The notes beneath the pieces were generated by a model. That model ran no database searches. It was given only the letters and a program-made list of their open reading frames with translations, and had not been told where the DNA came from. A stretch of 64,000 nucleotides of DNA from Gemmatimonadota bacterium (lineage in GTDB: Bacteria; Gemmatimonadota; Gemmatimonadetes; Gemmatimonadales; GWC2-71-9), in contig VGVQ01000019.1 of the NCBI GenBank assembly GCA_016874005.1, positions 1 to 64,000 on the forward strand, given 5' to 3'. Of this stretch, positions 1 through 64,000 are shown in pieces. Positions within the stretch are counted from its first letter, which is position 1, and each line of letters begins with the position of its first letter. The translations under genes were made by a program, and so were the position numbers.

Positions 1-82
1 GGGCTCGGCCCGTCCGGCTTCGGGTGCGTCGCTCCAATTCGGTCCGCTCGGCGGGCGTCAAGGCGATCGGCTGGGTGTCCAT
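1..82 (-). CDS. IS630-family transposase, N-terminal fragment cut by window edge
   Basis: Reading leftwards from an ATG at 82, the frame gives MDTQPIALTPAERTELERRT and then RSRTGRA before the window ends. A stretch of the form LTxxERxxLERxxRSRT near the N-terminus is typical of IS630/Tc1-mariner transposases, where it begins the helix-turn-helix DNA-binding region. The DDE catalytic domain would lie outside the window, so whether the element is intact cannot be judged. It sits directly downstream of pilO on the same strand. Family assignment rests on only 27 residues. Confidence 0.65.
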   Translation of the reverse strand, partial: MDTQPIALTPAERTELERRTRSRTGRA

Positions 83-126
83 ACCAGCCAATATAGCACT
101 AAACACTTATCTGGTACAGTCCACTA
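83..126. mobile_element. Probable IS630 end joined to the pilO stop codon
   Basis: This non-coding strip is much richer in A+T than its surroundings (around ATATAGCACTAAACACTT) and lies between the transposase start and pilO, where a terminal inverted repeat is expected. The sequence CTAG occurs at 124-127. IS630 is known to insert at TA, preferably within CTAG, and to duplicate TA. On the minus strand the pilO stop codon TAG is made of that TA plus the next base, so it may have been created by the insertion. The other end of the element is not visible. Confidence 0.5.
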
Positions 127-759
127 GTGACCACTCTGGCCTCCTTCAGGTACCGCCTGACCCTTCACGTAAGTGCGAATCTGGAACTTCGCTTCGAGCA
201 TGGCCCGACTGGGATCGCCTAACGCCTGGGCCTGAGCCTGCGGCGCCGGCACCAGGGTCACGTCGTACGGCACGATGATCCGACGAAGACTGGCGATGTC
301 CGAAAGGAACTCGCCGACTTGGTCGTAGCGCCCGACCACCGCGACCTTGTACGCGTAGGTGTCGAACGGCGCCGGACCGGGCACCACCGGCTGGGGGACG
401 ACTTCCGCCAGGTTGACGCCGCGGATCTTGGCCCGAGTCGACATGTCGTCGAGCAGATTGGGCACCTCGTTCCGCTCCGGCACCAGCTGGCGGAGCAGGG
501 CGAGGTTGCCCCGATTCGCGTCGATCTTCTTCTTGAGGTCTTCGATGGTCCCGGCCGCCAGATCGCGCTTGACGCTGTCGGTCTGAGCCTCGAGCGCGGC
601 GATCGAGTCGTTGATCATCGCGATCTTCTCCTCTTTGACCGCGACGCCCTGGACTCCGATGTTGCCGACCACTTCGCCGGAATAGAACAGGTAGCCGATC
701 AGTCCAGCGAACACCACACCGAGGACCGGCGCCGCCTTGGGATTGTCGAGCAAAGCCAT
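124..759 (-). CDS. pilO: Type IV pilus inner-membrane alignment protein PilO
   Basis: A 211-residue protein with one N-terminal membrane helix (about residues 10-30, APVLGVVFAGLIGYLFYSG), then a heptad-rich stretch (about 45-95) and a small ferredoxin-like periplasmic domain. This is the PilO layout. PilO pairs with PilN in the periplasm and links the cytoplasmic PilM ring to the outer-membrane secretin through PilP. It follows pilN by 3 nt in a pilM-pilN-pilO operon. The last residues (EGGQSGH) end exactly at the probable IS junction, so a few C-terminal residues may have been replaced. No pilP or pilQ follows in the window. Confidence 0.88.
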   Translation of the reverse strand: MALLDNPKAAPVLGVVFAGLIGYLFYSGEVVGNIGVQGVAVKEEKIAMINDSIAALEAQTDSVKRDLAAGTIEDLKKKIDANRGNLALLRQLVPERNEVPNLLDDMSTRAKIRGVNLAEVVPQPVVPGPAPFDTYAYKVAVVGRYDQVGEFLSDIASLRRIIVPYDVTLVPAPQAQAQALGDPSRAMLEAKFQIRTYVKGQAVPEGGQSGH

Positions 760-762
760 GGG

Positions 763-1491
763 TTAGTTCTCCTGACTCGGCGCGGGCCGGTCCACATGAC
801 CGGCCGACTCGGTGGTCGGCCGGTCCGGGGTCACTTCGGCGCGGGTCGGCCGCTGGAACGCCGCCTTGAGGACGAACGCGGTCACGGCCCGGTTCTGATC
901 GAGCACCGTGTTGGCCGAGATCGCGGTCACGTCCTTGAGGTACGGCGAGTCCTCCAACTGCCGGAGCAGTCGGGTATAGCCCTGAATGTCCACCGTGCGA
1001 CCGCTGACCTGGATCTGGACCGGGGGCGGCTCGACGACGAGGTTCGTGACCGTGTCCACTTGCACCGGCGGAGCCACCGCGATGAACTGCAGATCGGTGA
1101 GCCAGGTGAACGCCGGAACCGCCCGGGCCACTTCATCGAGAATGTGGGGCCAGCCGTAGCGGTCGCCGTCGACGTTCTTGATCGTGGCGATTTGGGCCTG
1201 GATCGAATCTCGAACCGCTTCGAGTCGCTTCTTTTCGGCCAGGAAGGCACGGAACCGCTGGTTCTCGGCCCGAGCCTGCTCGAGTCGGGGCTCGAGACCG
1301 GCGAGTTCGCCGCTGGTGTTGAGCTGCGCCATCCCGACGTAACCCAGCCAACCGAGCCCGAGTGCCAGGGCGCCGATCCGGTAGGGATCTTTGATCTTCT
1401 GGCCGAGCCCCTTGAGCTGCGCTCCGATCCCCGCCAACGGCGAGGTCGCTTTGGCGCGCTTCTGACCGGGCTTGAGGTTGATTTCAATCAT
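763..1491 (-). CDS. pilN: Type IV pilus assembly protein PilN
   Basis: A 242-residue protein opening with MIEINLKPGQKR, the short cytoplasmic motif (INLLP-like) by which PilN docks into PilM. A membrane helix follows at about residues 38-58, then a coiled coil (about 60-105) and a periplasmic domain with PilN-type beta strands (SGRTVDIQGYTRLLRQLEDSPYL region). PilN forms a heterodimer with PilO in the inner membrane. The C-terminus extends about 30 Pro/Thr-rich residues past the usual domain end. It lies 24 nt after pilM and 3 nt before pilO. Confidence 0.9.
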   Translation of the reverse strand: MIEINLKPGQKRAKATSPLAGIGAQLKGLGQKIKDPYRIGALALGLGWLGYVGMAQLNTSGELAGLEPRLEQARAENQRFRAFLAEKKRLEAVRDSIQAQIATIKNVDGDRYGWPHILDEVARAVPAFTWLTDLQFIAVAPPVQVDTVTNLVVEPPPVQIQVSGRTVDIQGYTRLLRQLEDSPYLKDVTAISANTVLDQNRAVTAFVLKAAFQRPTRAEVTPDRPTTESAGHVDRPAPSQEN

Positions 1492-1515
1492 CGGCGTTCT
1501 CTGTCCTCCTGTCCG

Positions 1516-2559
1516 TCACGCGGCCTGCCGCAGGGCCAACCCCACGGGCAGCATGAGCAACGGGGCGACTTCGTCGACGTTCATTTGGTCGAATACCCCA
1601 TCGGCAACCTGGATCCGCTCGATCGGATTGGCCAACTGGACCGGCAACTTGAGCCGATCCGAGAGCGTTTTGGCCAGCCCCGGGATCCGGGCGCCGCCGC
1701 CCGACAGGAAGATCCGCGAGAGGCCGGCCGCTGAGCGGCTGGCGGTCTGAAGGAACGCCGCGGCCCGCTCGATGCCGACGGCGAGTTCTTCGCCCCGGCT
1801 CTGGAGAAACGGGGCCAACACCTCGGTCACTTCGAAGCCCTGGAGCAGCTTCTCGGCTTCTTCGGCCGAGAGGCCGCGTTCCCGCTGGAGATCCTCTCGG
1901 AATCGCCGGGTTCCGACCGGGAGGTCGCGGGTCAGCACCGGCACCCCCTCGTCGAGAATGTTGACGTTGGTCAGCTCGTGGCCCACGTTGACCAGCCCGA
2001 CCACACCCTTCATGGCCTCGGGATAGTTGACCTCGAACGCGTTGTGGAGCGCGAAGGCGTCGACGTCGATGACCGACGGCTCGATCCCGATTTCCTTGAG
2101 GAGCGACATCTTGGTCTCGACCAGCTCGCGCTTGGCGGCGACCAAGAGCACCGACATCTGGAGCCCCTCGTTCTCCGGATCGAGGATCTGGAAGTCGAGT
2201 TCGACGTTATCCATGTCGAACGGGACATGCTGCTCCGCCTCCCAGCGGATCAGCTCGCGCGCTTCGCCTTCTTTCATCCGGTCCATCGGGATCCGTTTGA
2301 CGATCACGTCGCGGCCGCCGACGGCGGTGACGACGTTCTTGGGCTTGATCCCCATGTCGGCGAACAGGCTGCGGATGGCCTCGGCGACAATCCCGGGGTC
2401 CATCACTTCGCCCTCGACGATGGCGTCGTCGACCACGGTGGTCATCGCCACCTTCGACAACACCGGCTCACCGGTTCCGTGCGACACGACCGCGACCTTG
2501 ATGAGGCCGCTGCCAATGTCGAGGCCAACTGTCTGCCGATTGCGGCCGAAGAGTGCCAT
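1516..2559 (-). CDS. pilM: Type IV pilus cytoplasmic actin-like protein PilM
   Basis: An actin-like ATPase of 347 residues. The phosphate-1 motif VGLDIGSGLIKVAVV is near the N-terminus, a central DLPVGTRRFREDLQRERG segment follows, and the adenosine motif FLSGGGARIPGL lies near residue 290. PilM forms a cytoplasmic ring that binds the N-terminus of PilN and links it to the PilB/PilT motors. I place the start at the ATG giving MALFGRNRQTVGL, typical of PilM. An in-frame TTG six codons upstream (2577) is possible but less likely. It is the first gene of the pilM-N-O operon. Confidence 0.92.
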   Translation of the reverse strand: MALFGRNRQTVGLDIGSGLIKVAVVSHGTGEPVLSKVAMTTVVDDAIVEGEVMDPGIVAEAIRSLFADMGIKPKNVVTAVGGRDVIVKRIPMDRMKEGEARELIRWEAEQHVPFDMDNVELDFQILDPENEGLQMSVLLVAAKRELVETKMSLLKEIGIEPSVIDVDAFALHNAFEVNYPEAMKGVVGLVNVGHELTNVNILDEGVPVLTRDLPVGTRRFREDLQRERGLSAEEAEKLLQGFEVTEVLAPFLQSRGEELAVGIERAAAFLQTASRSAAGLSRIFLSGGGARIPGLAKTLSDRLKLPVQLANPIERIQVADGVFDQMNVDEVAPLLMLPVGLALRQAA

Positions 2560-2851
2560 AGTCCGCCCGATCGCCAAGGTGAATCTTGTCTATCTAACAG
2601 TCCTGCAACAACTTGCACAGATTTTTCGACGCGATTGGCGACCGCGTTGGCTCGGCCTTCCTGAGAGCCTTCGGTCGCATCAGCCACAGTGCCGGGGGCA
2701 ACGGCTATGCCATGGCTGGCAGCCCCCTGCGCCAACTGGCACTCAGGCGCTTAAGTCTTTGTATTTGTTATACTTCAACCCGGCCAACAGACCGGAACCG
2801 CCGCTCCGGCCGACCAGAAATTTCGCAAAGATCCGCTGGCCTCGCGAACCG
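2560..2851. promoter_or_regulatory. Intergenic region upstream of pilM, probable pilMNO promoter
   Basis: No convincing coding frame is present in these 292 nt. An A+T-rich patch at about 2752-2785 (TTGTATTTGTTATACTTC on the plus strand) stands out in otherwise GC-rich DNA and is the best promoter candidate for pilM on the minus strand. I see no good -35 and no sigma-54 site. An imperfect inverted repeat (GCGACCG near 2637 with CGGTCGC near 2675) may form a hairpin in the leader. Confidence 0.4.
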
Positions 2852-3286
2852 CTACTGGTAACCTGCAACCCAGCCCCGAGAGATGGGCCTGGTGAAATAC
2901 GTGCTGTCGATCGGGCTGACGAGAACCTGAACGATAATCCCGTTGACGGCCCGGGCCCGAGTTTGGCCGCCGACGTCCTGGATCGTGGCGGTGGCACTCA
3001 AGAGCCAGAGGTCGCGCGCGAGCCACCGAGCATCGAGGCGCACCTCGGTATCGGCACGGGGTCTCGGGACCGGCCCGATGACCACGGTGCGACCAGGACC
3101 AACGATCGCGGTGCTATCCAACCACACCCCGCGAAGCTCGGAGGCAACGGCGGCCGAGGCCGCAGCCCTCCCGCGGACCCCGAGAAAGACCTCACGGGCC
3201 TGGCGGAGGGCAACGTCACCGGCGGCCGCGGCGACGGCGGAAACCGCCGCCCCGAGCCCGACCGCAACCAACACGTTGGCGATCAC
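2852..3286 (-). CDS. PilX-like small protein of the minor-pilin operon
   Basis: A 144-residue protein starting at a GTG that overlaps the stop of the pilW-like gene (GTGA). It begins with a hydrophobic helix (IANVLVAVGLGAAVSAVAAAAG), followed by an Ala/Arg-rich helix and a beta-rich C-terminal part. It lacks the GF-x-L-x-E prepilin cleavage motif of its two upstream neighbours, so it is not a classical pseudopilin. Its position as third gene after pilV- and pilW-like genes matches PilX or a GspK-like protein. Identification is from position and the N-terminal helix only. Confidence 0.55.
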   Translation of the reverse strand: MIANVLVAVGLGAAVSAVAAAAGDVALRQAREVFLGVRGRAAASAAVASELRGVWLDSTAIVGPGRTVVIGPVPRPRADTEVRLDARWLARDLWLLSATATIQDVGGQTRARAVNGIIVQVLVSPIDSTYFTRPISRGWVAGYQ

Positions 3287-4122
3287 GGAGCGTTCCGAAA
3301 GCGGAGGATGGCTCGGGCACTGTCGCGGACCGGGGCGACCCGACCCCCACCCACCGCGAGCCCCCGATATGACTCGGCTACCACGATCACGCCGATGGCC
3401 GAGGGCGGACCGGGCCCCGCCAGGGGGACGCCAAGCCGATCGAGCCCGACGAGATCCAGTCCGCCGGCCCCCACCAGCCGTCCCGCAATCGGCTGGACGG
3501 TCGCCCCGGCCGAGAGACCCTCGATTCCGAACTGCCAACCTCCGGCGCCGAGATAGGCTCGGGCGTTGATGCTCTCGAACAGTATCAGGATCGAACGGCC
3601 GCTCGGCCCGATCCGGGCGACGGTGGTGGAGTCGATGGTCGCCGGATAGCGCACCGCGCCCTCACCGCTCGGACAGGCGGCCCCAATGCCGCTTCCGAGG
3701 AGTGCCACCGGTACCCACCCCTCGGGACCACTCGAGTCGCTCGGCACCCAGATCATCAGACTGTCGCGAGCGGGATCGGGCAACCGCATCCTCAAACCGG
3801 CCAAGGAGTCGGAGGCGATGTCCACCGTGTCGGCAACGATCCGACAACCCACCAACAGGCCGCGCCGCGCCCGCGCCGTGAGCGAGTTGGCGCCGACTAT
3901 TTGGACGTCGGCCCCAGAAGCCGGATCGGATCCCGCGGCCTCGAGTTCTCGGCCGAGCACCTCGATGATGGTGGAGAGATTGGCGGCCAGTCCGATCCGC
4001 TCACCCCGCTGCCGGGCCACCGTTTGGACTCGGCCGGACAGGCTGAACCCGAGCCCCAGCACCAGCGTGGCGATCACGATTCCGACGACCAGCTCGAAGA
4101 GGGAGAACCCGCGACGATTCAT
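3283..4122 (-). CDS. PilW/GspJ-like minor pilin (prepilin-type N-terminus)
   Basis: A 279-residue protein with a type IV prepilin leader: MNRRG followed by FSLFELVVGIVIATLVLGLG. Cleavage would be after Gly5, leaving N-methylated Phe and the conserved Glu at mature position 5. The long C-terminal part fits PilW or GspJ, which help prime pilus assembly at the tip. The start is supported by the Shine-Dalgarno-like GGTGAGG just upstream. That element overlaps the stop of the pilV-like gene, so the two are translationally coupled. Confidence 0.78.
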   Translation of the reverse strand: MNRRGFSLFELVVGIVIATLVLGLGFSLSGRVQTVARQRGERIGLAANLSTIIEVLGRELEAAGSDPASGADVQIVGANSLTARARRGLLVGCRIVADTVDIASDSLAGLRMRLPDPARDSLMIWVPSDSSGPEGWVPVALLGSGIGAACPSGEGAVRYPATIDSTTVARIGPSGRSILILFESINARAYLGAGGWQFGIEGLSAGATVQPIAGRLVGAGGLDLVGLDRLGVPLAGPGPPSAIGVIVVAESYRGLAVGGGRVAPVRDSARAILRFRNAP

Positions 4123-4129
4123 GGCGCCC

Positions 4130-4495
4130 TCACCGGCACACCGCCGCGGCAACCACGGTGTCGATCAAGGTCCGCCGAGCCAGGCCGGCTCGAGCCTCGA
4201 GAGTAAACGCGGCCGCCAGCGAGTCGCCGGCGACCGACCAGGTGACCGTAACGCCCTCGGCCGTCGTCGTGGCACCGGCAGGCGGCGGCACGCACCCCGG
4301 GGCCGCGGCCAAATAGGCCGATTCGAGTCGGGCCACCTCGGTTTCCGCGGCCCGAGCCATCGCGAGCCACCGCCTGGCCGCGGCGCCCGCCTCCGCGGTC
4401 TGGGCAAGCCCCCGAAGGAGCACGGTGAACCCGGCGGCCGCAACCACCACGGCGAGGAGCGCCTCGATCAACGAGAACCCGGGTCTGGAAGTCAT
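4130..4495 (-). CDS. PilV/GspI-like minor pilin (prepilin-type N-terminus)
   Basis: A 121-residue pseudopilin. MTSRPG precedes the cleavage point and FSLIEALLAVVVAAAGF is the class III signal and assembly helix. The short globular part contains one Cys pair (PGC and the C-terminal VCR), possibly a disulfide. PilV and GspI have this size and are found beside PilW/GspJ. It heads a three-gene minor-pilin operon just downstream of an intrinsic terminator, so it probably has its own promoter in the 43 nt between. I could not identify that promoter. Confidence 0.75.
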   Translation of the reverse strand: MTSRPGFSLIEALLAVVVAAAGFTVLLRGLAQTAEAGAAARRWLAMARAAETEVARLESAYLAAAPGCVPPPAGATTTAEGVTVTWSVAGDSLAAAFTLEARAGLARRTLIDTVVAAAVCR

Positions 4496-4538
4496 GGCCA
4501 CAAGGTGCGATGCGGCGATCCGACCCCGATAACCAAAA

Positions 4539-4570
4539 CGCTCGCGGCGATGACCCAATCGCCGCGAGCG
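4539..4570 (-). terminator. Intrinsic terminator after the NtrC-like regulator
   Basis: A perfect 13-bp inverted repeat (CGCTCGCGGCGAT at 4539-4551, ATCGCCGCGAGCG at 4558-4570) with a 6-nt loop. On the minus strand it is followed by TTTTGGTT, giving the U-rich tail of a Rho-independent terminator. It separates the regulator gene from the minor-pilin operon. Confidence 0.85.
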
Positions 4571-4595
4571 CCGTCATTTGGTCAAACGAATCCGG

Positions 4596-5939
4596 CTAGG
4601 CGAGACCGTAGCGACGCAGCTTGTAGAACAAGGTCCGGAGGCTGATCCGAAGGAGTCGAGCCGCCTCGCGACGGGTTCCGCCGCAAGCCGCAAGCGCCCG
4701 GAGAATGATCTCCCGTTCGAAGGCCTCGACCTGGGGCTTGAGGGCGTACTCGCCGCCGCCGTTGCCGTTGGCGCGGCCGGCGCTGACGAGGACCGGGAAG
4801 TCGCTTCGGTCGAGCTTGCCGCTCGGGCTCAGGACCGCCGCGCGTTCGACCACTTGCCGCAACTCCCGGACGTTGCCGGGCCACGAATAGGAGGCCAACG
4901 CGGACATCGCCTGAGGGGTGATACTGATCGGGCGGGCGGTCTTCGACGCCACCTGCTGGAGGAAATGGGTCACCAAGGCAGGGACATCGTCCTTGCGATC
5001 CCGCAGTGCCGGCAAGTCGAGGGTCGTGACGCTGAGTCCGCGGGCCAGATCCGGCTGGATCTTGCCCTCGTTGAGCAGCCGCTCGATGGCCATTTCGGCG
5101 GTGGCCATGATCCGAACGTCGTTGTCGACGACCGCGACCGGACCAGTGGGCCGGCTCCCGTTGAATCGGTCGGCGCCGAGTCGGGAGACCAGGTATGCCT
5201 GGCTTTCCTGGGTCAGGACTTCGACTTCCTCGAGGAGCAGAGTACCGCGGCTCGCCGAGCGCCAGACCGACTGCGGATCGGACGGGCTCAATCCCCCCTC
5301 GCCCTCCGAGCTGGTGAAGAAGTCGGGAGTCGCCATGCAGTCGATGGCCACGAAGGCCCCGTCGCCCCGGCGGCTGAACCGGTGCATGGCCCGAGCCAGC
5401 AGCGCCTTGCCGGTACCCCGTTCGCCGGTGATCAGGACGGCCTGATCCGACGCCGCGGCCCGGGCCGCGACCTCGAGAATGGACCGCATCTTGGAGTCTT
5501 CCGCCACCAGCATCGGCTCGAGGCCCTTGGCCCCGATGGTGGCGCGGAGGGTGGCCACCTCGTGGCGCAGCCGCTCTCGCTCGTCGGCTTGACGGAGCGC
5601 GAGGAGCACCTCCTCGGCGAGGGCGGGCTTGCGGAGAAAGCCGTCGGCGCCTTCGCGCAGAGCCGAGGCCGCCGATTCGGCGTCGGTCGGACCGCCGCAG
5701 ACGAGGACGATGCCGGTCCCGCCGCCCGCCCGGTAGCGGCGCAGAAACGCCAGGCCACCGTCGTTGGGAAGACCCAAGTCGCAGACGACCGTGCGGATCC
5801 CGCAGGCCTGCGCTTCGAGGAGCGCGGCCTCGGGGTCGCGGCGCGCGACGACTTCGTAGCCCACCTCCTCGAGAGACGGGGCCACCGAGCGTCGCATCGC
5901 ATCGTCGGCATCCAGCAACAATACTCGCATCGCGCTCAT
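4596..5939 (-). CDS. NtrC-like response regulator with degenerate sigma-54 contact loop
   Basis: A 447-residue regulator. An N-terminal receiver (about 3-115) has the acidic pocket DADD, phosphoacceptor Asp in VVCDLGLP and Lys in LRKP. An AAA+ domain has Walker A GERGTGKALLARA and a Walker B-like LLLEEVEVL. A Fis-type helix-turn-helix ends the protein (TRREAARLLRISLRTLFYKL). The GAFTGA loop that contacts sigma-54 is missing: the segment reads SEGEGGLSPSDPQSVWRSAS. Family knowledge says this loop is needed to remodel sigma-54, so it may bind DNA without activating, or act as an antagonist. It lies downstream of the two pilin genes on the same strand. Confidence 0.85.
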   Translation of the reverse strand: MSAMRVLLLDADDAMRRSVAPSLEEVGYEVVARRDPEAALLEAQACGIRTVVCDLGLPNDGGLAFLRRYRAGGGTGIVLVCGGPTDAESAASALREGADGFLRKPALAEEVLLALRQADERERLRHEVATLRATIGAKGLEPMLVAEDSKMRSILEVAARAAASDQAVLITGERGTGKALLARAMHRFSRRGDGAFVAIDCMATPDFFTSSEGEGGLSPSDPQSVWRSASRGTLLLEEVEVLTQESQAYLVSRLGADRFNGSRPTGPVAVVDNDVRIMATAEMAIERLLNEGKIQPDLARGLSVTTLDLPALRDRKDDVPALVTHFLQQVASKTARPISITPQAMSALASYSWPGNVRELRQVVERAAVLSPSGKLDRSDFPVLVSAGRANGNGGGEYALKPQVEAFEREIILRALAACGGTRREAARLLRISLRTLFYKLRRYGLA

Positions 5940-5955
5940 CCGTTCCGACGCTCGA

Positions 5956-5984
5956 GGCCGCTCGGGGCGGATGCCCGAGCGGCC
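5956..5984 (-). terminator. Hairpin between the second pilin gene and the regulator
   Basis: A perfect 11-bp inverted repeat (GGCCGCTCGGG / CCCGAGCGGCC) with a 7-nt loop, 17 nt before the regulator start codon. No U-tract follows on the minus strand, so it is not a classical terminator. It could be an attenuator or an mRNA 3'-end stabiliser letting the pilins be expressed far above the regulator. Confidence 0.5.
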
Positions 5985-6011
5985 TGGCAGAAGCCAGCTA
6001 TCATGCTCCAC

Positions 6012-6407
6012 CTAGGAGCAGATGATGATCCCATCGATGGTACTCGCCGCCCCCGCCCCGACCTGGACCGTGCACTCGTCGATCCCCGACGCGATGGTGC
6101 TGTTGGACACCGTCGTGGTGTACCCCGTCGCCGTGGGCGAGACGATGATGGCGTTGTTGGCACCCGAGAACGTGTAGTTCGTCGCCGACTGCAGCTGGGC
6201 CAGGCTCGCGTAGGTGCCGAAGTCGGCCCAATACGCTTCCTGCGCCGTCATCACGTTCCGGATGTCGCTTCGGATCGCGCTCAGCTTCGCCTTGTCCTTG
6301 GTGGCCGCGAACTTCGGGATCGCGATGGTGGCCAGGATCCCGATAATGACCACGACGATCAGGAGCTCGATCAGCGTAAACCCGGCCGTCTTCTTGGTTG
6401 TCTGCAT
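6012..6407 (-). CDS. pilA: Major-type type IVa pilin, copy 1
   Basis: A 131-residue pilin. The leader MQTTKKTAG is followed by the mature N-terminus FTLIELLIVVVIIGILATIA, with the conserved Glu5 and a long hydrophobic assembly helix. Two Cys near the C-terminus (DEC and IIIC) can close a disulfide loop of 16 residues between them, close to the protein end. The start is fixed by a strong Shine-Dalgarno (GAGGAGGGAGAG). It is highly similar to the upstream pilin gene and probably shares its transcript, 106 nt downstream of it. Major versus minor role cannot be told from sequence alone. Confidence 0.9.
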   Translation of the reverse strand: MQTTKKTAGFTLIELLIVVVIIGILATIAIPKFAATKDKAKLSAIRSDIRNVMTAQEAYWADFGTYASLAQLQSATNYTFSGANNAIIVSPTATGYTTTVSNSTIASGIDECTVQVGAGAASTIDGIIICS

Positions 6408-6513
6408 CTCTCCCTCCTCTCCGTCGTTCGTCCGTCGATCAGAGTTTGGCGTGAAATGGGGCAGCGACTCGCCTACCAGAGCCACCGCCCCCTTTTCGCG
6501 CTCACGAAACCGC

Positions 6514-6897
6514 TTACGAGCAGATGATGACGCCGTCGAGCGTCGAAGCGGCGCCCGCGCCGACCTGGGTGCTGCACTGGTCGATCGCCGAGGTGATCGT
6601 GGAGTTCGAGATCGTGATGGTGAAGCCGGAAGCCGCCGGCGCAACCGACGCGGTGTTGCCCGCGGAGGTCGAGTAGTTGCTCGCCGACTGGACGTTCGCC
6701 AGGGAGCCGTAGGTGGCGAAGTCGGAGAAATACGCTTCCTGAGCGGTCATCAGGTTGCGCACGTCGGTCTTGACCGACGCCAGTTTCGCCTTGTCCTTGG
6801 TGGCCGCGAACTTCGGGATCGCGATGGCCGCCAAGATGCCGATGATCGCGACCACGATCAACAGCTCGATGAGAGTGAAGCCCTTACGATTGAACAT
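6514..6897 (-). CDS. pilA: Major type IVa pilin, copy 2 (promoter-proximal)
   Basis: A 127-residue pilin with the short leader MFNRKG and mature N-terminus FTLIELLIVVAIIGILAAIA. The mature region through AIPKFAATKDKAKL matches its tandem neighbour almost exactly, and the C-terminus again carries a Cys pair (DQC and IIC). The start has a good Shine-Dalgarno (GGAGG). It is the first gene behind the sigma-54 promoter at 6969-6983, with a leader of about 60 nt, so it is the best candidate for the major subunit. Pilins of this class form the polymer pulled back by PilT. Confidence 0.92.
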   Translation of the reverse strand: MFNRKGFTLIELLIVVAIIGILAAIAIPKFAATKDKAKLASVKTDVRNLMTAQEAYFSDFATYGSLANVQSASNYSTSAGNTASVAPAASGFTITISNSTITSAIDQCSTQVGAGAASTLDGVIICS

Positions 6898-6968
6898 GCT
6901 GCCTCCGAGTAGGTTTGTTATCGTACTTCGCTGAACCAAGCGGTTTCGCTCGTCCGCCAAGGTAATGA

Positions 6969-6983
6969 GCAACGATGGTGCCA
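6969..6983 (-). promoter_or_regulatory. Sigma-54 (-24/-12) promoter for the pilin genes
   Basis: On the minus strand the sequence TGGCACCATCGTTGCT matches the consensus TGGCAC-N5-TTGCW at every defined position: -24 box 6983-6978, -12 box 6972-6969. The predicted start of transcription is near 6957, 60 nt before the first pilin. Pilin genes in many Proteobacteria are sigma-54 and PilR dependent. The PilS/PilR-like pair at 17-20 kb is the obvious activator. Confidence 0.85.
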
Positions 6984-7000
6984 GGTGTACCAATTGTACG

Positions 7001-7029
7001 TAACGTGTTGCCAATAAACGCGTTATAAA
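7001..7029 (+). promoter_or_regulatory. Candidate promoter for the TMTC-like genes
   Basis: A good -10 box, TATAAA (7024-7029), lies 60 nt upstream of the first TMTC-like start. The hexamer 17 nt before it (TAACGT) is a poor -35. It is back-to-back with the pilin sigma-54 promoter, so both units share one regulatory interval of about 190 nt. Confidence 0.4.
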
Positions 7030-7088
7030 GCGGTTGCACAGCTTGCTGCAGGCCCCGACCGGCGCCCAAGCCTAGGAGATTGCAAGCG

Positions 7089-8762
7089 ATGACGTCCCCG
7101 AAGGTCTCTTCGCTTGCCCTGGCACTCCTCGGCCTCCTTGGCACCGTCACCATCTGGCCCAACGACTTCGTCCAGGACGACCAGGCCATCCTCGAACGCA
7201 ACGACCGGGTCCACTCCCTCTCGGACCCGGCCAGGTTCTTCACCGAATCCTACTGGCCCGAGCCCTACAACCCCGCCCTCTACCGCCCGCTCGCCTCGCT
7301 CGGATACGCCACCCAATGGACCCTCGGCGGGGGATCACCGTGGACCTTTCGGGTGGTCAGCATCGGGCTCTTGATCCTGACGGCCGTGGCGCTCTACCGG
7401 TTGGCTCGCCGCTTCGTCCCGGACCCCGTGGCCTGGCTCACGGCCGCCCTCTTCATCGTCCATCCGGTCCACGTCGAAGCGGTCGCGGCCGGGGTCAACC
7501 AATCGGAGCTGATGGTGGGCCTCCTGGCCCTCCTCGCCGTTCATGGATACCTCAGCCACCGCGAGGCCCCCAAGCGCTGGTTCGCCCCGCGGCTGTTCGG
7601 GCTCTTCCTGGTGGCCCTGATGTTCAAGGAAAGTGCCGCCATGATCCTGTTGTTGGTGGTGGCGGCCGAACTGCTGCTCGTTGGGGATTCCAGCCCGCTT
7701 CGCGGCCGGCTCGCCAGTCTCCGGCCGACACTGCTGGGGATGGCGCTGGCCGTCGCGCTGTTCGCCGCCATCCGCGGCGCCGCCTTGGGAGGGAATCTCC
7801 TCGGCACCTTCGTCGCCGAAGCCTTGGAGGGCCAGCCGCTGGGCGGGCGGGCCCTCATCATGCTCGGCGTGGTACCCCATTGGTTCCGGCTTCTGGTCTG
7901 GCCGAGCCATCTCAGGGCCGACTACTCCCCGATGGAGATCGACCCCGCTCCGGGGTGGGGCCTCCCCCAAACGGCTGGCGCGCTGGTCCTGGCGGCATGG
8001 CTCCTGGTGCTGGCCATCTCGTGGCGGCGGGCGCCGGTCTTGGCGTTTGGAATGATCTGGGCCGCCGTGACCCTCGCGCCGGTGAGCAACCTGCTGGTCC
8101 CGACCGGAATCGTCCTCGCCGAGCGGACCTTGTTCGTTCCGAGCGTGGGCTTCATGCTCGGGCTGGGCGGCACCTTCGCCATTGTCTGGGATCGATCGGG
8201 AAATGGACGCTGGCGGGGAGCCCTCACCGCCGTGGCGGCGACGCTGATCCTCCTCGGGGTGGCCCGGAGCACCAGTCGATTCACGGTGTGGCGTGACACC
8301 GAGACCTACTGGCGCCAGGCGATGATCGACGCGCCGCGTTCGTACCGGGCCAGGCAAGCCAACGCCCAGCTACTATTCGCCCGCGGCGACCGCGCCGCGG
8401 GCGAACGCGAGTTCCGTCGCGCCGCGGCCCTGTATCCCAAGGCGTGGGCCGGGTACTTCGGGCACGCCAACCGGCTTCGACTTGCCGGTATGTGTCACGA
8501 CGCAGCGATCTTCTACGATCGGGTGTTGATCGTGGAACCGGGGAGCGCGGCGGCACGGGCCGGGATGATCGCCTGTCTACTCTACGACGCCCGCTACCGC
8601 GAGGCGAGCGAGCGAGCCGCGGAAGGGGCTCGGGTCGCTGCCTCGGACGGCCAAGCACGGTTGTTCCGGCGGTTCCAAGCCATCGCCGATAGCGCGGCGG
8701 CGGCCCAGGCGCCGGCCCGAACCGTGCAGTTGACCGTTCGCCCGAGCGACTCTCTACCCTGA
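7089..8762 (+). CDS. TMTC-like membrane glycosyltransferase with TPR tail, paralog 1
   Basis: A 557-residue integral membrane protein with about 11 hydrophobic helices and a C-terminal part (about 430-530) resembling TPR helices. An acidic pair in the first periplasmic loop (DFVQDDQAIL), HPVHVEAVAAGVNQSE near residue 130 and PTGIVLAERTLFVPSVG near 340 are signatures of the DUF1736/TMTC family. Animal members are GT-C O-mannosyltransferases using a lipid-linked sugar donor. The ATG is chosen for the AGGAG 10 nt upstream. It is first of three tandem paralogs, divergent from the pilin genes. A role in glycosylating pilin or another exported protein is inference. Confidence 0.75.
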   Translation: MTSPKVSSLALALLGLLGTVTIWPNDFVQDDQAILERNDRVHSLSDPARFFTESYWPEPYNPALYRPLASLGYATQWTLGGGSPWTFRVVSIGLLILTAVALYRLARRFVPDPVAWLTAALFIVHPVHVEAVAAGVNQSELMVGLLALLAVHGYLSHREAPKRWFAPRLFGLFLVALMFKESAAMILLLVVAAELLLVGDSSPLRGRLASLRPTLLGMALAVALFAAIRGAALGGNLLGTFVAEALEGQPLGGRALIMLGVVPHWFRLLVWPSHLRADYSPMEIDPAPGWGLPQTAGALVLAAWLLVLAISWRRAPVLAFGMIWAAVTLAPVSNLLVPTGIVLAERTLFVPSVGFMLGLGGTFAIVWDRSGNGRWRGALTAVAATLILLGVARSTSRFTVWRDTETYWRQAMIDAPRSYRARQANAQLLFARGDRAAGEREFRRAAALYPKAWAGYFGHANRLRLAGMCHDAAIFYDRVLIVEPGSAAARAGMIACLLYDARYREASERAAEGARVAASDGQARLFRRFQAIADSAAAAQAPARTVQLTVRPSDSLP

Positions 8763-8771
8763 CGAGGTGCC

Positions 8772-10454
8772 ATGCGGCGGTGGTTGATCAGCGGTTCGTT
8801 GGTGGCCTTGGCTCTCGGGTCGTCGGTGACGAACCTGCGCAACCGGTACGCCCAGGACGACATGGGCATCATCCAGAAGAACTCGGTGGTTCACTCGCTC
8901 GCCGATCCCGGCCGCTTCTTCACCGAGTCCTACTGGCCCAAGCCGTTCAGCCCCGCGTTGTATCGACCGCTCTCGACCACGAGCTACGCGCTCCAGTGGG
9001 CGGTCGGCGACGGCCGCCCGATCGTTTTCCGGATCGTCAGCAACCTGCTCTACCTCGCCACCACGCTGGCGGTCTTCGCGCTGGCGACCCGGCTCCTGCC
9101 GCCGCTCGCGGCCTGGCTCGCCGCGGCGTTCTTCGCGGTGCATCCGGTTCACGTCGAGTCGGTCGCGGTCGCGGTCAATCAATCGGAACAGGTCGTCGGC
9201 TTGATCGCGGCGTTGCTGGTGCTGCGCTACCTCGGGATCCGAGACCGCGGCGCGATGACCTGGCGCGATGGGGCCGTGGTCTTCGGGCTCTACCTCACCG
9301 CCCTGATGTTCAAGGAGAGCGGTCTGGTCCTGATCGGACTGGTGGTCGCGGCGGAATTGACCCTGGTGCGGCGGGATCGGCCGCTCTGGCGCCGGCTCAA
9401 CGAAATCCGCCCGTTGCTCTTGGTCATGCTGCTGGGGGCGACCGCGTTCTTCGCGCTGAGGACCTTTGCGCTCGAGGGCAACGCCCGCGGCACCTTCACG
9501 GCCGAGGCGCTCGAGGGCCTCTCGATCGGGGGGCGGGCCCTGACGATGCTGACGGTGGTTCCCCATTGGTTCCGTCTGCTCCTCTGGCCAGCCCACCTCC
9601 GCGGCGACTACTCGCCCAGAGAGATCGAGACTTCCACCGGGTTCGGGCTGGCCGAGGCCGAAGGGGTGCTGCTGCTGGTCCTGGCGGTGCTGATCTTGAT
9701 CGCTGCCTGGCGCCGGGCGCCGGTGGCCGCCTTCGGCATCCTGTGGACCGGCATCGGGATTTTCCCGGTGAGCAACGTGCTCGTGCCGACCGGGATCGTC
9801 GTCGCCGAGCGGGTGTTGTTCCTCGCCAGCATCGGGATGATGATCACGATCGGGGCCCTCGCGGTTCCCCTGATCGGCTGGCTCGGAAGCCGCCCGAAGG
9901 TCTTCTCGCGGCTGGCCGCCGGCGCGGTCGCGGCGATCCTCGTGATGGGTTTGACCCGGAGCGCGAGTCGGCAGCGGGTCTGGCAGGACCAATTCACCTT
10001 CTGGTACCAAACGACCATCGACGCCCCGACCTCGTATCGGGCCCACCACGCCCTGGCCTCGCTCTTGTTTCCGATCGGAGCCCGGGTCTGGGCGGAGCGC
10101 GAGTATCGAACCGCCATCGCCCTCTACCCAAAGCAATGGGGCGCCACCTTCGACCTCGCCAACAAGCTCCGGCTCGAGGGCCAATGCGAACAGGCCGTCT
10201 GGCATTACCGGCAGGCCCTTCGGGCCGACCCTGAGCTGGAAAGCGCCCGAACCAGCGTGATCGCCTGCTTCCTCCATATGGGGCGCTACGGCGACGCCGT
10301 GGCGGAGGCCCGTGAAGCGATGAGCTACGCCACGAGGCCGCCCCGACTCCGCCTGTTCCAGCGGTTGTTCGTGATCGCCGACAGCGCGGCCCGCGTCGGG
10401 GCCGCTCCCGGTACGGTCCGAGTCACGGTGGCCGACCGCGACACCATGCCGTGA
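8772..10454 (+). CDS. TMTC-like membrane glycosyltransferase with TPR tail, paralog 2
   Basis: A 560-residue paralog of the preceding gene, starting 9 nt after it. The same landmarks recur in order: YAQDDMGII acidic loop, FFTESYWPKPF, HPVHVESVAVAVNQSE, LMFKESGLVL, VVPHWFRLLLWPAHLRGDYSPREIE and PTGIVVAERVLFLASIG, then TPR-like helices with LRADPELESARTSVIACF. The acidic pair in the first large loop is where GT-C enzymes keep their catalytic Asp. Copies 1 and 2 are closer to each other than to the third, suggesting stepwise tandem duplication. The acceptor protein is unknown. Confidence 0.75.
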   Translation: MRRWLISGSLVALALGSSVTNLRNRYAQDDMGIIQKNSVVHSLADPGRFFTESYWPKPFSPALYRPLSTTSYALQWAVGDGRPIVFRIVSNLLYLATTLAVFALATRLLPPLAAWLAAAFFAVHPVHVESVAVAVNQSEQVVGLIAALLVLRYLGIRDRGAMTWRDGAVVFGLYLTALMFKESGLVLIGLVVAAELTLVRRDRPLWRRLNEIRPLLLVMLLGATAFFALRTFALEGNARGTFTAEALEGLSIGGRALTMLTVVPHWFRLLLWPAHLRGDYSPREIETSTGFGLAEAEGVLLLVLAVLILIAAWRRAPVAAFGILWTGIGIFPVSNVLVPTGIVVAERVLFLASIGMMITIGALAVPLIGWLGSRPKVFSRLAAGAVAAILVMGLTRSASRQRVWQDQFTFWYQTTIDAPTSYRAHHALASLLFPIGARVWAEREYRTAIALYPKQWGATFDLANKLRLEGQCEQAVWHYRQALRADPELESARTSVIACFLHMGRYGDAVAEAREAMSYATRPPRLRLFQRLFVIADSAARVGAAPGTVRVTVADRDTMP

Positions 10455-12094
10455 CCGGGCGGGCCGCCCTGCCCCGCGGGCCGGCTGGCCCCTGGTTTCT
10501 GGTCGCCGGCCTCGCGATCGTCGCAACCGGCCGGGCCCTCGGGAATGGGTTCGCTTTCGACGACGTGCCCATCGTCTTCGAGAACGCCCAGGTCCATCAG
10601 CTCGCCCCACCATGGGAGTACGCCCAACAGAGCTACTGGCCCCCGAAGAACCTCGGCGACGCCTACCGGCCCTGGACCGTCTGGTGGCTCGCCCTCCAGT
10701 GGGCGCTGGGCGGGGGCGCTCCCGTCGTGTTTCATGCCTTCAGCCTGGTCCTCACGGTCGTCGTGGCGCTTCTGGTCTATCGACTCTTGGCCCGGCTGGT
10801 ATCGCCGGCCGGGGCGGTTGCCGGTGCCGCCTTGTTCGCGGTTCACCCGGTCCACGTCGAGGCCACCGCCAACGTGGTGGGCCAAGGCGAATTGTGGATG
10901 ACCCTCTTCGTCGTGGCCGCTGCACTGTGGTACCTCGATCTCAGAGAACGCTCGACCCTCCAGGCCAAGCACCGACTTGGCATCGCCGGCCTCTTGGTGC
11001 TGGCCGCCGGGTCGAAAGAACAAGGCGTCGTCCTCCCCGCTTTGCTGGCCCTGCTGGAATCGTGTCGGCCGAATGCGGGACCGGCCCGCGACCGAGCCAG
11101 AGCACTGCTCCCGTTCTACGGGCTCCTGGCCACAGTGTTGGTCGGATTCGTCGCCTGGCGCTACTGGGTTCTCGGCGACCTCGGGGGCGGGCCGCCGGCC
11201 GCGGGGCTCGACGGCCTCGGAGCCGCGGCCCGAGCTCGAGTGATGCTCCCGCTGGTGCCGGACCTCGCTCGGCTGCTGGTCTGGCCGCGTACCCTTCTCG
11301 CCCAATACAGCCCGCCGGCCCACGGTGCCCCGGTCGGGTTCGGATCGGCCGAGCTGCTCGGCGTGGCGCTAATCGTGGCTCTGCTGGGCGCGGTGGCGCT
11401 ATTCCGGGCCAGCCCGGTGAGCGCGGGGCTCCTGTGGGTGCTGATCGCGCTGGCGCCGGTCGCCAACCTGCTGTTCCCGACCGGGGTGTTGATCGCCGAG
11501 CGAACCCTGTTCCTGCCGAGCGTCGGGATCGCGATCGTGGCGGGCGCGTTGGTCGACGCCGGAATTCGCCGGCGGTGGGTGGTCGGTACCGTGGCGGCGG
11601 TGATCGGGCTGTGCCTGGCTGGCGCGGCGCGGAGCTGGTCGCGCCAAGTGGTCTGGCGGGACAACCCGACCCTCTTCGCTCAGACGGTCGTGGACGAACC
11701 ACGGAGCTACCGGGCCCATTTCGTCCTCGCCAAGGAATTGAGCCGGCGGGGCAACCCCGAGCCCGCCGCCGAGGCCTTCCGGGAGGCGGCGAGGCTCTAT
11801 CGGGGCGACCGGCGGGTCTTCGAGGAATGGGGCCAGCTCGATCGCGCGGCCGGCCGCTGCGACCTCGCGATCGCGATCTTCCAAGACGGGCTCCGTGACC
11901 ACCCTCGGGCGACCGTTCTCCGAAGCCGGCTCTTCGAGTGCCTGCTGACCATGGACCGGATCGACGAGGCGATCGCCACGGCTCGAGCCGGCCTCGACCT
12001 CGGGATGACCGAGTTCACCGAGCCGCTGGCCCGGGCAACCAGACGGCGATCCGACCGTCCCGCCCAGCCGGGACCCACTCCCGGGGGCCGGTAG
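10451..12094 (+). CDS. TMTC-like membrane glycosyltransferase with TPR tail, paralog 3
   Basis: A 547-residue third paralog. It begins at a GTG overlapping the stop of copy 2 (GTGA), so translation is coupled. The conserved points are FAFDDVPIV (acidic pair), FAVHPVHVEATANVVGQGE, LLFPTGVLIAERTLFLPSVG and a TPR-like C-terminal region. It diverges in the second loop (SYWPPKNLGDAYRPWTV) and in replacing NQSE by GQGE. The 3' end overlaps the 3' end of a convergent GT-C gene by 80 nt. Substrate unknown; different sugar or acceptor preferences from copies 1 and 2 are plausible but unproven. Confidence 0.73.
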   Translation: MTGRAALPRGPAGPWFLVAGLAIVATGRALGNGFAFDDVPIVFENAQVHQLAPPWEYAQQSYWPPKNLGDAYRPWTVWWLALQWALGGGAPVVFHAFSLVLTVVVALLVYRLLARLVSPAGAVAGAALFAVHPVHVEATANVVGQGELWMTLFVVAAALWYLDLRERSTLQAKHRLGIAGLLVLAAGSKEQGVVLPALLALLESCRPNAGPARDRARALLPFYGLLATVLVGFVAWRYWVLGDLGGGPPAAGLDGLGAAARARVMLPLVPDLARLLVWPRTLLAQYSPPAHGAPVGFGSAELLGVALIVALLGAVALFRASPVSAGLLWVLIALAPVANLLFPTGVLIAERTLFLPSVGIAIVAGALVDAGIRRRWVVGTVAAVIGLCLAGAARSWSRQVVWRDNPTLFAQTVVDEPRSYRAHFVLAKELSRRGNPEPAAEAFREAARLYRGDRRVFEEWGQLDRAAGRCDLAIAIFQDGLRDHPRATVLRSRLFECLLTMDRIDEAIATARAGLDLGMTEFTEPLARATRRRSDRPAQPGPTPGGR

Positions 12095-13748
12095 GCCGCC
12101 ACTCGGGAGGCTGGTCGAGCGCCACGATGGCGCAGGCCTCGTCGCCGTTCCCCACGGCGTGGCGAGCGGTGGCGTTGGCGACCTCGATCTGGAAGAAGCG
12201 GAGCGGCCGCCCGTCGGATCGCGCCAGGGCCCAGAGCGGGTATTCCCAGGAATCATAACTAGCTTTGATACCTACGACTCGGCACCCGGCGGCGGTCACC
12301 CGGTCGACCGCGGCCCGATACCCGGCCCGATCTTCGGGACGCCGGGCGAAGTACTGGGCCGCCCGGTCTTCGGCGAGCACCGAGCGGACCCCGAGAGGAT
12401 TGGCCGCCGACACCAGGGGCCGCGTGAGGTTCATCAGCAGCGGCGGGACGGCGGAGGCCGTCGCCAGCGCGCCGACCACCAGACGCCACCGCACCGTCAT
12501 CGCGAGGAGGATCGCGGCCGCGCCAGCCAACCACCAGATTGCGATCGCCTCGGGAGTCAACTGGCGGCGCTCCCGAACGGCGAGCGCGATGGCCCCGACC
12601 AGTAGCAATAGATACAGAGGAGCGCCGGCCAGGTCTTCGTCGGTGGACCACGGCACCAGCCGGAACCCGCCGAAGTACGGGTAGGCCTCCGCCGGGTCGA
12701 CCCCGAGCAGGCGATTGGCGCCCTCGAGCACCGGACGGCCGACGCGCTCCCCGATCGATCCCGGGGTTGCCCAGTGCAACGACGCCTGGGCCACGAGATT
12801 CGACGCCACCACGTTGGGCGCCATACTGGCCGGCCGAAGCAGCCGTTGGACGATGGGATCTCCGAGCGGCGATTGGTAGGTCTGCCAGTTTCGCAAGAGC
12901 CACGGTCCATTCAACGCCGCCATCACGAGACCGACGATCGCGACCCGGCGCCCGGCGCCCCCCAATCCGTCGCGGCGAGCGGCGCGAATGCCATAGAACC
13001 CCACCAGCGGAAGACCGAACACGAGGGCGGTGCCCTTGGTCCCGACCGCGAGGGCGAGCGCGGCCCCGACCCACCAGGGAGATCGCGGCCGACTGGACTC
13101 GTCGTCCAGGGCGAAACCCAATCCGGCCACGAGCCAGAACCCGACCAGGAGATCGTTCTGGGTCGAGGTCGCCTGGAGCACGGCGCTCGGGAGGGTCGCC
13201 GCCAGCAGCGCCGCGAGCGACCCGGCGGCGCCATCGCCACCAATCGTCCTGGTCACCCGGGCGACCGCCGCCACGGCGCCCACGAAGGCGAGCCACTGGA
13301 CCAGGTTGGCCAGCCGGTCACCCCCGCCGCTCCACCCCATGGCCACCGCCACGAGGTATTCGGCGAACGGCGGCTGCCAGACCTGTCGATCGATCGCGGT
13401 GGGGTAGTGGGCGACGCTGCCTAACGAGAACCAATGCTCCACCCTCGTCAGGTGGTAGGTCATGCTGTCCCAATTGTTGGGCGCCGCCGCCAAGGCGACC
13501 ACGAACGTCACGGCGAAGATGGTGCCGAGGAGAGCCCCCGCCGGGCCGGTCAGCCATCGCGGCGGCGCCGGGGACCGCGGCTCCCGCCGGAGCATCGCTC
13601 CCGCGACGAGGAGCGCGCCGATCCCCGCCAGAGCCGCGGTCGCTCGCGACAGCCCGCCGAAAACCGAGAGCGCCTCGATAGCGACCACGACGCTCACGCC
13701 ACCGGCCACTCCCGCCCGGATCAGCGATCCGGCCAGATCACCGGTCAC
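12015..13748 (-). CDS. GT-C membrane glycosyltransferase (PMT/ArnT-like)
   Basis: A 577-residue polytopic membrane protein with 10-12 hydrophobic helices and a soluble C-terminal domain of about 120 residues. Its first periplasmic loop carries APNNWDSMTYHLTRVEHW, with Asp where GT-C enzymes (PMT, ArnT, Stt3) place their catalytic acid. Such enzymes move a sugar from a polyprenyl phosphate donor to a periplasmic acceptor. It starts at a GTG overlapping the previous gene's stop and is last of a six-gene operon. Its end runs 80 nt into the convergent TMTC-like gene. Donor and acceptor cannot be named. Confidence 0.68.
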   Translation of the reverse strand: MTGDLAGSLIRAGVAGGVSVVVAIEALSVFGGLSRATAALAGIGALLVAGAMLRREPRSPAPPRWLTGPAGALLGTIFAVTFVVALAAAPNNWDSMTYHLTRVEHWFSLGSVAHYPTAIDRQVWQPPFAEYLVAVAMGWSGGGDRLANLVQWLAFVGAVAAVARVTRTIGGDGAAGSLAALLAATLPSAVLQATSTQNDLLVGFWLVAGLGFALDDESSRPRSPWWVGAALALAVGTKGTALVFGLPLVGFYGIRAARRDGLGGAGRRVAIVGLVMAALNGPWLLRNWQTYQSPLGDPIVQRLLRPASMAPNVVASNLVAQASLHWATPGSIGERVGRPVLEGANRLLGVDPAEAYPYFGGFRLVPWSTDEDLAGAPLYLLLLVGAIALAVRERRQLTPEAIAIWWLAGAAAILLAMTVRWRLVVGALATASAVPPLLMNLTRPLVSAANPLGVRSVLAEDRAAQYFARRPEDRAGYRAAVDRVTAAGCRVVGIKASYDSWEYPLWALARSDGRPLRFFQIEVANATARHAVGNGDEACAIVALDQPPEWRPTGPREWVPAGRDGRIAVWLPGPAAR

Positions 13749-15724
13749 TGAACGAGCCGGAGGATGGAGTCTCGCGAGACCGGCTCGAACCGCGGCGCGG
13801 CCGAATCGGGGCGACGGCGAAGCAGGAAGACCGCTCGGCCTGGGTAGGCCTCGAGGACCCGCCGGTTCCGGGCCTGGAGATCCCGGACAAACGTGAGGTC
13901 GGTCCGCCGGCTCAGAATGGTCGGAGCGAGCAGCGCCGTGCCAGCCCGGTCCTCGGCGATGCGATCGAGGCAGCGACGATCGTATCGGGCCCCGTCGAGC
14001 ACTCGTTCGGAGGTGTCGGGCGAGAACGGTGAGGCGACCAGCCGGGCCGAGTCCGCCATCATCGGGACCAAGCGGCCGAGGTCCGGCGCCGCGGTCCGCT
14101 CCAGGTCGGCGAGGGCCTGGTCGAGGAGGCAGCTGTCGATGTTCCGGTAATACCGCTCGCCGTCAGGCCGGCTCGCGCCTAACGCCCAGAGCCGGGCCAC
14201 CAGCTGGGCACCCCAGCTCTCCCGCACCAGGACGACGGCGTTGGCGATGCCAGCGTCCGCCGCCGCCCGATCGGGATCGAATCGGAAGCCGGGTTGGAAG
14301 GCGGCGTTCTGGGCGGCCCGGACCGGCAGTCCGTGCCCCACCGCGACCAACCCGGCGAGACCGAGCGACACGGTCGCGGCCCGGCTCGCGAACCGCCATC
14401 CGAGTTCGGCCAACACCGATGGCAACCGGACGGTCCACAGGACGACCAGCGGAACGATCGGCAGCAAGAACCGCGGCCCGAGGTAGAAACCGTCGTGCCA
14501 GTACCCGAAATAGAGAAGCAGCAGGGCCGCGCTCGAGGCGAGCAGATATCGGTCCACCGCCGAGAATCGGGGGGCGAGCACCAGGGCCGTGGCGGCGGCG
14601 AGCAGTCCCGGCAAGGGAGCTTCGAAGAGGTAGCGGTTGAGCCGGAGGAGATAGAGGGCCACCAGCTCGAATCCGCGGGTCATCGTGTGGTCAGGTCCCG
14701 ACGGGGCGGGATGGAACCCCAGCGCCTGATGGGCGCCCCACAGCAGTCGATACCCGGAGACCAACGCCGACCCGGTCGTCTCGTGGTTGACCCACAACAT
14801 CGCGGCGACCGGGGCGGCCGCCGCGACGGCAATGATCAGGAGGGGGCCGACCGAGCGGCGGCGCCAACCCCAATGCGCTGCCCAGACCGCGGCCGGGACC
14901 GCGAATGCGAGGGCCTCGCCGGGGCGAGTGATGGCGGCCATCCCCAACGCCGTGCCCGCCGTCACGGCGGCGGGCCAGCGACCGCCTCGCTCGACCGCGA
15001 GCCATCCGGCCAGCGCCACCAGGAGCCACATCACCGTGGCGGTGTGGTTCATCTGCGAACCGGCCATGAACGCGACGAACGGTGCCACCGCGAAGAGCGC
15101 CACCGCGCCGGCCCGCACTGCGGGTCGGGGTTCGGCGGCACGAAGGACGACACCCCAGGCGGCAACGGCCACCGCACCAACCACCGGGCCGATCAACCAG
15201 GGCGCTCGAACCGATTCTCCGAGGGCGAGGAGGACCGGCCAACCGGGAGGGAAATGCCCGAACCAACGGCCCCGGTGTTCGACCAGGTGGAGGAGGCTTC
15301 GGAAGGCCGGGTCCTGATCGACCGCCACGCTGAGCCGGCCGGCGGCGTAGCCGCGCGCCTGGAACCGGAGAATCACCTCGTCGATCAAGAGCGGCCGGCC
15401 ATCGAAGATGCCTAACGCGACCGCGAGGTAGAGCGTTCCCGCCACCGCCGCCACCACGCCGAGGACCCGGGCGTTTGCCGGGTCGAGGATCGCGATCGCT
15501 CGCGACCAGGCCCCCTCCCGCCAGGCGAGGCTCCCTCGGCCGGCGAGCCAGGCCGTCACGACGCCGACGACGATGACCAGCCCACCGGCACCGAACCACA
15601 GCGTCGCCGCCTCCCGATACCAGGGGGCGGAACGTTCCGACGCGATCCAATTAGGTATCGGGAGCAGGCTCGCCACCAGCAGCCCGAGCACGAGAAGGCG
15701 CGCGACCCACCGCGCCACGGTCAC
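13745..15724 (-). CDS. GT-C membrane glycosyltransferase (family 39-like)
   Basis: A 659-residue polytopic membrane protein with about a dozen hydrophobic helices and a periplasmic C-terminal domain. [18 protein letters not shown] in the first large loop supplies the acidic residues expected of a dolichyl-phosphate-mannose-type transferase, and [14 protein letters not shown] is a second family-like loop. The start is the GTG overlapping the stop of the GT2 gene (GTGA); an open frame continues upstream but would overlap that gene. Being cotranscribed with a polyprenyl-phosphate sugar synthase strongly suggests it uses that enzyme's product. Confidence 0.7.
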
Positions 15725-16437
15725 CCAGGCCGTCGTTTGGGGCGGATGAGATTGAAGCGAACGATGTGGAAGAACGCGGCCACCCCGTCCTTCCAACCGA
15801 TCTTCTTTCCCTCTTCGTAGGTTCGGCCGGAGTAGGAGATCTGAATCTCCCAGATCCGGGCCTTGGCTTGCGCCAGCCGGGCGGTGAGCTCCGGCTCGAA
15901 GCCGAATCGATCGGTGGTGAGCACCAGCGATTTCATCAGCGGCGCCCGGACCATCTTGTAACAGGTCTCCATGTCGGTCAGGTTCAAGTTGGTGAACATG
16001 TTGGAGACCAAAGTCAGGAGCTGGTTGCCCACCGAGTGCCAGAAGTACAAGACCCGCCGCTCACCGCCCAGGAACCGCGACCCGAACACGGCGTCCGCCT
16101 TCCCCTCCATGATCGGGCTCAGGAGTCGTCCGAACTCGGCCGGGTCATACTCGAGATCGGCGTCCTGGATGATGATGACGTCGCCGGTCGCATGGGCAAT
16201 CCCGGTCCGAATCGCGAAGCCTTTGCCCCGGTTGATTGGTTGATCCACCAGGATGTCGATCAGGTTGGCGGCTTTGAGTTCCTCGAGAATCCGGTCGCTG
16301 CCGTCGCTCGACTTGTCGTTGACGGCAATGATCTCCATCGGGATCGGGACGGCGTGGAGGCGGTCGATGATGGTCCTGAGCGTCGCTTTCTCGTTGTAGA
16401 CCGGCACGATGACGCTCAGCTTGGGCATTTCGATCAT
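15721..16437 (-). CDS. Polyprenyl-phosphate glycosyltransferase, DPM1-like GT2
   Basis: A 238-residue GT-A enzyme of family GT2. [18 protein letters not shown] binds the nucleotide, [14 protein letters not shown] holds the DxD motif, and [12 protein letters not shown] with [11 protein letters not shown] is diagnostic of the dolichyl-phosphate-mannose synthase (DPM1) group. It would load a sugar from a nucleotide donor onto polyprenyl phosphate at the inner face of the membrane. No C-terminal membrane helix is present, as in short DPM1 forms. The start is the ATG overlapping the methyltransferase stop (ATGA). It likely supplies the GT-C enzymes on either side of this region. Confidence 0.85.
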
Positions 16438-17159
16438 CTGGGCGTTCCTATCCCTATCAGAGACTGACCGAACGGCAGTGGCACGAATCGCTCCAACCGA
16501 AGCAATGGCACCATGGCGTCGAACCGCTGGACGTCCGCCAGCGAAATTCGACGGCGCCCCCTCACCCGCCCCTGGAACCACCACGCGACGACGCCGACTC
16601 GATTGAACCAGTACATCGTCTCGACCCGAAGACCGGCCCGGCCGAACGCCGCTGCCAAGCTCCGACGACCGTACCGGCGGAAGTGGCCGAGTTCCCGGTC
16701 CAGCTCGGAGTAGATGGAGGAAAGCGCCGGGACCAGGATCACCGCCCGCCCTCCTGGTACCAGCATCTCCTTGATCGAGCTCAAGGCCCCCGCGTCGTCC
16801 TCGATGTGCTCGACCACGTTCAACGCCACGACGGTATCGAGCCGATCGGCGGCGAACCGACTCCGGGCGGCCGGGTCCGGCAGCTCCAACGCTTCGACCC
16901 GAACGGTCGCCACCGAGGCAAACCGCTCGGATACCTGGCGACGGTACCACTCGTCCCGATCGGTCAGCACCATCGTTTCGGGCCGGGCCGAGAGGAGGTG
17001 AGCGGACATGTTGCCGATGCCGGAGCCCACCTCGAGCACCCGGCGGCCGACGTACGGGGCGATGGCCTGATACATCCAGGCGTTGTACTTCGGAGCGGCG
17101 GCCAGCAGCTCGAGCGTTTCGGCACCCGCCGGGTCGCTCGGCGAGATGGCGTCAGACAT
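16434..17159 (-). CDS. SAM-dependent methyltransferase, class I
   Basis: A 241-residue methyltransferase. Motif I is [15 protein letters not shown], with acidic residue Asp in VLTDRD. Motif II/III is [17 protein letters not shown], followed by [14 protein letters not shown] and the [13 protein letters not shown] segment common in UbiG/ubiE-like glycolipid and polysaccharide methyltransferases. It overlaps the preceding regulator gene by 8 nt and the following GT2 gene by 4 nt. In this operon it may methylate a lipid-linked or transferred sugar. The target is not visible in the sequence. Confidence 0.78.
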
Positions 17160-18531
17160 TCGCGCTCTGTTCCTCGTACCTCGAGAGCTTGCGATAGAGG
17201 GTCGACGGATCGATGCCAAGCACTTCCGCGGCCCGGGTCTTGTTGCCGCCCTCCGACTGGAGCACCCACATGATGTACGCTCGCTCGATCACCTCGAGCG
17301 ACGGATTGGGCGACGACCGCTCGGCCACCAGCGGTTCCTTGCGCCGCCGGGTAATTCGTTCCGGCAGCGCCACCGGCTCGATACTCTCGCCCTTGCTCAA
17401 GACCACGGCGTGCTCCAAGGCGTTCTGCAATTCCCGGACGTTCCCTGGCCAGTCGTACACCATCACGGCGTCGAGCGCCTCCGAGGTCAGGACCCGGACC
17501 GGATCGCCCCGCTCGGTGGCGAGGTCCTGGAGGAAACCGTCGATCAGCAGCACCAGGTCGTCGCGCCGTTCTCGCAAGGCGGGGAGTTCCAATGCGATGA
17601 CGTTCAATCGGTAGAACAGATCCGACCGGAACCGGCCTCGGCGAACCTCCTCCTCGAGGTCGCGGTTGGTCGCGGCCACGATCCTGACGTCGACTGGAAT
17701 CGGTTCGGTGGCGCCCACGGGAATGACCTCGCGTTCCTGGAGCACCCGCAACAGCTTGATCTGGAGCGAGGGCGGCATTTCGCCGACCTCGTCCATGAAG
17801 AAGGTCCCGCCGCGGGCCGCCGCGAAGAGGCCCTGCTTGTCCCGAACCGCACCGGTGAACGAGCCTTTCACGTGACCGAACAGCTCGCTCTCGAGGAGGT
17901 TTTCCGGCAAGGCACAGCAGTTGATCGACAAAAAGGGGCCATCAGCCCGACTGGACAGATTATGGAGGGACCGGGCGATGACTTCTTTGCCCGTGCCGCT
18001 CTCGCCTTGGATCAGCACCGTCGAATCGGTCGGGGCCACCACCTCGACCAGCCGAAGCACGTCGACGAAACGCCGCGACTTGCCGATTGGCCGCGACACG
18101 CTCGAGCGCTCACCCCGCCGCCGAATGTCCTGCTTGAGGAGCCGGTTCTCCACCCGGATCTGACGGAACTCGCAGGCTCGCCGGAGAATCGCCAGCAGCT
18201 CGTCGTTGGAGAACGGCTTCTGGATGTAGTAGAAGGCCCCCGCGTTGACGGCCGCGACCGCGGTCTGGAGCGACGCCTGCGCCGTCATCAGGATCACCGG
18301 CGTCATCGCGTCTTGTTCTTTGGCCGCCTGGAGAATGTCGAGCCCGCTCACCTGCGGCATCCGCACGTCGGTCAGGACGATGTCGTGATTGCCCGAGCGG
18401 ATCTGCTCGAGGCCCGCCTTGCCGCCCTGGGCGGTGGCGACCTCGAACCCTTCCTTGCGGAGCAGAATGCGCAAGGTGTCCAGGATCCCGCTCTCGTCGT
18501 CGACGATCAGGATCGAGGGCTGCTGACTCAT
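17152..18531 (-). CDS. Sigma-54-dependent response regulator, PilR/NtrC-like
   Basis: A 459-residue activator with all three domains intact. The receiver has DDES, phosphoacceptor Asp in VLTDVRMP and Lys in IQKPF. The AAA+ domain has Walker A GESGTGKEVIAR, the sigma-54 contact loop ESELFGHVKGSFTGA (Ser for Ala is a known functional variant) and Walker B GTFFMDEVGEM. A Fis-type HTH (NKTRAAEVLGIDPSTLYRKL) ends it. It overlaps the kinase gene by 4 nt. With that six-helix kinase it matches PilS-PilR, and a near-perfect sigma-54 promoter stands before the pilins. PilR identity is inferred from this context. Confidence 0.85.
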   Translation of the reverse strand: MSQQPSILIVDDESGILDTLRILLRKEGFEVATAQGGKAGLEQIRSGNHDIVLTDVRMPQVSGLDILQAAKEQDAMTPVILMTAQASLQTAVAAVNAGAFYYIQKPFSNDELLAILRRACEFRQIRVENRLLKQDIRRRGERSSVSRPIGKSRRFVDVLRLVEVVAPTDSTVLIQGESGTGKEVIARSLHNLSSRADGPFLSINCCALPENLLESELFGHVKGSFTGAVRDKQGLFAAARGGTFFMDEVGEMPPSLQIKLLRVLQEREVIPVGATEPIPVDVRIVAATNRDLEEEVRRGRFRSDLFYRLNVIALELPALRERRDDLVLLIDGFLQDLATERGDPVRVLTSEALDAVMVYDWPGNVRELQNALEHAVVLSKGESIEPVALPERITRRRKEPLVAERSSPNPSLEVIERAYIMWVLQSEGGNKTRAAEVLGIDPSTLYRKLSRYEEQSANV

Positions 18532-20246
18532 GCAACGTCCTCCGTGGGGAGCTTGGCGTGCAACAGAATGGTAAACGTGGTGCCCTGGCCCGGGGCAGAG
18601 TCCAGGAGCACCAAGCCCCGGTGCGCCTCGACCGCTCGCTGGACGACGGCGAGCCCCAGCCCGCTCCCGCCAGGACGGCCTGACACGAATGGCTGGAACA
18701 ACCGTTCCCGGAGATCGGGGTCGATCCCGGGGCCGTTGTCGGTCACCCGGAGCCGAACTGGTTGCTCGAACTCGGCGCCGCGGGGGAGCTCGCTCGGGTT
18801 CGGCAGGTCGATGGCCACGGTGACCTTTCCCTGTCCCTTGAGCGCCTGGACCGCGTTGAGCAGCAGGTTCCAGACCGTCCGGTGGAGGAGATCTTCGTCG
18901 GCCTGGATCAACAATGGCTCTCCCTCGACCGCGATCTCGATCCCGGCGCCACCGTCGGGATGCTCCCGCACCAAGCGAACCGCGTCGGTGACGACACCGA
19001 GCAGGTTGATCGCTCGGAATTGGCTGGCGCGAACTCGGGAGAAGTCGAGGAACTCCCCGAGAAGCCGGCTCAACCGGTCGCTCTCACGGAGCACCAGGTC
19101 GCCGAGGAGCCGCTCGTCGGGGTCGTCGCGCCGGTCTCGGACCAATTGCTCGACCGCGCTGCGGATCGACGCCAGCGGGTTTCGGATCTCGTGAGCGAGC
19201 GACGCCGACAGCGCCGCCACCGCCTCGAGCCGCTCGGCCCGGAGGTGAAGCTCTTGGAGGTACTGGGCATCCGAGATGTCGGTGAAGATCGCGGTGACCG
19301 ATGGAATGGTCTCCGACTCCCGCTCGAAGGTGGTGGTCGACAGGCCGATCGGGAACGAACGCCCCTCGGGCCGGTGCACCATCCCCTCGGCACGGGGAAC
19401 TCGCCGCCCCCGGCGGATCCCCGTGATGACGGCCTGATACAGCTCCGGCGCCCGCCGCTCGAGCTCCTCGAGAAACGGCCGGCCGAGGTGCCGCGAGGCG
19501 TCGAGACCGAGGATTTGCTCGGCGGTGGGATTCAAGAACGCCAGGTCGCCCCGGCTGTCCACGGTCATCACGCCCGAGCGAATGTTGCGGAGGATCTCGT
19601 CGGCTTCGAGGCGGACCTGCTCGAGCTCGGTCTCGAGTTGCGATTGTTCCTCGACCGCGATCCGGAGCCGCTGGCCCAAGAACGCCACCACCACGAACAC
19701 CAGGGTGAACACCGCGACCTGCCCCCATAGCCCCGGGCTGAACGCGTGGTCGGGCCGGGCCAGGGTCGCGTTGGCCAGGAACAGCGCCGCCCCGAACAGC
19801 GCCATCACGATCCCGGAGCGAAGCGGCATCAAGAGGCCATAGATCGCGAGCACCAGCACGTACAGCGCCGCCCACCCGCTGTCCTCCGCCCCGGCGAAGT
19901 GCACCAAGGCCGTCACCAGCAGCAGGTCCATCGCCGCTTGGCTCTGGAGAAAGCCCAACTGGGGCCGCTCCCGCCGGACGAAGACCACGTAGGCCGCGTA
20001 TCCCGTGACCGCGAGAGCAAAGACCACCGTGATCGCCGCGATGAATGCCACGTATCGGGCGAACTCGGCCCCGTCGGCCGGGGGGCGGCTGAAGGCCAAG
20101 GCGGCCTGAATCAGGGTGGTGACCGCCAGTACCGTCCGGCCCAGCAGGAGCCACCACATCAACACGGTGAAGCTCGGAAGCCCGAGACGGGCATCGAGAA
20201 CGGGCGGAGCGGGACGCTCCGGCGGCTGGTTGACAGACTGGTTCAC
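18528..20246 (-). CDS. Membrane histidine kinase, PilS-like, with PAS domain
   Basis: A 572-residue sensor. Residues about 25-190 form around six membrane helices with little periplasmic loop, as in PilS. A short coiled coil leads to a PAS domain (about 215-335, EEILRNIRSGVMTVDSRGDL region). The dimerisation/phosphoacceptor domain has SLAHEIRNPLASIRSAVEQL and is followed by the ATPase domain (NLLLNAVQAL, DNGPGIDPDLRERLF, GRPGGSGLGLAVV). PilS senses pilin in the inner membrane; whether this one does is inference. Start is a GTG at 20246 lacking a clear Shine-Dalgarno; a later start is possible. It is the first gene of the six-gene operon. Confidence 0.83.
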   Translation of the reverse strand: MNQSVNQPPERPAPPVLDARLGLPSFTVLMWWLLLGRTVLAVTTLIQAALAFSRPPADGAEFARYVAFIAAITVVFALAVTGYAAYVVFVRRERPQLGFLQSQAAMDLLLVTALVHFAGAEDSGWAALYVLVLAIYGLLMPLRSGIVMALFGAALFLANATLARPDHAFSPGLWGQVAVFTLVFVVVAFLGQRLRIAVEEQSQLETELEQVRLEADEILRNIRSGVMTVDSRGDLAFLNPTAEQILGLDASRHLGRPFLEELERRAPELYQAVITGIRRGRRVPRAEGMVHRPEGRSFPIGLSTTTFERESETIPSVTAIFTDISDAQYLQELHLRAERLEAVAALSASLAHEIRNPLASIRSAVEQLVRDRRDDPDERLLGDLVLRESDRLSRLLGEFLDFSRVRASQFRAINLLGVVTDAVRLVREHPDGGAGIEIAVEGEPLLIQADEDLLHRTVWNLLLNAVQALKGQGKVTVAIDLPNPSELPRGAEFEQPVRLRVTDNGPGIDPDLRERLFQPFVSGRPGGSGLGLAVVQRAVEAHRGLVLLDSAPGQGTTFTILLHAKLPTEDVA

Positions 20247-20301
20247 AGGCAGTGAGGTAAGTTAATATGGGAGGCCGGGTTGGACGAACGAGGAGGGATT
20301 G
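20247..20301. promoter_or_regulatory. Divergent promoter region between kinase operon and S4 gene
   Basis: The only A+T-rich patch is TAAGTTAATATGG (about 20258-20270). Read leftwards it offers TATTAA (20267-20262) as -10 box for the kinase operon, which would leave a leader of under 10 nt. Read rightwards it gives TTAATAT for the S4 gene, whose Shine-Dalgarno GAGGAGGG follows at 20290-20297. No strong -35 is seen in either direction. Confidence 0.4.
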
Positions 20302-20691
20302 ATGACTGGCGAGGGCAAGGTCCGGCTCGACAGTTGGCTCTGGGCAGCCCGGTTCTTCAAGACGAGGTCGCTGGCGGCCGCGGCCATCGACGGCGGGCGA
20401 GTCGAAGTCAACGGCGAGTCGGCCAAACGCAGCAAGGCAATCCGCATTGGTGACCAGGTCGCCCTACGTCAGGGCCCCTACCACCACCACCTCGAGGTCA
20501 CCGGCCTGGCGGAACGGCGCGGCCCGGCCAGCGTTGCCGCGACCCTCTATCGCGAGACGCCCGAGAGCATCGCGGGCCGTCAGGCGGTCGCCGAGCGGCT
20601 TCGAGTTCAGAACCCGGTCTTCTACGATGGAGCCGGCCGCCCGACCAAGAAGCAGCGCCGGGCGATCGACCGCTGGAAGGGGAAGGACTAG
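20302..20691 (+). CDS. hslR: S4-domain RNA-binding protein, Hsp15-like
   Basis: A 129-residue protein. The S4 RNA-binding domain (about residues 6-65) reads VRLDSWLWAARFFKTRSLAA, then GGRVEVNGESAKRSKAIRIGD, as in Hsp15/HslR and related ribosome-associated factors. A basic C-terminal tail ends GRPTKKQRRAIDRWKGKD. Hsp15 binds 50S subunits carrying stalled nascent chains and helps recycle them. The ATG at 20302 is chosen because GAGGAGGG lies at proper distance; a TTG three bases upstream is also in frame. Transcribed divergently from the kinase operon. Confidence 0.83.
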   Translation: MTGEGKVRLDSWLWAARFFKTRSLAAAAIDGGRVEVNGESAKRSKAIRIGDQVALRQGPYHHHLEVTGLAERRGPASVAATLYRETPESIAGRQAVAERLRVQNPVFYDGAGRPTKKQRRAIDRWKGKD

Positions 20692-20721
20692 AGTCGTTTC
20701 CCCATCAGGTTCCCTGGTCCA

Positions 20722-21381
20722 TCAGGTACGAATGTAGGTCAGACCCTTGCGCTGAGCCCGGTTGACCGCGATCACCATGGCGGGAACCGTCACCACGCCG
20801 GGCACCAGGTTGGCCCGAATCTCGGGCTCGATTTCCTCGGCCTTGCCAAACCCCATCCCCGCCAGCCGGCCGACCCACAGCCGGAAGGCGTTGTTGCACA
20901 TCAGGAAGGTCGCGCCTCGCTTGACGAGACTGTCGATCGACGCGGCAGCGAGGACCCCGTTGAAGAAGACCGGATCGCCGCTCTTGGGCTGGTAGAACCA
21001 ATTGCGAGTCAGTGGCGCTTTGGTCGCCGGGTCGGTGAGGTTGAGGGCCTGGCCGATCTTGTACTTGGCCCAGACCATGTCGTTCCAGGCGAGCGGGGTC
21101 GTCCCGCCATAGAACGAGCCCACCACGTTGATGTCGCGCTCCATCACCCCGTAGGCCGCCTTGTGGGTCTCGATGAAGTTATGCATGTGGATCAGACCGA
21201 TCCCATCGCCATGGGCGTTGAAATCGAAGAACTGCCGGTGGGGCGCCGTGGGCCGGTCCAACCAGCGGTCATGATCATTCGGCTGGGCTTCGCCCGATTC
21301 GGCCCCGGAAAACAGACCGACCCCGGTCAAGGCGCTCAGACCGGCGAGAAACCGGCGGCGGGGCGTGTGTTCGAAAAACAT
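20722..21381 (-). CDS. Tat-exported DsrE-like protein
   Basis: A 219-residue protein with a twin-arginine signal peptide (TPRRRFLAGLSALTGVGLFSG). The mature part ends with a DsrE/F-like fold signature: a strand and conserved-position Cys in GATFLMCNNAF, then LVPGVVTVPAMVIAVNRAQRKGLTYI, the usual end of small DsrE domains. DsrE-family proteins carry or transfer sulfane sulfur on Cys; exported single-domain forms are less well understood. It lies 29 nt downstream of a tsdA-like cytochrome gene, with its own Shine-Dalgarno (AAAGGGGGAG). Partnership in periplasmic thiosulfate or polysulfide metabolism is inferred from this pairing. Confidence 0.68.
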   Translation of the reverse strand: MFFEHTPRRRFLAGLSALTGVGLFSGAESGEAQPNDHDRWLDRPTAPHRQFFDFNAHGDGIGLIHMHNFIETHKAAYGVMERDINVVGSFYGGTTPLAWNDMVWAKYKIGQALNLTDPATKAPLTRNWFYQPKSGDPVFFNGVLAAASIDSLVKRGATFLMCNNAFRLWVGRLAGMGFGKAEEIEPEIRANLVPGVVTVPAMVIAVNRAQRKGLTYIRT

Positions 21382-21410
21382 TATCTCCCCCTTTGAGTTA
21401 GGACACTCGG

Positions 21411-22310
21411 TTACGGCGACTGGTGGGCCTTCTTCGACGCGGCGTTGGTCGGGTATGCGACATCAGGAGGTGGGTCGCCGCGGGGCCAGTCCAACGCCTT
21501 GGGACCAAAGTCGGGCCGGGTCTGCCCAATGACATACGCGGCCACGTCGACCGCCTGCTGGTCGGTCAGCGTCCCTGGCCGGTCGAACGGCATGTTGGCC
21601 CGGACGAACGAGGCCGCCGTCCTAAGCCGCGCCATTCCCGCCCCGATGCTGTAGGAGTTCGGGCCCCACACCGGCGGATAGTGGCGCGGCACCCCATTGG
21701 GATCGGGATTGGCCAAGCCTTGACCCTGGGCCCCGTGGCAACGGGCGCATTGGGCCGCGTAGACCAGCCGGCCAGCGGACGAGTCGGGAGCCAGCGGCTC
21801 CATTTTGATGAACCCTTGGCCCATCACCTCACCCGGTGGCGCAACGTCGCGGGACAGGAAGGCCATGTAGGCGATGATGTCAGCCATGTCCCGGCCACCG
21901 AAATCGAGCGCCTTGCCGTTGAGGCTTCGCTGAATGCAGTCGTTGATCCGGTCCTGGATGACGTTGATCTTGGCGTTGCGGGAACGGTATTGGGGGAATC
22001 GGCTGTAGACTCCGACCCACGGCGCCGCCCCCGGACGAGTTCCGTCAGCCAGGTGACAGCTGGTGCAGCTGAGTTGGTTCCCCACGTGGTTCGGCAGGCT
22101 GTCTTTGGTCGCGGCGAGGATCGCCCTTCCCCGGCGAATCGACCGCCCGAGCTGGTCGTCGGCAATCAACGAGTCGGAGGGAACACGCAATTGCGCCCGC
22201 CCCTGGGTCGAATCGGTCGCCGCGACCCGAGGACGGTCCTGCTCCATGCACCCGGCCGCCGCGACGACCAGCAGGCTCATCCAGCCAGATACGCCGGACT
22301 TGGCGATCAT
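21411..22310 (-). CDS. Diheme cytochrome c lipoprotein, TsdA-like
   Basis: A 299-residue protein with a lipoprotein signal (LLVVAAAGC). Two heme c sites are CTSCH (near residue 80) and CARCH (near residue 188). WVGVYSRFPQYRSRNAKINV followed by DRINDCIQRSLNGKALDF and the DIIAYMAFLS helix matches thiosulfate dehydrogenase TsdA and related SoxXA-type cytochromes. TsdA oxidises thiosulfate to tetrathionate, or does the reverse, in the periplasm. Axial ligands other than the CxxCH histidines cannot be assigned safely. I chose the ATG before the lipoprotein signal (MIAKSG). It is transcribed ahead of the dsrE-like gene and divergent from an outer-membrane protein gene. Confidence 0.77.
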   Translation of the reverse strand: MIAKSGVSGWMSLLVVAAAGCMEQDRPRVAATDSTQGRAQLRVPSDSLIADDQLGRSIRRGRAILAATKDSLPNHVGNQLSCTSCHLADGTRPGAAPWVGVYSRFPQYRSRNAKINVIQDRINDCIQRSLNGKALDFGGRDMADIIAYMAFLSRDVAPPGEVMGQGFIKMEPLAPDSSAGRLVYAAQCARCHGAQGQGLANPDPNGVPRHYPPVWGPNSYSIGAGMARLRTAASFVRANMPFDRPGTLTDQQAVDVAAYVIGQTRPDFGPKALDWPRGDPPPDVAYPTNAASKKAHQSP

Positions 22311-22377
22311 GAGCCTCAGTATAGGAACCGAATCCCCCGCCGGCAACCATCGAATCGCCCCGATTATGATTTCTGGC

Positions 22378-23040
22378 ATGGCAAGGCTCTACCTGCTCGC
22401 GACTGTCGCCCTCGCGACTGTCGCCACGGTGAGCGCAGCCCCGTCAGCCGCTCAACAGGTCGAGTTCCAGCTGTTCTCGGGGTCGGCCGTCAGTCTACCC
22501 CTTCCGATCGAAATCAATCAGGCCGGCCAAGCCGACCTCTCCTTCACCGCCCATTGGGCCACCCATCCGACTCGACCCACTTGGTACTACGCCGGCCGGC
22601 TCGGCTTGTGGAACGGCAACCGCGGCTGGCGACTCGACTTCACCCACCACAAACTCTACCTGACCAACCCACCCCCGGAGATCCAGGAGTTCCGAATCAC
22701 CAACGGCTTCAACATCATCACCCTGAGTCGAGCTTTCCGGAGGAATCGGTTCAGCTACAGTCTCGGCGCCGGACCCGTCATCACCTTCCCAGTCAACACC
22801 ATCCGGGGACAGCAGGTAGAGCCCCGCCGCGGGCTGAAGGGCTATCTGTTGAGCGGGGCCTCGGTGATGGGGATGGCCACCCGGGAGTTCGGCATCGCGG
22901 CGGGACTGTTTGCCAGCCTCGATGCCAGGGGCTCCGCGTCCTGGGTCCGGGTGCCCGTTGCTGGCGGCAGGGCATCGGTCCCCAACGTCGCTCTGCATCT
23001 GCACGCGGGGCTGGGCTATCGCTTCGGAGACGGGCGTTGA
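22378..23040 (+). CDS. Putative outer-membrane beta-barrel protein
   Basis: A 220-residue protein with a Sec signal peptide (MARLYLLATVALATVATV and AAPSAAQQ cleavage region). The mature part has alternating hydrophobic strands such as WYYAGRLGLWNGNRGWRLDF and FSYSLGAGPVITFPV, and ends HLHAGLGYRFGDGR. This is the pattern of small 8-10-stranded outer-membrane barrels. No specific family recognised. The start is the ATG immediately before the signal peptide; 67 nt separate it from the divergent tsdA-like gene. Its stop overlaps the TTG of the next short gene (TTGA). Confidence 0.6.
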   Translation: MARLYLLATVALATVATVSAAPSAAQQVEFQLFSGSAVSLPLPIEINQAGQADLSFTAHWATHPTRPTWYYAGRLGLWNGNRGWRLDFTHHKLYLTNPPPEIQEFRITNGFNIITLSRAFRRNRFSYSLGAGPVITFPVNTIRGQQVEPRRGLKGYLLSGASVMGMATREFGIAAGLFASLDARGSASWVRVPVAGGRASVPNVALHLHAGLGYRFGDGR

Positions 23041-23231
23041 CCAGGGTTGGCCGCCTGGCTTGGCGGGCAATCCGCCTCCGGTGTTCCAACTGCGGGAGCC
23101 GCGGGATCGTGACCCGGTGGCTTCTCGTTCGCGAACGCTGCCCCGGCTGTGGGCTCAACCTGGCTCGAGGCGAGAGTGGCCGACCTGGCCTTCCGCCCGC
23201 GGGTAGCCGAGTAGCCGTCCGGCCTGGCTGA
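23037..23231 (+). pseudogene. DUF983-family zinc-ribbon fragment, truncated
   Basis: A 64-residue frame starting TTG (TTGA overlap with the preceding stop). It carries RAIRLRCSNCGSRGIVTRWL and then RERCPGCGLNLARGE, the two CxxC knuckles and spacing that open DUF983 proteins. Full members continue for about 70 residues with two membrane helices. Here the frame ends after PPAGSRVAVRPG, and neither other forward frame encodes the missing helices. I therefore read it as a decayed or 3'-truncated gene; a functional short zinc ribbon is the alternative. Confidence 0.62.
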
Positions 23232-23336
23232 CGAGGCCTCCCGACGTCCCAAAACGAAACCGGCCGGGTGCCCAACCGTAGGGAAGCCCCGTTACTTCAC
23301 GTTTCCAGCGGCCGGCCAAGGGGGAAAGGGGTCTCC

Positions 23337-24107
23337 ATGGATCGATACTGGGTGAAAATCGGGCTAGGCGTCGCCTGCGTCTTCGGGGTTGGGATGACTG
23401 GTATCTCGTTGGCCAAGAAGGGTGTCCACGAGCTCAAGACCGCCGCCCTGGGCCCGGTCCCACAGGTCCTCGAAAACATTCGGGGCGAGTTGCTCAACTT
23501 CCGGCTCGATGGCCGCCGGATCGGACACGTCAAGCATCTCCGGGTCACCAGCGAAGGCCGGTTGACCGCCCAGTCCGTCCAGATGGCAGTGCAGTTGGAT
23601 CGGGAGCAGGCTGGCCTCGAGGACTGTCACGTCGCGAGCGACCGCTGGGGCCGAGGCAACCGGGACGCGAGGTTCCGGTGCGTCACCGCCGAGGACATCG
23701 ACGACGAGAACCTGGAGCCGGTCGGCGAGGTGACCTTCGAGCCGGGACGAGTGGTGCGCCCGTTGCATGCCGCGCAGCGTGATCTCCGCCGACTCAACCG
23801 GTCGTCTCTCCGGGGGCTCGACGCCACACTCGACTCGGAGGACGGGCGTTCGATGACCGGTGAGGCGAGTTTCGACCTCCAGGATCGGCACGGCTCCCGC
23901 GAACGGGGGACGGTCCGGATCGATGCCACCGACGGTCGGGCCCTGATCGAGGTTCGGGACCAGTCAGGGCGAGAAATCTTCCGGCTCAAAGCCGACGACA
24001 ACGGCGTGTCCCTCAATGCCAATGACAAACGCGGCCGGGGGCTTCTGCGACTGCTGGCCGGCGAGTCCGGGGTCGAGATGAAGATCGATGCCGAGCGGCA
24101 ACCCTAA
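23337..24107 (+). CDS. Membrane-anchored or exported protein of unknown function
   Basis: A 256-residue protein not recognised. The N-terminus (DRYWVKIGLGVACVFGVGMTGISLAKKG) is a signal anchor. The rest is hydrophilic, Arg/Asp-rich and probably mostly beta. The last 100 residues contain repeated strand-turn units: ASFDLQDRHG, TVRIDATDG, LIEVRDQSG, IFRLKADDNG, VSLNANDKRG. One Cys pair (EDC and RFRC) could form a disulfide. The start is the ATG just after a purine-rich GGGGGAAAGGGG. The 3' end runs into a bidirectional terminator shared with the copper operon. Confidence 0.6.
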   Translation: MDRYWVKIGLGVACVFGVGMTGISLAKKGVHELKTAALGPVPQVLENIRGELLNFRLDGRRIGHVKHLRVTSEGRLTAQSVQMAVQLDREQAGLEDCHVASDRWGRGNRDARFRCVTAEDIDDENLEPVGEVTFEPGRVVRPLHAAQRDLRRLNRSSLRGLDATLDSEDGRSMTGEASFDLQDRHGSRERGTVRIDATDGRALIEVRDQSGREIFRLKADDNGVSLNANDKRGRGLLRLLAGESGVEMKIDAERQP

Positions 24108-24120
24108 CGACCGACGTCGA

Positions 24121-24148
24121 ACAGCCACTCGCTAGCGCGAGTGGCTGT
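24121..24148. terminator. Bidirectional terminator overlapping the csoR stop
   Basis: A perfect 12-bp inverted repeat (ACAGCCACTCGC / GCGAGTGGCTGT) with a 4-nt loop. It includes the csoR stop codon (24132-24134) and lies 13 nt after the preceding plus-strand gene. It serves two convergent units. U-tracts are weak on both sides. Confidence 0.65.
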
Positions 24149-24461
24149 AGATCAAGTCGATCAACTCATCATATGTTTGCTCCGCTCGAGGGCCGCCGGC
24201 GCGCACGGCGGCCGCCACACAGTGGCGGAGGTGATTCCTCATCAGCTCCCGGCCGACCGAGCGGAGCGCTTCATGGGCCGAGGCGATCTGAGCCATCACG
24301 TCGGGACAGTAGCGATCCTCCTCGATCATTTTCTGGAGGCCTCGGATCTGACCTTCGATTCGACGGAGGCGCTTGAGGTTGCCGGCCTTGATTTCGGGAT
24401 CGACATCGTGAGCCTTTCGGCCCCCGACGTCCTTGCCGCATCCGCAGGGCAGTTGGTTCAT
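24132..24461 (-). CDS. csoR: CsoR/RcnR-family metal-sensing repressor (copper)
   Basis: A 109-residue all-helical repressor. Helix one carries [28 protein letters not shown]. The second helix has NHLRHC, giving the Cys-(x)n-His-x3-Cys set that binds Cu(I) in CsoR. An extra N-terminal Cys pair (CGC) is present. The gene overlaps copA by 4 nt (ATGA), so pump and sensor are coupled. CsoR releases operator DNA on binding Cu(I). The matching operator is at 26770-26789 before copA, making this an autoregulated copper-efflux operon. Confidence 0.88.
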
Positions 24462-26758
24462 CGGAACCTCCGCAACCGAAGCGAGTTGGTTACCACGCTG
24501 ACGGAGCTCAAGGCCATCGCCGCGCTGGCGATCACCGGGCTGAGCTGAATGCCGAAGGCGGGGTACAGCACGCCCGCCGCGATCGGGACCCCAATCACGT
24601 TGTAGGCAAAGGCCCAGAACAGGTTCTGCCTCATGGTCCGCACCGTGGCCCGCGACAGCGCGATCGCGTCGGCGACCAAGCCGAGGTCGGGCCGGAGGAT
24701 CGTGATGTCGCCGGCCTCGATCGCCACGTCGCTCCCCGACCCCATCGCGAACCCGACGTCGGCCTGGGCCAGGGCGGGGGCATCGTTGATCCCATCGCCG
24801 ACCATCCCAACTCGCCGACCGGATCGCCGGCGGGTTACCTCGTCGAGTTTCTCCTCCGGCAACACCCCGGCGACGACATCGTCGATCCCGACCGACTGGG
24901 CAATCGTCCCAGCCGGCCCCGGCGCGTCACCGGTCAGCATCGCGACGTCGAGCCCCAGCTCCCGCAGTCGCCCCACGGCCCGCGCCGATGTCTCCCGGAC
25001 ATCGTCGCTGAGATCGATCGCCCCGGCGCACTCCCCGTCGATCGCCACGAATACCCGGGTGGCGCCGACCAGCGGGCTTGGCAACGAACTGGGCGGGGTC
25101 ACCCCGAACTCGGTCATCAGCGTGTCGCGTCCGACGGCAACCAGGTGCCCGCCGACGACCCCGAACGCGCCTTGGCCCGCGACCGAGGAGAACCCTTCGG
25201 CGGCCGCCGGTTCGATGCCGCGCCGCCGGGCGGCCGTCACGATGGCCTTGGCCAGGGGGTGCTCGGAGAGCACCTCGACACCGGCCGCGCTCTCGAGGAC
25301 TCGGGCCGGTTCGAATCGGCCCGCCGGGTGAACCCCCGCGACCACCGGTTTCCCGGTGGTGATCGTGCCGGTCTTGTCGAGCAGCAGCGACTGGAGCGTT
25401 CCGGCCCGTTCGAGGACCTCGCCGCCCTTGATCAAGATGCCAAGCTCGGCGCCCTTCCCGGTGGCGACCATCACGGCGGTCGGGACGGCGAGGCCCATGG
25501 CACATGGGCAGGCGATCACCAGGACGGACACCGAAGCGATGGTGGCCCGAATCAGCGCCGCGTCGGAGACGGTCGAGTACCAAACGACGAAGGTGACCAG
25601 GGCGATCGTCAGAATCACCGGGACGAAGACCCCGCTGATCCGGTCGGCGAGTCGCTGCATCGGGGCCCGAGTGGCCTGAGCCTGGTGCATCATCGTCACG
25701 ATCCGGTCGAGAACCGTACCGGCTCCCACGGCCGTGGTCTCGAGCTCGAAGGCGCCGCTGGTGTTGATGGTCCCCCCGACCACGCGATCCCCGACGGCCC
25801 GGGTGACCGGGAGGGGCTCGCCGGTGAGCATCGACTCGTCGACCGCGCTCGTCCCGGACACGATCCGACCGTCGACCGGAACCCGTTCTCCCGGACGCAC
25901 CACGACACGGTCGCCGACGACGACCTCGGCCAAGGCGATCTCCCGTTCCTGACCGTCTCGAACCACCCGAGCCACCTTGGGGGCGAGGTCGACGAGGCGC
26001 CGGAGCGCGGCGCTGGTTCGATGCTTGGCCCGCGACTCCAAGGTCTGGCCAACCAGGAGTAACCCGAGAATGAGGATGACCGCCTCGTAGTAGACTTCCG
26101 GAGCCAAGCCGCGGCTCTGAAACGCCTCGGGGGCCACGGTCGCCCCCGCACTCAGGCCGAACGCGGCCAGAGTGCCGATCGCGACCAGGGTATTCATGGT
26201 GGCGGTTCGGTGGCGGAAGGCCGTCCAGGCCCGTTGGTAGAAATGGCGGCCCGCCCACCCCATCACCAGGAGCGTCGCGAGGCCCAGGATCCAGCGGATC
26301 AGGGCGGGCCCGATCTGAAAGAGCCACGGCGCCACGGCGCGGAGGGGATCGACCATCCAGGCGGCAGCCCACCGCATCAGCGGATCCATGACCACGGCAC
26401 CGTGACCCCCCGCCATCAGGGGCATCGACAAGACCATCGCGCCGAGGCCGAGTCCCACCGACACCACCGCCTTGCGGCTGAGATCGCGATACTCGGCCCG
26501 TTGCTCCAGGTCGAGTCGCTGGTCGAGCTCGGCGACCGAGCCAGGCGCCTCCAGGCTGGCGTCGTAGCCGGCCCGGCGGACGACTTCGACCAACGCTTCC
26601 GGCGAGGTGACCGACTGGTCGAATTGGACGGCGGCAGTGTGGGTCATCAGGTTGACCGCGGCGGTGCGCACGCCAGGGGCGGTCTCGAGGGAGCGTTGGA
26701 CCCGGGCCTGGCAGGCCCCGCAGGTCATCCCGACGATGGGGAGGGTGACCGATTCCAT
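24458..26758 (-). CDS. copA: Copper-exporting P1B-type ATPase
   Basis: A 766-residue heavy-metal pump. One N-terminal HMA domain has GMTCGACQ. Eight membrane helices are predicted, with the metal-transport motif CPC in [16 protein letters not shown]. The phosphorylation site is DKTGTITTG, the nucleotide-domain HP motif SEHPLAK, and the hinge [20 protein letters not shown]. The CPC motif with the N and C-terminal conserved positions indicates Cu(I)/Ag(I) rather than Zn. It exports copper from the cytoplasm. It is the first gene of copA-csoR. There is no Shine-Dalgarno before the ATG, and the predicted transcription start is at or next to it. Confidence 0.94.
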
Positions 26759-26765
26759 GTCGACT

Positions 26766-26795
26766 AGATTAGGGTACCCCCCTACCCTATGTCAA
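26766..26795 (-). promoter_or_regulatory. copA promoter with CsoR operator in the spacer
   Basis: On the minus strand TTGACA (26795-26790) and TAATCT (26771-26766) are separated by 18 nt. The spacer region is filled by a perfect inverted repeat, TAGGGTA-N6-TACCCTA (26770-26789), with a run of six G/C pairs in the centre. That form (A/T-rich arms flanking a G/C run) is typical of CsoR operators. Repressor bound there would block RNA polymerase. Predicted transcription start is about 26759, the base before the copA ATG. Confidence 0.8.
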
Positions 26796-26839
26796 GCCCG
26801 ATCCGGAACCCCGACCGAGTCGGTCGAGGCCCGAGCGGG

Positions 26840-27427
26840 TCAGAGCTTGATCGCGAGGCCAGCGGTGAGGAGCAGGTCGTGGGTGAACTTGTTGCCCAGC
26901 CCGAAGTCCCCGCCGTAGAAGAGGTCCTCGAGATCGCCTCGGAGGGCGACGTTCTCGCCCAGGGAGATTCGGAGACTCGCCCCCGCCACCCCACCAAACT
27001 CGCTCTCGGCCAGGTCGGCGTCGCGAACCAGACTCCCGGTCCGCTGATAGGCGGCGCCTCCCCCGATGGCGAGGCCGATCAGCTTGCTCCCCGGGGTCAG
27101 GTTGAGCATCAACTTGGCGCTGCCGTATACCAGATCGGTGTTTCGGGGAAACCGCCCCCGCGCCGACTGGACCGAGACCCGGGCCGGCGAGTAGCCGCCA
27201 CTGAACTCGACGCCCAGGGCTCGGCCGGTCCAGACGGTGAGACGGCCGCCATACAAGAGCGACCCTCGCCGAGTGGCGTCGCGAACGGCATCCTGCAAGC
27301 CGTCGTCGTTGGTGGGGACGTAAAGGCCCCCGTTCAGGTTGAGCTCGAGCCCCTTGGTTTGGGCGCTCGCCGGCACCGCAACCAACGCCGCCGCCGCTAA
27401 CCACCGAATCGATCGCCGAATGATCAT
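26840..27427 (-). CDS. Putative outer-membrane beta-barrel protein
   Basis: A 195-residue protein with a Sec signal peptide (IRWLAAAALVAVPASAQ). Alternating strands follow, such as LELNLNGGLYVP, LGVEFSGGYSPARVSV, AKLMLNLTP, IGLAIGGGAAYQ and ASLRISLGENVALRGDLEDL, ending in LLLTAGLAIKL. This is an OmpW/OmpX-sized barrel as used by many environmental bacteria; no particular family recognised. The ATG at 27427 follows GGGGGAG. It ends 45 nt upstream of the copA promoter on the same strand, so separate transcription is likely. Confidence 0.6.
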   Translation of the reverse strand: MIIRRSIRWLAAAALVAVPASAQTKGLELNLNGGLYVPTNDDGLQDAVRDATRRGSLLYGGRLTVWTGRALGVEFSGGYSPARVSVQSARGRFPRNTDLVYGSAKLMLNLTPGSKLIGLAIGGGAAYQRTGSLVRDADLAESEFGGVAGASLRISLGENVALRGDLEDLFYGGDFGLGNKFTHDLLLTAGLAIKL

Positions 27428-27508
27428 CACTCCCCCGAGTGAGAATTGTGCCTCGCGCCCCCCGGCGCGATTGGGAAGTATAGCCCCAGAGGCCCGCGGA
27501 GCCGAAAC

Positions 27509-27528
27509 TCAGTGATCGAGATCACTGA
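27509..27528 (+). promoter_or_regulatory. CRP/FNR-family operator
   Basis: TCAGTGATCGAGATCACTGA is an inverted repeat with two perfect 9-nt arms around a 2-nt centre. Its core GTGA-N6-TCAC is the CRP half-site arrangement, and TGAT-N4-ATCA also matches the FNR core, so the exact family member cannot be told. The centre (27518.5) lies about 60 nt before the predicted transcription start, the class I activator position. Confidence 0.7.
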
Positions 27529-27543
27529 CCGACTTTCGAGCCG

Positions 27544-27572
27544 TTGACAAACCTGAGGGTGCTTCTTAACGT
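27544..27572 (+). promoter_or_regulatory. Sigma-70-type promoter of the structured leader
   Basis: TTGACA (27544-27549) is a perfect -35 box. TAACGT (27567-27572) is a partial -10 match at exactly 17 nt spacing. Predicted transcription start is about 27579. The weak -10 together with the class I palindrome upstream fits an activator-dependent promoter. Confidence 0.65.
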
Positions 27573-27578
27573 GTGGCC

Positions 27579-27934
27579 CCTCGGGAGCGCGTAACAAGCA
27601 AAACGCGGACCCAGAGGGCTTCAGGGCGGGTGGGTACCGCCGTTATGCAAGCGGGCGCAGTCCCGTCGTAACCGGAGAGATGACCGTGACAGCCAGCTAC
27701 TCGTTCACCATCACCGCCGAGAATCTCGTGAGAGATTCGCGCCGGCCTGTCGGCCGGAGGGTGAGGCTTCGATCGCGATAGGCGCCGACGCGCCGGCTTG
27801 TCCGATCTCGCCCCACCCGTGCCCGGCACCGGTGGGGCGAGTCGCTTTCGGGACCTGTGGCAGGCACGCGCCGACGCGGCGTGAACTACGAGAAGCGGAA
27901 GAACGGGGACGAACCGGTCCCCAGGGAGGTATCC
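27579..27934 (+). ncRNA. Long structured 5' leader or small RNA of unknown class
   Basis: About 355 nt separate the promoter from the next start codon. Hairpins visible: 27588-27607 (CGCGT/ACGCG), 27721-27738 (GAATCTC-GTGA-GAGATTC, a GNRA-type loop), 27742-27757 (CCGGCC-TGTC-GGCCGG), 27807-27841 (11 bp, with an inner 5-bp helix in its loop) and 27905-27922 (GGGGAC/GTCCCC), which abuts the Shine-Dalgarno of the next gene. A frame of 33 codons (27680-27781) lies inside, after GGAGAG, but overlaps two hairpins. I could not match it to a riboswitch class I know. The 27807-27841 hairpin may end a short transcript, but its U-tract is poor. Confidence 0.5.
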
Positions 27935-28156
27935 ATGTTACGGCCGACAGTCTATATCCCATCCCGGAATCCGTGCCTCACCGAGGCCCGTTGGCGCCTG
28001 GCGCAGGCCTCGCTCGAGGCGATGGTTGCCCATGCCAAGCGGGAGGCGGCGTGGGAGAAGGCGGACCGCGAGTCGAGCGAGGAACCGCCCGATCCTGCCT
28101 TGGGCGCTGAGCTCGCGGTACCTTACGGGCGTTTCGGCGAGGTGTCTCGAATTTGA
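27935..28156 (+). CDS. Small protein of unknown function, 73 residues
   Basis: A short frame with a good Shine-Dalgarno (GGGAGG, 6 nt before the ATG). The product begins MLRPTVYIPSRNPC and is mainly one amphipathic helix (ARWRLAQASLEAMVAHAKRE and AAWEKADRESS), then an acidic Pro-rich turn and a short tail. No signal or membrane segment. Not recognised. It lies at the end of the structured leader driven by the CRP/FNR-type promoter and 18 nt before a DUF2461 gene, so both are probably on one transcript. Confidence 0.6.
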   Translation: MLRPTVYIPSRNPCLTEARWRLAQASLEAMVAHAKREAAWEKADRESSEEPPDPALGAELAVPYGRFGEVSRI

Positions 28157-28174
28157 CGGCCGTAGGGAGGGTCG

Positions 28175-28897
28175 ATGACCGAGTTTCTCGGGTTTCCGTC
28201 CGCGGCGCAGCGGTTCCTCAGGGACCTCGGCCGGAACAACAACAAAGCGTGGTTCGACGCGCATCGGTCGGACTACGAGGCCGAGCTTCGGGCGCCGATG
28301 AAGGCACTGGTCGAGGCGCTCGATGCCCGGCTGGCATCGTTTGCCCCGGAGATCGTCGGCGACGCTAAGCGATCGATGTTCCGGATCAACCGCGACATTC
28401 GATTCTCCAAGGACAAATCGCCGTACAAGACCAACGCCGGGATCTGGTTCTATCATCAGGATGCCGGCCGCGGGGTCGGCCAGGACGCCGAGGGTGGGGC
28501 CGGGTTCTACTTTCACCTCGACGCCAAGACCTCTTTCGTTGCCGCCGGGGTTTGGATGCCGCCCCGGACGGCTCTCGGCAAGATCCGCGACGCCATCGCG
28601 GCCAAGCCGGCGGCCCTGCGGGCGATCGTCTCGACCCCGGCGTTTCGGCGTCGGTACGGGACCTTTCACGCCGACGCGATGCTCACCCGGGTTCCCCGTG
28701 GCTATCCACCCGATCACCCAGCGGGCGACTGGCTCCGCCTCCAGTCGTTCACCGTCGGGCGCGACGTCGCGGCCTCGGAGCTCCGGACCGCCGGGCTGGT
28801 GACCAAGCTCGCCACCGATTTCAAGGCGATGCTCCCCCTGGTTCGCTGGCTCAACTCGGCGATGGGCTTCCGGCCAGCGACGAAACGGCTGCTGTAG
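28175..28897 (+). CDS. DUF2461 (TIGR02453) family protein
   Basis: A 240-residue cytoplasmic protein. The opening FPSAAQRFLRDLGRNNNKAWFDAHR, the central SMFRINRDIRFSKDKSPYKTNAGIWF and the GFYFHLDAKTSFVAAGVWMP strand are the signatures of DUF2461. The family has no experimentally settled function that I can name; the conserved Arg/Asp/Lys cluster RDIRFSKDKSPYK suggests an anion- or nucleotide-binding surface. Length is normal. It ends just before a hairpin shared with the convergent pilC gene. Confidence 0.88.
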   Translation: MTEFLGFPSAAQRFLRDLGRNNNKAWFDAHRSDYEAELRAPMKALVEALDARLASFAPEIVGDAKRSMFRINRDIRFSKDKSPYKTNAGIWFYHQDAGRGVGQDAEGGAGFYFHLDAKTSFVAAGVWMPPRTALGKIRDAIAAKPAALRAIVSTPAFRRRYGTFHADAMLTRVPRGYPPDHPAGDWLRLQSFTVGRDVAASELRTAGLVTKLATDFKAMLPLVRWLNSAMGFRPATKRLL

Positions 28898-28916
28898 CGA
28901 CCGTCCGGAAAGAAGA

Positions 28917-28944
28917 GTGGGGGTCGGCTCCCGCCGGCCCCCAC
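28917..28944. terminator. Bidirectional terminator between DUF2461 gene and pilC
   Basis: A 12-bp hairpin (GTGGGGGTCGGC / GCCGGCCCCCAC, one U-G-type mismatch) with a 4-nt loop. On the minus strand it is followed by CTCTTCTTTCC, a pyrimidine-rich tail suited to ending the pilB-T-C transcript. Confidence 0.75.
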
Positions 28945-28985
28945 CCGTGCCTCCCCGTGGTGTCAGTCGAGTGTGCGGTCGAAGG

Positions 28986-30194
28986 CTACTGGACCGCGTT
29001 CACCATATCGAAGATTGGGAGGTACATCGCTACGACCATGCCGCCCACCACGACGCCCAGGACGACGATCATGATCGGTTCCATCAAGCTGAGCAACGCG
29101 CTGACCGCGACGTCGACCTCGGCATCATAGAAGTCGGCGATTTTCGCGAGCATTTCGTCGAGCCCGCCGGTCTGTTCGCCGACCGCGATCATCGAGATGA
29201 CCATGGGCGGGAACACGGCGGAGTGCTGGAGCGGACCCGCGATGGTTTCACCGCCGGCGATCGAGGCCCGCGACTGCATCACGGCGTCGTGGATCACCCG
29301 ATTGCCGGCCGTCTTGGCGGTGATCTCGAGCCCGTCGAGGATCGAGACGCCGGACGAGATCAGGGTGCCCAGGGTCCGGGTGAACCGGGAGACCGCCGAT
29401 TTCCGGAGCAGGTCTCCAACCACCGGCGCGTTCAGGAGCGCCCCGTCCACCCGCTTCCGGCCATCGGGCGTCTGGTAGTACTGCCGTCCCATGAACGCCA
29501 AGGCGCCGGCCCCGAGCAGAAACGCCCACCACCACTGGGTGAGGCCCTTGGAGGCGCCAATGACGATTCGAGTCGGGAGTGGCAGCTCCATGTTCACCGA
29601 GGCGAACATGCTCTCGAAGGTCGGGATCACGAAGATCAGCAGCACCGCGATGGCGATGACCGCCACCGAGATGATCACCGCCGGATAGACCATGGCGCCC
29701 TTCACCTTGCGAACCAGGGCGTCGTTCTTTTCCAGGAACGTCGCCAACCGGAGCAAGATGGTGTCGAGGATACCGCCGGCCTCACCGGCGGCCACCATGT
29801 TCACGTACAGATCGGGGAACGCCTTGGGGTGCTTGCGGAACGCGTCGGCCAAGGTGTTGCCGGCCTCGACGTCGAAGACCACCTGCTTGACGATCTCCTT
29901 GAGGGCCTTGTTCTCGGTCTGCTGAGCGAGAATGGTCAGCGACTGCACCAGCGGGAGGCCCGCGTTGATCATCGTGGCGAACTGCCGGGTGAAGATGACC
30001 AGGTCCCGGGTGCTGACACCCCTGGACCCCGGCATCTTGAAGAGAATCTGCTTGGGCTGCTCGCGAACCGTGACGAGCAGGAGCCGATTCTCCTTCAAGT
30101 ACGACATCACGTCGTCCTTGGAGGGAACGTCCAGCGTTCCCTTCATGATCTGGCCGTTGGCCGTGTTTTTCGCCGTGTACTCGAATACCGCCAT
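28986..30194 (-). CDS. pilC: Type IV pilus inner-membrane platform protein PilC
   Basis: A 402-residue protein with the duplicated GspF domain. The first copy (about 70-195) includes FTRQFATMINAGLPLVQSL and VAAGEAGGILDTIL. The second (about 270-395) has FTRTLGTLISSGVSILDGL and IAVGEQTGGLDEMLAKIADFYD. Three membrane helices follow the usual pattern. PilC is the rotor through which PilB and PilT turn ATP hydrolysis into pilin insertion or removal. It is last in the pilB-pilT-pilC operon, 20 nt after pilT. Confidence 0.95.
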   Translation of the reverse strand: MAVFEYTAKNTANGQIMKGTLDVPSKDDVMSYLKENRLLLVTVREQPKQILFKMPGSRGVSTRDLVIFTRQFATMINAGLPLVQSLTILAQQTENKALKEIVKQVVFDVEAGNTLADAFRKHPKAFPDLYVNMVAAGEAGGILDTILLRLATFLEKNDALVRKVKGAMVYPAVIISVAVIAIAVLLIFVIPTFESMFASVNMELPLPTRIVIGASKGLTQWWWAFLLGAGALAFMGRQYYQTPDGRKRVDGALLNAPVVGDLLRKSAVSRFTRTLGTLISSGVSILDGLEITAKTAGNRVIHDAVMQSRASIAGGETIAGPLQHSAVFPPMVISMIAVGEQTGGLDEMLAKIADFYDAEVDVAVSALLSLMEPIMIVVLGVVVGGMVVAMYLPIFDMVNAVQ

Positions 30195-30214
30195 GGTCGC
30201 CTCTGCGTTCGTCG

Positions 30215-31405
30215 TTACCTACGGGCCAGCGTCCGATCCGTCTTGTTCTGGGGCAGCTCACCGATCGGCTGATCGTCCATCGGCTTCTCGCCGATCATCC
30301 GGAGGAACTCGTTGGGTTCCTGGGCCACCCGGAGACATTCGTCCTTCGAGACCTCGCGGTTCATGTAGAGCTGGTACAGGGCATCGGTCATCGTCTGCAT
30401 CCCGTGCTTCTTGCCGGACTGCAGCGCCGAGTAGATCTGGTGGATCTTGTCGTCGCGAATCAGGGCCCGAATCGCCGGGGTCGCCACCATGATCTCGCAG
30501 GCCATCACTCGACCTTTGCCGCGCGCCCGCTGGAGCAGGGTCTGGGTGACCACTCCTTCGAGGACGAAGGCGAGCTGGGCCCGGACCTGGGACTGCTGGT
30601 TGTGCGGGAAGACGTCGATGATTCGGTTGATCGACTCGGCCGCCGAGTTGGTGTGCAGGGTCGCGAGCACCAAGTGGCCGGTTTCGGCGATGGTCAGGGC
30701 CGCGGCGATGGTCTCGAGATCCCGCATTTCGCCCACCAGGATCACGTCCGGGTCCTCCCGCAGGGCATACTTGATTGCGGTGGAGAAGCTCTTGGTGTCG
30801 GTCCCGATCTCGCGTTGATTGACGATACAGCTCTGGTGGCGGTGAATGAACTCGATCGGGTCTTCCACCGTGATGATGTGGCCCTTCCGCTCCTTGTTGA
30901 CCTTGTCGATCATCGCGGCGAGCGTGGTGGACTTACCGGAGCCGGTCGGCCCGGTCACCAGGATGAGACCGCGAGGCCTCTCGGACAGCTTGGCCATCAC
31001 CGGCGGCAGCCCGAGATCCTGGAAGGTCCGCACCTGGAACGGGATCATCCGGAGCACCATGGCGACGCAGCCCCGCTGCTTGAATACGTTGCCGCGGAAC
31101 CGGGCCAGGTTCTGGATCCCGAACGAGAAGTCGAGCTCGTCTTCGAGTTCGAAGCGCTTCTTCTGCGCCTCGGTGAGCACCGAATAGGCGAGCTGGAGGG
31201 TGTCCTTGGGGGTCATCACGTGATCGACCGACGAGTCGGTGATGTCGCCGTCGATCCGGATCTTGGCGCGTTCCCCCGCCGTGATGTGGAGGTCGGAGGC
31301 GTCCTTGTCGATCATCTCCTGGAGGAGGGATCGCAGATTGAGGCGGCTCCGGTTGTCTCCCGCGCCCGCCGCTGGCGCCTCGCCGATCTTGATTTCGTCG
31401 CTCAT
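30215..31405 (-). CDS. pilT: Type IV pilus retraction ATPase PilT
   Basis: A 396-residue hexameric ATPase. An N-terminal PAS-like domain has DKDASDLHITAG. The RecA-like core has Walker A GPTGSGKSTTLAAMID, Asp box TVEDPIEFIH, Walker B VGEMRDLETI and His box LATLHTNSAAESINRI. AIRALIRDDKIHQIYSALQSG is the C-terminal PilT signature (AIRNLIRE-like) needed for retraction. About 25 N-terminal residues (GEAPAAGAGDNRSRL) precede the normal start of the family. It overlaps pilB by 4 nt (ATGA). It pulls pili back for twitching and DNA uptake. Confidence 0.95.
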   Translation of the reverse strand: MSDEIKIGEAPAAGAGDNRSRLNLRSLLQEMIDKDASDLHITAGERAKIRIDGDITDSSVDHVMTPKDTLQLAYSVLTEAQKKRFELEDELDFSFGIQNLARFRGNVFKQRGCVAMVLRMIPFQVRTFQDLGLPPVMAKLSERPRGLILVTGPTGSGKSTTLAAMIDKVNKERKGHIITVEDPIEFIHRHQSCIVNQREIGTDTKSFSTAIKYALREDPDVILVGEMRDLETIAAALTIAETGHLVLATLHTNSAAESINRIIDVFPHNQQSQVRAQLAFVLEGVVTQTLLQRARGKGRVMACEIMVATPAIRALIRDDKIHQIYSALQSGKKHGMQTMTDALYQLYMNREVSKDECLRVAQEPNEFLRMIGEKPMDDQPIGELPQNKTDRTLARR

Positions 31406-33138
31406 GCCGCAGTCTCCTTCACGACTTCTTCCAGTGTGGTCACGCCTCGCTCGAGCTTCTTGACGCCATCCATCCGGAGGGGCAGCATCCCCTCCTTGAC
31501 CGCCTGGTCACGCAACTCGGCGACCGACGCTCCCCGCAAGATCATTCGCCGCAACTCGTGGGACATCGCCATGACCTCGTAAAGACCGGCCCGGCCCTTG
31601 TAGCCGGTCCCCCCGCAGGTCTCGCACCCGGTTCCCTTCATCATCGGAATCTGGCGGATTTGGTCAAGTTTGTCGCCCAGGGCCCGGAGTTCTTCGTCCT
31701 TGTACTTCGCGGGGGCCTTGCAGCCGGAACAGATCCGCCGGACCAATCGTTGCGCGACCACCAGGTTGACCGCCGCCGAGACGTTGAACGGCTCGATGCC
31801 CATGTCGATCATACGGGTGATGGTGCTCGGCGCGTCGTTGGTGTGGAGCGTCGAGAGCACCAGGTGGCCCGTCAAGGCAGCCTTGATCGCGATGCCGCCG
31901 GTCTCGAGGTCTCGGATTTCGCCGATCATGACCACGTTCGGGTCCTGCCGCAGAAACGCCTTCAGCGCCGCCGCGAAGGTGAGCCCGATGTCGGGCCGGA
32001 CCTGAACCTGGTTGATCCCCATCAAGTTGTACTCGACGGGGTCTTCCGCGGTCATGATGTTGGTTTCGATGGTATTGATGCGCTGGAGCGCGGAATACAG
32101 CGTGGTGGTCTTTCCGGAGCCCGTCGGTCCGGTGACGAGCACCATTCCGTAGGGGTTGAGGATCGCCTTGAGAAGGTCCTGCTCGGCCTTCGGTTCGAAC
32201 CCGAATTTGCTGAGGTCGAGGGTCAGGTTGCCCTTGTCGAGAATACGGAGCACGATCTTTTCGCCGAAGAGGCACGGCAAGGTCGAGACTCGGAAGTCGA
32301 TCACCTTGTTGCCCATTTTGAGCTTCAAGCGACCGTCCTGGGGAATCCGGCGCTCGGCGATGTTGAGCTGGGAGAGAATCTTGATCCGTGAGATCAGAGC
32401 CGCCCGCATCTTGATCGGCGGCTTCATCACTTCGTGCAGGACGCCATCGACCCGATATCGAACCCGCATCTCGTGCTCGAAGCACTCGACGTGAATGTCG
32501 GAGGCACCCCGCTTGACCGCGTCGGTCAGAACCCCGTTGATGAGCTTGACGACGGGGGCGTCGTTGATCTGCGCCTGGCCGACGTTTTCCTCTTCCTGGT
32601 CCTCGGCCAGCTCGAGGTCGTCGGTGAGACCGAGACCTTCCATGTCCTTGAGCAGGTCATGGAGCTGTTGCTGCTGGTTGTCGGAGGCATCGTAGTACTT
32701 CTCGATGAGGGTGCGGAGGCTGTATTCCCCCGCCAGCACCGGGAAGAGATCGAAGCGGGTGATGAACTTGAGGTCTTGGAGCAGCCCATGGTCGGTCGGG
32801 TCGGCCATGGCCACGGTCAGCGTGCGACCCTCCCGTTTGAGCGGGAGAACGCAGTGCTTTCGGGCCACATCCGAGGGGATCAGCTTGAGGATCTTCTGAT
32901 CGACCTCGAACCGAGAGAGGTCGACCGCCGGCATCCGATGCTGCCGAGCCAAGACTTTGGTGACCTCGACCTCCGGCATCACCCCCATTTTGACCAGGAT
33001 GTACCCCAGCCGGTGCCCGGTCGTCTTCTGCTCGGCCAGGGCCGCGGCCAGTTGGTCCCGGTTCAGCAAGCCCTCCGTCAGGAGAATCTCGCCGAGCCGG
33101 TCGCCAATGCCGGGGGGTGCTACGACGCTCGAAGCCAT
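31402..33138 (-). CDS. pilB: Type IV pilus extension ATPase PilB
   Basis: A 578-residue ATPase. An N-terminal MshEN/GspE_N domain (IGDRLGEILLTEGLLNRDQL onward, about 10-160) may bind c-di-GMP in some homologues. The catalytic core has Walker A GPTGSGKTTTLYS, Walker B GEIRDLETGG and His box STLHTNDAPSTITRM. A tetracysteine zinc site is present (CSGCKAP and CETCGG). PilB powers pilus extension against PilC. It is the first gene of the pilB-T-C run; the nearest Shine-Dalgarno-like sequence (GGAG) is rather far (about 15 nt) from the ATG. Confidence 0.95.
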   Translation of the reverse strand: MASSVVAPPGIGDRLGEILLTEGLLNRDQLAAALAEQKTTGHRLGYILVKMGVMPEVEVTKVLARQHRMPAVDLSRFEVDQKILKLIPSDVARKHCVLPLKREGRTLTVAMADPTDHGLLQDLKFITRFDLFPVLAGEYSLRTLIEKYYDASDNQQQQLHDLLKDMEGLGLTDDLELAEDQEEENVGQAQINDAPVVKLINGVLTDAVKRGASDIHVECFEHEMRVRYRVDGVLHEVMKPPIKMRAALISRIKILSQLNIAERRIPQDGRLKLKMGNKVIDFRVSTLPCLFGEKIVLRILDKGNLTLDLSKFGFEPKAEQDLLKAILNPYGMVLVTGPTGSGKTTTLYSALQRINTIETNIMTAEDPVEYNLMGINQVQVRPDIGLTFAAALKAFLRQDPNVVMIGEIRDLETGGIAIKAALTGHLVLSTLHTNDAPSTITRMIDMGIEPFNVSAAVNLVVAQRLVRRICSGCKAPAKYKDEELRALGDKLDQIRQIPMMKGTGCETCGGTGYKGRAGLYEVMAMSHELRRMILRGASVAELRDQAVKEGMLPLRMDGVKKLERGVTTLEEVVKETAA

Positions 33139-33257
33139 GGGGTGCCGGACCGCTCCAGTGAACTCGGAAACCGGGTCCCTTTTGCAAGGATTTGCGCCGT
33201 CTTCGAGGGGGTCCCCGAAGGGGTCGGGGTCGAACCGCCAGTTGGCAGCTCAAGTCG

Positions 33258-33938
33258 TTACGGAATAATCACTTGTGACTCGAGCTGACGGACGACAGCG
33301 GGCCGTAACCCGGGGACCTTTTCGAGGTCTCGTACCGAGGCGAATGGCCCGTTGGCTTGGCGATATGCGACGATGGCTTTCGCCCGGGCCGGACCGATCC
33401 CTCGGAGCGCCACCAGCTCGAGTTCGGAGGCCGTATTGACCCGCACCTTGGGAGCCGCCGACCCCCCCTTGCCCCGCTTGGGAACGACCACCTGCGGCGG
33501 GGGCGGCGCGCCCGGGAGCACGGACTGGTGCCGAGGCTTCTTCCGACCGGTATCCGGCAAGGTCAGGTGCGGGGCGATCCGATCGAGCAGGGCCTCTCCG
33601 ATGCCAGGAATCGAGTCGACCGCGGCCATAGACCGGAACCCACCACGCTTGGCCCGTTCGGCAACCAGCTTCGAGGCGAGGCCGGGACCGATTCCTGGCA
33701 GCCGATCCAAGTCGGCCGCGCTTGCGGTGTTGAGGTCGATCCGCTCCCCCTTCGCCAAGGGACGGCCGGCGGTGGCCGAACGGGCCCGATGGGTCGCGAC
33801 CTCGCCGGGGCCGAGCAGAGACGCGATGGTCACCCCGCCGGGCGCGGAGCCCGGTCGAGTGGCGAAGACCCTGATGGCGTGGCCGGCGAGGCCTACGACC
33901 AGAAGTACCGCGAGGGAATGGCGTTCGGTGCTCGTCAT
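33258..33938 (-). CDS. comEA: ComEA-like DNA-binding protein with two HhH domains
   Basis: A 226-residue protein with an N-terminal membrane anchor (LAVLLVVGLAGHAIRVFA). Two helix-hairpin-helix modules follow: DLNTASAADLDRLPGIGPGLASKLVAER (about 70-125) and RVNTASELELVALRGIGPARAKAIVAYR (about 165-222), separated by a Pro/Lys-rich linker. ComEA binds double-stranded DNA in the periplasm and ratchets it in after pilus retraction. Two HhH units are more than the single one in most short ComEA proteins. It is 119 nt upstream of pilB on the same strand, tying competence to the pilus motor genes. Confidence 0.83.
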   Translation of the reverse strand: MTSTERHSLAVLLVVGLAGHAIRVFATRPGSAPGGVTIASLLGPGEVATHRARSATAGRPLAKGERIDLNTASAADLDRLPGIGPGLASKLVAERAKRGGFRSMAAVDSIPGIGEALLDRIAPHLTLPDTGRKKPRHQSVLPGAPPPPQVVVPKRGKGGSAAPKVRVNTASELELVALRGIGPARAKAIVAYRQANGPFASVRDLEKVPGLRPAVVRQLESQVIIP

Positions 33939-33996
33939 GGCGACAAGCTACGACCGAGGCTGGCGTGAGCGTTAACCCAAACGCCGCATCACGTCA

Positions 33997-34914
33997 TCAT
34001 TTCAACGCCTTCGCCTCCCGGACGACCCCGACCACCACGTTGCCGACCGCGGCGAGCACCTCGGGACTGAGTTTGTCGGGTGTGTCCTCGGTGGTGTGCC
34101 ACCACGGGTAGGTACTCGAGGGACCGAAGTCACCGATGATGTTGATGGCCCGAATTCCAGCTGCCTGGAGGGGAACGTGGTCGTCGGTGATGGTGCCGCC
34201 AGCCTCGTTGAGGAACAGATTCCCGTATCCCATTCGGAGGGCGAGGTTCCAGACCAGTTCCACCACGGCCGGCGCCGCCGTCAACGAATGGCCCTCCTTG
34301 CGGAATTGGGCGTTTCGTCCTCCCACGATGTCGAGCAGGATCGCATACTCCGGCCGCGGGCCCGGAAGCTGATTGGCGGCGTAGTACCGGGACCCCAGTA
34401 GCACGTCCGTCTCGGGGGTGAAGGTACCGTAGTCCTCTCCGTCGACGAACAGAACGTCCACTCCGACGCCGGGCGCCCGGGCCTTCAGGGCATCGGCGAC
34501 CGCGAGCAGCACCGCGACGCCGGAGCCTCCGTCGTTGGCCCCGGGCACGGGTTGTTTGGCGCGGGAACCGGTGTCGTAATCGGCGACCGGCCTCGAATCC
34601 CAGTGGGCCAGCAGCAGCAGCCGCCGTTGCGCGCCAGGTTGGAAGCGGCCGATGACGTTCCACAGCGGGATGCTGTCCCCCGCCGCGGTTCGGTGGCGCC
34701 AACCTTGGACGACCACGGTGTCGGCGCGGCGGCCCAGTTCCTCGGCGAGCCACTGGTAGGTCAGGCGGTGGGCCTCCGTTCCGGGGACTCTGGGACCGAA
34801 CGCGACCTGTTTCTCGACGTACTCGAGGATCGCCGAGCCGTCGACCTCGGGAGCGGGCGGGGGCGTCTGACAGCCGGCGACGGCCAGGGCAAGGATCGAC
34901 AAACGGGCTCGCAT
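33997..34914 (-). CDS. M28-family zinc peptidase, glutaminyl-cyclase-like lipoprotein
   Basis: A 305-residue lipoprotein (signal ending LALAVAGC). The Zn-binding M28 fold has LLAHWDSRP (His and nearby Asp), PGANDGGSGVAVLL (bridging Asp), FVDGEDYG (acidic catalytic position), AILLDIVGG and WWHTTEDTPDKLS (last His). This order with the WWHTTxDTxDKxS end is closest to bacterial glutaminyl cyclases (QPCT-like), which form N-terminal pyroglutamate on exported proteins; an aminopeptidase is the alternative. It lies 58 nt before comEA on the same strand. Confidence 0.8.
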   Translation of the reverse strand: MRARLSILALAVAGCQTPPPAPEVDGSAILEYVEKQVAFGPRVPGTEAHRLTYQWLAEELGRRADTVVVQGWRHRTAAGDSIPLWNVIGRFQPGAQRRLLLLAHWDSRPVADYDTGSRAKQPVPGANDGGSGVAVLLAVADALKARAPGVGVDVLFVDGEDYGTFTPETDVLLGSRYYAANQLPGPRPEYAILLDIVGGRNAQFRKEGHSLTAAPAVVELVWNLALRMGYGNLFLNEAGGTITDDHVPLQAAGIRAINIIGDFGPSSTYPWWHTTEDTPDKLSPEVLAAVGNVVVGVVREAKALK

Positions 34915-34970
34915 CGGGGGAGTGTACAGCCGGCTCGGCGGGGAGCCAAGGCCGCCGTTAAGTTTGGGGC

Positions 34971-36521
34971 ATGCGTCTGTTGCGGCGACACATGCTTCGG
35001 TCCGTGGCTTTGCCGTTCGCGTTTTCGCTCACGGCATGCACCGGCCTGATGATGATCAACACCTTGGCCAAGCGGTTCGGCGATTTGGTCGGCAAGGACC
35101 TGCCGACCGCCGTCATCGTGGAGGTCCTGGTCTTGAGCGTGCCGTTCATCATCGCGCTGACCCTGCCGATGGCCGTCCTGGTGGCCGTGCTCTACGGGTT
35201 CAGCACCATGGGGAGCGACAACGAGATCACCGCGATGCGAGCGGGCGGCATCAGCGTCCTCCAGATGCTCCGGCCGACCATGGCGGCCGGGATCACCGTG
35301 ATGCTGGTCAACTTCCTGTTCATCGACCAGGTGCTGCCGCGCAGCAATGCCCGCCTCAAGAACCTCCAGACCGGGATCGGGGTCAAGAAGCCAGCCTTCC
35401 AGATGCGGGAGCAGGCCATCAACAACCTGCCGCCCTACTTCATCCGGGCCGCCTACGTCTTTCCCGGCTCGGGCCACCTGCGCGAGGTGGAGATTTTCGA
35501 CTTGAGCCTGGTCGACGGCCGCCGGGTGATCTACGCCGACAGCGGCGCGATGGCTTTCGCCGAGAACCAGACCGACCTGATTCTGACGTTGCACACCGGG
35601 CGGGTTCACGAGTACAAGACGCTCGAGCCAGGTCAATTCCAGGTGACTCGCTTCGTCCGGAACACCATCCGGGTCAAGAACGTCCAGAACCTCTTCGAAC
35701 GGGACTCGACCAACTTCGACCGGGGTGATCGAGAGATGACCACCTGCGAGATGATGGATCAGGTGAGCAGCTTCCGCCGCAGTCGGGCCCGGGCCCAGGC
35801 CACCAGGGAGGACTACGCTCGCCGCGACCTGAGGACGTTGATGCGGGTCTACCAGAGCGCCGAGCCGGTCCGGATCGCCGATTCGGCCCCGCCCAAGAAG
35901 CACTGCGGCCAGTGGCGGGTGGTCGAACGCGCCATCGGAAAGATTCTGCTGCCCCAGGTGGCGGAGGCGGAGGAACCGGCATCGCGCCCCTCCCAAAGCC
36001 TGCCAGCGCAGCCGGCGCCGAGGCCCGCCGCCATGGTCGAGACCGCGGCGGATTCGGCGATGCTGGCCGCCGTGAACGCTCAAGCCCCGCTTCAGCTGAC
36101 GTCGCTGGCGGAGGTCACCGGGGCGCAACAGGACGAACGGTACGGCACCACCCAGGCTCACCGTTACTCGGTGGAGATCCACAAGAAGTACACCATCAGC
36201 GTGGCCTGTTTCTCGTTCGTCCTGATCGGCCTGGCGCTGGCGCTGCGATTCCCTCGGGGCGGGATGGGCCTCGTGATCGGAGGCGGGCTGGTGATCTTCG
36301 CGATCTTCTACATCAGCATGGTCGGCGGCGAGTCGTTGGCGGACCGGGGTCTCGTCCCGCCAGCCCTGGCGATGTGGTTCCCCAACATCCTGGTGCTGAC
36401 GGCCGGCGTCATCGGACTGTGGCGAGTCAATCGGGAGTTCGGCTCGACCCGGGGAGGCGACCTTTCCGATCTGGTCGACAGCCTGCTCCGCCCATTTGGC
36501 CGCAAGCCCAAGGAAGCCTGA
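34971..36521 (+). CDS. lptF: LPS export permease LptF, with long internal insertion
   Basis: A 516-residue LptF/YjgP permease. The N-terminal helices (LLRRHMLRSVALPFAFSLTACTGLMMI, then LPMAVLVAVLYGFSTMGSDNEITAMRAGG) and the C-terminal ones (VEIHKKYTISVACFSFVLIGL to FPNILVLTAGVIGL) are canonical, flanking the periplasmic jellyroll. Unusually, about 130 residues (roughly 265-395) rich in Ala, Pro and Arg are inserted just before the C-terminal helices. This makes the protein about 150 residues longer than Escherichia coli LptF. With LptG and the ATPase LptB it extracts LPS from the inner membrane. Followed directly by lptG. Confidence 0.88.
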   Translation: MRLLRRHMLRSVALPFAFSLTACTGLMMINTLAKRFGDLVGKDLPTAVIVEVLVLSVPFIIALTLPMAVLVAVLYGFSTMGSDNEITAMRAGGISVLQMLRPTMAAGITVMLVNFLFIDQVLPRSNARLKNLQTGIGVKKPAFQMREQAINNLPPYFIRAAYVFPGSGHLREVEIFDLSLVDGRRVIYADSGAMAFAENQTDLILTLHTGRVHEYKTLEPGQFQVTRFVRNTIRVKNVQNLFERDSTNFDRGDREMTTCEMMDQVSSFRRSRARAQATREDYARRDLRTLMRVYQSAEPVRIADSAPPKKHCGQWRVVERAIGKILLPQVAEAEEPASRPSQSLPAQPAPRPAAMVETAADSAMLAAVNAQAPLQLTSLAEVTGAQQDERYGTTQAHRYSVEIHKKYTISVACFSFVLIGLALALRFPRGGMGLVIGGGLVIFAIFYISMVGGESLADRGLVPPALAMWFPNILVLTAGVIGLWRVNREFGSTRGGDLSDLVDSLLRPFGRKPKEA

Positions 36522-36522
36522 C

Positions 36523-37611
36523 GTGCCGATGGTTCGCTTGCTGTCTCGGTACGTGTTGTGGCAATGGCTCAAGATCTTCGTGCTGGCCGCGATCGGGCTG
36601 CCGCTGGTATCGGTCCTGATCAACACCACCGACCGGCTCAATCGGCTCCTCGACCGCGACTTGTCCGGTGCGACGATCACGCTTGCCGGGTTGTACGGCC
36701 TCCCGGGTCACATGGCGCAGATGATTCCCGCAGCCGCGCTCTTTGCCACGGTGTTCACCATCGGGCCGCTCGCGAGGAACTCGGAAATCACCGCCGCGAA
36801 AGCCGGCGGGGTGAGCTTCCATCGGCTGACCCTGCCGCTCCTGATCGCCAGCAGCCTGGCCGCGGTGTTCTGCTTCTGGATCGGGGAGGTCGCCACCCGA
36901 ACCACGGCCCGTCAGCTCGAACTGGAGAAGGAGCGGATCGCCCGGAACCAGACCACCCGGCACGAGTTCGTCTACATCGCCGACGACGGCTGGACCTATT
37001 CGGTCCGCTATCTCAACACCGAGACCAAGATAATGCACGGCGTGGTGCTCGAACACGCCGGCCGCCGGGAAGGCTACGCCAACATCGCCATCTCGGCCGA
37101 CAGCGCCCGGTGGAACGACACCACCGGCCGGTGGCGGCTGATGGGCGGCTCGTCCCACCTGCTGGCCGATACCGCGGTGCCGCGGACCATCCGGTTCCAG
37201 AGCCTCGAGTTGAAGTCTTTCAACGAGCAGCCCCGGTCGCTCTTGATCGAGCCCAAACGCCCCGAGGAGATGGCCTACGCCGAATTGGGCGAGTACATCC
37301 GCACCCTGCGCCGCTCGGGCAACGACACCAAGAAGCTCGAGGTCGATCAGGCCATCAAGTTGGCGCTCCCGGCGGCCTGCTTGGTGATCGCCTTGTTTGG
37401 CGCGCCGCTGGCGATGACGAATCCCCGGGCCGGCACCGCGTGGGGCATCGCGATCAGCTTGGGGACCACGGTGTTCTACCTGCTGTTGATCAACCTGATG
37501 AAGGCGGTCGGGGCGACCGGGGTGATCGACCCGGCCGGCGCCGCCGCCTGGGTCCCGAACGGGGTTTTTCTACTGCTCGGTGCTTGGATGATGGTGCGGG
37601 TGAGGACGTAG
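36523..37611 (+). CDS. lptG: LPS export permease LptG
   Basis: A 362-residue LptF/G-type permease. It opens MVRLLSRYVLWQWLKIFVLAAIGLPLV, has MIPAAALFATVFTIGPLARNSEITAAKAGGVSF in the coupling region, a periplasmic beta-jellyroll, and AIKLALPAACLVIALFGAPLAM at the C-terminal helix bundle. The start is ambiguous between GTG 36523 and ATG 36529. The GTG sits at better distance from AAGGAA. Only one base separates it from lptF, giving the usual lptF-lptG pair. Length is normal, unlike its partner. Confidence 0.87.
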   Translation: MPMVRLLSRYVLWQWLKIFVLAAIGLPLVSVLINTTDRLNRLLDRDLSGATITLAGLYGLPGHMAQMIPAAALFATVFTIGPLARNSEITAAKAGGVSFHRLTLPLLIASSLAAVFCFWIGEVATRTTARQLELEKERIARNQTTRHEFVYIADDGWTYSVRYLNTETKIMHGVVLEHAGRREGYANIAISADSARWNDTTGRWRLMGGSSHLLADTAVPRTIRFQSLELKSFNEQPRSLLIEPKRPEEMAYAELGEYIRTLRRSGNDTKKLEVDQAIKLALPAACLVIALFGAPLAMTNPRAGTAWGIAISLGTTVFYLLLINLMKAVGATGVIDPAGAAAWVPNGVFLLLGAWMMVRVRT

Positions 37612-37634
37612 CGATTCGGCCGGTGATGAACGAC

Positions 37635-37669
37635 ATCGGGGAGCGAGAGGCAACCTCTCGCTCCCCGAT
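37635..37669. terminator. Strong bidirectional terminator after lptG
   Basis: A perfect 16-bp inverted repeat, ATCGGGGAGCGAGAGG (37635-37650) and its complement (37654-37669), with a 3-nt loop. It separates lptG from the convergent TonB-receptor gene. No strong U-tract on either side. Confidence 0.75.
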
Positions 37670-37686
37670 CGGTTGGCTGCCCGGGG

Positions 37687-40600
37687 CTAGAACACGTACT
37701 TGGCGCCGAGCTGGACCCGCCACCGAGAGCCGAAGGTCTGGACCGGCCGGAGGCGCGGGAGGACGATGGTGGTGCCGGTCTTCGGAAGGTCGTAGCGGCC
37801 GCGATCGTCCGCGGTGGTGTTCGTGGTTCCGCGGTTGTCCGTCCCGACCACGCGGAGGAAGTTAAACTCCTCGAACGCGCTGGTTTCTCGCTGCAAGCCC
37901 CAATCCTTGTCCAGCATGTTGAGAAAATTGAACATGTCGGCCGTGATCTGCATCTTGTTGCCGCCCGGGACGTTGATGAACTTCGAGAGCCGAGCGTCGA
38001 TGAAGCTGATCCACGGATTGCGGCAGCTGTTCCGCCGCATCACGGTGCCCCGCTGCGACCGCAGGCACGGCTCCGAGGCGATGAACTGGTCGAGCACCGC
38101 GTAGTCGGCGGGCACCTGCAGGCTGATGTCGTTGGGATCCTTCGGGACGTACATCAGGTCGTTGCCGTTGATCCCGTCGCCGTTGGCGTCGCCGTTGTAG
38201 GTATACGCGAAGGGCAGGCCGGACTGGCCGCGGTAGATCATCGACAGGGCGATACCGAACGGCACGTTGACGGTGCCCGAAAGGACGATCTTGTGCCGCG
38301 TCTCGAAGCCCGAGGTCGTCAGGTTTCGGTTGGCGAGGGTGCCGTCGAGCGAGGTGAAATTGAGGTTCGAGGTGGCGATGCTCGAGGTCAGCGAGAAGAG
38401 GTCTTCGCTCTTCTGCCAGGTGTAGGCGGCGTTGAACTCGACTCCGCTCTCGAAACGCTTCTGGAGCTGTCCGGTGACCAACCAGGAGCGGTCCTTCGAG
38501 CGATTCTCGTGCGTCACGACCGTCGCGAACGCCGCCTTGGCCGGATCTGGATCGGCCACGTAGAGCATCCGCCCTTCGGCGTTGTTGTTGGTCTCGATCC
38601 GCTTGATGTTGTTCACGTACATCGTGTTGCGGTTTCGGGTATGGATCACATCGAGGGTCCCGACGATCCCGCTGCCGAAGGTGTGGTCGACCCCAAAGGC
38701 GTACCGGAGCGACTGCTGCGACCGGAAGTCCTGATCGAAGACGTTGATGGTCTGGGCCGGCGGCGTGCCGGGCGGCTGGTTGAGACAGGTGCGCGGGAGG
38801 TTGTCGATATTCAGGGTGAAGGTCGGCACTACGTTTCCGGTGCACACCAGGGTGAACTGCTCCTGACCGGTGTTGGTGAACGCGTTGGAGAGCCAAACGT
38901 AAGGCGGACGACCCGAGAAGAGGCCGACGCCACCGCGTACCACCGTCTGCCCGGAACCCCAGACGTCCCAGTTGAATCCAAACCGAGGGGCGACGGCCAC
39001 GTTGCCGGAAGGGAACGCGTCGGTCCGCCACCCCGGGAAGGCGGTAGCAAAGGCCTGGTTGGCCACTGGCGAGTCGTGGAACGGCACGTCGAACCGAACC
39101 CCGAACGTCAGCGCGACCCGATCGGACACGTTCCAGCGATCCTGGAGGTAGCCGCCGATCTGGACCGCCGACCAATCCGCGATCGGACCCTCGGGGCGGG
39201 TGGTGGTGCCGAACGACAGTTCGTACCGGTTGGGCGTGCCCGCGTCCAAGGCGTCGGCGCTCGCGAACGTCCAGACCCCGAGCGAGCCCGGGAAGAACAC
39301 GTTCCGGAAGCTGAAGAACTCGTTGTGGGTCCCGACCGTGAACTGGTGGTTGCCGACCCCGAAGGTGAAGTTGTCGGTGATCTCGAGAATGTTCTGATCG
39401 AGCGAGTTGGCCTGGGAGAACTTCTCGGCGCCCGCGGCAAGGTAGTTGCCTGCGACGTCACCCTGAACCAGGAGCAGCGGCACCCGATTGGCGACCCGGC
39501 GTTGATCGCGAACCGTCTGATAGCTCACCAGCAGCTCGTTCGACGACGACCCCAGCGAGCTGGTCAGCTTGAACCGGGTGCTGTTGGTCTTCGACTCGAA
39601 CCGATATCCGCTGTTGGACAGCTGCCAGCCGTCGCGGTCGGTTCGGGTCCGGCTGCCTCGGTTGAAGTTGTCGTCGCCGGCGTTGACGTAGTTGTGCGAC
39701 AGTTCGGCGAGATGGTTGCTGGAAACCTGGTAGGTGAGCTTGCCGAACAAGTTATTGTCGGGCCGCTCGATCACCGGTGAGTCGAACGTTCCCGGATCGA
39801 AGCCGTACTTGGTCCGGATGATGCTGGTCACCCGCTCGGCGGTGGCGACGGTGATCCCGGTGGCCGGAATGGTCGCCTCGTTCCCCGTGAAGGGCGAGAG
39901 CCGGTCCTGGATGTCTCCCGAGACGAAAAAGTGCATCCGATCCTTGACGATCGGGCCGCCAAAGGTGAACCCATACTGCTTGACCGAGAAATTGGCGAGC
40001 CTGTTGTTGGCGGTGTCGAGGCCGACTAGATCCTGCCGCTGGAGATAACCGAAAACGGAGCCAGAGAACCTGTTGGTCCCCGACTTGGTCACCGCGTTGA
40101 CGAGACCGCCCGAGAAATTGCCCCGCCGAACGTCGAACGGCGCGGTGAGGACCTGGAACTCCTGGAGCGCTTCGAGCGAAATCGGCTTGGCGCCGGCCTG
40201 GCCGCCCGGAGTGCCACTCGCCGCGAGCCCGAAGACGTCGTTGTTGATCCCGCCGTCGATCTGAATGTTGTTGAAGCGGTTGTTCTGACCGGCGATGGTG
40301 ATGCCGCCGCCTCCGGTCGTGGCCACCTGCGGGTTGGTGTTCAGCAGCGAGGTGAAGTTTCTTCCCAGGAGCGGCAGCCGCTGAATCGCCGTGTCCGAGA
40401 TGACTTGGGCCGCTCCGGTTCGCCCCGCGTTGATCAGCGGGTTGGTCGTCGCCACCACCGTGATCTCCTCGAGCGTGACGACCTGGCTCTTCATCTCGAA
40501 GTCGGCGATGTACCGCTGTCCCAGGGTCAGGAGAATGCCCGACTTGGTGGCCCGCTCGAGCCCGATGGCGCGAACCTCGATGGTGTACGGTCCGCCCGGA

Positions 40601-40836
40601 GGCACGTTCTCGAAGTTGTAACGGCCGTTCGCCCGGCTGGTGGTCGTCGTCCGCACCCCGGTCGCCGAGTTGATCAGCCAGACGTTGGCCGCCTCGACGC
40701 CCGCACCGCCTTCCTTGGTGATGACACCTTGGACCGCCGCGCTGGTGACACCCTGGGCCCCCGCCAGACTGGGGGTCAGCAGGCTAAGTAGAATACCGGC
40801 AACGAGATAGAGTGGTCGGAACGATGGCTGCCGCAT
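37687..40836 (-). CDS. TonB-dependent receptor with carboxypeptidase-regulatory-like domain (Oar-like)
   Basis: A 1049-residue outer-membrane protein. Signal peptide LVAGILLSLLTPSLAGAQ; an Ig-like carboxypeptidase-regulatory domain (about 32-115, VQGVITKEGGAGVEAANVWL to SRANGRYNFENVPPGGPY); a plug domain (about 120-235, with LPLLGRNFTSLLNTNPQ and NIQIDGGINNDVFG); and a 22-strand-type barrel ending RVQLGAKYVF with the C-terminal aromatic. This architecture is shared with Oar-like receptors common in Bacteroidetes, Myxococcota and Gemmatimonadota; they import or export peptides or other large substrates using TonB energy. Substrate unknown. No SusD-like partner is adjacent. Confidence 0.9.
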   Translation of the reverse strand: MRQPSFRPLYLVAGILLSLLTPSLAGAQGVTSAAVQGVITKEGGAGVEAANVWLINSATGVRTTTTSRANGRYNFENVPPGGPYTIEVRAIGLERATKSGILLTLGQRYIADFEMKSQVVTLEEITVVATTNPLINAGRTGAAQVISDTAIQRLPLLGRNFTSLLNTNPQVATTGGGGITIAGQNNRFNNIQIDGGINNDVFGLAASGTPGGQAGAKPISLEALQEFQVLTAPFDVRRGNFSGGLVNAVTKSGTNRFSGSVFGYLQRQDLVGLDTANNRLANFSVKQYGFTFGGPIVKDRMHFFVSGDIQDRLSPFTGNEATIPATGITVATAERVTSIIRTKYGFDPGTFDSPVIERPDNNLFGKLTYQVSSNHLAELSHNYVNAGDDNFNRGSRTRTDRDGWQLSNSGYRFESKTNSTRFKLTSSLGSSSNELLVSYQTVRDQRRVANRVPLLLVQGDVAGNYLAAGAEKFSQANSLDQNILEITDNFTFGVGNHQFTVGTHNEFFSFRNVFFPGSLGVWTFASADALDAGTPNRYELSFGTTTRPEGPIADWSAVQIGGYLQDRWNVSDRVALTFGVRFDVPFHDSPVANQAFATAFPGWRTDAFPSGNVAVAPRFGFNWDVWGSGQTVVRGGVGLFSGRPPYVWLSNAFTNTGQEQFTLVCTGNVVPTFTLNIDNLPRTCLNQPPGTPPAQTINVFDQDFRSQQSLRYAFGVDHTFGSGIVGTLDVIHTRNRNTMYVNNIKRIETNNNAEGRMLYVADPDPAKAAFATVVTHENRSKDRSWLVTGQLQKRFESGVEFNAAYTWQKSEDLFSLTSSIATSNLNFTSLDGTLANRNLTTSGFETRHKIVLSGTVNVPFGIALSMIYRGQSGLPFAYTYNGDANGDGINGNDLMYVPKDPNDISLQVPADYAVLDQFIASEPCLRSQRGTVMRRNSCRNPWISFIDARLSKFINVPGGNKMQITADMFNFLNMLDKDWGLQRETSAFEEFNFLRVVGTDNRGTTNTTADDRGRYDLPKTGTTIVLPRLRPVQTFGSRWRVQLGAKYVF

Positions 40837-40972
40837 CGGCTACTCCAGATGGGTATTTCGAGGTTGTGGAAAACGACGGGTCAAACATACGGACGAGGCA
40901 ACCGGGGTCAAGCGACCTCGGTACCGATTCCGCGACCGCCACGACGACTGGCGCCGTTCGTCCCAGCCTAGA

Positions 40973-42316
40973 CTAGCGCCGCCGCCCGATGGTGGCGTAG
41001 TAAATCGGCAGCCCCGTTAGCAGAATCCCGAACGTCACTCCGGTATTCACCGGGTCGGTGACCAGGGCGTTGACTACCATGCCGGTCGCGGCCAACAGGA
41101 AGACGATCGGGACCACGGGATACCCGATGGTCCGGTAGGGCCGATCGGCGTTCGGTGCCTTCTTCCGGAGCGCGAAGACACCGAGAATCGCCAGGATGTA
41201 GAACGGCCAGATTCCCAGGACGAAGCGATCGGCCAGCTGCTGGAAATCGTTGAAGAGCACGTAGGCGCACCCGAGGGCGGCCGCCAGCCAAATCGCCACG
41301 GACGGGGTCTGGAAACGGGGACTGACCCGAGCCACGCCCTTGAAGAACAGGCCGCGATCGGCCATCGCGAAGAAGATCCGGGGATTGGTGAGCATCGAAC
41401 CGTTCAGGGTTCCGAAGCAGGAGATCATCACGATCGCCGAGACCACCGCCGCGCCGGCTCCTCCGAGCAACGGAATCCGTTCGGCGGCCGTGGCGGCGAT
41501 GAGGCGCTGCCCCGCCATTTCCGGAACCGGCACCAGGTAGATGTAGGCCGCGTTGAGCAGCAAGTACGCGGCGATGATCAGGATGGTGCCGAAGATCAGC
41601 GCCAACGGGAAATTCCGCCCCGGGTTCTTGATCTCGCCCCCGATGAACGAGAGATCCGCCCAGCCGTCGTAGGCCCACATGATCGAGACCAGGGCCGAGG
41701 CGACCATCGAGATGCTGAACGCGGTGGTGCCGGAGCCGGAGAAATTGCCCCAGTCGCCCTGACCGGCGGCGAAGGCGAGGAGCACCAAACCGATCATCCC
41801 GGCGTATTTGGCGATCGTGGCGACCCCCATGACCCGGGCGGCGTACTTGACGCCGAGGTAATTGACCGTGGCGACGACCAGGATGGTGATCGCGGCAGCG
41901 AGATTCACGCCACCGATGGTCACCGGGCCGATCGCGATCCCCTCGCCCAGCGGCACGAAGTAACCGAAGTATTCGGCAAAGATCGTCGAGATCCCGCCTA
42001 ACGCGGACGCCCGGATCACGGCGAGCTGGGCCCACCCGAACAGGAAGGCCGGCAACGGGCCGAAGGCATCGTCGATATAAGCGAAGAGCCCCCCGGACCG
42101 GGGTGACATGGCGGCCAGTTCGGCGAGGGTGAGCGCCCCGAACAGCGCCAGGGCGCCGCCTAAGACCCAGGCCAGCATGATCGGGCCCGGCTCGCCCAAC
42201 CGGCCCGCCACCGTGGCCGGGACCCGGAAGATCCCGGAACCGATCGTCGTCCCCACGATCACCGCGATGGCCGAGAAGAGCCCGATCGTGCGGGGAAGGC
42301 GTTCGGTGTGCGTCAC
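40973..42316 (-). CDS. APC-family amino acid permease
   Basis: A 447-residue transporter with 12 predicted helices. The first helix has GLFSAIAVIVGTTIGSGIF, the unwound helix motif GSGIF of APC proteins. The helix-6 region has SIMWAYDGWADLSFIGGEIKNPGRNFP, the LAT/cationic-amino-acid style signature. The family (APC superfamily, LAT-like bacterial branch) moves amino acids with protons or by exchange; specificity cannot be read from the sequence. The gene has a possible promoter at 42361-42366 and lies downstream of ctaB's divergent start. Confidence 0.87.
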   Translation of the reverse strand: MTHTERLPRTIGLFSAIAVIVGTTIGSGIFRVPATVAGRLGEPGPIMLAWVLGGALALFGALTLAELAAMSPRSGGLFAYIDDAFGPLPAFLFGWAQLAVIRASALGGISTIFAEYFGYFVPLGEGIAIGPVTIGGVNLAAAITILVVATVNYLGVKYAARVMGVATIAKYAGMIGLVLLAFAAGQGDWGNFSGSGTTAFSISMVASALVSIMWAYDGWADLSFIGGEIKNPGRNFPLALIFGTILIIAAYLLLNAAYIYLVPVPEMAGQRLIAATAAERIPLLGGAGAAVVSAIVMISCFGTLNGSMLTNPRIFFAMADRGLFFKGVARVSPRFQTPSVAIWLAAALGCAYVLFNDFQQLADRFVLGIWPFYILAILGVFALRKKAPNADRPYRTIGYPVVPIVFLLAATGMVVNALVTDPVNTGVTFGILLTGLPIYYATIGRRR

Positions 42317-42360
42317 GAGGATCCTCGAGTGGGAGTCGGCTGCCGACCGGGGCAGCCTGG

Positions 42361-42368
42361 AGTATATT
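42361..42368. promoter_or_regulatory. Shared A+T box between permease and ctaB
   Basis: The short A+T island AGTATATT is the only candidate -10 region in the 94-nt divergent gap. Minus strand: TATACT (42366-42361) for the permease, 38 nt leader. Plus strand: TATATT (42363-42368) for ctaB, about 36 nt leader. No good -35 for either. Confidence 0.4.
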
Positions 42369-42410
42369 TGCTGCCGTCCCCCGACACTACCCTACGGACG
42401 CCCTGGGCCC

Positions 42411-43352
42411 ATGGCTTCGATCATCCGCGACCTCATTGCCCTGACCAAGCCGCGGATCATCTCCCTGCTGCTGCTCACCACCCTGGCGCCCATGTTCATC
42501 ACCGATCGGGGCCTGCCCTCGCTGGCACTGATCGGGTGGGTCATGCTGGGCGGCTACCTGATGGCCGGGGGCGCCAACGCGGTCAACATGTGGTTCGACC
42601 GGGACATCGATCTCAACATGGCCCGGACCAAGTCGCGGCCCATCGCCTCGGGCCGGATTTCCCCGGCCGCTGGCTTGGTCTATGGGCTCGGGCTCGCCAC
42701 CGCGGCCTTCGCGATCTTCTGGAACTTCGTCAATCCGCTCTCGGCCTGGCTCGCCTTGGCCGGTTTCGCGTTCTACGTGGTGGTCTACACCCTGTGGCTC
42801 AAGCGGATCACGCCCCAGAACATCGTGATCGGCGGGGCGGCTGGGGCATTCCCACCCCTGGTGGGCTGGGCCGCGATGACCAACTCGATCGACCTGGCGG
42901 CGATCTACCTCTTCGCCATCGTCTTCTACTGGACCCCGCCCCACTTCTGGGCCCTCGCGCTGATCAAGCAACAGGACTATGCCAGGGTGGGGATCCCGAT
43001 GATGCCGCTGGTGAAAGGCGAGCACCGAACCAAGCAGCAGATGCTCGGCTACACCATCATGTTGGTGCCCTTGACGCTGTTGCCCACCGTCTCGGGGCAT
43101 CAGGGATTGGTCTATGCGGTGGCGGCGGCGCTGCTGGGCGGGCGGCTGCTGTGGTACTGCGTTCGATTGCTCAAGGAGCAGGGAGTGACCCCGACCGCCT
43201 GGAGCATGTACAAATACTCGCTCCTCTACCTGGCGCTTCTCTTCGTGGCGATGGGCGTCGATCGTGCCCTGCCCTTCGGGCATCGGGCGCCCGAACCGGC
43301 AAAGCTCGACCTGGTGCGCGAGGCCACCGCCGAAAGCCACCTGCACAAGTAA
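42411..43352 (+). CDS. ctaB: Protoheme IX farnesyltransferase (heme O synthase)
   Basis: A 313-residue UbiA-superfamily prenyltransferase with about nine membrane helices. The first Asp-rich motif NMWFDRDIDLNMARTKSRPI and LALIKQQDYARVGIPMMP with the second motif are those of CtaB/Cox10. It adds farnesyl to heme B to make heme O, precursor of heme A for cytochrome oxidases. TKPRIISLLLLTTLAPMF at the N-terminus is also typical. No other cytochrome-oxidase genes are next to it here. Confidence 0.93.
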   Translation: MASIIRDLIALTKPRIISLLLLTTLAPMFITDRGLPSLALIGWVMLGGYLMAGGANAVNMWFDRDIDLNMARTKSRPIASGRISPAAGLVYGLGLATAAFAIFWNFVNPLSAWLALAGFAFYVVVYTLWLKRITPQNIVIGGAAGAFPPLVGWAAMTNSIDLAAIYLFAIVFYWTPPHFWALALIKQQDYARVGIPMMPLVKGEHRTKQQMLGYTIMLVPLTLLPTVSGHQGLVYAVAAALLGGRLLWYCVRLLKEQGVTPTAWSMYKYSLLYLALLFVAMGVDRALPFGHRAPEPAKLDLVREATAESHLHK

Positions 43353-43394
43353 CCGAACGGCCGCACCCTGGCGGGACCGGCACCGCCGGCCCGA

Positions 43395-44765
43395 TCAGGG
43401 GTCGACGAGCGCCTGCCGGCCAAGGAACCCGACCACCTCCCGGACCCCGCCCGGCGTGAGCAGTTGTTGCCACCGCGGCTCCTGGCGCTCCGCGGCGTCG
43501 TTCGAGCGGACCAGGAGAAACCCTCCCGCGTTGCCGCGGTCGACGAAGACGTAATAGCGGCCCACCGGCTCGAAGTACCGCCACACCTCATAACCTGGGA
43601 CGGCACCCCGCGCTTGACGTCGGAGCACCTGGACCGGTAGCCCCTGGCGGAGAAAGACGCGGCCCCGGTCGGTCTGCCAACCGGCAAGACCCCGAACCGG
43701 GTCGGAGTAGAAGGCGTTGGCGTAGACGACGCCTTCGTAGAACTGAGCTCGCCGCTCGTTGCCGGCGGATCGCGGGGTCGGGTCTCGCTTCGACCAGAAC
43801 CGGGCGAGGAACTCGCGCTTGGCCGCATCACCGCCGTCGGCGGGCCAGCCGGCCAACTCGTCGCGATCGGCGATCGCGGTCAGTGGGGCGAACGCCTGGT
43901 CCAGTCCGGACCCGCCGAAATCGCCGAAGTACGCCTGGTCGGGAATCGCGGCCGGCGCGCTCGCGACCACCGGATCGACTCGGAAGGTGGTGCTCCGCCG
44001 CACGGTCTGTTCACCGAGCACCAGATCGGTGCGGAGACGGTAGGCACCGGCGGGGAGATCGCCGACTTCGAGCTGGCCGGTCAGCAGGCCGATGCCGGCG
44101 GCGACGTTGAGTCGGGTCGGGCCGACCGCTTTGCGGACCCGATCGGCCTCGTCGACGACCTCCACCATCAGGCGGCCGGAGACCGCGGTTCCGGCGTAGG
44201 TCTCGAGCAAGTAGGCGAGCGACGCGGTGGCCCCGCCCACGACGACCTCGGGGGCGATGGCGAGAATGAGCCCGCCGCGGCGGAACTCACCGGGCTGGGG
44301 AATCGTGTCGACCGTCGCCACCGGCCGAAGCCAGGGGCTGATCATCAGGTCAGACGCGTCGGGTGGAGTCGCGAAACCCTCGACGGCGACCGCCGAACTC
44401 GCCCTGACCCCGGAGACCGAGTCGACCACACTGGCTTGGAGCCGATAACGGCCGGCCCCGATCGCGAAACGAATCTGATCCAGGCGATCGGCCGCGCCCC
44501 GGGGATACGGTACCGCGGTCCGGCGGCGCCAGGCCTGCTCGTACAGCGGCAGCCCGGTCGAGTCGACGACCCGAATCGACAAGGCGAGCGACACCTCTCC
44601 ATCGCTGCCGGGTTTGGGCAAGTCCCGCGGGATGCCGAGGAAGGCGGTGACTTGGGTTTGCCCGGGCGACTGACCGGGGTCGGCACGGTAGAAACGCACC
44701 GCTCGCACCAGCAAGCTGGTGTCCGCGGCCACCAATCCCAGCAACCCCGCCCATACCGCCACCAT
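43395..44765 (-). CDS. GWxTD-domain exported protein
   Basis: A 456-residue protein with a hydrophobic N-terminus likely acting as signal. The C-terminal part (about 290-450) is the GWxTD domain: FLARFWSKRDPTPRSAGNERRAQFYEGVVYAN, then GLAGWQTDRGRVFLRQGLP and YEVWRYF. The N-terminal two thirds are beta-rich and Ig-like. This domain is common in Gemmatimonadota, Acidobacteriota and relatives but no function is established. A Pro-rich tail seen in some family members is absent. It lies 18 nt downstream of an M24 peptidase gene. Confidence 0.85.
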   Translation of the reverse strand: MVAVWAGLLGLVAADTSLLVRAVRFYRADPGQSPGQTQVTAFLGIPRDLPKPGSDGEVSLALSIRVVDSTGLPLYEQAWRRRTAVPYPRGAADRLDQIRFAIGAGRYRLQASVVDSVSGVRASSAVAVEGFATPPDASDLMISPWLRPVATVDTIPQPGEFRRGGLILAIAPEVVVGGATASLAYLLETYAGTAVSGRLMVEVVDEADRVRKAVGPTRLNVAAGIGLLTGQLEVGDLPAGAYRLRTDLVLGEQTVRRSTTFRVDPVVASAPAAIPDQAYFGDFGGSGLDQAFAPLTAIADRDELAGWPADGGDAAKREFLARFWSKRDPTPRSAGNERRAQFYEGVVYANAFYSDPVRGLAGWQTDRGRVFLRQGLPVQVLRRQARGAVPGYEVWRYFEPVGRYYVFVDRGNAGGFLLVRSNDAAERQEPRWQQLLTPGGVREVVGFLGRQALVDP

Positions 44766-44783
44766 GCGTTCCAGCTCCAGCGA

Positions 44784-45962
44784 CTACGGGAGGATCAGGT
44801 CGCGTTGATGCTCGGCCGGCGTCGCCACCGGTCCCCCCGGCGCCCAGAAAACGTTCACTTCGCTGCGGACCCCGAACCGTCCGGGCAAGTAGATGCCTGG
44901 CTCGACCGAAAACCCGACACCGGGCATCATCACTCGATCGTCGCGGGTTTCGTAGTTGTCGCAGTGCGGTCCGGAACCGTGGAGGTCGCGGTCGATCGAG
45001 TGGCCGGTTCGGTGGACGAAGAACTCGCCGTACCCGGCTCGCTCGATGATTGACCGCGCCGCCTGATCGACCTCGAACCCTCGAAGGGGACGTTTCTGCC
45101 GAGCCGCGTCCCACACGGTCGCGAGGGCGGCGTCGCGGGCATCCCGCACCACGGTCCAGACCCGAGCCACTTCCTCCGGCACCGCCCTCCCGCTGAAACC
45201 CATCCAGGTCTGGTCGGCGAAGACCGAGCTCAGGGTCCGACCCGCGAAGAGATCGATCAGGACGACTTCGTCCGGTCCGAGCTGGCGGTCCTGCCCCGCC
45301 ACCGGTTCGTAGTGCGGGTTGGCGGCGTTGGGCCCGAAGCCGATGATCGGCAAGTGGCCGGGGTCGACCACGAAACCCGCCCGCTCGATGCCCTCGATAA
45401 CCATTGCTTGCACCTGCGACTCGGAGAGCCCGCGGCCGCCGTGGGCCACCGCGTGGGCCATCACCAGCTTGGCCACCTCGGCGATGGCTTCGGCGGCAGC
45501 TCGATGGTCGTCGGCTTCGGCCGCCGACCACCGGGCGGTGAAGGTGGTCACCAGGGGAGCGCTCGAGACCACCCGGCCGCCCAACGACTCGAGCAACTCG
45601 ACCACGCCGTGAGGCACCCGATCGAGGTACGGTACCGCGTCGAGCCTCGAGACCTCCATCGCCACCGTCCTCCCGGCGACGACCCGGGCCAGCGCGGAGT
45701 GGAGGTCCTCCCACCGAGCGTATCCGACGACCTCGCCCGGGAAGTCCGCCAGCGGTTGCAGCTCGATCTTGTGGGCGATCGCCACGGGCGCGCCGTCTTT
45801 GGGCAGGTAGACGAACAGCCGCCGCGTCCCCGGCTTGACACCAAGGAGCCGGAGCGAGACCGGATTGACACCTCGGAATTCGTACAGTAGCCAGCCATCG
45901 GCCCCAGCCGCGGCGAGGCCCTCGGCGAGGGCGGCACGATCGAGATCGGCGAGATGGCGCAT
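44784..45962 (-). CDS. M24-family metallopeptidase, Xaa-Pro aminopeptidase-like
   Basis: A 392-residue peptidase of pita-bread fold. Metal ligands are visible: Asp in VLIDLFAG, Asp in SVFADQTWMG, His in VHRTGHSIDRDLHG, Glu in FSVEPGIYLPG and Glu in VRSEVNVF. The N-terminal creatinase-like domain (about 1-130) indicates prolidase or aminopeptidase P rather than methionine aminopeptidase. It is cytoplasmic, with no signal peptide. The C-terminus lacks any extra domain. It precedes the GWxTD gene and follows the small V4R-like gene by 15 nt on the same strand. Confidence 0.87.
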   Translation of the reverse strand: MRHLADLDRAALAEGLAAAGADGWLLYEFRGVNPVSLRLLGVKPGTRRLFVYLPKDGAPVAIAHKIELQPLADFPGEVVGYARWEDLHSALARVVAGRTVAMEVSRLDAVPYLDRVPHGVVELLESLGGRVVSSAPLVTTFTARWSAAEADDHRAAAEAIAEVAKLVMAHAVAHGGRGLSESQVQAMVIEGIERAGFVVDPGHLPIIGFGPNAANPHYEPVAGQDRQLGPDEVVLIDLFAGRTLSSVFADQTWMGFSGRAVPEEVARVWTVVRDARDAALATVWDAARQKRPLRGFEVDQAARSIIERAGYGEFFVHRTGHSIDRDLHGSGPHCDNYETRDDRVMMPGVGFSVEPGIYLPGRFGVRSEVNVFWAPGGPVATPAEHQRDLILP

Positions 45963-45977
45963 CGAGTGGCTCCGTGG

Positions 45978-46610
45978 CTACCAGCGTTGATCGGCGTCGG
46001 CCGCCTTCCAGCGGCACTCGGCGTCGCCGCGCGACTTGCATTTTTCGTGGATCATCGATCCCTCGAAGTCGCTCGCCACCCGGAGCGCTTCACCGATCAG
46101 GGCGGCATAATAGAAGCAGCCCGATCCCTCGAAGCCGGCTCGGCTGGCCAAGCTGTCCCGGACCCCGACCCAGGGTCCCCCGGGGTCGGCTTTCAGCTCG
46201 AGCCCAAAGGCACGCCTGATCGCCCGGGCGGCGGCGCGGACCCCCATCCGGCGGCGGGTGGCCTTGGGCACGAACCGGCCAACCGGACCCAGACTCCCGC
46301 CGTAGCGCCGGGCGGCCAGTCGGGCCGCCCGGCGCCCCGCGTCCGAGTAGACCAGGGTGGCGTCGGAGCGGCGGCCCACCAGACGGAAGACCTGAACGGC
46401 TTCTTCATCGGTCACGCCATCACCCCGACTCACCATGTCGCGATACCGCTGGATCTGCGCGGCCACCGTGCTCGAGAGACCGAGCCGTTTGGTAAAGGTC
46501 TCCCCCGCGAGCTCGGCGGACAGGCCATCGTCGAGCGGGGTGTCGAGATTCCGGATCGCCTCGAGCAAGGCGAGCGGCACGATCGCGTTGACGGTTGCGG
46601 AGACACTCAC
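45978..46610 (-). CDS. Helical protein with V4R-like C-terminal domain
   Basis: A 210-residue cytoplasmic protein starting at GTG. Residues about 1-110 are helical and Arg/Ala-rich. The C-terminal 70 residues contain WVGVRDSLASRAGFEGSGCFYYAALIGEALR and then HEKCKSRGDAECRWKAAD, resembling V4R/HNOB-type domains that end with a C-x(7)-C-x-W metal- or ligand-binding motif. Function unknown; bacteriochlorophyll-pathway and methanogen V4R proteins bind hydrophobic ligands. It is probably co-transcribed with the M24 peptidase gene 15 nt downstream. Confidence 0.55.
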   Translation of the reverse strand: MSVSATVNAIVPLALLEAIRNLDTPLDDGLSAELAGETFTKRLGLSSTVAAQIQRYRDMVSRGDGVTDEEAVQVFRLVGRRSDATLVYSDAGRRAARLAARRYGGSLGPVGRFVPKATRRRMGVRAAARAIRRAFGLELKADPGGPWVGVRDSLASRAGFEGSGCFYYAALIGEALRVASDFEGSMIHEKCKSRGDAECRWKAADADQRW

Positions 46611-46712
46611 GGATCGGTTCGGCGATTCGGTCGAGTTGGCGGCCCGACAACAATAAGACCGAAGCTCCGCCCCTCAAAGTCCCGTGCCGCCCAGGCGCGT
46701 TAGATTCGCCAG

Positions 46713-47495
46713 ATGCACCCGCTTGCCGCCGTCGCCATCTCGTTCGTGGTGGCCGGGCTCGGTTGGGCAAGCCGAGCCTTGTCTCGGGGGGGATTCGCCG
46801 CCGCGGTGGTAGTCGGCACTTCGATCCTCTCGGCCACCGGTTTGCCGGGCTTGGCGGCGCTCGGGGTGTTCTTCGTCTCCAGTACCCTGGTGTCGCGGAT
46901 GGCCCACCGCGGCGACTCGGATTCCGATCAGGCCGTGACGGAGGTCCGCGACCACCTCCAGGTGCTCGCCAACGGTGGGGCCGCCGCCGCGGGAGCACTG
47001 GCCGAGTTCCGTTTTCCCGGACTCGGCCTCTGGCTGGCCACGGTCGGGCTCGCCGCCGCCGCGAGCGACACCTGGTCGACCGCGTTCGGGGCATTGAGCG
47101 GCCGGACCCCGCGGGACATCCTCACCGGCCAGCGGGTGGCGGCGGGTACCAGCGGGGGGGTGACCTGGGCTGGCACGGTTGGCGGTCTCGTCGGCGGCGC
47201 GCTGGTGGCGCTCGGACCGGCCGCGCTCATGGGCGACTCCCGGCTGTTCATCGCCGCCACCACCATCGGGTTCGCCGCGATGCTGCTCGATTCGGCGTTA
47301 GGCTCGGCCTGGCAGGCGCGGTTCTGGTGCCCGGGTTGTCAGGCACCGACCGAGCGCCGGGTCCATCGGTGCGGCAGCCCGGCGATCCGACGAAGCGGGT
47401 GGGCCTGGCTCGACAACAACGGGGTCAACGCCGCGGCCACCGCCGCGGCGGTCCTGGTCGGGCTGGTCGCGTGGTGGGGGACGACCCGGGCCTAA
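46713..47495 (+). CDS. DUF92 (TMEM19/VTE6-like) membrane protein
   Basis: A 260-residue protein with six or seven hydrophobic helices. AAAASDTWSTAFGALSGRTPRDI and SGGVTWAGTVGGLVGGALVAL are the DUF92 core; the Asp in ASDTWS and the SGR/TP loop are the most conserved points. Plant VTE6 in this family is a phytyl-phosphate kinase; bacterial members are inferred to be isoprenoid-phosphate kinases or related CTP-dependent enzymes. An insert with WCPGCQ and RCG may be a small metal site. Its end overlaps the end of the convergent M28 peptidase gene by 4 nt. Confidence 0.85.
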   Translation: MHPLAAVAISFVVAGLGWASRALSRGGFAAAVVVGTSILSATGLPGLAALGVFFVSSTLVSRMAHRGDSDSDQAVTEVRDHLQVLANGGAAAAGALAEFRFPGLGLWLATVGLAAAASDTWSTAFGALSGRTPRDILTGQRVAAGTSGGVTWAGTVGGLVGGALVALGPAALMGDSRLFIAATTIGFAAMLLDSALGSAWQARFWCPGCQAPTERRVHRCGSPAIRRSGWAWLDNNGVNAAATAAAVLVGLVAWWGTTRA

Positions 47496-49141
47496 GGGCG
47501 GCCAGGCTCCTTGAGACGAAAGAAGTGGTTCTCGCCGCGCCACCGCGGGCGCCGCGGGTCGTTGGCCAGGCCATCGCCGATCAGCATGTTGACCTCGGCG
47601 TAGCGGGCGCCAACCTGCCAGTCGATTCCCTGGTCGACTCGGTCCCGCGGGGTGTGGTGAATGGTATCGAACCAGGCCCGTTGGGCGGCCGACCCATCGC
47701 GGGTCCCGTCACCGCTTCGTTTGCCCGGAAACAACATCACCCCCGGGATACCGCGTCGCATGAAGGCGTAGTGGTCGCTCCGGGTGAAGATCGTCATCCA
47801 CGGAAGCGGATCCTCGCTCGGCTGGATGGCCATCCGGGTGAGCGCGCTCGACACCTGCTCGGCGATCGTCGAGTACCCGGCTCCGTACCCGACCAGATCG
47901 CGAATCGGGTTGATCATGACGAAGTTGTCGAGGTTGACGTTGGCGACCAGGCTGGAGGCGGGCACCGGAGGCCGCGCGGCGAAATAATCCGAGCCGAGAA
48001 TCCCTTTCTCTTCGCCGGTCACCGCGAGGAAGATCACCGAGCGCTTGGGCCTGGGCCGGATCGTGTGGGCCCGGGCAATCGCCAACATCGCCGCGGTCCC
48101 GCCGGCATTGTCGATGGCGCCGTAGTGGATGCTGTCGCCTCCAGCCATGGACGGGCGATTGCCGACGTGGTCGAGATGGGCGCTGTAGACCAGGTACTCG
48201 TGTTTGAGTCGCGGATCGCTGCCCTCCCACACCCCGGCCACGTTGCTTGCCGAGGTGGTTCGGTGTTCGAACGCCGCCACCAGCTCGAGGGAGGCGTCGA
48301 TCGGGAAGCTCTGCGGTCCGCTGCCAAGTTGGCGGAGCACCTCGGTCCAGTCGCGGCCAGCCACCCCAAACAGCTTGGCGACGCCACTGTCGGCGAGGCG
48401 GATCGCGGTGTACCGCTCGAAGAAGATCGACTGCGGTTCGCCCGCCTCATCGAGCCAGCCGAACCCCTCGAGCTGGTCGAACTTCTCCTCGACCAACGGC
48501 CCCGGACCGGGCAGCGCGGTAATCACCCCGAGCGCCCCATGCGACCGAGCGGCGGACTCCTTGACCGCCAGCGACGCGAAGTAGCCCCGGTGGTCCGGAC
48601 CGAGGGCGGCTGGTCCGCCGAAGAACATCAGCGCCCATTTGCCCCGAACGTCCACGCCCCGGTAGTCGTCATAGCCGTGTTCGGGAGCGCTCACTCCCCA
48701 CCCGACGAACACCACCCCCCCTTTCATCGCGGCGTCGCGGGCTCGCTTGTCGGCGTGGAGGAAGAACTCTCGCCCCCAGCGCCACGACTCGGTTCGGCCG
48801 CCCGCGGTCACCGTGAGCGAGGTCCGCGAGGGAACCCCAGCCGAGACCCTGAGCGGCACCGGCAGGAGGAAGCTGCCGTCCCGGCCCAACGGCTTCAATC
48901 CGAGCGTCTCGAACTGACTGGCGACGTACTTGGCCGCCAGTTCGCCGCCCCGGGTCGCCGTCTCGCGCCCCTCGAGCAGCGGGTCGGCCAGGAAACGGAC
49001 GTGCGCCGCGATCCACTCGGGCTGGATAGTGCCGGTCGACACCCTTGGTTGGCGGGCTGGCTGGGCGGCAAGCGGCCCAGCGATCACCAGCGCGATGAGC
49101 GACCGGACCACCCACCCCGAGGCGACGATCGATCGTTGCAT
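47492..49141 (-). CDS. Secreted M28 metallopeptidase with PA domain
   Basis: A 549-residue exported peptidase. Signal peptide LIALVIAGPLAAQPA. A protease-associated domain (about 115-270) interrupts the catalytic domain. The zinc ligands read VYSAHLDHVG (His), GAIDNAGGTAAML (Asp), TGEEKGILGSDYF (Glu pair), NVNLDNFVMI (Asp) and IHHTPRDRVD (His), the di-zinc aminopeptidase pattern of M28. It probably digests peptides in the periplasm or outside. The start (ATG 49141) follows GAGGTGACC, which overlaps the stop of the upstream hydrolase gene 5 nt away. Confidence 0.9.
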   Translation of the reverse strand: MQRSIVASGWVVRSLIALVIAGPLAAQPARQPRVSTGTIQPEWIAAHVRFLADPLLEGRETATRGGELAAKYVASQFETLGLKPLGRDGSFLLPVPLRVSAGVPSRTSLTVTAGGRTESWRWGREFFLHADKRARDAAMKGGVVFVGWGVSAPEHGYDDYRGVDVRGKWALMFFGGPAALGPDHRGYFASLAVKESAARSHGALGVITALPGPGPLVEEKFDQLEGFGWLDEAGEPQSIFFERYTAIRLADSGVAKLFGVAGRDWTEVLRQLGSGPQSFPIDASLELVAAFEHRTTSASNVAGVWEGSDPRLKHEYLVYSAHLDHVGNRPSMAGGDSIHYGAIDNAGGTAAMLAIARAHTIRPRPKRSVIFLAVTGEEKGILGSDYFAARPPVPASSLVANVNLDNFVMINPIRDLVGYGAGYSTIAEQVSSALTRMAIQPSEDPLPWMTIFTRSDHYAFMRRGIPGVMLFPGKRSGDGTRDGSAAQRAWFDTIHHTPRDRVDQGIDWQVGARYAEVNMLIGDGLANDPRRPRWRGENHFFRLKEPGRP

Positions 49142-49146
49142 CCTGG

Positions 49147-50961
49147 TCACCTCGACTCGGGGACGACGGGAAGAATCAATCGTGACGCGGTCGCCCCGCC
49201 GTAATAGACGGTGTTGACGGCCTTGAGCCAGGTCGTTTCGGTCACGTTGTCTCCGCCGGTGTTCAGATTGCGGTCGTGAAGTGGGAACTCGCTGCTGGTG
49301 ACCCAAAGACGGACACGGTTCCCGGGAGCGAATTGGTGCGCGGTCGCTTTGAGGCTGACCTCGATCCGGTATACCCGACCTGGCGTCATCAACACCGGCC
49401 GGGCCATCGACTCCCGATACCGGACCCGGAGGATCCCACTGGCCACGTTCCACGATCGGCCCGCCGAATCCACCTCGAGCAGCTTCGCGGCGAAGTCGGT
49501 GTCCTTGGCACTGGACGAGATGTAGAGCACCGTCTTGACGGTACCGGCGATGGTGAGGGGTCGTTCCAGTCGAGGCGTGGTGTAGACCAGCACATCGGGA
49601 CGGGTTTCGAGGTCGCTCTGGTCGAAGGCCCCCGGCTCGTCCTTCGGGTTGCCGGTGCAGCACACCGTGCCGCCGCGGGCCGGCATCGGATCGTCGGGGT
49701 CGTAGCTGAACTGATCGCGGCCGGCGGCGGGCGAGCGGCGGCGGAGGAGTTGGCCGTCGCCGCGGGAGGTCAATGCCCCCCGGGTACTCGAGAGGTAGTA
49801 GGGGACCGGGGTCATGCCGGGGACCGGCCACCGTGGGGCGGTGCGCCATTCGTTGGCACCCATCAGGTAGTACTGCACCTTGGGGCGATTGGTCACGTCG
49901 TTGTCGATACCCTTGAGCCAATGGTCGAACCAGTCGCGGTAGAGCTCGAAATAGCCCAGTCGGGCATCGCCGAATTCCCGATCGCCCACTTTGGTGGGGG
50001 CCGGAGCGTATTCGGACTGACAATGCGCGGTGGGCGACATCACCACGAACTGGTTGTTCCGAGCCCTGGCGCTGACACCGTTTCGCTCCATCAGCCCGAC
50101 CAGGTACATCGTCTGTTCCGGCGTTACGTCGAACCACGAGTTGACGTGGAGGGCCGGGATGTCGAACCGATCGTCGTCGCGGAGGTAGCGCTTGGCGTCC
50201 CAATACGGGTCCGCCGGGGGGTGAGTCACGAAGTCGCGGAAGTCGGACGGCGGGTGCCCGGCTCGCTCCGCCATGGTCGCGATCGGGAGGCTCTTGAGCA
50301 TCGACGAGAAATCGATCTTCGAGAGGTCGGCCGCCCGTCCCTTGACCTTCGAGCCTGCCCCGCCCATCCACCCGAACAGCGGACTCAGCCCGACGGTTCC
50401 GCCCTCGTAGGTCCCCCAGTTGGTGTGGAACCCGCCGGCGTAGCCCATCACCCCGGTCGACGACTGGGGGATCATCGCGGTGTGGTTGGGGTGCCGCATC
50501 TTGGCCGCGAGGAGCTGGACTTCTCCCATGTAGGAACAGCCGTAGGTCCCGACTCTGCCGTTCGACCACGGCTGCTTGGCGATCCAGTCGATGGTGTCGT
50601 AACCGTCTTCGGCGTCGTCGAGCTGGACGACGAACTCGCCTTCGGATCGGAACTTCCCGCGGAGGTCCTGGGCAGCCACCAGGAAGCCCTGGCCGGCGAA
50701 GAAGCGAGCCGGTTCGGTGACGTAGAACACCCCGGACTTGTTGTACGGCGTCCGGATCAGCACCACCGGGAGACGGTCCCCTGCCCCGGTGGGCCGGTAG
50801 AGGTCGGCCGCGAGCCGAGTGCCGTCGCGCATCGGAATCATCAGGTTGGAATCGACGGTGAACTGGAACTTGGGCGGCGGCGGGGCCACCGACGGTTGCG
50901 GGGGCTGAGCCGCCGCGGTGGCGCCGATCAGCGCGAGGCCACAAAGTAGCACGGATCGCAT
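49147..50961 (-). CDS. CocE/NonD-family secreted hydrolase
   Basis: A 604-residue alpha/beta-hydrolase of the X-Pro dipeptidyl-peptidase/cocaine-esterase class. Signal peptide LLCGLALIGATAAAQ. The catalytic nucleophile lies in GRVGTYGCSYMGEVQLLAA, the acid in LHVNSWFDVTPEQ and the His in MSPTAHCQSEY. The C-terminal jellyroll (about 390-600) has RPLTIAGTVKTVLYISSSAKDTDFAAKL. Family members cleave esters, amides or acyl-proline bonds. I chose the ATG directly before the signal peptide; an open frame extends upstream to 51117 but lacks a signal. Co-transcribed with the M28 peptidase, and divergent from an M20 hydrolase gene. Confidence 0.87.
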   Translation of the reverse strand: MRSVLLCGLALIGATAAAQPPQPSVAPPPPKFQFTVDSNLMIPMRDGTRLAADLYRPTGAGDRLPVVLIRTPYNKSGVFYVTEPARFFAGQGFLVAAQDLRGKFRSEGEFVVQLDDAEDGYDTIDWIAKQPWSNGRVGTYGCSYMGEVQLLAAKMRHPNHTAMIPQSSTGVMGYAGGFHTNWGTYEGGTVGLSPLFGWMGGAGSKVKGRAADLSKIDFSSMLKSLPIATMAERAGHPPSDFRDFVTHPPADPYWDAKRYLRDDDRFDIPALHVNSWFDVTPEQTMYLVGLMERNGVSARARNNQFVVMSPTAHCQSEYAPAPTKVGDREFGDARLGYFELYRDWFDHWLKGIDNDVTNRPKVQYYLMGANEWRTAPRWPVPGMTPVPYYLSSTRGALTSRGDGQLLRRRSPAAGRDQFSYDPDDPMPARGGTVCCTGNPKDEPGAFDQSDLETRPDVLVYTTPRLERPLTIAGTVKTVLYISSSAKDTDFAAKLLEVDSAGRSWNVASGILRVRYRESMARPVLMTPGRVYRIEVSLKATAHQFAPGNRVRLWVTSSEFPLHDRNLNTGGDNVTETTWLKAVNTVYYGGATASRLILPVVPESR

Positions 50962-51104
50962 GAGCGAAGGTCCCCTCTTTCGAATCACCCCGCAAGGCTC
51001 GGCGACGGTGCCGCCCGCCACCGTTCGCTCCGAGGAAGCCGTCGCTGAAACAGCAACGCCGTCCCGGGCGTAGGTCGACCGGACCCAACCACGAACGGCA
51101 TCCC

Positions 51105-52325
51105 ATGCGTTGCTCACCCTGGTTCGCCCTCGCCGCGGCCGTCGGGATCGCGCGGCCAGCGTTCGCTCAAGAGACGTTGGCCCCGCGGATCGGCGCCACG
51201 CTGGCGGGGCTCGAGGCCGAGCTGATCGCGTTCCGTCGCGATCTCCACCGGCACCCGGAGGTGTCCGGCGCCGAGGAACGGACCGCGTCGAAGGTCGCGG
51301 AACGGCTCCGAGCGTTAGGCATCGAGACCCGGACCGGGGTGGGCGGCCACGGGGTGGTCGGGGTGCTCCGGGGGGGACGTCCCGGGCCGGTCGTGGCCTA
51401 TCGCGCCGACATGGATGCGGTCTATTCGAGCGACCCGGATCCGGTCGAGTTCAGATCGATGGTGCCCGGGGTCCGACACATCTGCGGCCACGACGTCCAC
51501 ACCACCATCGGAATCGCCTTGGCCGCCGGGCTCGCGTCCCACCGCCGCGACCTGGCCGGGACCGTGCTGTTCGTGTTTCAGCCGGCCGAAGAACGAGCCA
51601 CCGGGGCGCTCGCGATGCTCGCCGCCGGGGTGTTCCGCGACCCGCCGCCGGTGGCGATCTACGGGGTCCACACCGCTCCCTTTCCGGTGGGTCAGCTCGC
51701 GACCATCGCCGGCGACATGATGAGCGGCCGGGACCGGTACCGGGTCGCGATCCACGGTGAGGGCGACCGCGGCGCCGCCACCGCGGCGGTCAGAACCCGA
51801 CTCGCGGCGCTCGGCACCGTCGCTCCCGCCGAGATCCTGAGGCCGGCTCCGCGCGATCTGGTGCTGGTCACCCCGCCCCAGGTGGCGGAGTCGGCCGGGG
51901 TCACCCTGCTCAGCGGGACCATCATGGCGACTTCCCTGAGCCGGCCCGCGGTAACGAAGGGGATGCGGGAGATCGGGGCCCTCGCCCAGGGCGGCACCGT
52001 GGTCACGCCACGGTACCAACCCAAGACCATCGCGGGCGTCTTCAACGACTCGGCCCTGACCGTCCGCGCCACCGCGGCAGCCGAGCAGGTCCTGGGCGCG
52101 GGGAACGTGGTCCCCGTCGAGGTCATCGTCCCGGCGTTCAGCGAAGACTTCGGGTCCTTCCAGGACCTGGTCCCGGGGGTGTTCTTCTTCCTCGGCGTGA
52201 GCAACCCGGCCAAGGGGACCGTCGGAATGCCCCACACGCCCGATTACGTCGCGGACGAAGGGGCGATCCTGGTCGGCGCCAGAGCCATGGCGGCCGTTCT
52301 GCTCGACCGACTCGGACGGCCCTGA
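51105..52325 (+). CDS. Exported M20-family amidohydrolase, atypical lid domain
   Basis: A 406-residue protein with a signal peptide (ALAAAVGIARPAFAQ). Metal-binding motifs of the amidohydrolase branch are present: ADMDAV, ICGHDVHTTIGIALA, QPAEERATGA, HTAPFPVG and MPHTPDYVADE. In the lid domain the conserved HAAxPH segment, whose His helps catalysis in relatives, is replaced by GEGDRGAATAAVRTRL, and the region around it is rewritten. So the fold is M20, but amidohydrolase activity is uncertain. Secreted members are uncommon. Stand-alone gene followed by two hairpins. Confidence 0.82.
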   Translation: MRCSPWFALAAAVGIARPAFAQETLAPRIGATLAGLEAELIAFRRDLHRHPEVSGAEERTASKVAERLRALGIETRTGVGGHGVVGVLRGGRPGPVVAYRADMDAVYSSDPDPVEFRSMVPGVRHICGHDVHTTIGIALAAGLASHRRDLAGTVLFVFQPAEERATGALAMLAAGVFRDPPPVAIYGVHTAPFPVGQLATIAGDMMSGRDRYRVAIHGEGDRGAATAAVRTRLAALGTVAPAEILRPAPRDLVLVTPPQVAESAGVTLLSGTIMATSLSRPAVTKGMREIGALAQGGTVVTPRYQPKTIAGVFNDSALTVRATAAAEQVLGAGNVVPVEVIVPAFSEDFGSFQDLVPGVFFFLGVSNPAKGTVGMPHTPDYVADEGAILVGARAMAAVLLDRLGRP

Positions 52326-52332
52326 GCCGCTC

Positions 52333-52376
52333 GCCGGCCTCCCTCCAGGCCGGCGCCCGAATCGGCGGTTTCGGGC
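52333..52376 (+). terminator. Tandem hairpins after the M20 gene
   Basis: Two adjacent inverted repeats: GCCGGCCT/AGGCCGGC (52333-52354) and GCCCGAA/TTCGGGC (52355-52376). Neither has a clean U-tract. They separate the M20 gene from the five-gene operon starting at 52414. Confidence 0.5.
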
Positions 52377-52413
52377 GGCTGCGCCCGCCGCCCGAGCGGG
52401 CTATCGTTCCGGG

Positions 52414-53619
52414 GTGCCGATCGACTCCACCGACGTCCTCATCATCGGGCTGGGCCCCGCCGGTAGCGCCACCGCGACCCACCTGGCCCGGGCCGGCATC
52501 GGGGTGACCGCGATCGACCGAGCGGTGTTCCCGCGTGACAAGGTCTGCTCCGAATACCTGAGCCCCGAAGCCGTCCGCCACCTCGCCGGTCTCGGGGTGC
52601 TCGCCGAGGTCGAGGCCCGGGGGGTTCCCCTCCTGGGCGCCACCGTGTTCGGACCGAGGGGCGCCCGACTCGAAGGGCGCTTCGGCGAGGCCTGCCCGTC
52701 GCCGTTTCGGCCGGCCGGGCTGTCGGTGCCCCGCAAACACCTCGACTACACCCTGATGGCGGCAGCGCGATCCGCCGGGGCGCGGGTTCTCGACGGCACC
52801 GCGCTGGTGGAGCTGGGGCGATCGGGGCCGGGACAGCGGGCCACGGTCCGGCGGGACGGCCAGCTAACCACCATCGAGGCCCGGCTCGTCATCGGGGCCG
52901 ACGGGCTCCGGTCGGCCGTCGCGAGGGCGTTAGGCGGGCGGCGGCGGCGGACCATCCGCCGATACGGCTTCGTGGCCCACGTCGCCGAGGTGACCGACAT
53001 GGGCCCGGTCGCCGAGATGCACGTCGGCCAGAGCGGCTACCTCGGACTCAACGCGATCGGCGGCGGCTTGACCAACGTGGCCGTGGTGGTCCCCGCCGCG
53101 ACCGCTCGGCGCGCCATCGGGGATCCGGACGGCTTCTGGGCCGACTCGCTGGCCGGATTCCCGGCGGTCGCGGGCCGGGTTCGGCCCGAGCGGGTCGAAC
53201 GGCGCGTCCTGGTGAGCGGACCGTTCGACGCCAGCGCGCGGCGGGTCATCGGCGACGGTCTCGCCCTGGTCGGCGACGCCGCGGAATTCTTCGACCCGTT
53301 CACCGGCGAAGGCGTCTGCGCCGCGCTCCGAGGAGCCGAATTGCTCGCGCCGGTCGCGATCGCGGCGCTCGGCCTACCGGGCCCGGTCAGCCACGATCGG
53401 CTGCTGCCCTACCACACCGCCAGGCGGCAGGCGTTCGGGGGCAAATGGATGGTCGAACGGATGATCGGCTACGGGATGCTCTGGCCAGCCCTGTTCGATC
53501 GGGCGGTCTCACGGCTGTCGCGCCGGAACCTCGGCCATACCCTGATCGGCGTCACCGGCGATTTCGTGCCGCCGGGCGAAGTGCTCCGGCCCGGTTTCCT
53601 GGCCGCCATGGTAGTTTAG
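52414..53619 (+). CDS. FAD-dependent oxidoreductase, geranylgeranyl-reductase-like
   Basis: A 401-residue flavoprotein of the GGR/halogenase-like group. The dinucleotide motif is VLIIGLGPAGSATATHLARAG, a mid-chain GADGLRSAVARAL matches the DG motif, and GDAAEFFDPFTGEGVCAAL is the GD motif. Start is GTG 52414. These enzymes hydroxylate, epoxidise or reduce prenyl or aromatic substrates using FADH2. A flavin reductase gene lies 3 nt downstream, which would suit a two-component monooxygenase, though many GGR-type enzymes need no partner. Followed by methyltransferase, cyclase and ketosynthase genes with 4-nt overlaps. Confidence 0.83.
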   Translation: MPIDSTDVLIIGLGPAGSATATHLARAGIGVTAIDRAVFPRDKVCSEYLSPEAVRHLAGLGVLAEVEARGVPLLGATVFGPRGARLEGRFGEACPSPFRPAGLSVPRKHLDYTLMAAARSAGARVLDGTALVELGRSGPGQRATVRRDGQLTTIEARLVIGADGLRSAVARALGGRRRRTIRRYGFVAHVAEVTDMGPVAEMHVGQSGYLGLNAIGGGLTNVAVVVPAATARRAIGDPDGFWADSLAGFPAVAGRVRPERVERRVLVSGPFDASARRVIGDGLALVGDAAEFFDPFTGEGVCAALRGAELLAPVAIAALGLPGPVSHDRLLPYHTARRQAFGGKWMVERMIGYGMLWPALFDRAVSRLSRRNLGHTLIGVTGDFVPPGEVLRPGFLAAMVV

Positions 53620-53622
53620 AGC

Positions 53623-54102
53623 ATGGCCTCCCCCCTCGACGCGGCTCAGTTCCGGGAGCTGTGCGGTCGCTTCGCCACCGGCGTGGTGGTGGTCACGGCG
53701 AGCCCGGCCAGCGGCGCCCCGGCCGGGATGACGGCCAACAGCTTCGCCTCGGTATCACTGGAACCCCCGCTGGTCTCGGTCAACGTCGATCGCGGATCCG
53801 AGTTCCACGCCGTGATCGAGCGGGCCGCGAGCTTCGCGATCAACGTGCTCTCGCAGGATCAGGAATGGATCTCGCGGCGGTTCGCCGCCTCGGCCTCGAA
53901 TCGGTTCGACGGGGTCGGATACCGGCGGTCCGAGCGAGGTTCGATCGTCCTGGCCGGGGTGGTCGCCGTCATCGAGTGCGAGACCCTCGAGCGGATTCCC
54001 GTCGGTGACCACACCATCGTGATCGGAAGGGTGGTCGGCGGCGATACCCACGACCTGGCTCCGCTGTTGTACTACCGCGGCGGCTACCGGACCCTCGGAT
54101 GA
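53623..54102 (+). CDS. Flavin reductase-domain protein
   Basis: A 159-residue protein of the flavin reductase (FMN-binding split barrel) family. FRELCGRFATGVVVVTA opens the domain, GMTANSFASVSLEPPLVSVNV is the FMN/FAD-binding strand-loop, and AINVLSQDQEWISRRFA and DHTIVIGRVVGG are typical of HpaC-like short reductases. It would supply reduced flavin to a partner monooxygenase. It sits 3 nt after the oxidoreductase gene and overlaps the methyltransferase gene by 4 nt. Confidence 0.87.
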   Translation: MASPLDAAQFRELCGRFATGVVVVTASPASGAPAGMTANSFASVSLEPPLVSVNVDRGSEFHAVIERAASFAINVLSQDQEWISRRFAASASNRFDGVGYRRSERGSIVLAGVVAVIECETLERIPVGDHTIVIGRVVGGDTHDLAPLLYYRGGYRTLG

Positions 54103-54824
54103 CGACCGCCGAAGCCCACCTGGCCCCGGGCCGGGAACTGCTCGACGACCCCCGGGCCGATCCGGCCCTGGTGCGAGCGTCGCTTCGGAACATCGCCCGA
54201 GCCAACCGGTGGTTCGGCGGCGTCGCGGCGGCTCGCTTCGGGGTCGGCCGGCTCCTCGATCGGCGTCCCGACCGGCCCGGGGCGGTGTCATCCGGCCACC
54301 GCGATCGGGTCACCCTGCTGGACGTCGGGACCGGGATGGGCGACCTGCCCGCGGCGTTAGGCAGCTGGCTCGCCGGGCGTGGCGTCGCGGCGACCTGCTT
54401 CGCGGTGGAGCGCAATCCCACCGCCGCTCGGATGGCGGCCGAGGGCGGTCTCGCCACGGCCGTCGGCGACGGCTTGCGGCTGCCCTTCGGCGGCCGATCC
54501 GTCGACATCGTGCTCCTCAGTCAGATCGCCCACCACCTCGCGCCCCCAGCGATCCTCGAGCTCTGCCGAGAAGCCACCCGGGTTGCCCGAATCGGCGTCG
54601 TCCTGGCCGACCTGGCCCGATCGCGACTCGCTCAGATCGGCTTTTTCGTGGCGAGCCGAGCCCTCCGGTTCGATCCGGCCACCTGCGCCGACGGGGTCAC
54701 CTCGGTCAAACGGGGGTTCCGCGTCGGGGATCTGGCGGGGCTCCTGGCCCAGGGCGGCATCGCCGCCCACTGCGTCGCCAGGCCGGGGTGGAGGGTGGTC
54801 GCGACTTGGGGTGTCCTCCCATGA
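54099..54824 (+). CDS. SAM-dependent methyltransferase, class I
   Basis: A 241-residue methyltransferase. Motif I is VTLLDVGTGMGDLPAAL, the motif II acid is in CFAVERNPTAA, and VDIVLLSQIAHHLAPPAI corresponds to motif IV of small-molecule O- or C-methyltransferases. The N-terminal RANRWFGGVAAARFGVGRLL segment is a common marker of these stand-alone enzymes. Overlapped on both sides by 4 nt with the flavin reductase and cyclase genes. Substrate unknown; most likely the product of the accompanying ketosynthase or oxidoreductase. Confidence 0.82.
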   Translation: MTTAEAHLAPGRELLDDPRADPALVRASLRNIARANRWFGGVAAARFGVGRLLDRRPDRPGAVSSGHRDRVTLLDVGTGMGDLPAALGSWLAGRGVAATCFAVERNPTAARMAAEGGLATAVGDGLRLPFGGRSVDIVLLSQIAHHLAPPAILELCREATRVARIGVVLADLARSRLAQIGFFVASRALRFDPATCADGVTSVKRGFRVGDLAGLLAQGGIAAHCVARPGWRVVATWGVLP

Positions 54825-55285
54825 TGCGAACCGTGGACCGAGCCCAAGTGCGCGCCCCGATCGACCGGGTGTTCCGGTACGCCAGCGAGGTGGAGCGCTG
54901 GCCGACGTTCCTCGACCACTATCGGTGGGTCAAGATGCTGGAGCGATTCGAATCCGATCGCGGCATCGTCGAGATGGCGGCCTACCGCCCGTTCGGCGCC
55001 TTCGATTGGCCGACGTGGTGGGTCTCGGAGATGGCCATCGAGCGGGCCGATCACCGGGTCCGCTATCGGCACATCCGCGGGATCACGACGGGCATGGACG
55101 TGGTCTGGCAGCTCACCGAGACGGCCGGCGGGACCGAGATCGAGTTGATTCACGAGTGGACCGGCCCGGCCTGGCCGCTGATCCGGCGGCCCGCGGCCGA
55201 GTGGGTCATCGGCCCGATTTTCGTCCACGGGATCGCCTCGCGCACCATCGCGGGGGTCAAGCGGGCGGCGGAGTTGGGCGAATGA
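54821..55285 (+). CDS. SRPBCC (polyketide cyclase/COQ10-like) protein
   Basis: A 154-residue protein of the START/SRPBCC fold. The opening VDRAQVRAPIDRVFRYASEVERWPTFLDHYRWVKML, the middle VRYRHIRGITTGMDVVWQL and the long C-terminal helix (IASRTIAGVKRAAELGE) are those of the polyketide cyclase/COQ10 group. These bind hydrophobic ligands and often catalyse aromatic ring closure. The ATG start overlaps the methyltransferase stop (ATGA), and its stop overlaps the ketosynthase start. Confidence 0.8.
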   Translation: MMRTVDRAQVRAPIDRVFRYASEVERWPTFLDHYRWVKMLERFESDRGIVEMAAYRPFGAFDWPTWWVSEMAIERADHRVRYRHIRGITTGMDVVWQLTETAGGTEIELIHEWTGPAWPLIRRPAAEWVIGPIFVHGIASRTIAGVKRAAELGE

Positions 55286-56526
55286 CCCGGCTCCGCCGCG
55301 CGGTGATCACCGGGATCGGAGCGGTCACCCCCATCGGGATCGGCGTCGAGGGCCTCTGGCGCGGTCTCATGGCCAAGCGGTCGGCGGTGGGTCCGGTCAC
55401 CCGGTTCGACCCTACTCCATTCCGCACCCACATCGCGGCGGAGATCAACGACTTCGATCCGGTCGACTTCCTCGGCGCCAAGCGCTCCAAGCGGATGGAC
55501 CGGTGCTCGCAGCTGGCGCTGTCGGCCGGGAAGATGGCGCTCGACGACGCCGGGCTCCGGCTCGAAGGCGAGGACCGAGACCGGATCGGGGTCATGATGG
55601 GGACGGCGTTAGGCGGCGTATCGCTCGCCGAGGAGCAGCATACCCGGTTCCTCTCCGGCGGGGTCCGGGCGGTGGACCCGGGGGTGGCCCTGACCGTCTT
55701 CGCCGGCGCTTCGAGCGCCAATCTCGCCATCGATTTCGGGGTCACCGGCCCCAACCTGACCAACGGGATGAGCTGCGCCTCGGGCGCGATCGCCATCGGC
55801 GAGGCAGCCAAGGCCGTGATGCTGGGCGAGGCGGACGTGATGTTCGCCGGCGGTTCGGAAGCCCCCCTCGCCCCGCTCACCTTCGGCGCCTTCGCGATCA
55901 TCCGGGCGATGTCGACCCGGAACGACGACCCGGCCTCCGCCAGCCGACCCTTCGACCGGGACCGCGACGGATTCGTCATGGCCGAGGGCGCCGCGATCGT
56001 GATCGTGGAAGAGCGGGAACGGGCCCTGGCCCGAGGCGCGAAGATCTACGCCGAGTTGGTGGGTTACGGGCTCACCAACGATGCCCACCATATGGCCGCG
56101 CCGCTCCCGGGCGGTCGTCAGGCGGCCCGCGCCATGGCCAACGCTCTCCGGATGGCCCGGATCGCGCCGGCGGAGGTGGGCTACATCAACGCCCACGGGT
56201 CCTCGACCCAGCTCAACGACCCGACCGAGACCGAGGCCATCAAGTCGGTCTTCGGCGACCGGGCCGCGCGGGTCCCGATCAGCGGAACCAAGGGCTACTA
56301 CGGCCACGCGTTAGGCGCGAGCGGGGCCTTTGAGGCCGCCATCAGCGCCCTCGCGACGGCCCGGCGCTGGATTCCGCCCACCGTCAATCTCGGCGCCCCC
56401 GACGACGCCTGCGATCTCGACTACACCCGGGGCGACGGCCGGAGCCTCGACCCCGAGTTCCTGCTCAGCAACTCGTTCGGCTTTGGGGGAATCAACGCCG
56501 CGCTGGTGTTCCAGCGAGCGGTGTAA
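55282..56526 (+). CDS. Beta-ketoacyl-ACP synthase, FabF-type (KS II)
   Basis: A 414-residue thiolase-fold condensing enzyme. The catalytic triad is intact: Cys in TNGMSCASGAIAIG, His in YINAHGSSTQLND and His in YYGHALGASGAF. The opening RRAVITGIGAVTPIGIGVEGLW and GFVMAEGAA are KAS II-type. It could be a housekeeping FabF, but its place at the end of an overlapping operon with cyclase, methyltransferase and oxidoreductase, and with no fab genes or acyl carrier protein nearby, suggests a secondary-metabolite condensing enzyme. An ACP and malonyl transferase would have to come from elsewhere. Confidence 0.85.
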   Translation: MTRLRRAVITGIGAVTPIGIGVEGLWRGLMAKRSAVGPVTRFDPTPFRTHIAAEINDFDPVDFLGAKRSKRMDRCSQLALSAGKMALDDAGLRLEGEDRDRIGVMMGTALGGVSLAEEQHTRFLSGGVRAVDPGVALTVFAGASSANLAIDFGVTGPNLTNGMSCASGAIAIGEAAKAVMLGEADVMFAGGSEAPLAPLTFGAFAIIRAMSTRNDDPASASRPFDRDRDGFVMAEGAAIVIVEERERALARGAKIYAELVGYGLTNDAHHMAAPLPGGRQAARAMANALRMARIAPAEVGYINAHGSSTQLNDPTETEAIKSVFGDRAARVPISGTKGYYGHALGASGAFEAAISALATARRWIPPTVNLGAPDDACDLDYTRGDGRSLDPEFLLSNSFGFGGINAALVFQRAV

Positions 56527-56622
56527 AGGCAAGCAAGCCGAGCCCGCTCGCCGCCGCTCGCTCACCCGGGGGGTTCAGCCCGGGAGCGCGGCGTCTAGGT
56601 CGGACGGACCACACCGTGTGGA

Positions 56623-56646
56623 TCGAAACCGGAATCGCGGTTTCGA
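56623..56646 (+). terminator. Hairpin after the five-gene operon
   Basis: A perfect 9-bp stem (TCGAAACCG / CGGTTTCGA) with a 6-nt loop, 96 nt after the ketosynthase stop and 44 nt beyond the end of the convergent aminotransferase gene. Weak U-tract; could serve either strand. Confidence 0.5.
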
Positions 56647-56690
56647 CTCGACCGACGCGCCAACCTTAGGCAGCCACTACCCGACCGACG

Positions 56691-57587
56691 TCAGGCCGCC
56701 ACCGCCGACTCGACCCGCCCGGCGTGGGCGAACGCCCAGTAGAGTTCCCGGGCTCGCCGATAGATGGGGCCGGCCTCGAGGACCCGCGACTCGTACTTGA
56801 GGCACGGCAGGACCTTGCTGTGATTGCCGGTCGAGAAGATCTCGTCGGCCTCGAGCACCTCGGCCGGTCGGATGGTCCGCTCCACCACCTCGACCCCGGC
56901 ATCTCGAAGCAGCCGAATGACCCGCTGCCGGGTGATCCCGTTCAGGAAGGTCCCGTTGGGTACCGGGGTGTGACAAACGCCGTCCTTGCCGATCATCACG
57001 TTCTGGGCGGAGAACTCGGCCACGTTGCCGATCGGGTCGCACGTCAGGGCATTGTCGAAGCCCCTGCGGTTGGCTTCGGCAACCGCCATCCCCGCGAGCG
57101 GGTAGAGGCAGGCGGCTTTCGCGTGGGTCGGGGCCTGTTCCGGGCCGGGACGTCGAAAGGGCGAAAGGCAGGCGGTGAACCCCTTGATCGGGTCACCCAA
57201 CGGCAGCGGCATGATCACCAGGGCGAACTGGGTCGAATCGGGATTCGGAGCAAGCGCGCCGGTCTCGGCCCAGAACATCGGCCGCACGTACAAGGCGGCG
57301 TCCGGCGGGAATTGAGCGATCCCTTCCCGGGCGAGGGCGAGAATCTCCCCAGCGGTCAACCCGGGCCGGAGATTCAGCCCGGCGGCCGAGCGAACCACCC
57401 GCTGGCAATGGAGATCGAGATCCGGGGCGACACCCTCGAAGGCGCGGGCTCCGTCGAACACGGTGTTGCCGAGCCAGGCCGCGTTGCTCTCGGAGGTCAT
57501 CAACGGGACCGGCCCGACCTGCCAGCGGCCCTGGTAGTAGCAGATCGAGGAAGCCGATTGGTGGGCGTGAGTCGAGTGGTCGGACAT
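56691..57587 (-). CDS. Class IV PLP-dependent aminotransferase (branched-chain type)
   Basis: A 298-residue fold-type IV aminotransferase. The substrate-loop region has WLGNTVFDGARAFEG, the PLP Lys lies in THAKAACLYPLAGMAVAEA, and FLNGITRQRVIRLLRDAGVEVVER and the AEVLEADEIFSTGNHSKVLP segment are those of branched-chain and D-amino-acid aminotransferases. Ketoacid specificity is most like IlvE. The protein is typical in length. The start is the ATG giving MSDHSTHAHQS; an open frame runs upstream to 57956 but overlaps the divergent esterase gene. Confidence 0.82.
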   Translation of the reverse strand: MSDHSTHAHQSASSICYYQGRWQVGPVPLMTSESNAAWLGNTVFDGARAFEGVAPDLDLHCQRVVRSAAGLNLRPGLTAGEILALAREGIAQFPPDAALYVRPMFWAETGALAPNPDSTQFALVIMPLPLGDPIKGFTACLSPFRRPGPEQAPTHAKAACLYPLAGMAVAEANRRGFDNALTCDPIGNVAEFSAQNVMIGKDGVCHTPVPNGTFLNGITRQRVIRLLRDAGVEVVERTIRPAEVLEADEIFSTGNHSKVLPCLKYESRVLEAGPIYRRARELYWAFAHAGRVESAVAA

Positions 57588-57689
57588 TTCCGGCCTCGGA
57601 GCGCGTGGATGAGCGTGGCGATCGATCCAATGTAACCCGCGGCCCGGCCGCCGCGATATATTGACCGGCAACTTCCCCAGGTTGCTTCC

Positions 57690-58616
57690 TTGCGTCGTAC
57701 CGTCACCGCATTGGTCTCCGCGAGCGTCGTCGCGTCTCCCGCGGCCGCCCAGCGTCTCGAATACCGGCCAGTCCCCTCCCGAGGGGTGCAAGCGTTCACC
57801 TTCCAGTCGCCGTCGATGGGGGTTCGGTTCTCGGTCAACGTCGGCACAGGGCCGAGCTACCGCCCCGGAAGCACCACCCGATACCCCGCCCTGATCACCA
57901 CCGACGGCGACTTCGCGTTCGGCACGGTTCACGAGTCGGCCCGGTCGTTGGTGCAAGAGGCGGCCATCGACGAGATCATCGTGGTCAGCATCGGGACCAG
58001 CTACGACGAGGGCGACTCGACCTGGACCCGCCGCCGGATCTACGAGTTCTCACCGCCCGACTGGGATCGTCAGGATGCCTTCGGCAAGGTGGTGACGGGC
58101 GCCTGTTCCAGCTACGGCTCCGCCCCGGGTCGATGCACCGGGGGAGCCCCCGGCTTCCTGAACGCGATCGTCACCGAGCTGATTCCGCTGATCGCGGAAC
58201 GGTTTCCGATCGATCGGGCGGACCTCGGATTGTTCGGGATCTCGGCGGGAGGTTTCTTCGCGTCGTGGGCCATGTTCCAACCCAACGCCCCGTTCAAGAA
58301 GTACCTGATCTCGAGCCCCGCGATGGCGTACGGGAACGGGGAGATCTTCAGGCTCGAGTCCCGTTGGGCGGCCGATCGCAAGGATTGGCCGGTGGCGATC
58401 TACTTCGGGGCTGGCGATCTCGAGATCCAACACCAGTTATACGAGGGCGTCGGCCAAATCGTCAGCGGGATGACCCGCCTCGCCGGCCTCCTCGCCAGCC
58501 GCAACTACCCGGGGCTCAGGATGACCACGGAAGTCCATCCCGGGATGAGCCACGGCGACGTCATGGGCACCGTGGTGGTGCGGGGCTTACGAACCCTGTA
58601 CCGCAAAGGCGGCTGA
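57690..58616 (+). CDS. Secreted alpha/beta-hydrolase esterase, IroE/Fes-like
   Basis: A 308-residue protein starting at TTG. Signal peptide TALVSASVVASPAAAQ. The putative esterase (D) fold has nucleophile elbow GLFGISAGGFFASW, with likely His in VHPGMSHGDV and Asp in FGAGDLEIQ. Members cleave enterochelin-type or feruloyl esters; the role here is unknown. The gene contains two of the few TTA codons in the window that are not part of CGTTAGGC (58437, 58587). It is divergent from the aminotransferase gene (102 nt apart). Confidence 0.77.
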   Translation: MRRTVTALVSASVVASPAAAQRLEYRPVPSRGVQAFTFQSPSMGVRFSVNVGTGPSYRPGSTTRYPALITTDGDFAFGTVHESARSLVQEAAIDEIIVVSIGTSYDEGDSTWTRRRIYEFSPPDWDRQDAFGKVVTGACSSYGSAPGRCTGGAPGFLNAIVTELIPLIAERFPIDRADLGLFGISAGGFFASWAMFQPNAPFKKYLISSPAMAYGNGEIFRLESRWAADRKDWPVAIYFGAGDLEIQHQLYEGVGQIVSGMTRLAGLLASRNYPGLRMTTEVHPGMSHGDVMGTVVVRGLRTLYRKGG

Positions 58617-58681
58617 AGGTCAGGCGTCTCGGACGCGGTGCCTCCGCGGCGCCGCAGCATGCCCTGGTACGGCGCGGCACA

Positions 58682-59914
58682 TCAGACCGGAGGGTTCTTC
58701 AACCCTTCCATCACGAACGGCCGCGGTGTGGATGTGGTGCGGCGTGGTCTCTGGTCCCGGCCTACGAAGGTTGGCACGTTGCCCCATGCCATGATCGTGC
58801 CGTCGGCCAGTGTCGCGACGCTGCGTGCCACGTCGGCGGACACCGAGCGCACGCCCTTGAGGCCCGGCACCGGCGCAGGCAGCGGGCCGGCATGCCCGAC
58901 CTCGCCGACGAGATCGTTTCCCCAGGAGATGACCGTTCCGGCGGTGGTAATGGCGAGCATGTGCGACTCGCCGCAGGCGAGCGCGCGAACACCCATGACG
59001 CCAGCGACCGGGGCAGGCGTCGGATATGGCGCGTCCCACCTGGAGAGCTTGCGACCGAGCCCGCCATTGCCCCAGCCCCACGCCATCACCGTGCCATCGC
59101 GGAGCAGCGCGCCGGAAATCATGGATCCGGCAACGACTGCCACCGCGCCCGCCACCCCCGTCACCGCGACGGGGGTGTTGCGATCGACAGTGGTCCCGTC
59201 ACCAAGTTGGCCCTGCCGGTTCAGGCCCCACGCCCAAACCGATCCGTCCTCCAGCAGCGCGAGCGAATGCGACCCGCCTACCGCGATGTCGACCACGCCG
59301 GACAGGCCGGGAACACGCATCGGGAACGGGACGACGTGCGGCACCTGCTCGCTGTACCTGTAGCGGAAGGCAGGCGTTGGACCGATGCCCAACTGACCCC
59401 TGATGTTGTAGCCCCAGGCGTAGGCGGCGCCGGCCCGGGTCACCGCCAGCGTGTGGTCGCCACTGCTGGCGACGCGTACCGCGTCGGTGATATCGAGCAC
59501 TGGCGTTGGTGCGGCTGGGACCTTCCGCACCTGGCTGGTCGCCTCGAATTCCGCCAAAGGCGTGATGCCGAGCGCGCCGCGGGCATTGATGCCCCACGCC
59601 AGAATACGGCCGTCTGGCATCACGGCGAACGAGGTGGTGATGCCGCTGGCGATGTCAACGGCGCCGCGGACCGCCGGGAGTTCGAAGGCCAGGCTTTCTG
59701 GCAGGGGGTCGCTGTGGCCGAGACCAGCATGCCGGCCGTCAAAGATGAACCCAGGTTGCGGGCACATGGTCACGGCACCGTCGGGCTCGAGGACGAAGGT
59801 GAATGAGCCCCGGCAGATCGCGCGGCGCTCGCGCGGCGCCGGCGTTTGCAGTGCCGATCGGAGCGCCAGCGGCGCCGAGGAGATCATTGCCAGCAGAGTG
59901 CGTCGGGTAATCAT
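58682..59914 (-). CDS. Exported RCC1-repeat beta-propeller protein
   Basis: A 410-residue protein. The N-terminus [20 protein letters not shown] is a twin-arginine-type signal. The rest is made of RCC1/BLIP-II repeats; six WG units are visible ([64 protein letters not shown]), each preceded by SHSLAL/DHTLAV-like strands, giving a seven-bladed type propeller. Such proteins bind partners or act as protease inhibitors in bacteria; no partner is evident. It lies alone, convergent with the esterase gene. Confidence 0.8.
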
Positions 59915-60091
59915 GGGTTCTCCTCCAACGAGTATCGATTTCGCCTCGGCATGGATAACACGGGTGACTCGGCAAGGGTCCGAACGGTAGCTTCCATTGG
60001 TGTGCTCGCGGTACCGGTCGTCCCGGTGTTGCCTGACGAAAGAACTCGGCCGCCCGGGCCATCCGTGGCCGGCGTCGGCTGGAGCGTCCTG
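59915..60091. other. Non-coding gap
   Basis: 177 nt without a convincing gene. It presumably holds the promoter of the RCC1-repeat gene. No clear promoter elements or repeats seen. Confidence 0.5.
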
Positions 60092-60634
60092 CTATTGGTA
60101 ACGTTTGACCAACACCAGATTATCCGAGTAATCCGTTCCTTCCGGCTTGATGAACTGAGAAGCTGTTTCGTCTTTCACCAACTCAAAACCGGCTTTCCTG
60201 TAGGCGGCAATCGCTCTTGGGTTCCGTGCTGAAGGCGATATCGCGATCCTCTTGATCCCGAATTCGCGGTTCAGGTAATTCGTGATGGTTCTTATGGCTT
60301 CCGAGCCGATTCCTTTCCCGCAATCCGCTTCAGACCTCAACCAAATATCGAGATCCGTCGTGTCATCATGAAAGGCGTTGTGGCAAACAACGCCGACGTC
60401 GGTTCCGTCGACAACGAGTATGAAGCACCGGCCCTGGTGAGGTTGGGAATCGTCAAAATAGTGAGGGCGGTAGTCTTCGCAGAACTCAGCCCAAGTCGGA
60501 ATTCTGGCGTCAGGGAAAAGAGGCGGACCCATCATCGAAGGAGTCACGTCCGAATGGGTTAGCCACTCAAAGATGTTGCGCCGGTCGGCCTCGGTTGCCT
60601 TTCGCAACACGACTTTTGTCCCATTCAAGTCCAT
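60092..60634 (-). CDS. GNAT-family N-acetyltransferase, low GC
   Basis: A 180-residue acetyltransferase of RimJ/RimL or Aac(6')-type GNAT. The core has CFILVVDGTDVGVVCHNAFHDDTTDLDIWL (beta4 acidic region), then the acetyl-CoA motif CGKGIGSEAIRTITNYLNREF and the NPRAIAAYRKAGFELVK end. Acceptor unknown; drugs, amino groups or protein N-termini are all possible. Base composition is clearly lower in G+C (about half) than the neighbours and codon use is relaxed, suggesting recent acquisition. Confidence 0.83.
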   Translation of the reverse strand: MDLNGTKVVLRKATEADRRNIFEWLTHSDVTPSMMGPPLFPDARIPTWAEFCEDYRPHYFDDSQPHQGRCFILVVDGTDVGVVCHNAFHDDTTDLDIWLRSEADCGKGIGSEAIRTITNYLNREFGIKRIAISPSARNPRAIAAYRKAGFELVKDETASQFIKPEGTDYSDNLVLVKRYQ

Positions 60635-60669
60635 TATCCATCCTTACGCCCAGGGCCGACTGCCACCGT

Positions 60670-62589
60670 TCATCGATCGTGCCGCCCGAGGAGGGCGTTG
60701 AGCCGCCGCCGAATCATGTCGACGTCGGGCAGCCCGGGATCGGCCTCGCTCCATTGCTCGAGAAACCGCCGATAGCTCGCGATGGCGTCATCGTACCGCC
60801 CAAGCCGCTCTTCCACCAGACCTATGTCGATCAGGGATCGGATCCAGGCGTCCAGGTCTTCGCTGCCGAACCGCGGTACCGCGACGATCGCGGCGAGCTC
60901 CCGCTGCGCGCTGTCCAGCTGTCCGAGGTGCTGGTAGGCGAGCGCCCGGCGATAATCCATGGTGGCGGGACGGATGAAGCCCTTGGCCCGATCGAAGGCC
61001 GCGAGCGCGGCTGGCGGGTCGCGGGTCGCGAGCGCCAGCACGCCGGTGACGTAGTGAACCTGTAAGCTGTCCTCCTGATTCCGTGGATCGGCCCGAGCGC
61101 GAATCCGATCAACCAGCGACCGAATCTTCTCGACGTCCCCATCGTCGGCGTGCGGCTCGAGGGCGAGCACCAAGAATCCGGGTGCCATCGGCTCCGCGGC
61201 CAGGGAATCGATCGCGGCGAGCGCCCGACGACGATCGGCCGGGACCCCCGCGATCCGTTGGGTCGCGGCCAGCAACGCCAGATTGCGGAGCAGACTGTTC
61301 GATGCCCGCTGCTGGCGCGAGAGAGTCGCGGCGCGCCGGAACTGGTCCTGGGCCAGCGCCAGCTGGCCCCGCCAGAGGGCGACGAACCCCAAACCGCGGA
61401 ATCCGAGCGCCTGATCGCTCATTCCCTGCCGACGGGACATCCGAGTCAACGTCGACTCCGCTTCGGTCACCCGCCCGCCGAGGACGAGGGCACCAGCGTA
61501 CTCGAGATTCACATTGCCCCGGTAGAGCGCGTTGGAGTCGAGCCGGGCGGCCGCCAGGTACGCGAGGCGGGCGCGATCGTAACGACGGAAGGACTTCTCG
61601 CAGGTCGCGATATTGACGAGGGTGCTCAGGGCCGTCGGGTCGAGCTCCCGCGCGCGCTCCAGCGCCGGGAGGCCTTCGGCACACTGGCCCGACTGCATCA
61701 GGGCGGTTCCCAACCGGGAGAAGGTGCTCGCCCGGGGGAACCTCGTCGCGATCCGACGGGCGACGGTCAAGGCCGAATCCCGGTCGCCCCGCCAACTGGC
61801 GTATCGTTCCTCGATCTGGAGCCGCTCCCATTCGGTCAGCCGACCGGTTCGCGCCAGCGCGCCCCGGTAAAACCGCTCCCCCTTGGCCCGATCATGGTGG
61901 TAGTACCAATAGCTGCCTAACGAACCCATGGCCATCGCGAACCCGGTATCGAGCGTCAGGGCCCGCCCCCAGTAGTCGCGGGCCAGGTGATACTCGCCGC
62001 GGCCCCAGGCCGCGGTTCCCTCGGTGTAGGCTCGCAACGCGTCGAGGTCCGCGGAGGTGGCAAAGGAGAGTCTGGGTTGCTCCCGCAATGCTCGGGCGGG
62101 CTCTCCGAGACGGGCGAGAAGGGTCCGAAGGGATTGACCCACGGCCTCGATCAGGCCAAACACGCCCGCCGCCTGTGTTTGGACAGTGACCACGGTCTCG
62201 CGGGTGGACGCCCGGATCAGGCGGATGGTCACCTGGGCCCGTTCCCGATCTTGCTCCACATTGATCGCGACCACCCAGGGCACGCCCTCCCGAATCGCCA
62301 CCTCGAGCGCGCGCTCCGGCGTCAGCCCGGCCGAATCGAGCGACTGCCCAACCCCTCGGAGGGACTCGAGTATCCGCCCTCGGGGATGCAGCACGATTCG
62401 GCTCGCCGGTTCGAGCCCGACGACCGCCACCACCTGCAGAGAGCGGCTCAGCAGCGAATCGGAGGTGGCATTGGCGACGTCGGCCAGGATGACCCGGTCG
62501 CCGGGCGTGAAACCGTCGACCGCCCCCGGGCCACTGACCAGAAAACCGACCCCGGCCGCCGCCGCGACGACGCCGAGGGCGAGCGCCAT
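60670..62589 (-). CDS. Membrane-anchored TPR protein
   Basis: A 639-residue protein. A single N-terminal membrane helix (MALALGVVAAAAGVGFLVSG) leads to an alpha/beta domain (about 30-170; ILADVANATSDSLLSRSLQVV to VVAINVEQDRERAQVTIRLI). A long array of TPR-like helices follows to the end (for example GTALMQSGQCAEGLPALERA, LAYQHLGQLDSAQRELAAI and RLGRYDDAIASYRRFLEQ). This looks like the C-terminal half of the TPR-bearing Ser/Thr kinases common in soil bacteria, but no kinase domain precedes it. The start is the ATG after the upstream stop. Function unknown. Confidence 0.7.
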   Translation of the reverse strand: MALALGVVAAAAGVGFLVSGPGAVDGFTPGDRVILADVANATSDSLLSRSLQVVAVVGLEPASRIVLHPRGRILESLRGVGQSLDSAGLTPERALEVAIREGVPWVVAINVEQDRERAQVTIRLIRASTRETVVTVQTQAAGVFGLIEAVGQSLRTLLARLGEPARALREQPRLSFATSADLDALRAYTEGTAAWGRGEYHLARDYWGRALTLDTGFAMAMGSLGSYWYYHHDRAKGERFYRGALARTGRLTEWERLQIEERYASWRGDRDSALTVARRIATRFPRASTFSRLGTALMQSGQCAEGLPALERARELDPTALSTLVNIATCEKSFRRYDRARLAYLAAARLDSNALYRGNVNLEYAGALVLGGRVTEAESTLTRMSRRQGMSDQALGFRGLGFVALWRGQLALAQDQFRRAATLSRQQRASNSLLRNLALLAATQRIAGVPADRRRALAAIDSLAAEPMAPGFLVLALEPHADDGDVEKIRSLVDRIRARADPRNQEDSLQVHYVTGVLALATRDPPAALAAFDRAKGFIRPATMDYRRALAYQHLGQLDSAQRELAAIVAVPRFGSEDLDAWIRSLIDIGLVEERLGRYDDAIASYRRFLEQWSEADPGLPDVDMIRRRLNALLGRHDR

Positions 62590-62611
62590 CCGCCACCGAC
62601 GGGGTGGTCGT

Positions 62612-63910
62612 TCAGGCGCCGGTCGCCGAGCGACGTTTACGATTCGAACCCGTGTACACCGCGGGTCCGGCTGTGGCCTGGACCCGTCCCGCCTTGACGG
62701 CTCCGACCGTCGCCTCGAGGTCGTCGAGAAAGTCGGCCACGATCTCGCCATGAAATCCGTTGAGGAGAAGCAGGATACCCGGTGGGTCGGTCTGCCGCGC
62801 GAAGGTCCAGGCCCGACGGTTCATCTCCCCCGCCACTGCTTCGATACTGAGCGAGGGCGATCCGAATGACAGCAGGGTCCCGTCCGGGTGACCGATGACT
62901 TCGAGCGCGTCGATCCGACGGATGCCGGCGATGAGCCCCGCCTTGGCTTCGAGCATCTTGGCCACGAGGGCCTGGTATCCCGCATGCCCGAGGTAGCGCA
63001 TCACCGCCCAGGCCGAGGCCACAGGCCCGCCATTCCTAGAGCCGGCGAAATTGGTGGTGGAGTAGCGACCGACGGGCCAGGCATCAAACTCGTACCGCTG
63101 ATAGGCCGACATCGCCTCGCTCCGGAGCAACAGCGCGGAACAGCCGTGGAACGCGTATCCATATTTGTGGAGATCGATCGATACCGATGTCACGCCCGGC
63201 AAGGTGAAATCAAAGGTCGGAAGCGGGTGGCCGAGATCCCGGATGAACGGCAGCACCATCCCGCCGACGCAGGCGTCGACATGCATCCAGAGTCCGTGCC
63301 GCGTCGCGAGTTCGGCTATTTCCGGCAACGGATCAACGACACCGTAGGCGTAGGGCGGCGCCGATCCCACGATCATGATGGTGTTCCGGTCAATGGCCGC
63401 GGCCATTCCGTCGACGTCGGCCCGGAAGTTCGGGCTGGTGGCCATCCGCCGGACCTCGAGGCCCAAGAGGTGGGCGGCTTTGTCGAACGCCGCATGCGCC
63501 GTGCGCCCAACGACGAGGGTCGGCGTGGTGACGGCAGGCCGCTCCGATCGGGCCCAGTCGCGCGCGGTCTTCACGGCCATGAAGATGCTTTCGGTGCCCC
63601 CGGTGGTGATGCTGCCGGTCGCTTTGGCCGGCGCCCGAAACAGCGCCAGTAAGATCTCGATGACCTCGGCCTCGAACTGCCGGAGGCTTGGATACGCGAC
63701 GGCGCCGTAGAGCGCGTTCTGACCCAGGCAGGCGGTGAACGCTTCCGTTGCGATTGCCACGACGTCGTCCCCGGCAAAGTAGGACGCCCGCAAGTTGCGG
63801 CGGTGCTTCCAGGTCGTGTCGGTGGCACGAGCCTTGGTCAACTCGGACCGGACTTCCTCCAGGGAGTGGCCGTGGGCGAAGAAACTGGCGGCGCCGGCTC
63901 GAACCGTCAT
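62612..63910 (-). CDS. PLP-dependent decarboxylase/lyase, sphingosine-phosphate-lyase-like
   Basis: A 432-residue group II decarboxylase-type enzyme. The first PLP contacts are in TGSITTGGTESIFMAVKTARDWA. The Asp pairing with the pyridine ring is in WMHVDACVGGMVLPF, and the Schiff-base Lys in SVSIDLHKYGYAFHGCSALL. The order and the NFAGSRNGGPVASAWAVMRYLG segment place it with sphingosine-1-phosphate lyase rather than glutamate decarboxylase. It may cut a phosphorylated long-chain base or another substrate. Its ATG overlaps the stop of the gene cut by the window edge, and a TPR gene starts 22 nt downstream. Confidence 0.83.
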   Translation of the reverse strand: MTVRAGAASFFAHGHSLEEVRSELTKARATDTTWKHRRNLRASYFAGDDVVAIATEAFTACLGQNALYGAVAYPSLRQFEAEVIEILLALFRAPAKATGSITTGGTESIFMAVKTARDWARSERPAVTTPTLVVGRTAHAAFDKAAHLLGLEVRRMATSPNFRADVDGMAAAIDRNTIMIVGSAPPYAYGVVDPLPEIAELATRHGLWMHVDACVGGMVLPFIRDLGHPLPTFDFTLPGVTSVSIDLHKYGYAFHGCSALLLRSEAMSAYQRYEFDAWPVGRYSTTNFAGSRNGGPVASAWAVMRYLGHAGYQALVAKMLEAKAGLIAGIRRIDALEVIGHPDGTLLSFGSPSLSIEAVAGEMNRRAWTFARQTDPPGILLLLNGFHGEIVADFLDDLEATVGAVKAGRVQATAGPAVYTGSNRKRRSATGA

Positions 63911-64000
63911 TGGTTGACCTTTCGAGACGTTCTGGGCCGGGCCAGGATCTCGAGTGCCGCTTCGAGGGCTCCGTCTCGGCCGCTCAACTGATCGGATTCG
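63907..64000 (-). CDS. 3' end of an unknown gene cut by the window edge
   Basis: In frame with a TGA that overlaps the ATG of the lyase gene (ATGA), the last residues read SDQLSGRDGALEAALEILAR and then PRTSRKVNQ. The overlap implies an upstream partner in the same operon. Too little remains to name a family. Confidence 0.6.
   Translation of the reverse strand, partial: ESDQLSGRDGALEAALEILARPRTSRKVNQ

Follow-up and report, generated by a model that had tools for sequence, protein, structure and literature searches.

The window, the 64,000-nt stretch of contig VGVQ01000019.1 from a Gemmatimonadota bacterium that was analysed here, carries two type IV pilin genes, a gene for a degenerate NtrC-type regulator and, elsewhere, a PilR-like and PilS-like pair. 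The features are as follows.

4537..4572, minus strand: terminator-like hairpin just 3′ of the regulator stop codon
4596..5939, minus strand: degenerate NtrC-type regulator, 447 amino acids, with receiver (REC), AAA+, lid and Fis-type helix-turn-helix (HTH) domains (open reading frame and Pfam)
4596-4598, minus strand: stop codon of the regulator
4608..4730, minus strand: Fis-type HTH of the regulator, the best-conserved domain across degenerate orthologues
5226..5240, minus strand: Walker B region of the regulator, LLLEE (Asp to Glu)
5262..5309, minus strand: SEGEGGLSPSDPQSVW, replacing the sigma-54 (GAFTGA) loop, regulator residues 211-226
5403..5426, minus strand: Walker A of the regulator, GERGTGKA, Lys178 present
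5598..5924, minus strand: receiver domain of the regulator, with phospho-Asp54 and Lys104 present, acidic pair D-A, and Gly for the Ser/Thr switch
6012..6407, minus strand: pilA2 (type IV pilin); the regulator follows after 73 nt, with no gene between
6514..6897, minus strand: pilA1 (type IV pilin)
6968..6983, minus strand: sigma-54 -24/-12 box of pilA1, TGGCACCATCGTTGCT, with zero mismatches to the consensus used
7034..7051, minus strand: inverted repeat CTGCA-N8-TGCAA, located 68 nt ahead of the -24 box and found in other members of the genus too
7075..7086, minus strand: enhancer-like half-site CTTGCAATCTCC (CTTGCA), 103 nt before the -24 box
17152..18531, minus strand: PilR-like sigma-54 activator with GSFTGA
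18528..20246, minus strand: PilS-like histidine kinase

Pfam detected Response_reg (48 bits), Sigma54_activat, AAA_lid_14 and HTH_8 in the regulator, in agreement with a sequence-only reading that had assigned receiver, AAA+ and Fis domains to this open reading frame. That reading had also called these domains complete, which held for their presence but not for the residues of the receiver and AAA+ domains. The receiver quintet was D, A, D, G, K, with Ala at the second acidic position and Gly at the Ser/Thr switch. The AAA+ domain had its fold and its Walker A Lys, but Walker B was Glu-Glu and the arginine-finger positions were Gln and Gly. The phospho-Asp, the receiver Lys, the Walker A Lys, the Walker B Glu and the sensor-II Arg were retained. 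We take the labels GAFTGA, Walker A/B, sensor and arginine finger, as placed on this protein, to be those of the PspF/NtrC literature. The Sigma54_activat match scored 82.6 bits, versus 236 bits in the PilR-like protein, where the GSFTGA noticed earlier was indeed found.

The GAFTGA loop, by which group I bEBPs are recognised, was missing from the regulator and SEGEGGLSPSDPQSVW stood in its position, as had been claimed. Five other species of the window's genus (L052-L055 and L058; 76-83% protein identity) lacked the motif too; the absence is therefore real, and a sequencing error was excluded as its cause. Sigma-54 is encoded in the same genome, which has, besides the regulator, seven strong sigma-54-activator domain matches and three weak partial ones. 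The four PilR rows formed a separate group (100*) among the outgroup in the tree, and the regulator is not a PilR orthologue.

An AlphaFold2 model of the regulator was built from eight sequences (mean pLDDT 75.8, pTM 0.51). It preserved the bEBP AAA+ fold, with a match to FlrC over 230 residues (Z 24.4, rmsd 2.8). Residues 211-220, in the replacement loop, had pLDDT below 50, and the stretch replacing the sigma-54 loop, whose sequence is unrelated to GAFTGA, is probably disordered according to the model.

With a threshold of E <= 1e-70, orthologues were found in 59 of 102 family genomes and in six genomes from the neighbouring families f2 and f3. The resulting 65 loci, window included, were compared with their flanks. 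The regulators of L086-L089 were excluded from this count, L086 and L087 serving as outgroups. L058, a fragment at a contig end, was omitted from the trees and from the residue table of 64 rows. Loci L185, L186, L187 and L189 have pilA without the kinase-regulator pair alongside.

A typical canonical genome had a gene of about 400 amino acids between pilA2 and the regulator, abutting or overlapping the regulator start. HAMP, HisKA and HATPase_c domains were detected in all four full-length copies scanned. This histidine kinase was directly upstream of the regulator at 53 of the 65 loci (49 full length, including L108, which a contig end cuts; four cut by contig ends; L119 counted as present), and the sigma-54 loop was intact at every one of these 53. 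At two loci, L060 and L095, only broken remnants were seen, that of L060 being HAMP only, and at ten there was no trace. The regulator was degenerate at 11 of these 12 loci, L058 being partly visible, so that the state of the kinase and that of the regulator matched closely. The upstream sequence of L055 was limited to 220 nt. Among members of the window's genus, pilA2 and the regulator were 4-73 nt apart where visible. A search of the nine main-group genomes, G013 apart, for a close kinase copy at another place gave none; a search of G013 gave a remnant only, and one of G093 a weak match only, with 37% identity.

Among the 43 family genomes without an orthologue match, four of those inspected (G025, G027, G010 and G110) have pilA genes with neither kinase nor regulator adjacent, and contig ends hide others (G036). 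The kinase-regulator pair is a cassette that has been gained or lost.

The residue table had 54 canonical and 10 degenerate rows. Canonical rows had the GxFT loop, the Walker A Lys, the Asp-Glu of Walker B, both arginines and the receiver residues; GAFTSA in L085 and GAFTGS in L062 were loop variants, and L066 was a canonical row with part of the receiver missing in the frame used. In the degenerate rows the loop was lost or mutated in 10 of 10 and the Walker B Asp was lost in 9 of 10, with the Walker A Lys and the sensor-II Arg present in all. The phospho-Asp was present in 9 of 9 main-group rows, L060 included. The replacement loop differed in sequence and length among degenerate regulators. 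Canonical orthologues (L062, L072 and 51 others) occupy the same slot behind the pilins and mostly have the same recognition-helix core, but they differ from the window regulator in their intact receiver, ATPase and GAFTGA and in the kinase upstream.

Loop, Walker B Asp and arginine fingers were thus lost jointly in the regulator and kept in all 53 kinase-bearing orthologues, which makes it unlikely, as the sequence-only reading had expected, that the regulator itself activates sigma-54. Sigma-54 and sigma-54-type promoters are present, and the protein might still engage sigma-54 through a loop that we did not recognise. The joint change of three elements and a replacement that varies between relatives and is predicted to be disordered make this extremely improbable.

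In a tree of 30 chosen rows with the loop columns omitted, the window's genus, g3, g2 and g18 formed a clade (98/97). An rpoB tree, with a usable row from 21 of 28 genomes, also gave the main group minus G013 as a clade (91/99); G013 was placed without resolution, and a grouping of all nine including G013 was compatible with the data (p-AU 0.11). L060 (g9) fell in the main group in a quick tree (83) but with g8/g55 in the careful 30-row tree (85/81). L098, with loop GAFPGA, Asp changed to Gly and Lys to Leu, was placed beside canonical L093 (100/99), and joining it to the main degenerate group was rejected (p-AU 2e-9). No kinase was found in the L098 spacer. Pro is the preferred change at the Thr position of GAFTGA among about 110 deviating homologues in the survey as given in part of PMC3162934, and Thr to Pro inactivated Bradyrhizobium japonicum NifA in the portion of PMC4641369 used. 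Because L098 stands next to canonical L093 and its grouping with the others was rejected, at least two conversions were independent, perhaps three with L060, in addition to L095, where the kinase has become a pseudogene but the regulator is not converted.

In L095, the kinase pseudogene lies 5′ of an intact regulator, that is, an activator without its kinase. This locus is an apparent first step of conversion, and it shows that loss of the kinase need not go together with decay of the regulator.

We compared the domains for signs of continued constraint. Outside the window's genus, mean identity among degenerate rows was 0.76 for HTH, 0.44 for REC and 0.40 for AAA; among canonical rows it was 0.60, 0.71 and 0.70. 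Within the genus, where the HTH was nearly invariant, the dN/dS of the regulator by the Nei-Gojobori method was 0.133 overall, 0.097 for REC, 0.184 for AAA, 0.084 for the lid and 0.062 for HTH; these values are rough because dS was around 1 or above, with synonymous sites near saturation. PilR of the same genus (four relatives and the window) had 0.058. In canonical genus g28, values were 0.053 for REC, 0.060 for AAA and 0.184 for HTH, but the HTH was also low in canonical g8 (0.052) and g14 (0.088). The shift of constraint in the degenerate regulators therefore rests mainly on the AAA domain, which is now the least constrained. The phospho-Asp and the low REC value together suggest that some receiver role may persist.

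The many lost catalytic residues, and long branches inside the degenerate group in the quick tree, could be those of a functionless gene in decay. This is very improbable given that the reading frame is open at every one of the 11 degenerate loci (in L058 up to the contig end), the low dN/dS with dS above 1, and the near-invariant HTH. As judged from these substitution patterns, the degenerate regulator is under purifying selection and is not pseudogene-like.

From spacing, the regulator is probably cotranscribed with the pilins. The terminator scan found 2 candidates versus 1.6 expected, and the hairpin at the regulator end had a fold z of -4.2.

PilR, sigma-54 and the consensus box at pilA1 are all present, the regulator is encoded within the pilin cluster, and it keeps the AAA+ fold and the P-loop. 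The sequence-only reading had suggested that the regulator might oppose or modulate this activator; antagonism could take the form either of competition for PilR sites or of mixed AAA+ rings unable to engage sigma-54. The recognition-helix core, however, was SLRTLFYK in all 10 degenerate rows and DPSTLYRK in all four PilR rows, and this difference speaks against the two proteins competing directly for a shared site. The position of the half-site was conserved in many relatives, whether or not the regulator was intact, and the half-site, at about -104, was also seen in G025, G010 and G087, which have pilA with no regulator beside it. For the latter reason the half-site is more probably PilR's than the degenerate regulator's. 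We consider antagonism of PilR unlikely. The sequence-only reading had not taken in the lost kinase, the canonical orthologues or the eroded receiver.

The inverted repeat TTGCA-N8-TGCAA (about -68) was tried as the regulator's own site and rejected: it occurs in only part of the genomes, and the neighbouring half-site occurs where the regulator is absent. Single-base shuffles were the null for the conservation of half-site and inverted repeat. In a whole-genome search for half-site plus box, 14 of 151 genomes matched, the pattern being so strict that this count says little.

The pilA1 box had 0-1 mismatches at 8 of 8 visible loci of the main group and L060, and mostly 2 in the nearest canonical relatives. 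Compensation of regulator decay by a stronger pilA1 box was rejected as a general link because G093, where decay was independent, still has the 2-mismatch box of its genus. Two members of the window's genus, L052 and L058, have a run of four pilA-like genes, of which two each have a -24/-12 box of their own. In G093, contig ends L156 and L157 overlap across pilA2 and the regulator start with slightly different sequences.

GAFTGA-less descendants of bEBPs that act with sigma-70 are known (parts of PMC10274813 and PMC3162934). The regulator shares two traits with this group: its loop was lost from a GAFTGA-bearing ancestor and its Walker A is kept. The NtrC proteins of Caulobacter and Rhodobacter capsulatus, which act with sigma-70, resemble it in having REC, AAA+ and Fis domains and a deleted L1 loop (PMC10274813, in part), but they keep the NtrB kinase and use the phospho-Asp, whereas the window regulator has lost its kinase and has an eroded receiver switch. 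TyrR, DhaR, HupR, VpsR and YplP are likewise homologues of sigma-54 activators with GAFTGA lost or changed; they belong to other families with other inputs, and a staged kinase-linked series is not described for them in the part of PMC3162934 consulted.

The regulator could similarly be an activator or repressor of sigma-70 type that needs ATP or another nucleotide without hydrolysing it, like VpsR or R. capsulatus NtrC, the latter requiring ATP binding rather than hydrolysis in the part of PMC10274813 consulted. The residue pattern of the 10 degenerate rows, with the Walker A Lys and the sensor-II Arg kept, the Walker B Asp mostly gone and the loop lost or mutated throughout, is consistent with this, and VpsR was among the structural matches of the model (Z 23.1, rmsd 13.8, 353 aligned), the likeness to c-di-GMP-binding bEBPs (FleQ, VpsR) being one of fold. 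A simple consensus scan, on the other hand, detected no sigma-70 promoter-like site in 4300-7200. We regard this as rather doubtful, although a little less so than antagonism of PilR.

NtrC-type control of pilin genes has precedents in PilR, Myxococcus NmpR and Neisseria Npa (parts of PMC6211767 and PMC6528607), NmpR being a second NtrC-type regulator beside PilR (PMC6211767, in part). As described there, these proteins work with kinases, whereas the window regulator is no PilR orthologue and has no loop.

The reading we lean towards, with somewhat better than even confidence in it as a whole, is that of an orphaned, sigma-54-blind regulator working by DNA binding. The protein descends from the response regulator of a kinase and sigma-54-activator pair that related genomes have behind two pilin genes. 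The lineage of the window has lost the kinase gene by deletion, as well as the receiver switch, the sigma-54 loop and the ATP-hydrolysis residues, in an order suggested by the relatives; the fold, the nucleotide-binding Lys and above all the DNA-binding domain have been retained. At the level of sequence, the compared loci showed descent, kinase loss, loss of sigma-54 and hydrolysis residues, and ongoing selection, under which the HTH is the best-preserved domain. On these grounds it appears very likely that the protein derives from a canonical activator linked to a kinase and no longer engages sigma-54, and DNA binding is likely the function that remains. The regulator would now be a phosphorylation-independent DNA binder made from the pilin transcript and acting on its ancestor's sites, its targets presumably those of the canonical form. 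What speaks against this orphan DNA-binder reading is that we could not link the regulator to any binding site. The likely outcome would be that it feeds back on the pilins or on further pilus genes and does so without remodelling sigma-54; that the pilin operon itself is the target is a tentative suggestion.

Loss of the partner kinase may also be what repeatedly triggers the change of this sigma-54 activator to a DNA-binding protein blind to sigma-54, a generalisation that we hold plausible at somewhat less than even chances. The kinase would decay first (L095), then the receiver and the loop (L098, L060), then the ATPase (the window's genus), and the DNA-binding domain would become the best-kept part, with several stages still alive in relatives. 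Known GAFTGA-less activators are isolated endpoints, whereas start, intermediates and end were found here at one locus, and losses happened independently at least twice; this makes it possible to test in what order and from what cause the conversion proceeds. The new part is the kinase-linked, staged conversion, sigma-70-acting GAFTGA-less relatives being already known; in titles and abstracts of open-licence papers, we found no report of the locus or of a staged kinase-linked loss. For this lineage it is a mistake to label such genes "sigma-54 dependent" on the strength of their domains.

Adjoining the pilins, on the plus strand at 7080-12094, are three tandem, similar multi-membrane open reading frames (560, 560 and 547 amino acids) with repeat-like C-termini, which by their look we assume could be glycosyltransferases.

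Follow-up and report, generated by a model that had tools for sequence, protein, structure and literature searches.

What does the DNA between a divergent outer-membrane gene and a small gene at 27935 of this Gemmatimonadota genome give rise to? An earlier note had read it as a CRP/FNR-type class I promoter driving a ~355-nt structured RNA. The locus lies on contig 19 of a 3.9-Mb genome of a Gemmatimonadota genus, in the 64-kb stretch of DNA that was analysed as a whole (hereafter, the window). Here a csoR-type repressor, a copA-type ATPase and an outer-membrane beta-barrel gene stand in a row on the - strand (24132-27430), and the + strand, divergent from the outer-membrane gene, carries the feature under study, then the small ORF2 and then a DUF2461 gene (Table 1). 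Having weighed several readings that are not all mutually exclusive, we lean towards a ~265-nt mRNA of a micro-gene under Crp control, with part of the transcription continuing into ORF2 and the DUF2461 gene. According to this scheme, a Crp-type regulator bound at -61.5 would activate a sigma-70-type promoter with class I geometry in this genome, the promoter would yield a short mRNA of ~265 nt carrying an ORF of 31-33 codons, the mRNA would end at the intrinsic terminator, and incomplete termination would let transcription proceed into ORF2 and the DUF2461 gene.

Table 1. Features of the locus, with positions in the window
Feature	Position	Strand	Remark
Outer-membrane beta-barrel gene	26840..27430	-	divergent from the feature; synteny anchor in 6/6 genomes
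Putative Crp/Fnr-type operator TCAGTGATCGAGATCACTGA	27509..27528	.	centre -61.5; closely similar sites recur family-wide in intergenic DNA
-35 element TTGACA	27544..27549	+	TTGACAAA invariant in 6/6 genomes
-10 element TAACGT	27567..27572	+	TATCGT, TATTGT or TACTGG in relatives; 17-nt spacer in 6/6
Predicted short transcript, about 265-270 nt	27580..27851	+	inferred from promoter and terminator
5' UTR motif CGTTATGCA	27641..27649	+	common to G001, G003 and G004, partly G005
sORF1, 33 codons + TAG (MTVTASYSFTITAENLVRDSRRPVGRRVRLRSR)	27680..27781	+	start, stop and frame conserved in 6 genomes
GTGA-tetraloop hairpin GAATCTC-GTGA-GAGATTC	27721..27738	+	inside sORF1; absent from the other five genomes
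Predicted intrinsic terminator	27805..27851	+	hairpin with 17-nt arms, then TCGCTTTCGG
ORF2, 73 aa, MLRPTVYIPSR...	27935..28156	+	orthologues in G001, G003, G005
DUF2461/TIGR02453 protein	28175..28897	+	begins 18 nt past ORF2

BLASTN with the region recovered no homologue, a null result that is misleading as the locus diverges fast, and single-protein searches recovered no homologues of the small ORFs. By anchoring on the outer-membrane gene and reading upstream, the locus was recovered in 5/5 other genomes of the genus (including the public MAGs named Gemmatimonadetes JAEUJH010000086, JANXXJ010000095 and CADEGB010000190, here G001, G003 and G005, respectively), and all five relatives retain both the TTGACA promoter and the hairpin terminator. 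A sequence model built from these five relatives, with the window held out, matches the window at 27542-27689 (E = 3.1e-5); run over 102 genomes of the family, the same model gave no convincing copy outside the genus. A paired-motif scan of 84,980 species genomes returned 70 matches, only three of them, all genus members, with a TTGACA-type promoter upstream. The six genomes are otherwise nearly unalignable at the locus, the promoter block being its best conserved part. As to gene order, the micro-gene promoter has the beta-barrel gene next to it in 6/6 members of the genus.

The two promoter hexamers place +1 at 27580, a predicted rather than mapped start. TAACGT agrees with TATAAT at 3/6 positions and a generic promoter scan does not list the promoter, but the block GTTGACAAA...TA..GTG is kept in six genomes and lends support to this poor -10. 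The 20-bp palindrome that the earlier note had placed ~60 nt before the predicted start was found as described: TCAGTGATCGAGATCACTGA is perfect, with 9-bp arms around a 2-bp centre, and is centred at -61.5, the class I position for CRP-family activators (PMC4886647). This GC-rich window contains a fair number of perfect palindromes with 9-bp arms and short spacers; a spacer of at most 2 occurs only in TCAGTGATCGAGATCACTGA. The operator core GTGATCnnGATCAC has a single occurrence in the 64 kb and none in 100 shuffles of the window; elsewhere in this genome its matches lie within what looks like coding sequence, and GTGATCnnGATCAC alone is therefore not diagnostic. The genome encodes a Crp-like protein (G000:C8) with the recognition helix ASRETVSRAM (containing RETVSR), whose best NCBIfam match is CRP at 118 bits, far under the equivalog cut-off of 266 bits. 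Moreover, the related motif TGTGAYnnAGATCACA is present in 19 of the 102 family genomes (reversed control, 0), and a heuristic based on ORFs and GC3 places every fetched locus but one between genes, making the motif a candidate for the Crp regulon of the family. Site sequence, -61.5 spacing, the Crp-like regulator and family-wide intergenic recurrence together support well the class I CRP/FNR-type promoter that had been claimed, and likewise 27509-27528 as a Crp-type operator, for which we infer binding and activation from sequence. The family-wide motif represents a testable regulon motif for an abundant, little-studied phylum; for Gemmatimonadota, a limited literature search found nothing on either small proteins or regulation by Crp.

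The promoter call was good, but the hairpins proposed downstream of it had been over-read from GC-rich DNA. The segment ahead of the terminator (27580-27803) folds with z = -0.57, 53 of 200 shuffles folding as well; a second estimate for the window transcript before the terminator gave z -0.39 (relatives, -1.8 to +0.4), and the stretch from terminator to ORF2 (27842-27940) is ordinary too (z = -1.05). The whole-region value (z = -2.55) is probably carried by the terminator hairpin, since among the at least five hairpins that had been counted, which were not confirmed to exceed chance, only 27804-27841 stands out (z = -3.75). The RNAalifold covariation term for the six sequences is unfavourable, and paired changes across the six genomes are confined to the terminator hairpin, where two pairs changed on both sides, in tests that rest on six sequences, few for a weakly conserved fold. 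A lack of covarying stems in homologous leaders, named beforehand as evidence against a structured RNA, is thus what we found outside the terminator, and the ~355-nt structured RNA is not supported. Of the individual hairpins, the one with a GTGA tetraloop exists in the window but is missing from the other five genomes, and the last (GGGGAC/GTCCCC) does adjoin the Shine-Dalgarno AGGGAGG of the small gene at 27935. Rfam at gathering score returned no riboswitch or small RNA match in the window or the relatives, in agreement with the earlier failure to match a riboswitch class. A cobalamin riboswitch, suggested by eye from CAGTCCCG...GCCAG, was rejected by permissive cmscan, and a long-range stem joining the start and end of the ORF was rejected because no pair in it changed on both sides and its pairing does not exceed that of shuffled partners. 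A search for 6S RNA (RF00013) in the six genus genomes stayed empty up to E = 1; the 6S RNA of the genus may be either highly divergent or absent.

What is conserved between promoter and terminator is a reading frame. An ORF of 31-33 codons (31-32 in the relatives) lies there in 6/6 genomes, with start-to-GGTGGAGG distances of 76, 73, 73, 73, 73 and 79 nt, all 1 mod 3 (chance about 0.4%), and a stop (TAG, TGA or TAA) exactly four codons past AGG/AGA in 6/6. The encoded peptides are basic, with [WR]WR close to the C terminus in five of six; the Trp codons of the relatives have been lost from the window copy. Its Shine-Dalgarno lies very close to the ATG. GC by codon position (0.59/0.63/0.735, as against about 0.68/0.51/0.86 for ordinary genes here) gives sORF1 an intermediate coding composition, and the sole close pair, G001 and G005, differs at 7, 5 and 8 sites by codon position, with no third-position excess. 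Over the sORF1 span, all forward frames are open in three of the six genomes; GC-rich DNA contains few stop codons, and open frames therefore arise easily. Protein-search matches to the 33-aa ORF (e.g. G002:C5) were discarded as chance hits in unrelated sequence. With this moderate coding signal, sORF1 is likely translated. Neither it nor ORF2 matches a Pfam or NCBIfam family, and both are small genes of the kind that automatic pipelines would probably miss.

The strongest of the alternatives is a trans-acting non-coding small RNA of ~265 nt that ends at the terminator and in which the ORF is incidental. Such an RNA would fit a unit that has its own promoter and terminator and stands alone in G004, and it would also fit the slight purifying selection on sORF1. 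Complementarity between the start region of the ORF and its end is moreover seen in G001, G005 and G003 (duplex z -4.3, -3.1 and -4.5, respectively), but it is at chance in G004 (p 0.33), G002 (p 0.10) and the window (p 0.43) and shows no two-sided change. Given also the ordinary global folds, the unfavourable covariation and the empty Rfam search, and because it leaves the conserved frame and stop unexplained, we regard this small RNA as unlikely. The suggestion of a separate RNA ending at 27841 was nonetheless nearer the truth than the ~355-nt structured RNA, though such a transcript conserves a short reading frame and not a fold.

The GC-rich hairpin at 27804-27841 is, as judged from its sequence, an intrinsic terminator; the T tract behind it is weak in the window and TTTT in four relatives, and a generic scan misses the window terminator. 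Copies of GCGCCGACGCG lie on both sides of the hairpin (27782-27797, 27866-27884), so that an alternative pairing is possible. ORF2 follows the terminator in four of the six genomes, its orthologues in G001, G003 and G005 beginning MLRPTIY. G004 has a convergent type II secretion-type gene directly past the terminator, and the downstream position in G002 is taken by a small, unrelated gene, indicating that the short unit is independent of a fixed downstream gene. These arrangements speak against a cis-acting leader in which sORF1 would encode a leader peptide and the 27805 hairpin would serve as an attenuator controlling ORF2 and the DUF2461 gene, as G004 has no same-direction gene to control and that of G002 is unrelated. 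The order terminator-ORF2 in the four other genomes would suit attenuation, as would the Trp/Arg-rich end ([WR]WR) of the relatives' sORF1, reminiscent of trp leader peptides, and, by eye, GGTGGAGG may pair with the CCCCACC arm of the terminator. However, Trp codons are absent from the window ORF, the genes directly downstream are not trp genes, no Pfam leader-peptide family matches and no competing stem with paired changes was found, which makes attenuation improbable.

In the five relatives, a Crp-like palindrome, TGTGAYGSAGATCAC, lies not at -61.5 but at +42.5 to +63.5, overlapping the ribosome-binding region of the short ORF, while in the window the equivalent position is degenerate and the palindrome stands at -61.5 instead. 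From this comparison it looks like the Crp site moved during evolution from downstream of the start to -61.5 beside an unchanged promoter, an instance of operator turnover; at +42 to +64, a bound regulator would more naturally repress. The opposite strand of the relatives was also considered for a class II Crp promoter, a reading rejected because the spacing varies from 13 to 19 nt. In another genus (G021, L114 1513-1531), TTGTGATGGAGATCACATG lies directly at the start codon of a lipoprotein-like gene, the same arrangement of site and start as at the relatives' sORF1. Several of the family's TGTGAYnnAGATCACA loci (L202-L226) adjoin secreted or lipoprotein genes.

The operator might instead serve mainly the divergent outer-membrane gene, its fit to the + strand promoter being secondary. 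That family sites often flank genes for secreted proteins or lipoproteins, and that all six genomes keep the outer-membrane gene as a neighbour, would agree with this. The distances argue otherwise: the centre lies about -48.5 from the likely - strand TATACT, off the usual activating positions, as against -61.5 for the + promoter, and the relatives' site is, as read from sequence, about 100 bp or more from that gene's likely -10. We hold this explanation to be just as improbable as attenuation. Least probable of all is a genus-wide dual-function transcript in which the start region would pair with the stop region, translation of the peptide would decide between termination near 27841 and read-through into ORF2, and the Crp site would shift between blocking and activating positions.

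The Crp-regulated micro-gene mRNA that we favour adds a further instance to known kinds of element, and what is notable about it is the motif of the operator, the relocation of the site and two small genes without a known family. Spot 42 is a Crp-controlled small RNA, and like Crp-controlled small RNAs the unit described here would be a short autonomous transcript with a Crp site and an intrinsic terminator; it differs from them in having a conserved reading frame and no conserved RNA fold. With the leader peptides of trp operons (TrpL, peTrpL), the relatives' short ORF shares late Trp/Arg codons followed by an intrinsic terminator, whereas the window copy has neither a Trp codon nor trp genes directly downstream nor a Pfam match, and its attenuator structure is hypothetical. 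The closest parallel to the window promoter is with class I CRP/FNR promoters such as that of E. coli lac. The outer bases of the site differ (AGTGA/TCACT in the window, TGTGA/TCACA in the class), the -35 is already consensus, so that dependence on an activator is not obvious, and the relatives carry their Crp-like site downstream of the start. In common with these promoters, however, the window has a centre at -61.5, a GTGA-N6-TCAC core and sigma-70-type hexamers 17 nt apart, in a genome that likewise encodes a Crp-like protein with an RETVSR helix.
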